The notes under the pieces: generated by a model
What the model saw: only the letters and a program-made list of their open reading frames with translations
Databases searched by the model: none
What the model was told of the DNA's origin: nothing
Origin: a virus
Reading direction: 5' to 3' (one strand)
Length of the DNA: 24,501 nucleotides
IMG/VR virus record: IMGVR_UViG_3300042946_000292
Location: 1-24,501 of that record
Shown here: piece after piece, positions 1 to 24,501 of the stretch
Numbering within the stretch: position 1 is the first letter of the stretch
Layout of the letters: each line of letters begins with the position of its first letter
Program-made: the position numbers and the translations under genes

Positions 1-424
1 CGACTAAATCAACGCCATTTTTCAACGTAACTGAACCACCTTTTAAAAGTGTTTCAGAACTTCCAATCGTGTTATTCCATTGCGTCCCTCCCACCGCTAA
101 CGTTCCCGTAGGCGTTACGTTCAAATTGACCTGGTCCGCAATTAGTGCGTACGTTCCAAGGTTAAGGTCTTGCGTTGCTCCGGTGTAAGGAACACCACCA
201 CCACCACCGCCGGTAGATTTGGCTTCCAGGTCACCATTGGTAACACCGTCTTTGAACCAATAATCAACGGCACCGGTACCATCGTCAATGATAACGGTCA
301 ACCCAATATATCGGCGGTCTAATTCAATCGAACTTAATGCCAACGCTGTTGAGAGAAATGGTCCCAATCGGTCATCGATCGGAGCGGGTTTATTTACCCT
401 AAAATTGTCGGTTATATTTATCAT
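1..424 (-). CDS. Tail fibre / receptor-binding-type protein, N-terminal part (runs off window)
   Basis: I translated this by hand; the frame is open from ATG at 424 to the window edge, giving about 141 residues. The start begins MINITDNFRVNKPAP and overlaps the previous gene as ATGA, which supports the choice. Around residues 45-75 it has the RRYIGLTVIIDDGTGAVDYW stretch followed by a six-glycine linker. After the linker comes a YTGATQDLNLGTYALIADQV segment and a repeat-like LLKGGSVTLKNGVDLV segment. From memory these are typical of long fibre or adhesin proteins in Bacteroidota phages and prophages. The role would be host recognition at the tail tip. The C-terminus, which would hold the receptor-binding or chaperone domain, is outside the window, so the exact class is not certain. 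Confidence 0.75.
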   Translation of the reverse strand, partial: MINITDNFRVNKPAPIDDRLGPFLSTALALSSIELDRRYIGLTVIIDDGTGAVDYWFKDGVTNGDLEAKSTGGGGGGVPYTGATQDLNLGTYALIADQVNLNVTPTGTLAVGGTQWNNTIGSSETLLKGGSVTLKNGVDLV

Positions 425-1236
425 CTTATTGTCATTGGTGTAACCACGTCAGTTGGCCACTGTGAAATCCAAATATCGTATCCATCTTGCGTGTCGTACA
501 ACTCGAATAAATCGCTGAAGTTTCCAACGTCAATGTTGCTTCTTTGCCATACGGTGAACGTGTAATTCTCGGGAACTGCAAACCAAATGAAGTCATTGGT
601 AACTGCGTTCGCATCGAAGGCTATTGTGAAGGGTTTTCCCGCCCTTACGTAGATTATATTTCCATTCAAGTAGTTTGCTACCGAACTGGTCGCAGAAGTC
701 CCGTAATAGCAAGTGTCGGGATTCAACTCCGAAGGTAAATCGCACAACGACATTGCAAGTGGCATGGTGAAATTCATCGTCACACGTACGCCCGCAACAC
801 GATCGCCAAACCTATCAACGAAAGGCTCAATGCCGGCGTTCACATCAACCGCAAAATCTTGGCCATACGTCCTTTGAAACTTAACCATGTAGTCACTTGA
901 TAGCTGAATCATGTCACTGATCACTTCATCAATCTGTTTTTGTTGGAAGTCCGTGGCATCTCCACCCATTGGCATATCCGCAACCTTCTGCAACTCTTCA
1001 ATCTTATCCATGAAGACCAAAGAAGAACTGATTGTAATACCATTGGACACGAAGCTTGCACGGTCCATAAGGGCAAAAACCAACGGATAATATACTCGGT
1101 CAACATTTGGAGTTAAAAAGTTAGTAATATCTGCACTATCCGGATTCAATATGTCACCGGTACCAAAGGAATTAACGAGCGGGTGTCCCTCGCTGAACTC
1201 CTTTAATACTCTTTTTATGCTGTTCCAACTTTTCAT
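421..1236 (-). CDS. Virion structural protein, possible tail-completion protein with fibre-like C-terminus
   Basis: 271 residues. The N-terminal ~150 residues (starting MKSWNSIKRVLKEF, with YYPLVFALMD and a helical stretch rich in I, M and Q) resemble small tail-completion or neck proteins that carry a short beta-sandwich. The C-terminal ~100 residues (from LCDLPSELNPD, with CYYGTSATSSVAN and WFAVPENYTFTVWQ) look like a domain I associate with Bacteroidota phage fibres. The gene lies between the head-tail connector gene and a fibre gene and overlaps the fibre start by 4 nt. A role at the head-tail joint or tail surface fits the context. The two-domain reading is inference from pattern memory, and no catalytic motif is visible. 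Confidence 0.6.
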   Translation of the reverse strand: MKSWNSIKRVLKEFSEGHPLVNSFGTGDILNPDSADITNFLTPNVDRVYYPLVFALMDRASFVSNGITISSSLVFMDKIEELQKVADMPMGGDATDFQQKQIDEVISDMIQLSSDYMVKFQRTYGQDFAVDVNAGIEPFVDRFGDRVAGVRVTMNFTMPLAMSLCDLPSELNPDTCYYGTSATSSVANYLNGNIIYVRAGKPFTIAFDANAVTNDFIWFAVPENYTFTVWQRSNIDVGNFSDLFELYDTQDGYDIWISQWPTDVVTPMTIR

Positions 1237-1294
1237 GCTTTTGCTTTTCGAGGTAAATCCGTAACTTTTCTAAGTTCTTTTTGTGTGTTGACAT
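1172..1294 (-). CDS. Possible 40-aa lysine-rich small protein (uncertain)
   Basis: A 40-codon frame runs from ATG at 1294 to TAA at 1172. It starts three bases after the stop of the connector gene, filling the only gap between that gene and the next, then overlaps the next gene by 65 nt in another frame. The product is very basic and helical (MSTHKKNLEKLRIYLEKQKH, ending in TPAR). It could be a small accessory protein, or a translation-coupling device that carries ribosomes to the start at 1236. It could also be a chance frame. No homologue is recognised. Confidence 0.25.
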   Translation of the reverse strand: MSTHKKNLEKLRIYLEKQKHEKLEQHKKSIKGVQRGTPAR

Positions 1295-1296
1295 AC

Positions 1297-1875
1297 TTAA
1301 TCACAACAAGTTCTATTATAGTTGGCCTGGTACTTTTCTTCAAAGCTACCACAGCAACCTGGTCGAGTCAATACCATTCCGCTCGTGTAGTTTCTACGTG
1401 TCGGAAGGATGGTGTCAATGTTGGAAGTCGGACTAGAAAATAAAGGATAGTCCGTTGTGTTGGCCAAAAGGAAACGAGTCACACGCTCGGAGTACCATTC
1501 AGCTTTATTGCGGTAGTTGTCCATCAATCGCTGTAACTCTTGCACACTTGCTTGAGTGCTATTCTGATCGGTGCCACGCTCCACGTTCTTATTCCGGAAT
1601 TGGAAACCTAATGCCATGGGTGCTTCCATCATTACCCACATTTGAAGGCATGGTTGGATATAGTCGGCAAGTAGCGTTTCGTTTTCATTGGTCAAAGTAT
1701 TGGCAATGATTTGCGTCTGTAACTCCTTGTATAGATCACTTCCAATAATCGGCTGAATGTGCATCTCCTGGCACATGATAACCGTAGGACGTAACTTGAA
1801 CATTGAAACATTCTCGTTAATCAACGAGGCATCCTTCAATTGTTTCTCTGTAATAAATAATGCTTTTTGACTCAT
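1297..1875 (-). CDS. Head-tail connector / adaptor protein
   Basis: 192 residues, starting at ATG 1875 in a 4-nt ATGA overlap with the portal gene. It is mostly helical: FITEKQLKDASLINENVSMF, PTVIMCQEMHIQPIIGSDLY, then two long helices (about residues 50-120), and a Cys-containing tail (PGCCG, TCCD). The arrangement 'early helix, IGSDLYKEL, helices, short tail' is what I know from Bacteroidota phage gp6/gp15-like connectors that dock on the portal and extend the neck. Its position directly downstream of the portal agrees. The C-terminal CC pairs are unusual for a virion neck protein and could bind metal or form disulphides. The family call rests on pattern recognition, not on a catalytic motif. 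Confidence 0.65.
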   Translation of the reverse strand: MSQKALFITEKQLKDASLINENVSMFKLRPTVIMCQEMHIQPIIGSDLYKELQTQIIANTLTNENETLLADYIQPCLQMWVMMEAPMALGFQFRNKNVERGTDQNSTQASVQELQRLMDNYRNKAEWYSERVTRFLLANTTDYPLFSSPTSNIDTILPTRRNYTSGMVLTRPGCCGSFEEKYQANYNRTCCD

Positions 1876-3851
1876 GGCTTTGGCTTAACTAATACTTGGA
1901 ACCAAGAATGGCGACATGAAGGAATATGTGTGTTGGTGTCGGGCAATGTCATCCATCCACCTCGGCGTTCCCAAACTGAATACCCCATGATCTGTGAAAT
2001 TTGGTTGATGTCGTTACGGCTGTAATATCTACCCAACTCAATCATTTTAATACAGAACTCACGGCTACCATCAATCAACTTTTGTGGACCAAACTCGGGC
2101 AACACATCGTACCGGTACATCACTTGAACCAATGGCTCGCTTTGTGGTCTGTCGGGCTTAATAAAATCCTTGGCGTTATCTCCAAGTTCCTTCAGTGCAC
2201 CACGGATATTGATGGCTCCCTTTTCAATCAACGCACTGATTCGCTCGCTAATCTTTTCAACCGATTCACTCAACCGCTTAGAAATATCTTCGGCTGTAAT
2301 CGTTGGGTCCTTCTTAATCTCTTTCAAGATATTGCTATCCAACTCTTCATATTCGCTTGCAAATTCTTGCTCCATAAGTTCAAATCCGTAACGCATGGTT
2401 CGTGACTTCAACTCAACAAAGTTCTCTTTGCTTTGCCCGAATTGTTGGAATAAATCCAACTCAACTTTGTCGTTACGCTTGAATCCGTGGAAGCTTGTCG
2501 CAGTGTCTTGTGGTGGTACCGGGGTTTCCGGTGCGGGGTTCAATCCAACCAACGAACGTACTTCATTGTCGGACATCTTCTCGAGCACCTTGTTCGCTAC
2601 CAATGGCGACAAAGCTTGAATGCTATCGGTAGTCTTTGGAACGTCTACGGTGTCATCTTTCAATCCCGCCATTTCACGCAATTCGGCACGGCTCGCAATG
2701 GTTAATAATGTAGCCTCACTCAACGTGTCCTTGATCGGATCGGTTGGCATAATCTCTAACACTCCAACGCCATTGAAATCCAAAATGTAATTGAATACTT
2801 TTTCAATCTTACGAACACGGTCCTCAACGTACACCGACTTAAATAGTTCGTACGACTCAATCAATTCAGAACGTCCACCCAATTGCCCGGAAGTACGAAT
2901 ACCGAATAGCATCGGTGACGTAACACGGTGAGCAACGAAAATTTCCGTCTGAATCGTGGTGTTTAAAATATCAAATTGTTTGTCCAGGTTGTTTGCTTCA
3001 AGGCCGGTAATCTCCAACCCGTTATCTTTCGTGTCATTGAATGCAACAACAATTCTTTCGCCATCGTCACCCTTCATTTGGGTAATCAATTGACGCTTGA
3101 TGTCACGTTGCTCTTCATCACTTGGAACACCGTTGTTGAAGCTGAATAAATAACCACCAAGGAAACCATTGCGTAGGTTGTTCACGTGGTAGTTTGCAAT
3201 GCGTGCATCGGTTTCAATGTACGCCAACGCTCCCAGGTATTCCGGGATGGGGTAGTACTTAACAGACGGAGCATAGGAAGAGTAATAAAATAGCTGTTTG
3301 CCTAACTTATTCTCGGGGTTGAATGCAGTGTACTCAACCAATCCTTCCGGTTCTCCAAACTCTTTCCACTCCTGGGCGAAATAGAACTTGTCTTGCTTTT
3401 CATTCACACGTAGGTTACCAAAGTTCACGTGTGCAATTTGGGAAATCTTACCTTGTAAGTTCCAAATAATTTCAAGGGCAAACCCGTTGAATATTTCAAA
3501 GTCAAGTGTAACCTTGTAAAGAATATCGTTCAAGTCATCGTACGGATTTGGGTGTTCCAATAACCGATTCAATTCTGTAACCAGTTCGGGTGACAAATCT
3601 TTGGGGTCGTACGTCCAACCTTTGCCGGTAATGTAGTTCACTTTCCCGTTAACTATGGCGTTGTGCTTTGCGGAACGTTGGTACATCTCCAACAAATACG
3701 ATGGATAATTGTTTCTTTCCCCGTAAAACACGTATGGTTTCCCATTCATTACCTTGTATTCCGGTAACTTGGACTCAAAGTTCTGTTTCTTTCTTGCCAT
3801 TACATCGGTCTTTGCGACCCCGTAACTCCCTTTTATTCTGCGTGCACTCAT
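1872..3851 (-). CDS. Portal protein with MuF-like minor head C-terminus
   Basis: 659 residues, longer than a typical ~400-500 aa portal. Residues ~40-360 carry the portal signature: MNGKPYVFYGERNNYPSYL near the N-terminus, the stem/clip region (YIETDARIANYHVNNLRNGF), and the crown-side VTSPMLFGIRTSGQLGGRSE. Residues ~460-580 are charged and helical. The last ~63 residues contain REFC (about 597-600), a helix, GGW and PSCRHSWFQVLVKP (Cys about 646). That REFC...CRHSW pattern is the hallmark of the SPP1 gp7/Mu F minor head family. The protein therefore looks like a portal fused to a MuF-type minor head domain. It forms the dodecameric DNA gate at the capsid vertex; the added domain would face the capsid interior. 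Start ATG 3851 overlaps the upstream stop as ATGA. Confidence 0.88.
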   Translation of the reverse strand: MSARRIKGSYGVAKTDVMARKKQNFESKLPEYKVMNGKPYVFYGERNNYPSYLLEMYQRSAKHNAIVNGKVNYITGKGWTYDPKDLSPELVTELNRLLEHPNPYDDLNDILYKVTLDFEIFNGFALEIIWNLQGKISQIAHVNFGNLRVNEKQDKFYFAQEWKEFGEPEGLVEYTAFNPENKLGKQLFYYSSYAPSVKYYPIPEYLGALAYIETDARIANYHVNNLRNGFLGGYLFSFNNGVPSDEEQRDIKRQLITQMKGDDGERIVVAFNDTKDNGLEITGLEANNLDKQFDILNTTIQTEIFVAHRVTSPMLFGIRTSGQLGGRSELIESYELFKSVYVEDRVRKIEKVFNYILDFNGVGVLEIMPTDPIKDTLSEATLLTIASRAELREMAGLKDDTVDVPKTTDSIQALSPLVANKVLEKMSDNEVRSLVGLNPAPETPVPPQDTATSFHGFKRNDKVELDLFQQFGQSKENFVELKSRTMRYGFELMEQEFASEYEELDSNILKEIKKDPTITAEDISKRLSESVEKISERISALIEKGAINIRGALKELGDNAKDFIKPDRPQSEPLVQVMYRYDVLPEFGPQKLIDGSREFCIKMIELGRYYSRNDINQISQIMGYSVWERRGGWMTLPDTNTHIPSCRHSWFQVLVKPKP

Positions 3852-4219
3852 AAATTTGGCTCAATATATTCGATTGTGTTTGAAGAAAACACGTCATCGG
3901 TTGTTTCTGATTCGATTACTTGGTACAATCCACACTCCAAAACACTCAAAACTTCAGCATCTTCCGGACTGGTCGCACCACTTTCGCCCTCGTATAGCGT
4001 GTAAGAACATTGGCCTCCCGGGATAATTCCGAGAGAAACATCGAATGCGTTGTAACGATCTGTTTGGAAAGATAGATCACTCGTTTTCGAGAACGAATAA
4101 AAGAAGTCATTGTTGGTTGCTATGTGATGGATATTCAAATACAGCGTATCTCCTTGGCTATAAAACTCGGTAGCTGTAAAGAATAACCGGTTAACCTCGT
4201 TTGAATTAAGTAACTGCAT
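3848..4219 (-). CDS. Small virion-region protein of unknown function
   Basis: 124 residues beginning MQLLNSNEVNRLFF, mainly beta-strand in character, with no transmembrane segment. The C-terminal half has PGGQCSYTLYEGES, then VLECGLYQVIESE and IEYIEPNL. I have seen similar small beta proteins next to portals in Bacteroidota phages, but I do not know the function. I place the start at ATG 4219 rather than the ATG at 4225. The latter lies inside a conserved upstream motif (4222-4251), and in another copy of the motif (12946-12974) the start codon stands at exactly the same distance. The gene follows a terminator and overlaps the portal start by 4 nt, so it probably begins the portal-connector transcription unit. 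Confidence 0.7.
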   Translation of the reverse strand: MQLLNSNEVNRLFFTATEFYSQGDTLYLNIHHIATNNDFFYSFSKTSDLSFQTDRYNAFDVSLGIIPGGQCSYTLYEGESGATSPEDAEVLSVLECGLYQVIESETTDDVFSSNTIEYIEPNL

Positions 4220-4221
4220 AA

Positions 4222-4251
4222 CCATAGTATTACAAAATCCAAAAAAGTAAC
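4222..4251 (-). promoter_or_regulatory. Candidate phage late promoter motif, copy 3
   Basis: Minus-strand GTTAC, 13 nt rich in T, then GTAATACTATGG. Two further copies with the same two blocks and 12-13 nt spacing lie at 6456-6485 and 12946-12974. It sits between a terminator and a start codon, where a promoter is needed. It does not match the host TTTG/TAnnTTTG consensus. Confidence 0.5.
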
Positions 4252-4254
4252 AAC

Positions 4255-4280
4255 AAAAAAGGGGATCGTTTCCGACCCCC
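4255..4280 (-). terminator. Rho-independent terminator after the tail-tube gene
   Basis: On the minus strand GGGGTCG, loop GAAA, then CGA-T-CCCC forms a 7-bp GC-rich stem with one bulged T, followed directly by six T. It lies 22 nt beyond the stop of the 4302-4787 gene and before the next promoter-like motif. Confidence 0.8.
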
Positions 4281-4301
4281 TAAAACTAATATGGAAAGGA
4301 A

Positions 4302-4787
4302 TTAAGGCAAAATTTCAGCCAATGTAACGATTGGGCTCGTTTCGTTAGTAGAGAATGTCAAAGTTAATCCGTTTAAATCTCCCATTGCGGTACCAGTTGC
4401 ACCGGTGCCAGTGGTTAGATTCACCCCGTTTTCGTAACCAAGAATCCATTGAACGCCATTGCGATCAGTAGCAACAACTGCCAACTTAGCCTGGGCCATC
4501 AACTTCAATTCATTACGAAGAGTAGCTGTAAGCTTTGGCAATTGGATTGTCAATTCTGTGGTGTAGAAGGTAGTTCCAGTTTGTTCAGACGATGTCACTG
4601 TTTCGGTGAATTGTGCTGTGTTGATTGGCAATTCATACTTGAAGAATGTACCGGCAACGGTAGCAACTGCACCAGCTACAACGGGATCGTAAGTGATAGA
4701 AGATTGATTTGCAATGTGGACGTGTTTGATACCACCCACGCTGTCTTTACACCCTAAAGTGTAACCTGCGGTTAATGCGCAACTCAT
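4302..4787 (-). CDS. Major tail tube protein (probable)
   Basis: 161 residues with the start MSCALTAGYTLGCKDSVGGI. The middle has FFKYELPINTAQFTETVTSS and the end has GTAMGDLNGLTLTFSTNETS. I recognise this as an abundant structural protein of Bacteroidota siphophages, with the strand-rich, Gly/Thr-rich make-up of tail-tube subunits and the 'GTAMGDxNGxTLTF' block near the C-terminus. It lies directly after the major capsid gene, has an A/T-rich leader (AATAAAAAT before ATG), and is bracketed by two strong terminators. That makes it a separately expressed, probably high-copy product. The alternative is a capsid decoration protein. I favour tail tube because no other tube candidate is present in the window. 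Confidence 0.65.
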   Translation of the reverse strand: MSCALTAGYTLGCKDSVGGIKHVHIANQSSITYDPVVAGAVATVAGTFFKYELPINTAQFTETVTSSEQTGTTFYTTELTIQLPKLTATLRNELKLMAQAKLAVVATDRNGVQWILGYENGVNLTTGTGATGTAMGDLNGLTLTFSTNETSPIVTLAEILP

Positions 4788-4809
4788 ATTTTTATTTCTT
4801 TATTGATTC

Positions 4810-4840
4810 AAAAAAAAAGGGTGGGCGATTTCACCCACCC
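4810..4840 (-). terminator. Rho-independent terminator after the major capsid gene
   Basis: Minus strand GGGTGGGT, loop GAAATC, GCCCACCC (seven Watson-Crick pairs plus one T-G pair), followed by nine T. It sits 26 nt after the stop of the capsid gene and before the tube gene. Partial read-through may set the ratio of the two products. Confidence 0.85.
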
Positions 4841-4865
4841 CTTGGTTAATAGTTCAATCAGTTGA

Positions 4866-5852
4866 TTAAGCCATTACGAACTTAACGATCTGCTCAGGGA
4901 ATGCAACCTGGAAACCAGCTTTGAACTCACAAATGAAACGAACTTCCATTGCTTCTTTAGCGTAGAAGATTTCGAATTTCTCTTGCTCGTTCAACAAGTC
5001 GGTACCGAATACCAAGTTGGAAGTGCGCATAGCGTAGATAGAGAATGAAGTGTTACCACCAATGTTCTCGTTCAATCCTGGAACAGCAACCAATTTGATG
5101 TTTGATCCTGGAACAACCATTTCACCGGCTTCCATACCTTCGTAGTAAGAAAGGTTGAAGTAGTTAGAAGCAACGATGTCTTGACGGAATAAACGGAATA
5201 CGTCCCATCCGCAGAAAACAACAACGTCATCGCTTCCCAAGATGTCGGTAGGAATTGCTCTTTCGATAGCTTGCAATACAGTACGGCGTGAAGTTGTACC
5301 GGTAGCGTTAGCAGTGAATTGCGCTTTAGTGATTGCAGAAGCGTTACCAGTATAGGCAAGAACGTTCGCATCGATAGGATCAGTTACTCCTGGAGTTCCA
5401 CCAGTTACAGCATCGATAACGTCTTTCCATCCATCGATGTTTCCGCCGTCACCAACCCAAGAAATAGTTTCTAAACTGCGAGCAATCATGTTTACCTTTT
5501 GAGTAGCGTAAGCTTCTTCAAATGGGATAGCTTGGTACAAAGAACCGGAAGGCAAGTGGTGTTGCAACCAAGTTTGTTCCAACGCTTGAGGACACAAAGA
5601 CTCGTGAACTTTCAAGTGCTTAACAGCAATGTTACGCTGACTGAAAGTAGTCGTTCCGTTGTTGGAGAAAGAACATGAAACACCGTAAGCAAAAGGAGCG
5701 GTGGTGTCCATGATGTTGATTGCGGAAGTACCTTTAAGTCCAACCATTTTGTTTGCCATTGCAACTGACTTCGCACCGAATACGGCTTTGGTCATCAATG
5801 GAAGTGTGTTTTGATTAACGTACGAGGTTAATCCGGTAAGTGAAAAACTCAT
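4866..5852 (-). CDS. Major capsid protein (HK97-fold, probable)
   Basis: 328 residues, the usual size for a major capsid protein without a fused scaffold. It starts MSFSLTGLTSYVNQNTLPLM. Features that fit include a helical stretch at ~80-130 (LCPQALEQTWLQHHLPSGSL), an E-loop-like Thr/Gly-rich segment at ~150-180, and a P-domain-like stretch with VLQAIERAIPTDILGSDDVVVFCGWDVFRLF. The C-terminal half ends FEIFYAKEAMEVRFICEFKAGFQVAFP, the typical closing strand pair. The gene follows the scaffold gene by 7 nt and has a strong A-rich leader (AAAATAAAAAAAAG before ATG), as expected of a highly translated Bacteroidota gene. A terminator follows. The assembly partners are the scaffold and protease just upstream. 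Confidence 0.85.
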   Translation of the reverse strand: MSFSLTGLTSYVNQNTLPLMTKAVFGAKSVAMANKMVGLKGTSAINIMDTTAPFAYGVSCSFSNNGTTTFSQRNIAVKHLKVHESLCPQALEQTWLQHHLPSGSLYQAIPFEEAYATQKVNMIARSLETISWVGDGGNIDGWKDVIDAVTGGTPGVTDPIDANVLAYTGNASAITKAQFTANATGTTSRRTVLQAIERAIPTDILGSDDVVVFCGWDVFRLFRQDIVASNYFNLSYYEGMEAGEMVVPGSNIKLVAVPGLNENIGGNTSFSIYAMRTSNLVFGTDLLNEQEKFEIFYAKEAMEVRFICEFKAGFQVAFPEQIVKFVMA

Positions 5853-5859
5853 CTTTTTT

Positions 5860-6441
5860 TTATTTTAGGGCTTGTAAAAATTTTTCAATGTTTTTGTCTT
5901 GCTTGCTCTTTGGGTACAAGTAAGTGAATGATGCGGGTTTGGAAACCTCGGCGGTTGGAAGGGTAGAAATCTCTTCAACAACTGCAGTCATTGCTTCAGT
6001 TGCTTTGGTCATGCCTTCAAACTTCTTCATCAATTCATCTAACTTTCCTTCCAAGGCCACGATGCGATCTTGCAATTCAGCTGTGATGTCAACGATTGGC
6101 ATTTCTTCAGCCAACTCAACTTCAACCTCAACCTTTGGCTCTTCTTCCAATGGCATGATTTCAGCAATCAACCCGTCTTTAACAACGATCTTGGCCACAC
6201 CAAGAATTTCGTGCTCACCATCAGGAGCGGGAGCCTCGGTACCATCTTCAGCAACTGCAACAACTGGAACACCAACGGCAATCTCACCGTCAATCTTAAC
6301 CTTTACACCGGTAGCAGTTTCGTATTCTGCAAAGTTGTGCTCAACGACTGGCGTTTCTCCAACTTCTTCGGTAGGTTCAGTTGTCACATCGGAAGACATC
6401 AAGTAAGATTTGATCTTTAACAATTCTGCTTTTATGTCCAT
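5860..6441 (-). CDS. Scaffolding protein (probable)
   Basis: 193 residues, strongly acidic. It starts MDIKAELLKIKSYLMSSD and then has a low-complexity Glu/Val/Pro region. A compact beta segment at ~40-95 contains VKIDGEIAVGVPVVAVAEDG, then PAPDGEHEILGVAKIVVKDG. A coiled coil follows at ~120-160 (LQDRIVALEGKLDELMKKFE), and the tail is basic (PKSKQDKNIEKFLQAL), a feature scaffolds use to bind the capsid shell. It sits between the protease and the capsid gene, the classical place for a scaffold. The beta segment is what I recall from Bacteroidota phage scaffolds, and its purpose is unknown. It is preceded by copy 2 of the late motif, so protease and scaffold may be transcribed from separate starts. 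Confidence 0.75.
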   Translation of the reverse strand: MDIKAELLKIKSYLMSSDVTTEPTEEVGETPVVEHNFAEYETATGVKVKIDGEIAVGVPVVAVAEDGTEAPAPDGEHEILGVAKIVVKDGLIAEIMPLEEEPKVEVEVELAEEMPIVDITAELQDRIVALEGKLDELMKKFEGMTKATEAMTAVVEEISTLPTAEVSKPASFTYLYPKSKQDKNIEKFLQALK

Positions 6442-6455
6442 AAATTTGACTTTAT

Positions 6456-6485
6456 CAATAGTATTACGATACGGGAAAAAGTGAC
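6456..6485 (-). promoter_or_regulatory. Candidate phage late promoter motif, copy 2
   Basis: Minus-strand GTCAC, 13 nt (TTTTTCCCGTATC), GTAATACTATTG. The scaffold start codon is 15 nt downstream, further than in the other two copies (3 nt). It lies in the 53-nt gap after the protease stop. Confidence 0.5.
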
Positions 6486-6494
6486 AAAAAAAAG

Positions 6495-7070
6495 TTACAA
6501 TAGAGAAATAATTTCATCAAGTAACGCAGTCAATTCCATATTCTTACCGAAGTTTATGGTGTGCGGTTGGTGCAAAAACTCACCTTCCACCGAAAACCCT
6601 TTGAACGTTCCATCCTTTACGTCCTTCCAAACTTCATCGTTGTAAACTTTGTAGCTTCCAAACCACGTACCTTCCGGAAGGTCCTCAAATCCATTGGGTG
6701 CAGAAATGCCACGGCTCGAATCCTTCAAGAAGGTTTCAAACATGAACACCCCATCCACCTGGTCTTTGTGCTCTTTGTTTACGTTGTTGCTGTTCTGATT
6801 GCGCATGAATTTTTCTGCAATCTTCTTCACCATTTCAGCATCGTACGTCACGTAGTATTCACCAAAGGAATTATCCCTTCTGTAAATCAGTTGATCGGGA
6901 ATCATCAAAGGACCGGTGACAATTCTTTTCTCGTCATCGGCGGTGAACTTTTGCGACTTGAACGCATGAAAATTTCTTTCAATGGCGGGTGTATTCACCA
7001 AGGCCACGAACTCAACCCCGGTATCTTCATCTTCCGGATTGATTACTAATTTGTAAATTGGTAGTTCCAT
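6495..7070 (-). CDS. Prohead maturation protease (XkdF-like serine protease)
   Basis: 191 residues. The N-terminus (PIYKLVINPEDEDTGVEFVA then VNTPAIERNF) and the core match the phage XkdF-like protease family. Recognisable blocks are VTGPLMIPDQLIYRRD (about 51-66), NKEHKDQVDGVFMFET with candidate catalytic His101, PEGTWFGSYKVYNDEVW, and GTFKGFSVEGEF with candidate nucleophile Ser160. It would process scaffold and capsid subunits during head maturation. The neighbouring scaffold and capsid genes form the usual protease-scaffold-capsid cassette. The start ATG 7070 shares one base with the tape-measure stop. The function follows from family knowledge; the catalytic residues are assigned by motif position only. 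Confidence 0.88.
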   Translation of the reverse strand: MELPIYKLVINPEDEDTGVEFVALVNTPAIERNFHAFKSQKFTADDEKRIVTGPLMIPDQLIYRRDNSFGEYYVTYDAEMVKKIAEKFMRNQNSNNVNKEHKDQVDGVFMFETFLKDSSRGISAPNGFEDLPEGTWFGSYKVYNDEVWKDVKDGTFKGFSVEGEFLHQPHTINFGKNMELTALLDEIISLL

Positions 7071-8920
7071 TATTTTCCTAATATTGCTGTTTGACTTAAT
7101 TGGCGTGATCTTCTTTGTTTGTCCGATATTTCACTTTCAACCACGTAGGTTCTCGCTGGTCCTTGACGTAGGTTACCCTGGGCATCCAAGTTCAACATGG
7201 TGGAATTTATGCCAGGTGTGGTTGTTGATTCTGCAGACGGTTGAAGTGAAACGTTGGATCCAATGTTGTTGCTTGGTGGTGAACCACCGCCCTCGAATTT
7301 GGTGTCTGAAATCTTTTTGATTTGAGCAATACCGGTGGCAAGTACGATCGCAGCTTTTGCAAAGTTCATCCCGGTTAATTGATCTTTTGGTACGGCGATT
7401 TGTTGCGCCACACCCATTGCAGTTGCTGTGATTGCAGAAGCAAGCTTGAATTTTTTATCTCGCTCGAATGCTTTGCGTTGACCGTCCATGTCTTTGCGAG
7501 AAAACGCTTCATTAAGTTGTGATAAAGCATTCAATCCATCCATGGTTACTTGCATCCATTCCATGGCAATTGCTTTCTTTTTTTCAAACAATGCCTTTTC
7601 ATCTTGTGCTTCTTTTTCCTTAATAGCTTTTTTCTTCAATGCGATTTGGTCTTCAATCTCAATGGTTGAAAGTCCATAATCCTTTTGAATCTGAAGTTGG
7701 TTTTCAAGTTTCTGAAGTTCAAGCTTTTCAGTTTCTTGATTGCTTAATTGTGCGCCAACAATCAAATGGTCATAGTAAGCATCACTTGATTTTATGCTAT
7801 CTTCATATTCCTTGTTTGTTCTATCTTGAAAATCCTTTGCGTTCTTTTCACGTATCTTTCTTAAATACTCTTCATATTCCGCTTCATAACCTCTAAGCTT
7901 TTCAAGTTCTTTCTTTTTTTCTTCCGCAGCTTTTCTTTCTTTTTCAGCATTCTGTCTTCGCTTTTCAGAACGTGCTTCTTCATCCATTGCAAATTGAATC
8001 TCCAAACGACTGCGATCTTGTTGCAATCGATAAATTTTTTCCTTCAATTTCAACTCTTCATCAATAGTTAGTAAACCTTGCTTGGTTGATAACTCAACAC
8101 CCAACTGTCTTAATTGCAAATCAATCGCTTCTTTCTGAAGTTCATTGATGCGTTTATAGTTCTTTTCTTTATCAAGTGAAAGTGTTTTGATTTCTTCTTC
8201 AGTTTTTATTAAATCAATAGTACGGTCAATGTAAGATTGGCTGGTTTTCATGGTTTCATCCAATCCTTCCTTCCGTTCTTTTAAAGCTTCATTGGTTTTC
8301 TTGATCTTCTCTTCTGCTTCTTCTTCCGCATCTCCAAACGCACCCATAGCATCCGCAGCCAAAACAATTGCAGCAACAACTATAAGAATACCGGTTGAAG
8401 CCAATGCAATACGAAATCCTTTCATTGCACCGGTAGAAGAACCAACAGCAAATGCGTAAGCTTTTTGTGCAACGGTATTCACACCCAACATGAACGCACT
8501 TTCCTTTTGGAGAATGTTGGTGATAGCAGTCACACCCTGGAGTAACGCCATTGCGCCTTGTGTTTTCTTGATGGCTTCCTCAACTTGTTTATTCTCCGTG
8601 CCAAATAATGCCAGTGCTCCTTGGGCAGCTGCGAATCCACCGGCAATTCCTTGAGCGGCTTGGCTAAACGCATCGAGTTTGAACGTGTCGGAAGACAAAG
8701 CTTTGATCGCAGCTTTGGTGTCACCAAGTTGGTCTTTAACTTCCCCCGCTCTTTGTTGTAAAGTTTTGAAATCAGCAGAACCTGTTTTACCAGCTTCCGC
8801 CATTTTATTCAATGCTAACTCAATTTCTCTTAATTCATGTTTTAATGACTTAAAATCTTTTTGAGCGTCATCAGTTTCCGTTTTTACTCGAAGTAAAATA
8901 TCCTTAGTAGTATCTGCCAT
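7070..8920 (-). CDS. Tail tape measure protein
   Basis: 616 residues. The N-terminal region (MADTTKDILLRVKTETDDAQ, then helices to ~70) is followed by a Gly/Ala-rich segment at ~88-105. A hydrophobic segment lies at ~170-190 (IALASTGILIVVAAIVLAAD), then about 250 residues of charged coiled coil (many EKK, EEL and QLQ runs), a second Ala-rich hydrophobic stretch near 495-535, and a Ser/Pro-rich tail. This is the standard tape-measure architecture: a helical rod that sets tail length and a membrane-active part used at DNA entry. By the usual ~1.5 angstrom per residue the tail would be roughly 90 nm (inference). Unusually, the gene lies downstream of the tail-tip genes and upstream of the head protease. 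Confidence 0.88.
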   Translation of the reverse strand: MADTTKDILLRVKTETDDAQKDFKSLKHELREIELALNKMAEAGKTGSADFKTLQQRAGEVKDQLGDTKAAIKALSSDTFKLDAFSQAAQGIAGGFAAAQGALALFGTENKQVEEAIKKTQGAMALLQGVTAITNILQKESAFMLGVNTVAQKAYAFAVGSSTGAMKGFRIALASTGILIVVAAIVLAADAMGAFGDAEEEAEEKIKKTNEALKERKEGLDETMKTSQSYIDRTIDLIKTEEEIKTLSLDKEKNYKRINELQKEAIDLQLRQLGVELSTKQGLLTIDEELKLKEKIYRLQQDRSRLEIQFAMDEEARSEKRRQNAEKERKAAEEKKKELEKLRGYEAEYEEYLRKIREKNAKDFQDRTNKEYEDSIKSSDAYYDHLIVGAQLSNQETEKLELQKLENQLQIQKDYGLSTIEIEDQIALKKKAIKEKEAQDEKALFEKKKAIAMEWMQVTMDGLNALSQLNEAFSRKDMDGQRKAFERDKKFKLASAITATAMGVAQQIAVPKDQLTGMNFAKAAIVLATGIAQIKKISDTKFEGGGSPPSNNIGSNVSLQPSAESTTTPGINSTMLNLDAQGNLRQGPARTYVVESEISDKQRRSRQLSQTAILGK

Positions 8921-11106
8921 TAGTCTGTAATGATTTGAGGTTTAGGTTCATCGTTGATAAATGCGCCCGTTCCATTGGTTAATTCAAAAGTTGTAGGCAC
9001 GAATGCGGGTAGGTTCAACACTTTCAATAGTTCAACCTTGGTGCTTTCATCGCTGTTCGGTTTGTAATCGGTCACACTCAACAAATAAAACAACACCCCG
9101 TTGATGTAAATCAGTTTCCGAAAATCCAAATTGTTCATATCTACCGGAGTCAATTGCAAGTAAGCAATGATCTTCTTTGCGTCCTTGTTAGTGTAGGTAT
9201 CCACAAAGTTCTTCCAGTACGTGTTGAATAGATTGCCATCCGTGTATCGGTAGATCGTGTTGGTTTCCGTGTTGTTCGAATAGTACAATTCACGGGGTAT
9301 TCCAAAGAGAATATCCAAGGTAGGATTGTAGGGATTGTCCAAGGTACCGGCGTATGGGTATTTGTCGAATGGATTGGTTTCAAAAACGAAAAAGCCCGCG
9401 TCTTTTGGGTAGGTTTCATACCGTCCGAATAGAATCCGGAACCCTGGCGCTACGGGCTTAATGTTTCCGTTTTGGTCTTGGTCAAAAAATCGAGGTGCAA
9501 TCCTGGAAGAAGAAGTATATCCCGCCATGATTCCACACCCCGCCACAATTTCTTTGCTTACATCGCCGGTATTGAACTCGTTTTCTACATCGTAGATTCT
9601 TGTTCCATACCCTTGATTAAAACTTGCTTGGTATCGTTTCTCAAAGAACGATCCCCCATTTTTGTAAGAAAATCTAAAGGTCTTTGGGTTATAGAAACCC
9701 GAAGGTAACACTTCAAATCCTTTATTCAAATCCCATAAATCCGTCCAATCCACAACGCCCTGGTCAAAGAACTCCGACCATGGCTCAATATATAGTTTTT
9801 TCGGATTGTACTTATCCGGATAAACGTAAAGATTGAACATTGATATAACGGAAGAAAGTAATTCCGATTGCTTCACCTTGGGTACAATTGTTTGGTTCAT
9901 GTCCCATGTTGCACCTGGTGTCATCAATGGAGTGCCAACCAATTGATTCAACCAATACGTTGCTTGGTTATTGACATAAACATTTCGTGTTGCGGGTGCA
10001 CCGCTCACATCAATTAAAACCTCGGCGTAATCTCCAGCATTCAAACTTACATTGGCAATGATTGCGCTTCGTGTTTGCGTGGTTCCGTTTGTGGTCCATG
10101 TGAACGTAAAGAAATCAGCATAGTAAGCTCCGTTGATTAGTAACTTAAAAGTTACGGTGAACGGAATTACAAAAATACTTGTATCGGCACCGGCTGACGC
10201 TCTAAATTGGAAATTAACCACGCAATCCCCAAACGCTGTATAGCGATAAAGACCAGTGTCGTAATACCCATTCTCAAAGTATGGCGGTGTCGCATCGTAA
10301 CCTAATTCCAATATTTGTGAAGTCGTATCCGGGTAGGTATTGAAGTTACTTGGGTTTTGATTTGAAAGTCGAATCCTGTAAATGAAATATTGGTAATACT
10401 CTTCAGTTAGGTACGGCACACCACTAACGCCATACGGTACTATCAATTGTTTGAATACAGAACCATTGGCACCATTCAAAAAGTTACTTTCATACGTGAA
10501 TCCCGCAGAATCAAAAATGCGGTCCACATATTCCTTCAAATAGATGGCCGGATAGAAGTCCTCAACCGTGTAAAGGAATGAAGCTGGTGCCGTGTTTTGG
10601 CGTTCAAAGTTTTGTCCGTAGTCAATGAACGGATAATAGTAACCGGTGCCATCCGCTGTTTCTGAAAACGTCCAACTGTCTTCGATGTTGGTCGAATCCC
10701 ACACGTGGTTTAAATCCGAGAAATCAAGATCGGTTAACTCCGCATCTCCAATCGTTTTGAATAGATTTGCGGTTTCTCCATACAATCCTATTTCGTACGT
10801 GCGCCCACTTTCGTTCTGCTTAATCGCCAAAAGTTGAGCAACGCCTTCGAAGACCTGGTTACCGGATTGAAGAATAAGGCAATCAGCTTTAATACTTGGA
10901 TCAAAATCAACCACCCAAGTATTAAAAAGATAGATTGAACCAAAGATATTATCGTTTGAAGTAGTGCTCGGAATTTGGATAGTACGAGAGAAATTACTCT
11001 GTCTGTTTGTTGGGTTTTCAATGTCTTGTACGCTATAAGTAATGTTAATATCAACATCGTCAAATAAATCCAACCGCTGGCCATTGATGTAAAGTTCTGT
11101 TATCAT
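8920..11106 (-). CDS. Large tail-tip / baseplate-type structural protein
   Basis: 728 residues, beta-rich and acidic, without transmembrane segments. The N-terminal ~120 residues (MITELYINGQRLDLFDDVDI; SNFSRTIQIPSTTSNDNIFG) are a domain I recognise from Bacteroidota siphophage tail-tip proteins. Its likely role is to bind the distal end of the tail tube. Later parts carry many aromatic residues (YFENGYYDTGLYRYT; PYAGTLDNPYNPTLDILFG), common in carbohydrate-contacting tail proteins, and the C-terminal ~100 residues look like a separate small fold. Start ATG 11106 overlaps the upstream stop by 4 nt, and the stop shares one base with the tape-measure start, so these are translationally coupled. 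Hub, receptor-binding or distal tail roles cannot be separated by eye. Confidence 0.65.
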   Translation of the reverse strand: MITELYINGQRLDLFDDVDINITYSVQDIENPTNRQSNFSRTIQIPSTTSNDNIFGSIYLFNTWVVDFDPSIKADCLILQSGNQVFEGVAQLLAIKQNESGRTYEIGLYGETANLFKTIGDAELTDLDFSDLNHVWDSTNIEDSWTFSETADGTGYYYPFIDYGQNFERQNTAPASFLYTVEDFYPAIYLKEYVDRIFDSAGFTYESNFLNGANGSVFKQLIVPYGVSGVPYLTEEYYQYFIYRIRLSNQNPSNFNTYPDTTSQILELGYDATPPYFENGYYDTGLYRYTAFGDCVVNFQFRASAGADTSIFVIPFTVTFKLLINGAYYADFFTFTWTTNGTTQTRSAIIANVSLNAGDYAEVLIDVSGAPATRNVYVNNQATYWLNQLVGTPLMTPGATWDMNQTIVPKVKQSELLSSVISMFNLYVYPDKYNPKKLYIEPWSEFFDQGVVDWTDLWDLNKGFEVLPSGFYNPKTFRFSYKNGGSFFEKRYQASFNQGYGTRIYDVENEFNTGDVSKEIVAGCGIMAGYTSSSRIAPRFFDQDQNGNIKPVAPGFRILFGRYETYPKDAGFFVFETNPFDKYPYAGTLDNPYNPTLDILFGIPRELYYSNNTETNTIYRYTDGNLFNTYWKNFVDTYTNKDAKKIIAYLQLTPVDMNNLDFRKLIYINGVLFYLLSVTDYKPNSDESTKVELLKVLNLPAFVPTTFELTNGTGAFINDEPKPQIITD

Positions 11107-12389
11107 AAAGGCGTAGTTTCATCAAAGGTATATTTGAAGTTCACCGACAATGTTTTCAATGAATCAAAATCCCTTTTCCATACATTATAGTTCGTGTCGG
11201 TAATAATGATCGGCACCAGGGCATCAGTTGGAACCCCGGCAACATTGTACGTGTAACGAATCCAAACACGTGGCGATCTAACCATTTCGGAAAGCCACTC
11301 AAATTCAGAATCAGTCAACCAATCCGAAAGAACATTAAAGGTTTTTTGGTAATCAACTGAAGCAATGTACTTGGAATAGTCTTGAATGGTATAGTCATAG
11401 GTGCTGGCGTTCTCCCTTAGCAGTGGACGGCTCGCTTCAACACGTGTGATAGTTTGCACCTCACGCCGAGGTTTGGTGAATACGTAGCTATCAACTCCAC
11501 CCAGTTGGTTTTGAAAGTGAATCTCGGTGAAGTCGTACCTATTGCAAGGAACATCAAGGTAAACAAAGTATTCATCTGAAAAATAATTTGCTCCGGTGGT
11601 GTCCTTGGATAAACGGATTGAATAGTAATCTCCCGCTTCAGCTGAAGGGAAATTGTATTCTCCATCTTGAGAATCAGAAGTGTAACCACCTGATATATTA
11701 AACACCTCCCAAGGCATAAATGGAACCGCAATAACGCTGTTATCATTTGGATCACTGGAAGCATGGAATGGTCTGTTTAGTGTTTCCAAATAATAGTCAC
11801 GGATAACTGAACCATCTCCGTTGTAATATATTATATTTATATAGTCGATGTTGGCCGTTGCAATTCTGTTGCATGGGACATAAAGGTATCCTGATTGATA
11901 GTAGGACCCCGCCATTGCAACTGCTTTCGTTGATTGTGGGCGATTGGTTAAAAGCTTCACCGGATCCAATGGCACCGATCCCAAGCAAACATATTCGTTG
12001 TAATCGTACTCGGGAAAATCCAACGTGTCAATAGCACCGCAATAAACCGTACCCGTGAAGTCGTAAGTGGTTGCACTCGCACCGGTGTATTGCTCGGAGA
12101 ACTTAATCGTGTAAGTGGTCCACATATCCGGACACTCAAACCCTCGGCCATCTCCAATATCGGTATTCATGCCAATAAAGAATCGCAATGACTCACGAAC
12201 ATTGAAATATCCTTTGTTGGTTGAAGGGTTGGGAAACGCCTTCATTTTCGTAATCAGCGTGGCACCTCGGTAAACATCGCAAACAAACATGAAGTTGGGT
12301 TGCGCCACGTTCGTTGAAGTCACGACAAAAGTCATGGGGTTTCCTATCGTGGTAAATAATTGAGGATTTTGATTTATTGTAATTGCCAT
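11103..12389 (-). CDS. Distal tail structural protein (probable)
   Basis: 428 residues, beginning MAITINQNPQLFTTIGNPMT, with a beta-sandwich-like N-terminal domain (FVVTSTNVAQPNFMFVCDVY), two central Tyr-rich beta domains and a C-terminal domain (WLTDSEFEWLSEMVRSPRVW, ending VNFKYTFDETTPL). In my memory this pattern accompanies the large tail-tip protein in Bacteroidota siphophages and acts in the distal tail or baseplate. The start shares one base with the preceding stop at 12389, and the end overlaps the next gene by 4 nt, so it is part of one tail operon. There are no enzyme motifs. Dit-like is the best guess, based on position beside the large tip protein. Confidence 0.6.
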   Translation of the reverse strand: MAITINQNPQLFTTIGNPMTFVVTSTNVAQPNFMFVCDVYRGATLITKMKAFPNPSTNKGYFNVRESLRFFIGMNTDIGDGRGFECPDMWTTYTIKFSEQYTGASATTYDFTGTVYCGAIDTLDFPEYDYNEYVCLGSVPLDPVKLLTNRPQSTKAVAMAGSYYQSGYLYVPCNRIATANIDYINIIYYNGDGSVIRDYYLETLNRPFHASSDPNDNSVIAVPFMPWEVFNISGGYTSDSQDGEYNFPSAEAGDYYSIRLSKDTTGANYFSDEYFVYLDVPCNRYDFTEIHFQNQLGGVDSYVFTKPRREVQTITRVEASRPLLRENASTYDYTIQDYSKYIASVDYQKTFNVLSDWLTDSEFEWLSEMVRSPRVWIRYTYNVAGVPTDALVPIIITDTNYNVWKRDFDSLKTLSVNFKYTFDETTPL

Positions 12390-12943
12390 TATCTTGGTAG
12401 GGTTACTTCAATACTATTTTGTGAAATGTAGTCGGCCACTTGAATTGCAAGCTTTGTGATTTCCGCATCCGTTACGAATGGAGAAACAAACGGATTCTTT
12501 TTAATTCCGTACTTGTAAACAGCGTGTTGTAATTCACGTGCCTTGTCGTCTATGCTTTGTCCTTCCCTCGGACTGATACCTTTTGCCGACATCCAATTTT
12601 TGAACGCATCACGGGGCGGGAATTTGTCTTTAAATTGAAACGGCGAATCGGGTGCCTTGCGTGAACCGAACCGACCCTTCACACCGTACTCAACAAACTT
12701 CCAATATCCTGGTGCTTCAATCTCGATGGCGTAGTCTTTGCCATACCTTTTCACCGGCAATGGGACAATGCCTTGGGCTAACCCGTATGTGGCATTGCTC
12801 CCGTTCGAAGTTAGGTTTTTACGGAAGGCATCAATGGCTCGGTTTGCCCAGTCCGTTAATACCTTCTCAACGCCCTCAAATTCCGTACTGATTTGCTCGG
12901 GGTCAAGTCCAATATTATCGAGTTGGATAAACTTGTTCGCCAT
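12389..12943 (-). CDS. HK97 gp10-like neck / tail-completion protein
   Basis: 184 residues. The helix-rich N-terminal part (FEGVEKVLTDWANRAIDAFR) is followed by a strand region with YWKFVEYGVKGRFGSRKAPD and PFQFKDKFPPRDAFKNW, which is the typical gp10-like core (in many family members 'YWxFVExGTxG...'). The C-terminal helix is KNPFVSPFVTDAEITKLAIQ. Such proteins join the head connector to the tail tube. The gene is preceded by copy 1 of the late motif, with the start ATG just 3 nt downstream of it, and no in-frame Met follows closely. The start is therefore either leaderless or set by the motif in another way. Confidence 0.78.
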   Translation of the reverse strand: MANKFIQLDNIGLDPEQISTEFEGVEKVLTDWANRAIDAFRKNLTSNGSNATYGLAQGIVPLPVKRYGKDYAIEIEAPGYWKFVEYGVKGRFGSRKAPDSPFQFKDKFPPRDAFKNWMSAKGISPREGQSIDDKARELQHAVYKYGIKKNPFVSPFVTDAEITKLAIQVADYISQNSIEVTLPR

Positions 12944-12945
12944 AA

Positions 12946-12974
12946 CAATAGAATTACAAAATCGAAAATGTTAC
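12946..12974 (-). promoter_or_regulatory. Candidate phage late promoter motif, copy 1
   Basis: Minus-strand GTAAC, 12 nt (ATTTTCGATTTT), GTAATTCTATTG, then TT and the ATG of the gp10-like gene. The GTAAC block contains the TAA stop of the chaperone frame (12971-12973). Spacing to the start codon matches copy 3 exactly. Confidence 0.5.
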
Positions 12975-13246
12975 CTTCTTTTCGCTTCATTCATTTGCCG
13001 GCTCACTTCGTACCTTTCGTGGGCGTTCTTTTCGTAGATGTACGTAGCATAGTTGAAGAACTCCAAAATTGGAAGGTCAAACACCTGGTTCCACTTCAAC
13101 ACGTCACCACCCGCCACGCTATCAACAACAACTATCCATTTGTACTTGGAAGCAAATCCTGTTCCTGTATCAAATCTTGCATCCTCTTCTTCTGCTCCGG
13201 GTTTAAATAGTTTGGTAAATCTTCGAGTAACAGCATCCAACTGCCC
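12971..13246 (-). CDS. Tail assembly chaperone, downstream (gpT-like) frame, made by -1 frameshift
   Basis: This frame overlaps the end of the 13132-13743 gene by more than 100 nt. A -1 shift at the T run at 13247-13255 joins it to that gene and continues as GQLDAVTRRFTKLFKPGAEE through LKWNQVFDLPILEFFNYATY to a basic end (SRQMNEAKRR). The frame has no ATG near its beginning and could otherwise only use a TTG at 13240, which argues for expression as a fusion. The product would be about 257 residues: 166 from the upstream frame and 91 from this one. This is the gpG/gpGT arrangement that lambda and many siphophages use to chaperone the tape measure during tail assembly. It is an inference from the sequence geometry and the tail-gene context. 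Confidence 0.72.
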   Translation of the reverse strand, partial: GQLDAVTRRFTKLFKPGAEEEDARFDTGTGFASKYKWIVVVDSVAGGDVLKWNQVFDLPILEFFNYATYIYEKNAHERYEVSRQMNEAKRR

Positions 13247-13743
13247 AAAAAAAAAGCAGACAAACCGAGTGCTTCAACCGCTAACATAGATTCCTTCACC
13301 GCCTTCGAGCGCTCCAGGTGCTTATCCCCATCGTATTTCTTAGGCGTGAAAAATGGCGTGATTTCTCGCATCAATGAAGCAATAATCAAATGAAGATTGT
13401 GGTTAATCTTATCCGAGTCGCTGGTCCACTCACTAATCTCCACGAATTGCGCCGTGCTTATATCCTCGAAAAATCGGTTCAACCAATAACGCTTTCCGTT
13501 CACCTTAACAAAGTTCTTGAATGGCTTGAATGGCTCTTCATTCAGTTGCTTCACAATCTCTTCATAACGCTTCCGCAAATCCGGTAAAGAGTACTGATCA
13601 ACCTTGGAGTAACCGCCGTCCACAACCGCAGTCACGGACCGCATCAAGTCCCATCCTTCCAGGTGTTGCATCTCTTGCAACATTTGCCACTGGCCAACCG
13701 TGAGCGTTTTCCATACGCTGTTGTTCTTCTTATTTAATCCCAT
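13132..13743 (-). CDS. Tail assembly chaperone (gpG-like)
   Basis: 203 residues, helical, charged. It starts MGLNKKNNSVWKTLTVGQWQ, has an N-terminal WQMLQEMQHLEGWD helix pair, a loop with VDGGYSKVDQYSLPDLRKRY, and a core that includes VKVNGKRYWLNRFFEDISTA. The 'tVgqwq...' opening and the 'FVKVNGKRYWL' stretch resemble Bacteroidota phage proteins placed just before the tail operon. The key evidence for its role is the programmed -1 slippery site near codon 164-166 and the long overlap with a downstream frame, which together mark a gpG-type chaperone. The gene overlaps the large terminase by 14 nt. After the slip site the normal frame continues for a further 37 residues (ending LLPSTNG). Confidence 0.72.
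   Translation of the reverse strand: MGLNKKNNSVWKTLTVGQWQMLQEMQHLEGWDLMRSVTAVVDGGYSKVDQYSLPDLRKRYEEIVKQLNEEPFKPFKNFVKVNGKRYWLNRFFEDISTAQFVEISEWTSDSDKINHNLHLIIASLMREITPFFTPKKYDGDKHLERSKAVKESMLAVEALGLSAFFLGSWMLLLEDLPNYLNPEQKKRMQDLIQEQDLLPSTNG
13246..13255 (-). other. Programmed -1 ribosomal frameshift site (slippery T run)
   Basis: On the minus strand, nine T followed by GGG. Read in the upstream frame the codons are GCT TTT TTT TTG GGC, so the heptamer T-TTT-TTG (13252-13246) fits X-XXY-YYZ. After a one-base slip the -1 frame reads on without a stop for 91 codons. I cannot judge a downstream stimulatory structure by eye. Confidence 0.75.
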
Positions 13744-14887
13744 ACTTTCCTATGTTTTTTTCTGCTAATTTATTCAATGCTAAATACCTCAACGCATCCA
13801 TCCCGTGGTTGAAGGAATCAATCGGTACGTTGGTAGCGTTCCCGTCCTTTTCCTTCCACTTATAGGCGTTCAATTCTTTGATTAGATTCGAGCTTCTTGT
13901 GGTCACATTAAACCTAAATCGTTTCAATATATCGATGCCGTTTAGAATGCTGTCTTTCCCTTTATTGGCACCCTCAATTCTCCATCCCATGCGCCTAAGT
14001 TCCTCGATTGACTTGGGTTCTGCGGAATCGGCAATGATTGGCACCGTCTTATTTATACCCGCTTGGGTAAAGAATTGGCCAATATCCTGATTTGTATACC
14101 CTTTGTGGTATAAAAGTTCATCGATTATAAGTTCGCCATTGTACCGGTACACCAATACGCACGCCGTTGGATCGTTGGTAAATCCAAAGTCCATCCCCAT
14201 TCCAATCAATTGCGCTTCATGTGGTATTGTTACAATCGTGCCCCAATTCCGGTAGATCAACCCTTCAATCTTTCCGGTCATTCCCCTGGCATATACCTTC
14301 CAAAGTTCTTCATCGTCGTTGCGCAAAGCTTCAATCTTTTTTCGAATGATCTCCGGAAGGAATGGGTTATGTCGGTGGTCTGAAATAATCAACTCCGTTC
14401 CCTCTTTGCCTATCAACTTTTCGTGGACCCAAAACCTGGCGTTGGGGTTGTAGTCAACAAATACCTTCTTCTTGGTACGCATGGCTAACTCGGAGTATAT
14501 CTCAAAGCTTATTCCGTTCGCTTCATTCAGAAAGAAGTAGTCACGCTTTCCGCTCTTTGCATCCTGGGAATCTTGGTAACTTTTGAATTCTATGATTGAA
14601 CCGTTGTGAAAGGTAAAGATACGATCGCTCGCATTGTAGCCTTTTATCCAACTTTGAATATCCGTAGAACTGGCAACGATTGACTGCATATCCCGTAGCG
14701 CACCGCTCTTCAAGTTTGGCACGTCCTGACCAACCACGCTAATCACTTGGTCGGGTTGCTCAATGGCTTTCAAGCAAAGGACTTGGAGAATGGAATAGGT
14801 CTTCCCGGAAGAAGTCCCACCTTGATTGACAATAACCTCGGCAACTGAATTGTAATTGCGCTCAAATATTACCGAAGTCTGAAACAT
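13730..14887 (-). CDS. terL: Terminase large subunit
   Basis: 385 residues. Walker A is GGTSSGKT (about 23-30). A Walker B-like strand, DYFFLNEANG (from about 116), ends in the catalytic-type Glu. The nuclease domain carries the acidic set DFGFTNDP (Asp about 233), IIADSAEP (Asp about 287) and HGMDALRY (Asp about 364), in the order expected for the RNase H-like fold. It is the ATP-driven motor that packages DNA into the prohead through the portal and cuts concatemers. I set the start at ATG 14887. The frame can be opened one codon earlier only by a TTG, and the ATG overlaps the small-subunit stop as TGATG, which fits coupling. At ~385 aa it is slightly short for the family but contains both domains. 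Confidence 0.93.
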   Translation of the reverse strand: MFQTSVIFERNYNSVAEVIVNQGGTSSGKTYSILQVLCLKAIEQPDQVISVVGQDVPNLKSGALRDMQSIVASSTDIQSWIKGYNASDRIFTFHNGSIIEFKSYQDSQDAKSGKRDYFFLNEANGISFEIYSELAMRTKKKVFVDYNPNARFWVHEKLIGKEGTELIISDHRHNPFLPEIIRKKIEALRNDDEELWKVYARGMTGKIEGLIYRNWGTIVTIPHEAQLIGMGMDFGFTNDPTACVLVYRYNGELIIDELLYHKGYTNQDIGQFFTQAGINKTVPIIADSAEPKSIEELRRMGWRIEGANKGKDSILNGIDILKRFRFNVTTRSSNLIKELNAYKWKEKDGNATNVPIDSFNHGMDALRYLALNKLAEKNIGKYGIK

Positions 14888-15327
14888 CAATCCAAAATTA
14901 TTGCATCTTCATTGTCGGCAAGGTCCACACTTCCTTTGATTATTCCCACGCTAATTTCAGCCTGTGGCATCGATACCGTAGTGTCCACCGTTTCCTTTGG
15001 CTTTCCGTAAACACGATCGAAAAGAACTTCCATCAAGTGAACGGAACCCTTTGACATATCCCGCTCCATCTTCTTGGAAATCATCTTCAACCAAAATGGT
15101 ACATCCTCACGTTCGCCCAGGTCTTTGACTTGCTTTTCAGTCATGCAAAGCATCGCCATAATCATTTCGTTGGCTTGGCTGTTTGATAGGGTTACTTCAA
15201 ACTCTTGCATGAATACGTCCTTAACTACGTTCTTCAATAGCTTAGGTCTTCCATTGCGGTTGATCCTTTCGGGATGGGATTCAAACCCCGACCGATTACC
15301 CTTATTTAAGTTCTCACCCCTTGGCAT
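14887..15327 (-). CDS. terS: Terminase small subunit (probable)
   Basis: 146 residues. The N-terminus has a Gly/Asn-rich, basic region (PRGENLNKGNRSGFESHPER, then INRNGRPKLLKNVVKD), which resembles the DUF5681-type DNA-recognition head of small terminases. A helical core follows (LSNSQANEMIMAMLCMTEKQ; VPFWLKMISKKMERD), then a KGSVHLMEVLFDRVYGKPKE helix. That last helix is a known feature of this small-terminase type, although the exact family cannot be set without a search. It overlaps the start of the large subunit by one base. The job would be to recognise the packaging site in phage DNA and load the motor. Confidence 0.75.
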   Translation of the reverse strand: MPRGENLNKGNRSGFESHPERINRNGRPKLLKNVVKDVFMQEFEVTLSNSQANEMIMAMLCMTEKQVKDLGEREDVPFWLKMISKKMERDMSKGSVHLMEVLFDRVYGKPKETVDTTVSMPQAEISVGIIKGSVDLADNEDAIILD

Positions 15328-15521
15328 TACACATCAAGTTTTTCAACGATTGACTTCAATTTGGTAACGCACATCAACTTCAATTCGTAGTCAACTGAAC
15401 CGCCAACATTGGTATTGTCCGCAGTCGCTAAAATGTCAAGAAGTAAATTCGCAATCTCGCTGTATAGCTGAACCGCACCCATTGCTTGTTCAATGGTGTT
15501 GACCTCGTGTTGCTGTGTCAT
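15327..15521 (-). CDS. Small protein of unknown function, terminase neighbour
   Basis: 64 residues. Helix-rich (TIEQAMGAVQLYSEIANLLL and LKLMCVTKLKSIVEKLDV), with a short polar loop TADNTNVGGSVDYE between the helices. It has no Cys cluster and no signal peptide. It shares one base with the small terminase start and overlaps the gene before it as ATGA, so it is translated within the packaging operon. I do not recognise it. Candidate roles are a packaging accessory factor or a partner of the small terminase; nothing in the sequence decides this. Confidence 0.6.
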   Translation of the reverse strand: MTQQHEVNTIEQAMGAVQLYSEIANLLLDILATADNTNVGGSVDYELKLMCVTKLKSIVEKLDV

Positions 15522-15967
15522 TTCTCTAACTCCTTCAATTTTGATTCACTCCAACGCAGTCCGGCAAGTCCACCCCAAAGAAGGTAGGAAATGTAACCGC
15601 AGTCCTGGGGCGTGGCTGTTTCGTAATCCTCTTTCGCACGACTCAAATAGGAGTACATTCGTTTGATAGTATCAACCGTGATGCGGTCCCCATTGGCCAA
15701 TTGCTGTGCTCGAACTTTACCGACTTGGGTTGCACACTTGTTACCGTTCTTTTCGTTCAATTCAATTCCCTTCCTGGCGTTGTTCTTAACCGCTTGAGGG
15801 TAGTCGTTGTATGATTGGAATAGTTCGTACTTCTTCCGTCCAAGGGCGTTACACACCGCCAACCTTTGAACGCTGTCGGAGTATTCTTGTTTCATCACAT
15901 CGTCACTCATGCAACGATCCATGAACTCACTTTTTGATTCTTCTGACTTTCTTTTTGGGAGTGGCAT
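15518..15967 (-). CDS. Conserved phage protein with 'QRLAVC' and 'AVKNNARKGI' motifs
   Basis: 149 residues. The N-terminal ~50 residues (MPLPKRKSEESKSEFMDRCM, then SDSVQRLAVCNALG) match a small module I know at the ends of phage head proteases and in stand-alone phage proteins. The rest (YPQAVKNNARKGIELNEKNG, then VGKVRAQQLANGDRITVDTI and YISYLLWGGLAGLRWSESKL) is a second module also known from phage head regions. The two together, in a stand-alone gene next to the terminase, suggest a virion or packaging role, but the biochemical function is unknown to me. It overlaps the next gene as ATGA and the previous gene by 41 nt. Confidence 0.65.
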   Translation of the reverse strand: MPLPKRKSEESKSEFMDRCMSDDVMKQEYSDSVQRLAVCNALGRKKYELFQSYNDYPQAVKNNARKGIELNEKNGNKCATQVGKVRAQQLANGDRITVDTIKRMYSYLSRAKEDYETATPQDCGYISYLLWGGLAGLRWSESKLKELEK

Positions 15968-16298
15968 CGGCTTGTTCTTTAGTGTTCACAATTTCGGTCG
16001 GTTCAATATCCGTGAACACAGCTTTTCCAATCGCATCGTTCGCTTCTTTGAATCTACGGTCACGTTCCTTTTCGTAAAGGGAAAACATACGTGTAAAGGC
16101 ATCGAGGTTGCACGTAGCACAACCGCCTACCCATCTACGTTCCATCACTTCACTCCATACCTGGCCAACAATCGCCATCTGCTCCGGTGCTAACTTGAAC
16201 ACTCGAACACGGTTGTATTCTAACCACTTTGGGTACAACGGTTCCAACCGCTGTAACTGACTATCATTCATTCTATTTATCATTTGTCTTCCTTTCAT
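15927..16298 (-). CDS. Hypothetical protein with GGCATC cysteine pair
   Basis: 123 residues. Helical N-terminal half (DSQLQRLEPLYPKWLEYNRV, APEQMAIVGQVWSEVMERRW), then VGGCATCNLDAFTRMFSLYE with a CxxC-type pair, and a Lys/Arg-rich tail (KKKVRRIKK). I associate the GC..C...AF.R....YE pattern with small genes near the packaging region of Bacteroidota phages, role unknown. The CxxC could bind a metal or act in redox. Several in-frame Met codons near the start (residues 1, 6 and 10) leave the exact start open. The first is used because it overlaps the upstream stop as ATGA. Confidence 0.6.
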   Translation of the reverse strand: MKGRQMINRMNDSQLQRLEPLYPKWLEYNRVRVFKLAPEQMAIVGQVWSEVMERRWVGGCATCNLDAFTRMFSLYEKERDRRFKEANDAIGKAVFTDIEPTEIVNTKEQADATPKKKVRRIKK

Positions 16299-16549
16299 CG
16301 GTTACGATACAAAATTACATCTACAAAGATGAACGCCAGGATGGAAGATAAACCACCAACACCAACGACATCTATAATATCAATTCGATGGGTAAGTAAC
16401 CCAAGCAATCCATGGGCAATACCAATCCACCACGATAGGCAAATGTAGCAGTTGAACGGCTTGAATCCGATTGCTTCACCAATGTCGGTAAGCTTTGTCA
16501 TTACTACGCCAATACACGCAGAATAAAGGGCTAATAAAAACACTATCAT
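16295..16549 (-). CDS. Small membrane protein, 3 probable transmembrane segments
   Basis: 84 residues. Hydrophobic stretches at about 1-17 (MIVFLLALYSACIGVVM), 38-55 (SWWIGIAHGLLGLLTH) and 60-80 (VVGVGGLSSILAFIFVDVIL), with a FNCYICLSWW motif before the second. The general look (short loop with CxxC, then W-W-G) recalls DUF1360-like phage and plasmid membrane proteins. It overlaps both neighbours by 4 nt. A holin-like or superinfection role is conceivable from size and topology, but there is no dual-start or tail motif to support it. Confidence 0.6.
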   Translation of the reverse strand: MIVFLLALYSACIGVVMTKLTDIGEAIGFKPFNCYICLSWWIGIAHGLLGLLTHRIDIIDVVGVGGLSSILAFIFVDVILYRNR

Positions 16550-17028
16550 TTGAGTTTGTTTTTTACGTTTCTGATTGTTGCTCGAACGGAGTTGTACGGA
16601 ATCTTCGTGTCCCGGGAAATCTTTTTCATGGATTCTCCTTCAAGGTGAATTTGGAATATCACACCCTCGTACCATTCAAGCTTTGACATTTTCTGTTTGA
16701 TGCTGTCAATCCTTTGCGTGTCTTGCAAGTCTTGCTCTTGGTTGTACTCTTCATCGATAAACTCCACGTGCTCCACACCAACGGTTTCCCAGGATGGGTT
16801 AAACTTCTTGTTGAATGGGGACCTCGGAAGGTAGTACGTGTTGTAGATTATTTGGATGACAAAGAGATACCAGGATGAATTGAGCAACTGGGTCTTTTGC
16901 TCTTCCGACTTTTCGCATAGGTATAAAACAACCTCGTGATAAAGGTCGTGTCCAAGATCGCCCGCCAATTCAAGGCAGTACTTCTTGATGCCACGGTGGC
17001 TAGTCACGAGGTCGATTAGCGGGTGCAT
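16546..17028 (-). CDS. Sigma-factor-like / helix-turn-helix regulator
   Basis: 160 residues. The N-terminal part (CLELAGDLGHDLYHEVVLYL) looks like a shortened sigma-70 region 2 type helix (E. coli-like 'DLxQEvxLxL' pattern). The C-terminal ~45 residues form a clear sigma region 4-type helix-turn-helix: LEWYEGVIFQIHLEGESMKK, then ISRDTKIPYNSVRATIRNVK. The middle is acidic and variable. This architecture is typical of small ECF-like sigma factors and of related phage regulators. It lies at the border between the early genes and the packaging/virion genes. Three identical-type motifs (at 4222, 6456 and 12946) occur upstream of virion genes, so a late-transcription role is the natural hypothesis. 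DNA binding is supported by sequence; the target is inference. Confidence 0.65.
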   Translation of the reverse strand: MHPLIDLVTSHRGIKKYCLELAGDLGHDLYHEVVLYLCEKSEEQKTQLLNSSWYLFVIQIIYNTYYLPRSPFNKKFNPSWETVGVEHVEFIDEEYNQEQDLQDTQRIDSIKQKMSKLEWYEGVIFQIHLEGESMKKISRDTKIPYNSVRATIRNVKNKLK

Positions 17029-17309
17029 CAGAAGGGCAAGTCGTTATCGGATACAACTTTGTAACCACGTGCTTCCAGTGCTGGGTTAATTTCGCTCGGT
17101 GCTTTCCTTGGTTGCTCACCGTCCTTTGCCTTCCATTTCACCCAATGGGTTGCTTTGCTCTTTTGGTCAACCTCTTTGCGCTGACCGACAAATACCTCGA
17201 TATCGCCATAGGCGTTGGTTGGTAGGTTTAACAAATCGTCTTTTTTCAGTTGTACTTTGATTCCGTAATCGTTTTTCCAACCTTTGCCTACATACTTTTC
17301 GTTTTCCAT
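17028..17309 (-). CDS. Small protein with SSB-like acidic C-terminal tip
   Basis: 93 residues. It starts MENEKYVGKGWKNDYGIKVQ and has a short strand-rich core (DIEVFVGQRKEVDQKSKATH, then WVKWKAKDGE). It ends NPALEARGYKVVSDNDLPF, and the last residues DNDLPF match the acidic tip used by bacterial SSB proteins to recruit repair and replication partners. The core is too short for a classical OB-fold SSB (~110 aa) but might be a compact relative. It shares one base with the sigma-like gene start and follows a gene at 3 nt distance. A ssDNA-binding role is suggested, not shown. Confidence 0.6.
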   Translation of the reverse strand: MENEKYVGKGWKNDYGIKVQLKKDDLLNLPTNAYGDIEVFVGQRKEVDQKSKATHWVKWKAKDGEQPRKAPSEINPALEARGYKVVSDNDLPF

Positions 17310-17312
17310 AAT

Positions 17313-17513
17313 TTATAGTTTTTGAATTTCTTGTTTAACTTCTTGTAAATATGCAAACTGCTCAATTACGTCTTCATTCATCGGCAGTTCATCTAACAAT
17401 TCAATCATCTCTTGAAGTGCAATTAGTGCACATTGCTTTGCTTTTTGATCGTCTGCAATTACATCACGAATAAATTTAAAATACAAGCTGAATGCTTTTT
17501 CTTTCGGTGTCAT
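17313..17513 (-). CDS. Small helical protein of unknown function
   Basis: 66 residues, nearly all helical: MTPKEKAFSLYFKFIRDVIA, then KAKQCALIALQEMIELLDEL, then EQFAYLQEVKQEI. The 'TPKEKA...AKQCALIAL.E' pattern is common in small early proteins of Bacteroidota phages, but I know of no assigned role. It lies within the early operon, overlapping the phosphoesterase end by 4 nt. Confidence 0.6.
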   Translation of the reverse strand: MTPKEKAFSLYFKFIRDVIADDQKAKQCALIALQEMIELLDELPMNEDVIEQFAYLQEVKQEIQKL

Positions 17514-18388
17514 ATCGTTGAATAAATTGCTCTAAATTCTGCTTGCACTGTTGCGTTGTCGAGTCCTTTCGTGGTATCCCGATCGTAATTCAATTGCATT
17601 AAATAACCGCCAATCGGTTTGCCATACGCACCCCGTTCGATATGCCAACCAAAACTTCCATCGTTGAATTCGTCTTTATACGTTGAAGTCCTGATATCGT
17701 GCTGAACCTTTTGAACGTTCAAGTACGGTTTGTTTCGTGATAGACTTTCTTTGATGTTGACGTGGTGGTATAGTTCGTGAACGTGTCCCATCCAAAGAAC
17801 GTCCGCACCATCCACTTGCGCACCCATGCGTTGGTGTTGGATAACTCCCTTGGTTACCACTCCACCGCCACCGTGTCCGTGATGGTACTTAACAAAGAAC
17901 TTCCGATAGGAGTTACTGCTTACCCGTGCCACTTTGAACACAATCCATCCAGCGTAACCGCCATTCAAAACGCTTGCACCCGTCTTGTAATTGAGGGTTG
18001 TAACAAATCTCTCGGTGAGGTCGATTTCGTGGCGTTTCACTACGCTCGTTTCGTGGTTACCGTACCCCACAAAAAGCAAATGGTGAGCGTACTTCGCCCA
18101 CCATTCCACTGCTTCGTTAACAACCAAGTCGAAGTAATTTGCTCCGATATGCTCGGGACGAATGTCCTGTTTACTTGCCCTTTTGTCGTACTTGCCTTGC
18201 ATCAAACAAAAGAAGTCACCATTGATTAGGATTTTCGCTCCTTCGTTAATTGCTTGGTCAAGGTGTTGCTCCAATAGATCACGCCTACATTTGGGGTGGT
18301 CGAAGTGGAGATCGGAGAGTAGCAGAAACTTATCGGCATCGTTGCTTTCGATTTCGATAATGTTACGCCCGTACTTGGTTGTTTTCAT
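17510..18388 (-). CDS. Calcineurin-like metallophosphoesterase
   Basis: 292 residues with a complete set of the family's metal-ligand motifs: SDLHFDH (Asp26, His28), NGDFF (Asp58), GYGNHET (Asn111, His112), YHHGHGGGG (His172) and GHVHE (His202, His204). These hold the two-metal centre that hydrolyses phosphoester bonds. The C-terminal part (from ~215) is unlike nuclease caps I know. The substrate could be a nucleic acid (Mre11/SbcD or exonuclease-like) or a nucleotide/protein phosphate; the sequence does not say. Location in the early operon near the SSB-like and DUF1064 genes favours DNA metabolism. The protein is soluble, with no signal peptide. Confidence 0.85.
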   Translation of the reverse strand: MKTTKYGRNIIEIESNDADKFLLLSDLHFDHPKCRRDLLEQHLDQAINEGAKILINGDFFCLMQGKYDKRASKQDIRPEHIGANYFDLVVNEAVEWWAKYAHHLLFVGYGNHETSVVKRHEIDLTERFVTTLNYKTGASVLNGGYAGWIVFKVARVSSNSYRKFFVKYHHGHGGGGVVTKGVIQHQRMGAQVDGADVLWMGHVHELYHHVNIKESLSRNKPYLNVQKVQHDIRTSTYKDEFNDGSFGWHIERGAYGKPIGGYLMQLNYDRDTTKGLDNATVQAEFRAIYSTI

Positions 18389-18390
18389 GG

Positions 18391-18591
18391 TTAGAATATG
18401 TTTGATTCTTTAACGGCTTGCTCAACCAGTTCATTTGAGTAACCGAGATTGTAAAGCATTAGTTGCGTTTCGCTTACAATTTTTTTGAGGTTCTCAAAGT
18501 CCCCAGTGTAAGGTAGGTCGGTTTGCAAAATGCGAACTGATCGCTCTTCTTCAAACTTGAAGATGATGCTAATGGTGGGTGTTTCATTCAT
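18391..18591 (-). CDS. Small protein of unknown function
   Basis: 66 residues. Begins MNETPTISIIFKFEEERSVR with two strands, then a helix pair (ENLKKIVSETQLMLYNLGYS and NELVEQAVKESNIF). No motif is recognised. It ends 2 nt before the phosphoesterase start and is therefore probably coupled to it. It may be a partner or a regulator of the same operon, but there is no direct evidence. Confidence 0.55.
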   Translation of the reverse strand: MNETPTISIIFKFEEERSVRILQTDLPYTGDFENLKKIVSETQLMLYNLGYSNELVEQAVKESNIF

Positions 18592-18628
18592 AAGTATTTG
18601 GTTTTAGGGTTAATGAATTGTTTATCGT

Positions 18629-19018
18629 TCAGTTGTTCACTTTGTTGTTAATAATTGTAAGATAATACGCAGGGTCTTTCTTTTCGCTTTCCTCATACCT
18701 TTTTAACAAAATAGTTTTGAACTTTACCAAGTCGATGGAGTCCACTTTTTTGGATTTCAAGAACTTACCGTGGAATTGACGGCACGAATTGCCACTGGCG
18801 AACTCGGAAATCGTTTGGCTTATTTGATTGATTTCTTCTTTGATTTGAATAAACCTAGCCATTACATCGGGGTTTTCCCATCGCTCTTCCTTCATAGATT
18901 CACGATAGGCTCTTAGTGCGTGTTTGTATTTGTGTAGCCATTCAAACCACTCGACTTCCTGACCGACCTCGAACCCGTAACGATTCCAACGGTACTTTTC
19001 AAATGGGTGTGCTTTCAT
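18629..19018 (-). CDS. Hypothetical helical protein
   Basis: 129 residues, charged and helical, with an aromatic N-terminus (FEKYRWNRYGFEVGQEVEWF) and a long helix (DVMARFIQIKEEINQISQTI). A single HGKFLKSKKVDSIDLVKFKT stretch precedes the C-terminal helix. No membrane segment or known fold is visible. It overlaps the previous gene as ATGA (19015-19018). A 37-nt gap separates it from the next gene; in that gap I see no promoter or terminator. Confidence 0.55.
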   Translation of the reverse strand: MKAHPFEKYRWNRYGFEVGQEVEWFEWLHKYKHALRAYRESMKEERWENPDVMARFIQIKEEINQISQTISEFASGNSCRQFHGKFLKSKKVDSIDLVKFKTILLKRYEESEKKDPAYYLTIINNKVNN

Positions 19019-19227
19019 TTGGCGAAAGTTTTATCGTAATAATCCTCGGCTTTTTCCCATTTTGGTGCGAATCTACCACCCGCATAAAATGCTTGTACTA
19101 TTCTTGCCTTGTCCAATTTGATAGCGGTTTCAAAAATATCCTTCCATTCCTTTTCGGTGAATGCTCTTTTGGTTTGGTCAATTTTGATGTGCTCAATTAA
19201 ATATTCACTTGCGGTGTATGTTTTCAT
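19015..19227 (-). CDS. Small protein, paralogue B of a tandem pair
   Basis: 70 residues: MKTYTASEYLIEHIKIDQTK, EKEWKDIFETAIKLDKARIV, QAFYAGGRFAPKWEKAEDYY and DKTFAK. It aligns by eye with the adjacent 19224-19427 product: shared MKT.TA.E start, an I..I core, then IVxAFYAG/IVDAYKAD and a closing AExYYxxTxxK. The two are thus tandem duplicates that have diverged, with ATGA overlaps on both sides. Small genes of this kind recur in several copies in Bacteroidota phages, but no function is known to me. Confidence 0.6.
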   Translation of the reverse strand: MKTYTASEYLIEHIKIDQTKRAFTEKEWKDIFETAIKLDKARIVQAFYAGGRFAPKWEKAEDYYDKTFAK

Positions 19228-19427
19228 TTGCCGTAGGTTGATTGGTAGTATTGTTCTGCATCTTCATCTGAACACGGATATAAGTCTGCTTTATAAGCAT
19301 CTACTATCTGCTCCTTCTCCATTGCTTTGGCTTTCTCAAATATTTCAATTTCTGATAGTTCACAATTCCCATTTACGATATTGATTATTTGGGATTGAAA
19401 CCACTCAACCGCTGTTTGTGTTTTCAT
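19224..19427 (-). CDS. Small protein, paralogue A of a tandem pair
   Basis: 67 residues: MKTQTAVEWFQSQIINIVNG, then LSEIEIFEKAKAMEKEQIVD, then AYKADLYPCSDEDAEQYYQS and TYGK. It shares its start (MKT.TA.E), the IVDAY block and the AExYYxxTxxK ending with the next gene downstream (19015-19227), so the two arose by tandem duplication. The 'KAKAMEKEQIVDAY' string is one I recall from repeated small early proteins of Bacteroidota phages. The gene overlaps the nuclease gene upstream (19424-19427) and its paralogue downstream by 4 nt each. Confidence 0.6.
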   Translation of the reverse strand: MKTQTAVEWFQSQIINIVNGNCELSEIEIFEKAKAMEKEQIVDAYKADLYPCSDEDAEQYYQSTYGK

Positions 19428-19744
19428 GTTTCTGTTATCTTGATTTTATGTTGTTGCTCAATCAGTTTCTTCTTCAATTTGTACAACGGGGTTCGAAACC
19501 CCTTCACGTCCTCAACTATCAACTCGTTTGCCAGCTTATCGAAGTAAACGAAGTCCGCTTTGTACGTAAACATTTTCTTGCCTTCTAAGGCGAAAACGAA
19601 AGGCACTTGAAGGTGTATGTCCACCACCTCCCCTATCGCCTCTCTACGGGTCAGAAAAACGTATCTATCGGCTTCCTTCTTGCTATCGAATAGAATCCCG
19701 TTGACGTTTGTTTTCTTGTTGTTGTATTTTGGTCGTTTTAACAT
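19424..19744 (-). CDS. DUF1064-type nuclease (PD-(D/E)XK-like)
   Basis: 106 residues, full length for DUF1064. Order of features: basic N-terminus (KRPKYNNKKTNVNGILFDSK), the KKEADRY block with Glu24, a GEVVDIHLQVPFVFA strand pair, YKADFVYF with Asp64, and VEDVKG with Asp79/Lys81. Together these make the D...(D/E)xK active site pattern of the restriction-endonuclease fold. The C-terminal helix (LYKLKKKLIEQQHKIKI) completes it. In phages such small nucleases are placed in recombination or junction-resolution roles, often replacing RusA. The gene starts just below the tRNA-like region (13 nt away), so the tRNA is likely co-transcribed with it. Confidence 0.82.
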   Translation of the reverse strand: MLKRPKYNNKKTNVNGILFDSKKEADRYVFLTRREAIGEVVDIHLQVPFVFALEGKKMFTYKADFVYFDKLANELIVEDVKGFRTPLYKLKKKLIEQQHKIKITET

Positions 19745-19756
19745 CGTTTGAATTTG

Positions 19757-19879
19757 CAGTCAGGACAGGACTCGAACCTGTAACCACGTCTGGTATAGTT
19801 TCACTTACTGCCATTTGGATTGTACATTTCCACAGGATTCAGTTACTTGCTATAGCGTCTACCATTCCGCCACCTGACT
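19757..19879 (-). tRNA. tRNA-Leu-like gene with enlarged anticodon arm
   Basis: The minus strand folds as a class II tRNA. Acceptor AGTCAGG pairs with CCTGACT in all 7 positions, and the discriminator is G. After TG comes a D arm GCG-GAATGGTAGA-CGC typical of leucine tRNA. The T arm is ACAGG-TTCGAGT-CCTGT, perfect. A variable arm CCA-GACG-TGG is present. An anticodon stem TATAG/CTATA can be drawn, but it encloses 51 nt instead of 7, and the usual U33 is not found. Total length is 123 nt versus about 85. The ends are convincing; the middle is not normal. It may contain a ~44-nt insertion or be a decayed or repurposed tRNA. No CCA is encoded. The anticodon cannot be assigned. Confidence 0.7.
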
Positions 19880-19903
19880 ATGTTGCAACTATTGCCTTTT
19901 AAG

Positions 19904-19982
19904 GGTCAGTAGGTCAGTTGCCAACCTATCGGGCTTACGATCCCGCTCAACTTAATCACAGAGGTTGAGGAACTACGTTCTC
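19904..19982 (-). other. Hairpin cluster upstream of the tRNA (possible structured RNA)
   Basis: Three stem-loops stand nearly end to end: TAGGT/ACCTA (19910-19928), CGGG/CCCG (19930-19945) and CTCAAC/GTTGAG (19946-19969). A weaker GAAC/GTTC hairpin (19970-19980) follows. A direct repeat GGTCAGT lies at 19904-19910 and 19912-19918. The whole non-coding stretch between the nuclease and the 46-aa peptide is 284 nt. It does not fit a second tRNA and I recognise no RNA family. Confidence 0.35.
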
Positions 19983-20028
19983 TTGTACTTCGAGCGCAAT
20001 TTCTTAACTGGTCTTTAAACGGATTGAA

Positions 20029-20169
20029 TCATTGGCTTTTGTCCCTTTTATCGGATATCCAGTTTATTAACCTTGCAACCAATAAAGCAATTCCGAATAA
20101 AATAGCTACGAATAAAATTAGCGCAAAAATTGAAACTGCAATAATATCGTCAATGGTATAAACAAACAT
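20029..20169 (-). CDS. 46-aa single-span membrane peptide
   Basis: I translated this frame by hand: ATG at 20169, TGA at 20029, product starting MFVYTIDDIIAVSIF. A continuous hydrophobic span (ALILFVAILFGIALLVARLI, about residues 16-35) is followed by a basic, polar tail (NWISDKRDKSQ). The start lies 2 nt after the upstream stop, which supports translation. Its size and topology fit a small holin-like or host membrane-modifying peptide, but nothing more specific can be said. It is the last coding gene before the tRNA region. Confidence 0.5.
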   Translation of the reverse strand: MFVYTIDDIIAVSIFALILFVAILFGIALLVARLINWISDKRDKSQ

Positions 20170-20171
20170 AA

Positions 20172-20408
20172 TCAATCCTCCCAACTATCCAACCGTTCTT
20201 CCTCGTATTGCTCCAAGGCTTCTTTGGCTTGCTCTTCGGTTTCCTCCTGCATGATCGCCCATTCCTCGATTGTCGGTGAATAGGGTGCTCCGTTGAGTGT
20301 GATGGTTTCGGTTAGAATCTCCCACTCACCGTCCTCGGTGGTTAGGGAATAGTTGAACTCGATTTCTCCGGCTTCAACTTCAATGGTAATTTCTTCTCGT
20401 AAGTACAT
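20172..20408 (-). CDS. Small acidic protein of unknown function
   Basis: 78 residues from ATG 20408: MYLREEITIEVEAGEIEFNY, GEWEILTETITLNGAPYSPT, then EEWAIMQEETEEQAKEALEQ. Very acidic, strands first and a Glu-rich helix last. The frame could be opened 7 codons earlier with TTG at 20429. I reject that start because the TTG lies inside the promoter's TACCTTTG box, so transcription starts below it. The leader from the predicted start site is then only about 10 nt. Acidic small proteins of this kind are common early phage products (some act as DNA mimics or inhibitors), but no family is recognised. Confidence 0.6.
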   Translation of the reverse strand: MYLREEITIEVEAGEIEFNYSLTTEDGEWEILTETITLNGAPYSPTIEEWAIMQEETEEQAKEALEQYEEERLDSWED

Positions 20409-20426
20409 AAGTTTAATTTGGTTTTT

Positions 20427-20457
20427 CAAAGGTACAAATAAAAATCAATTGTGCAAA
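20427..20457 (-). promoter_or_regulatory. Bacteroidota-type vegetative promoter
   Basis: Minus strand TTTG (20457-20454), 19 nt, TACCTTTG (20434-20427), matching the consensus TTTG-N19-TAnnTTTG of Bacteroidota. It lies between the stop of the 20464-21228 gene and the ATG at 20408, about 20 nt upstream of that ATG, and would drive the operon of small genes below it. It also partly overlaps the 34-nt gap between two genes, as expected for a true promoter. Confidence 0.72.
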
Positions 20458-20463
20458 TTATTT

Positions 20464-21228
20464 TTAAAAGGGTTGGTTTCTTTTTTCAAAATAGTTCACC
20501 AGGAGCGGGGTCTTTTCGTAAGCTGCAACGAAGTGATCTTTGTTTACCGGTTCATGGTACATCAATTCCGTTCTCAATTCCGATTCGGTTTTGAATTGGT
20601 CGAAGAATAGTTTGCAAGCATAGGCGCACGCACTGGCATTGTTCCGGAAATCGCTTTGGTCACCGCCACGATTCACCAGGGAACCGAGCATGATTGTTAA
20701 GTTCAACCGCTTTGCCATTTCGAAGCAGTAATCCTTTTGCTCTTTGGTTAGACCGTAGCTGTGGTGTTTGTAGATTGCTTCGTACGTTACCCCACCAAAG
20801 TCAAAGAACTTGGCCATGTCGCAGTTGTTTTCGTGGTATTGCCGGTAGGAAGAAACGATCCATGCTTTGCGCTGTGACATTGGGTATTTGATGTCGTATT
20901 TCTTTTGGTCGGTTTGAACTGCGGGTAGTTGGTGAATGGTGTGGTTTGATTTGTTGAAACGGACCATGTACTGGGAAACCCATTGAATGATTAACCGGAT
21001 TGAAGGCTTGAATGAATCGCTTGAGTTTCTACGTCCGAACTTCAAAGCTTCTTCAAATTGCTCGGTTGTGAGTGAGTGATACACTTCGAGGTCTTCTTGA
21101 AGGGTGGTCACCTGGCGAATTAGATTGTCATCAACACCGACATTGTTTCCAAAGTAGGAGTAAAGGTTTAGGAGTTGATTGGTTAGATACTTGATAGCAT
21201 CTTTTTTGTCCATTTGCTTGATAGTCAT
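20464..21228 (-). CDS. Replication-associated protein (possible helicase-loader analogue)
   Basis: 254 residues, helical, soluble, without a Walker motif, so not an ATPase loader of the DnaC type. Notable blocks: VDDNLIRQVTTLQEDLEVYH, LTTEQFEEALKFGRRNSSDS (helix plus Arg-rich turn), SYRQYHENNCDMAKFFDFGG, and RNNASACAYACKLFFDQFKT near the C-terminus. It follows the winged-helix gene by 7 nt. In many phages an initiator gene is directly followed by a helicase loader or partner, and that context is the main basis for the call. I do not recognise the family. An alternative is a structural partner of the initiator. Confidence 0.5.
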   Translation of the reverse strand: MTIKQMDKKDAIKYLTNQLLNLYSYFGNNVGVDDNLIRQVTTLQEDLEVYHSLTTEQFEEALKFGRRNSSDSFKPSIRLIIQWVSQYMVRFNKSNHTIHQLPAVQTDQKKYDIKYPMSQRKAWIVSSYRQYHENNCDMAKFFDFGGVTYEAIYKHHSYGLTKEQKDYCFEMAKRLNLTIMLGSLVNRGGDQSDFRNNASACAYACKLFFDQFKTESELRTELMYHEPVNKDHFVAAYEKTPLLVNYFEKRNQPF

Positions 21229-21235
21229 ATTTGGT

Positions 21236-21988
21236 TTATTTAATGATTTTGCTTGCTACAAATTCCGCTATTTCATCGGCGGTCATGCTGTTTGCATCGT
21301 GTTTCTTTTTGGGTCGTTCCACTTGCTTGTTGTTCCAGTGGATGAAGTGGTCGAACATTTTGTATTGGTTGGTGTAAGTGTTTCCTTTCAGCAGTCCAAA
21401 GTTCTTAAAATTCTCGCATCGTTCCAAAACTTTTTCTTCCGATAGTTGGAAGTTGGAGTGGAAGATATGCATCCGGGAATTGACCTGGTCCATGAAGGAA
21501 TCCCACAGCTGTTCGATGCTTTTTTCGGGTGTTCCAAAAGGTTCAATTTTGCTCTTATTATTATTAGTAAGTAATTCTTTCTTCCTTATTCTTTCTTCTT
21601 TCTTATTTATGTGCACGGATTCGCTAAAATTTTTTAATAGCATTTGTTCATTTTCTTTTATCGAATGTGAGAATGATTCTTCAATAGTGCACGTATTCGC
21701 TAAAAATTTTTTATCGAATATGATACGAATTGTCGGTGCTTGGTTCTTCTTCCCAGGCTCGATTATTTGTACCAATCCCTTCGATTCCAAACCTTCCAAA
21801 GTACGGTAGTATGTAGGCATGGATAGGTTAAGATGCGCCGAGGTTGTTCGAGTTGGTAACCCAAACATTTCCGTTCTAAGCGTGTTTTGTAAGTTGATAA
21901 TAACAAACATCAACGCAATCTCATTCGTGGTGAGATAGCCATCCTTAATGATCGCATTTAGCTTGAAATTGTAATCGATTAGGTTCAT
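21236..21988 (-). CDS. Winged-helix replication initiator-like protein
   Basis: 250 residues from ATG 21988. The N-terminal ~100 residues form a winged helix: NEIALMFVIINLQNTLR, PTRTTSAHLNLSMPTYYRTL, EGLESKGLVQIIEPGKKNQA. This is the MarR/DnaD-type arrangement common at the start of phage replication proteins. A Lys/Asn-rich linker follows (NKKEERIRKKELLTNNNKSK). The C-terminal ~90 residues, with LWDSFMDQVNSRMHIFHSNF and QYKMFDHFIHWNNKQVERPK, resemble the tail domain of such initiators. It would bind the phage origin and bring in the host helicase. An earlier in-frame TTG (22060) would add 24 residues across the structured leader; I prefer the ATG since the leader is clearly structured. Confidence 0.65.
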   Translation of the reverse strand: MNLIDYNFKLNAIIKDGYLTTNEIALMFVIINLQNTLRTEMFGLPTRTTSAHLNLSMPTYYRTLEGLESKGLVQIIEPGKKNQAPTIRIIFDKKFLANTCTIEESFSHSIKENEQMLLKNFSESVHINKKEERIRKKELLTNNNKSKIEPFGTPEKSIEQLWDSFMDQVNSRMHIFHSNFQLSEEKVLERCENFKNFGLLKGNTYTNQYKMFDHFIHWNNKQVERPKKKHDANSMTADEIAEFVASKIIK

Positions 21989-21990
21989 GG

Positions 21991-22079
21991 TAAAAATAAA
22001 CCCCACCGAGGGGTGTATAGCGGTACACGTCCAAGGCAGGGTTATTAGTTTTTTATTCAAGGCGATTCCGCTAAATCGC
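21991..22079 (-). promoter_or_regulatory. Structured leader with complementary hairpin loops and terminator-like hairpin
   Basis: In the minus-strand transcript the first hairpin is GCGATT-TAGCGG-AATCGC (22079-22062). The second is GTGTA-CCGCTA-TACAC (22028-22013). The two 6-nt loops are perfectly complementary. A third hairpin ACCCC-TCGGT-GGGGT (22014-22000) is followed by a T-rich tract (TTATTTTTA) ending 2 nt before the ATG. The second and third hairpins share two bases (22013-22014), so they cannot both be complete. This looks like an attenuator or translational switch for the initiator gene. Confidence 0.5.
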
Positions 22080-22093
22080 TTTTTTTACTTCAA

Positions 22094-22101
22094 CAAAGGT
22101 A
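22094..22101 (-). promoter_or_regulatory. Probable promoter -7 box for the replication genes
   Basis: Minus strand TACCTTTG, a perfect TAnnTTTG box, in the 113-nt intergenic space after a terminator and ahead of the initiator leader. The -33 TTTG is not found at the expected ~19 nt distance (AGCA stands there), so the promoter may be weak or activator-dependent. Confidence 0.45.
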
Positions 22102-22125
22102 AATAAAAAGTCCAGTTTTTTGCTT

Positions 22126-22162
22126 AAAAAACGTGACAAATTTTATCTTGTAATTGTCACGT
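22126..22162 (-). terminator. Rho-independent terminator of the first gene block
   Basis: Minus strand ACGTGACAA (22162-22154), 14-nt loop, TTGTCACGT (22139-22131), a perfect 9-bp stem, followed by a run of six T. It stands 11 nt after the stop of the 22174-22383 gene. It could also serve as an operator, being a perfect inverted repeat just upstream of a promoter. Confidence 0.75.
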
Positions 22163-22173
22163 CAGGTTTAACC

Positions 22174-22383
22174 TTACGAACCGCATCCAAAACATTCAAA
22201 GTTTGAATCCTCGGGTTTTTGTGGTTCTACCTTGCCAATCAGTTGTTTGATTTCAAAGATCTCCTGGCGTAGCTGAAATTGGTGGTCATCCATGGTTCCG
22301 TCTAATTGATTCTCCAAGTACGACATCTTCCACTTCAAAGCTTCAACGTCCTGGGCGTTCTGTGGTTTTTGATATTTGCTCAT
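22174..22383 (-). CDS. Small protein with C-terminal CFGCGS
   Basis: 69 residues. A helical coiled-coil-like region (AQDVEALKWKMSYLENQLDG, DDHQFQLRQEIFEIKQLIGK) makes up most of it, followed by a Pro/Glu linker and ECFGCGS at the very end, a CxxC pair. It may be a dimeric protein with a metal-binding or redox tip. No family is recognised. The start directly abuts the stop of the previous gene, and it is the last gene before the terminator. Confidence 0.55.
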   Translation of the reverse strand: MSKYQKPQNAQDVEALKWKMSYLENQLDGTMDDHQFQLRQEIFEIKQLIGKVEPQKPEDSNFECFGCGS

Positions 22384-22602
22384 TTATTGTTTGTTTAGTT
22401 TCTTCAACACATTGATTGGTTGCAATCCTCGGGAAATTAGATTCATGTCAACACACTTCCCGGCATCCCGTTCGTTATCAAAATACTTTCTTACCAATTT
22501 GCCATCAATTTGAATCGATGCTACGTAATACCACGCATTTGATGAATGAGCAACTGTAACGTATTTGAATGCTGATTTCGGCGGTTTGATTTTTAGTGCC
22601 AT
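22384..22602 (-). CDS. AP2-like DNA-binding small protein (probable)
   Basis: 72 residues: FKYVTVAHSSNAWYYVASIQ, then IDGKLVRKYFDNERDAGKCV, then DMNLISRGLQPINVLKK. Three short strands with a W in the second, then a charged loop and a helix, reproduce the layout of the AP2/ERF-type domain found in homing endonucleases and phage integrases (W...v.I..ngk...l..F.te.eAa.ayd....). It stands alone here, two genes below an HNH endonuclease. It could be a regulator or a remnant of a homing element. The domain call is by pattern only. Confidence 0.5.
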   Translation of the reverse strand: MALKIKPPKSAFKYVTVAHSSNAWYYVASIQIDGKLVRKYFDNERDAGKCVDMNLISRGLQPINVLKKLNKQ

Positions 22603-22604
22603 TT

Positions 22605-22841
22605 CTATTCGTTTAATAGGATTGACCCATTGTTATTTTCCGGGAAAAATCCACTGGAAGCACGGCTCCGTTCTGTGGCCTTCACGTAATCGACTTCAAC
22701 CTTCGCTGAATTGATAATCACCTGGGCGATGTCGGCCACTGCTTTGGCACGATCTAACTCGATTGGCTTGTCTTCATCCAACAAAGCTTCCATGGTCGCA
22801 AATAAGTGATTGCGTAAGTCTTCAATTTTGTTCTTTGGCAT
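22605..22841 (-). CDS. Conserved small phage protein, function unknown
   Basis: 78 residues, helical: MPKNKIEDLRNHLFATMEAL, then DKPIELDRAKAVADIAQVII, then NSAKVEVDYVKATERSRASS. I recognise the '(L)RNHLF.T.EAL.D...... .rAKAiAdvAQVIinsAKVEVDy.K' pattern as a common small gene in phages of several bacterial groups, but its function is not known to me. It overlaps the HNH gene end by 20 nt and is 2 nt from the AP2-like gene start. Confidence 0.65.
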   Translation of the reverse strand: MPKNKIEDLRNHLFATMEALLDEDKPIELDRAKAVADIAQVIINSAKVEVDYVKATERSRASSGFFPENNNGSILLNE

Positions 22842-23466
22842 TGATTTTCTTTTTAAGGTTTGCTAGTAATTTCATTGCTCCGACAATCTCGGAAGGATAG
22901 TTGTGAATGGTGTTTCTCAACATCAATTGCTCACGTGTGATACACTCCAAGTTTTCGATGTTGAAGTTGAATTTGTTGCGGTCCTTGAATACAACCGCAT
23001 GACCTTTGGGCATTGGACCATTCACCAACTCCCAAACGTGCTTGTGCTTCAGAATGAACTTGCCATTTACTTTGACCATGGCGTAACCGTCTTTGTCGAT
23101 TCGCTCCGATCCATCAGGCTTCCAGTTCGCCGGGCGTTGGCCTTTCTTGAACATGGTTGGTTTCACCTTGTCGTAAATTTCTTGGGTCAACTTTTGCCCC
23201 TTGTTTGGCGGTGAAAATCCCTTCTTGAATCTTCCCGGAGTTCCCAACGATCGAAGGCGGTCGGCCTGTCGGTTTAGTTCTTCCCGTCTAAATGTTGGGT
23301 CCTTCTTTAAACCCAATGAATGAACGTAATTGTAAACCGAACTAAGGCTTATTCCCAGGTCAATAGCGACATCTTTGGCATATCGGAAAGGGTAGTTCTC
23401 AATCAAGAACTTCTCCTGATTCGGCGTTAATTTTCTGCGCTTCATCGAATTGCCTTTCAATATCAT
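22822..23466 (-). CDS. HNH homing-type endonuclease
   Basis: 214 residues from ATG 23466, or 207 from an alternative ATG at 23445. The N-terminal ~50 residues form a helix-turn-helix (LTPNQEKFLIENYPFRYAKD, IDLGISLSSVYNYVHSL). A Lys/Gly-rich NUMOD-like linker follows (RFKKGFSPPNKGQKL; MFKKGQRPANW). The nuclease part at ~125-180 has HKHVWELVNGPMPKGHAVVF and DRNKFNFNIENLECITR. His143, His156, Asp162 and Asn164 fit the HNH_3 pattern, but the usual second His of the 'HH' pair is replaced (VF). This variant is common in phage HNH proteins. It overlaps the upstream gene by 68 nt and lies between small genes, as a free-standing mobile nuclease would. Confidence 0.85.
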   Translation of the reverse strand: MILKGNSMKRRKLTPNQEKFLIENYPFRYAKDVAIDLGISLSSVYNYVHSLGLKKDPTFRREELNRQADRLRSLGTPGRFKKGFSPPNKGQKLTQEIYDKVKPTMFKKGQRPANWKPDGSERIDKDGYAMVKVNGKFILKHKHVWELVNGPMPKGHAVVFKDRNKFNFNIENLECITREQLMLRNTIHNYPSEIVGAMKLLANLKKKINAKEQN

Positions 23467-23776
23467 TCAACACTTCTTCGAGGACCATCATTTGCGATGG
23501 GTGCCAGGTGCTCAAAGCTTCCGTTACTTTGTCAATGCCTCGACTGATTAACAGCATATCGTCTTCATTCTCCTGGTAGTAAACACCAATAAAGTGTTTG
23601 AGAAACTCCATCAAATCAGCTGATAAAGACCGGCATCGGTTCTTTACTGATTGCCGGTAAACTGGTGTATTCTCCAGGTCATCCAATACTTCAGCAAGTG
23701 ATTGCATAAGTACGATATTGCGGAATAATGCAAGCTTGAACTTGTCGTTATCCCATCGGTATTTAGTTGCTTCCAT
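23399..23776 (-). CDS. Hypothetical helical protein
   Basis: 125 residues, helical and acidic: FKLALFRNIVLMQSLAEVLD, RSLSADLMEFLKHFIGVYYQ, STWHPSQMMVLEEVLNDIER. A single RQSVKNRCRSL basic segment interrupts the acidic surface. No known motif and no membrane span. It overlaps the previous gene by 14 nt and the HNH gene by 68 nt; the latter overlap suggests the HNH gene arrived next to an existing stop and extended over it. Confidence 0.55.
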   Translation of the reverse strand: MEATKYRWDNDKFKLALFRNIVLMQSLAEVLDDLENTPVYRQSVKNRCRSLSADLMEFLKHFIGVYYQENEDDMLLISRGIDKVTEALSTWHPSQMMVLEEVLNDIERQFDEAQKINAESGEVLD

Positions 23777-23975
23777 TTAGTTTTTGATTTAAGCGTCTAC
23801 AAAGGTCATCAACAAAAGACATTTCTTCAAGGTTTTCGCATCGAGCTGCGTGTTTCTTTTTGAAAAGGTCAATCAATTTTACCAAAGCTTCACGGTGTTT
23901 GGCTTGGTTGGATTGGTTTTGAATGATACGGTTCATCGAATCGTAGTCATTGATTATTGGCTTAAACGATTTCAT
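23763..23975 (-). CDS. Small helical protein of unknown function
   Basis: 70 residues: MKSFKPIINDYDSMNRIIQN, then HREALVKLIDLFKKKHAARC, then LEEMSFVDDLCRRLNQKLNG. Two to three amphipathic helices, basic middle. It overlaps both neighbours (ATGA type upstream at 23972-23975, 14 nt downstream), so it belongs to the same early operon. No family is recognised. Confidence 0.55.
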   Translation of the reverse strand: MKSFKPIINDYDSMNRIIQNQSNQAKHREALVKLIDLFKKKHAARCENLEEMSFVDDLCRRLNQKLNGSN

Positions 23976-24445
23976 TTTGTTGGTGTTACTCTTAACGTTG
24001 TGGTCGATACTTTGATCGGTGGATTGATCGTTACAATTTCCCCGTCCTCGGTTACGATCGGCAAAGGTACAGTTATTGACTTCAAAAACTTTTCGCGCTC
24101 TTTGAGTAATGCGGTATTCTCTTCATACAAAGCTTTCAAGGTCGTGTAATAAGGATCGTTGCATTCTGAAAAGTCGTACCTTACACCGCTCTCCATTTGC
24201 GTAACCTCGGCACCAAACAATTCAGCACGTTTACCGTACTTCATTTGCTCGGTCATTGCCAACTCTTTCGTGTTATCTAACGTCTTTTGCAAAGCTTCGA
24301 TTAGCATCTTGGCTCGAACGGTGAACTCGAGGGGGTTGGTGTACCCTTCTTCAATTTGAGTGGTGAACGCCTCTTCAATGGCCTTCACTTGCAACCTTCC
24401 AGTTAACCCGGAAAGAAGTTGCTCGGTGTGGTTAATTAGTTCCAT
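23972..24445 (-). CDS. Conserved early phage protein of unknown function
   Basis: 157 residues from ATG 24445: long helices (LQVKAIEEAFTTQIEEGYTN, VRAKMLIEALQKTLDNTKEL), then the block MESGVRYDFSECNDPYYTTL, a further helix (LKEREKFLKSI) and a beta tail (VTEDGEIVTINPPIKVSTTT). The YDFS.C.DP...L......LK.RE.FLK pattern is one I recall from many Bacteroidota phage early regions, but no function is established in my knowledge. The same frame stays open upstream to the window edge, so a longer N-terminus cannot be excluded. The ATG is preferred because another gene's stop overlaps it. Confidence 0.6.
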   Translation of the reverse strand: MELINHTEQLLSGLTGRLQVKAIEEAFTTQIEEGYTNPLEFTVRAKMLIEALQKTLDNTKELAMTEQMKYGKRAELFGAEVTQMESGVRYDFSECNDPYYTTLKALYEENTALLKEREKFLKSITVPLPIVTEDGEIVTINPPIKVSTTTLRVTPTK

Positions 24446-24501
24446 CGGTGTTTTCTTTAACTTTGTAAATCTTTTTGATTGGTTCGTAGAATGGGTGGTT
24501 C
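24432..24501 (-). CDS. C-terminal end of an upstream gene (partial)
   Basis: A frame entering from the right edge reads NHPFYEPIKKIYKVKENTDG, then TN and TAA at 24432. It overlaps the next start codon by 14 nt, the same small-overlap style seen throughout this genome. Only 22 residues are visible, so no function can be given. It could also be a chance open frame. Confidence 0.35.
   Translation of the reverse strand, partial: NHPFYEPIKKIYKVKENTDGTN

Follow-up and report, generated by a model that had tools for sequence, protein, structure and literature searches.

A probable kissing-loop RNA leader at the head of a putative replication operon in Bacteroidota-type phages

The DNA analysed here, referred to as the window, comprises 24,501 bases (positions 1-24,501 of the IMG/VR virus record IMGVR_UViG_3300042946_000292). 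Every listed main gene in the window is located on the minus strand (-), as are the leader and its parts. The first gene of the operon under study (21236-21988, with its ATG at 21988-21986) encodes a candidate O-like replication initiator. The predicted structure of this protein (mean pLDDT 65) consists of a wHTH, a disordered linker and a helical C-terminal part, and the model showed weak structural matches to MarR/CodY-type, DnaD and Rep N-terminal domains. PHROG replication-initiation families were matched at about 1e-5 by up to 2 of the 16 first-gene family members, and no match to these families was obtained for the window's own protein. The N-terminal part of the gene is exchangeable, a wHTH of either the MNLIDYN or the MTGYEI type being joined to common C-terminal halves; C-terminal halves of different types were also observed (21239-21988; L190, L194, L208, and L217). 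The second gene (20464-21228) encodes a helical protein, possibly a helicase loader, whose best match was the weak one to the lambda P loader (probability 0.44). It is thus plausible that the two genes encode an O/P-like replication operon. A PAPS reductase-like gene was seen by eye between the two in some phages (L055 and L209). The terminase of the window is about 40% identical to the terminases of Flavobacterium psychrophilum phages, and a Bacteroidota host is therefore likely. On the upstream side, a 78-aa protein (22605-22841) matched phrog_2044, annotated as "RNA polymerase beta subunit" (3.6e-19), which is an odd name for a protein of such size.

Upstream of the operon, the terminator-like inverted repeat ACGTGACAA-N14-TTGTCACGT, followed by T6 (22126-22162), probably closes the preceding gene block, and the leader should therefore have its own promoter. 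Promoters were called with the Bacteroidota -7 consensus TAHHTTTG, with G at -5, which was taken from work on Flavobacterium (PMC6847099). The matching element TACCTTTG lies at 22094-22101, and the RNA start predicted from it is at about 22089. The motif by itself occurs at chance frequency in the window, and what distinguishes this copy is its fixed distance from the first hairpin of the leader (HP1), which was found together with the element in 24 of the 25 leaders compared below. A palindrome, AGGTT(A/T)AACCT, lies upstream of the promoter at 22160-22176 and is a possible operator; a similar palindrome was observed near the -7 element in L016.

The predicted leader RNA is 101 nt long (21989-22089; 96-102 nt in the relatives). 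It begins with HP1 (22062-22079), a 6-bp stem GCGATT/AATCGC with the loop TAGCGG at 22073-22068, which starts at RNA nucleotide 10-12 in every leader with a recognised promoter. An A/T-rich linker (22044-22061; 15-18 nt in the relatives) leads to SL2 (21999-22043), a stem-loop of about 45 nt with several G-U pairs that was defined from the MFE fold, the folding energies and the pair counts. The original prediction held that HP1 and a second hairpin at 22028-22013 carry 6-nt loops that are exact reverse complements. The letters of the window agree, the second hairpin reading GTGTA-CCGCTA-TACAC with its loop at 22023-22018. This hairpin does exist at the predicted position, but it is merely the tip of the longer SL2. 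A third hairpin, ACCCC-TCGGT-GGGGT (22000-22014), is a weaker alternative fold, and a U-rich tract, TTTATTTTTA (21991-22000), recognised by its T content, stands at the base of SL2 and adjoins the AUG.

The minimum free energy of the window leader was -29.6 kcal/mol, lower than that of all 200 of 200 shuffles (z -3.0), and an equal kissing motif appeared in only 4 of 20,000 dinucleotide shuffles. SL2 of the window folded with -19.8 kcal/mol, compared with -8.0 kcal/mol for the third hairpin alone, and SL2 energies lay at about -20 to -25 kcal/mol. In the MFE fold of the window, a closing A-U helix (GUAAAAA/UUUUUAC) would create a three-way junction. Inspection of the relatives showed that this helix is not kept, and the junction was therefore rejected.

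For a comparative test, 25 distinct leaders were assembled from relatives of the first gene, relatives of the second gene, and exact-pattern matches among related phage contigs. They fall into class A with 6-nt loops (TAGCGG/CCGCTA and TGGCGG/CCGCCA) and class B with 7-nt loops (GAGACAG/CTGTCTC, GGGACAG/CTGTCCC, and GTAGGAG/CTCCTAC). In all 25 leaders every loop base is paired in Watson-Crick fashion, with no broken or wobble loop-loop pair among the five loop pairs. The bases flanking the loops never extend the complementarity, which confines the contact to the loops. The loop helix of class B is 100% paired, and 4 of its 7 pairs are changed on both sides; GTAGGAG and GAGACAG, for instance, differ at 4 of 7 positions, every one of them compensated. 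Covariation was also found in both stems. Over the whole structure, class B held 18 double-change cells, compared with 4.7 in shuffles (0 of 500 reached 18), and class A held 12, compared with 2.9 (0 of 500), where double changes affect two pairs of HP1 and one pair between the loops. Relatedness among the sequences inflates these shuffle tests, while the control with slid class B partners, which keeps the relatedness, fell far below the observed values with 0-1 double-change cells. The compensatory changes are not all independent, the leaders being related and recombined, and many pairs are invariant. The sense strand contains many G-U pairs in the window and the relatives, so the conserved entity is the minus-strand RNA and not the DNA. 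As far as aligned sequences can demonstrate it, the covariation establishes the pairing of both the loops and the stems, and we consider it very probable that the kissing-loop RNA is real. These results bear out the proposal that a kissing-loop leader precedes the replication-initiator gene in a Bacteroidota-type phage.

Relatives that keep the gene and lose the complementarity of the loops would have spoken against the proposal. None was found except L219, the most distant operon (45% identity in gene 2), in which the folded leader differs and the start is A-rich, without the U-tract. Between two loops of this locus (L219:1885-2000), a 6-bp pairing that includes one G-U is possible but not clearly above chance. 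Where the gene lacked a leader directly upstream, either a methyltransferase gene intervened and was itself preceded by the leader, or the contig was truncated.

The leader behaves as a module. Its classes precede the two types of first gene (MNLIDYN or MTGYEI) or a Dcm-type methyltransferase ahead of the initiator, and every loop type found in more than one leader stands before at least two first genes. The leader thus heads the operon whichever gene is first, which fits control at the transcript level, and its position before differing first genes is an argument against the leader being recognised by the protein that the first gene encodes. The methyltransferase, a Dcm-type C5 DNA methyltransferase, was observed between leader and initiator in L030, L040, L041, and L067.

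The fixed geometry and the U-tract were seen across the leaders. The last 12 nt contain 7-8 T in 25 of 25 leaders, and the first gene of the window ranks first among 37 genes in T content before the start (8 of 12). A stable stem-loop with a U-rich tract directly after it thus precedes the coding region, as expected of an intrinsic-terminator attenuator, although the tract is interrupted. In the original prediction the third hairpin served as the terminator, which the loop-loop contact would weaken by favouring the second hairpin. Neither part is upheld by the comparison: the third hairpin requires CCCC/GGGG and is present in only 5 of the 25 leaders, all of the window type, it is missing in the other 20, and its energy is far weaker than that of SL2. 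Moreover, SL2, which itself carries the second hairpin, is the stem-loop whose base leads into the U-tract, and the contact should therefore stabilise the putative terminator or roadblock.

We infer a pairing of the loops in cis, an attenuation of the operon and a step of release. HP1, about 10 nt from the 5' end, and then SL2 would fold during transcription, and the HP1 loop would kiss the SL2 loop over all 6 or 7 bases, which would lock SL2. The locked SL2, together with the U-rich tract beside the AUG, may attenuate the operon chiefly by stopping RNA polymerase, with a secondary effect through the crowding of the ribosome start site. The replication proteins would then stay at a low level, or appear late, until polymerase pausing, a phage or host protein, or a competing RNA opens the structure. 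We give an even chance to this reading, in which the leader is cis-acting and repressive and the kissing-locked SL2 with its U-tract attenuates the operon. The U-tract is interrupted (TTTATTATTT and TAATTTTTTT) and only weakly terminator-like, which counts against an attenuator. By our estimate, the 15-18 nt linker barely spans a stacked rod of HP1, kiss and SL2 of about 31 base pairs, and this also counts against it. Inspection of the aligned leaders revealed no conserved alternative (antiterminator) helix, that is, no conserved second, open conformation, and a switch is thus unseen.

The U-rich start could serve ribosome binding instead. The kissing-locked leader may accordingly be an element of translation or RNA stability that hinders access to the start site or else protects and positions it, with SL2 not acting as a terminator; we regard this as rather unlikely, though deserving of weight. 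Structure close to the 5' end could slow the decay of an RNA, and the imperfection of the U-tract also speaks for this view. The end of SL2 lies 8-11 nt before the AUG in the 25 leaders, within the region that tunes initiation in Flavobacterium, where initiation is reduced by structure close to the start codon and favoured by upstream adenines (PMC6847099). That preference for adenines is at the same time an argument on the other side, as the other genes of the window have on average 2.6 T and 5.8 A in the 12 nt before the start; A-rich starts are the rule in the window phage, and the U-rich start is exceptional. A further point against this view is that the leader stands before different genes, among them the methyltransferase in several phages.

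The loops might also act in trans, as a specificity tag through which leaders dimerise or a short leader RNA recognises other leaders, comparable to plasmid incompatibility or to immunity of the P4 type. Full-loop kissing over 6-7 bp is the geometry of antisense systems, the loop pairs are strongly diversified with compensation, as described above for GTAGGAG and GAGACAG, and attenuation would release a short RNA carrying both loops. In every leader, on the other hand, the two partners lie 39-44 nt from each other, so that pairing in cis should win over pairing in trans, and TAGCGG and CCGCTA do not occur elsewhere in the window above chance frequency. None of the 27 segments searched contained an antisense TAHHTTTG -7 element at less than about 480 nt from HP1, whereas 26 of them had the sense element. 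On this evidence a role in trans is improbable. A leader peptide was considered as well and rejected, as no reading frame is common to the 25 leaders. Plasmid-type antisense control is disfavoured by the lack of both an antisense -7 element and a conserved leader peptide. The likeness to copy-control leaders that had been pointed out originally is thereby weakened. A more speculative variant, to which we assign a low probability, is a loop tag between co-infecting phages, in which short attenuated leaders bind leaders with the same loops and provide an RNA-only control of copy number or superinfection. If this is true, the five loop types would be compatible with one another, as plasmids of different incompatibility groups are.

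Under a further reading, processive antitermination of the HK022 put type, the folded leader would accompany RNA polymerase and make it read through later terminators. The likeness to put lies in a structured RNA that opens a phage operon regardless of which gene comes first (PMC9378689). Such an element would not need the U-rich tract that SL2 abuts at the AUG, and classes A and B lack a clear common unpaired core as expected for recognition by the polymerase, which makes this reading very doubtful. It is still harder to believe that the locus acts at the DNA level, with the inverted repeats serving a protein, for instance the wHTH initiator, as operators or origin sites, and two inverted half-sites producing the complementarity as a by-product. 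The adjacent gene does encode a wHTH protein and repeats lie near the promoter, but the many conserved G-U pairs would break the symmetry of the DNA, the complementarity is exactly limited to the loops inside covarying stems, and the loop type does not follow the wHTH type; we ruled this reading out on account of the G-U pairs and that independence. Chance complementarity without function, conceivable for a single sequence because 6-nt loop matches do arise and one other loose match exists in the window, is refuted by the covariation of the five loop pairs across the 25 leaders and has a negligible probability.

Outside this phage group, no other carrier of the leader came to light in direct DNA searches of named phages and plasmids or in searches with the genes against named phages and 84,980 bacterial and archaeal genomes. 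No relative of either replication gene was confirmed in these genomes, and among the named phages the first gene gave one weak partial match and the second gene none. The DNA of the leader gave short, low-scoring matches or none against named phages and plasmids. No family in Rfam 15 matched at the gathering threshold across the whole window, where only sub-threshold chance matches were seen. In a pattern scan with the promoter and 5' end (TATNTTTGAAGCAGA), the matches listed were mostly in unrelated contigs, and a motif scan of the collected loci gave no further leader type.

Several known systems share part of this design. In the I-complex and IncL/M plasmids, the rep leader is switched by an antisense RNAI, and in the I-complex also through a leader peptide. 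These leaders (for example that of ColIb-P9 repZ; references in PMC10724649) are likewise structured, make a loop contact before a replication initiator, and have loop bases that matter and diversify. The phage leader differs in its full loop-to-loop contact and in that no RNAI or leader peptide was found for it. The RNAI/RNAII pair of ColE1 and the plasmid RNAI with SLI also have 6-7 nt loops pairing over most or all of their length; two RNAs take part there, whereas the phage leader holds both loops in one transcript, and no countertranscript promoter was seen for it. The pRNA of phi29 is a phage RNA with complementary loops too, but its loops join separate molecules of the packaging motor, whereas those described here lie in the mRNA leader of a replication operon. 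Guanidine-II (mini-ykkC) and other kissing-loop riboswitches resemble the leader in that two hairpins close to the 5' end of the mRNA touch through their loops. The guanidine-II riboswitch has fixed ACGR loops and a short C-G contact (PMC7357161), while the phage loops vary in complementary pairs and show no conserved ligand-pocket sequence across the classes. The put RNA of HK022 is a structured RNA heading a phage early operon as well; bound to RNA polymerase, it counteracts pausing and termination (PMC9378689), whereas the phage leader ends in a terminator-like U-tract. Structured regulatory leaders and kissing loops are thus already known, and no named system has all the features tested here. 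A module-shuffled phage replication leader with full loop contact and five matching pairs was not found in Rfam or in the open-access literature searched. The leader predicts a regulatory step heading phage replication in Bacteroidota, and its five natural loop pairs are ready variants for mutational tests and possible orthogonal RNA parts.

Some of the collected contigs showed unusual arrangements. The 41-kb record 3300042868_005071 (L013 and L055) carries two replication operons with different leader classes about 30 kb apart. Since genomes of this phage group are about 30 kb, it is likely a chimera of two phages, and no conclusion was drawn from this record. In L025 and L048, the T-rich ACCATG end of the leader is repeated at the junction before the initiator. 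L066 contains a hybrid leader (L066:6117-6230) with HP1 from one subtype and SL2 from another, in which the loops still match. This leader is followed by a frame of five codons (MTGYF and a stop), representing either a broken operon or an assembly joint.
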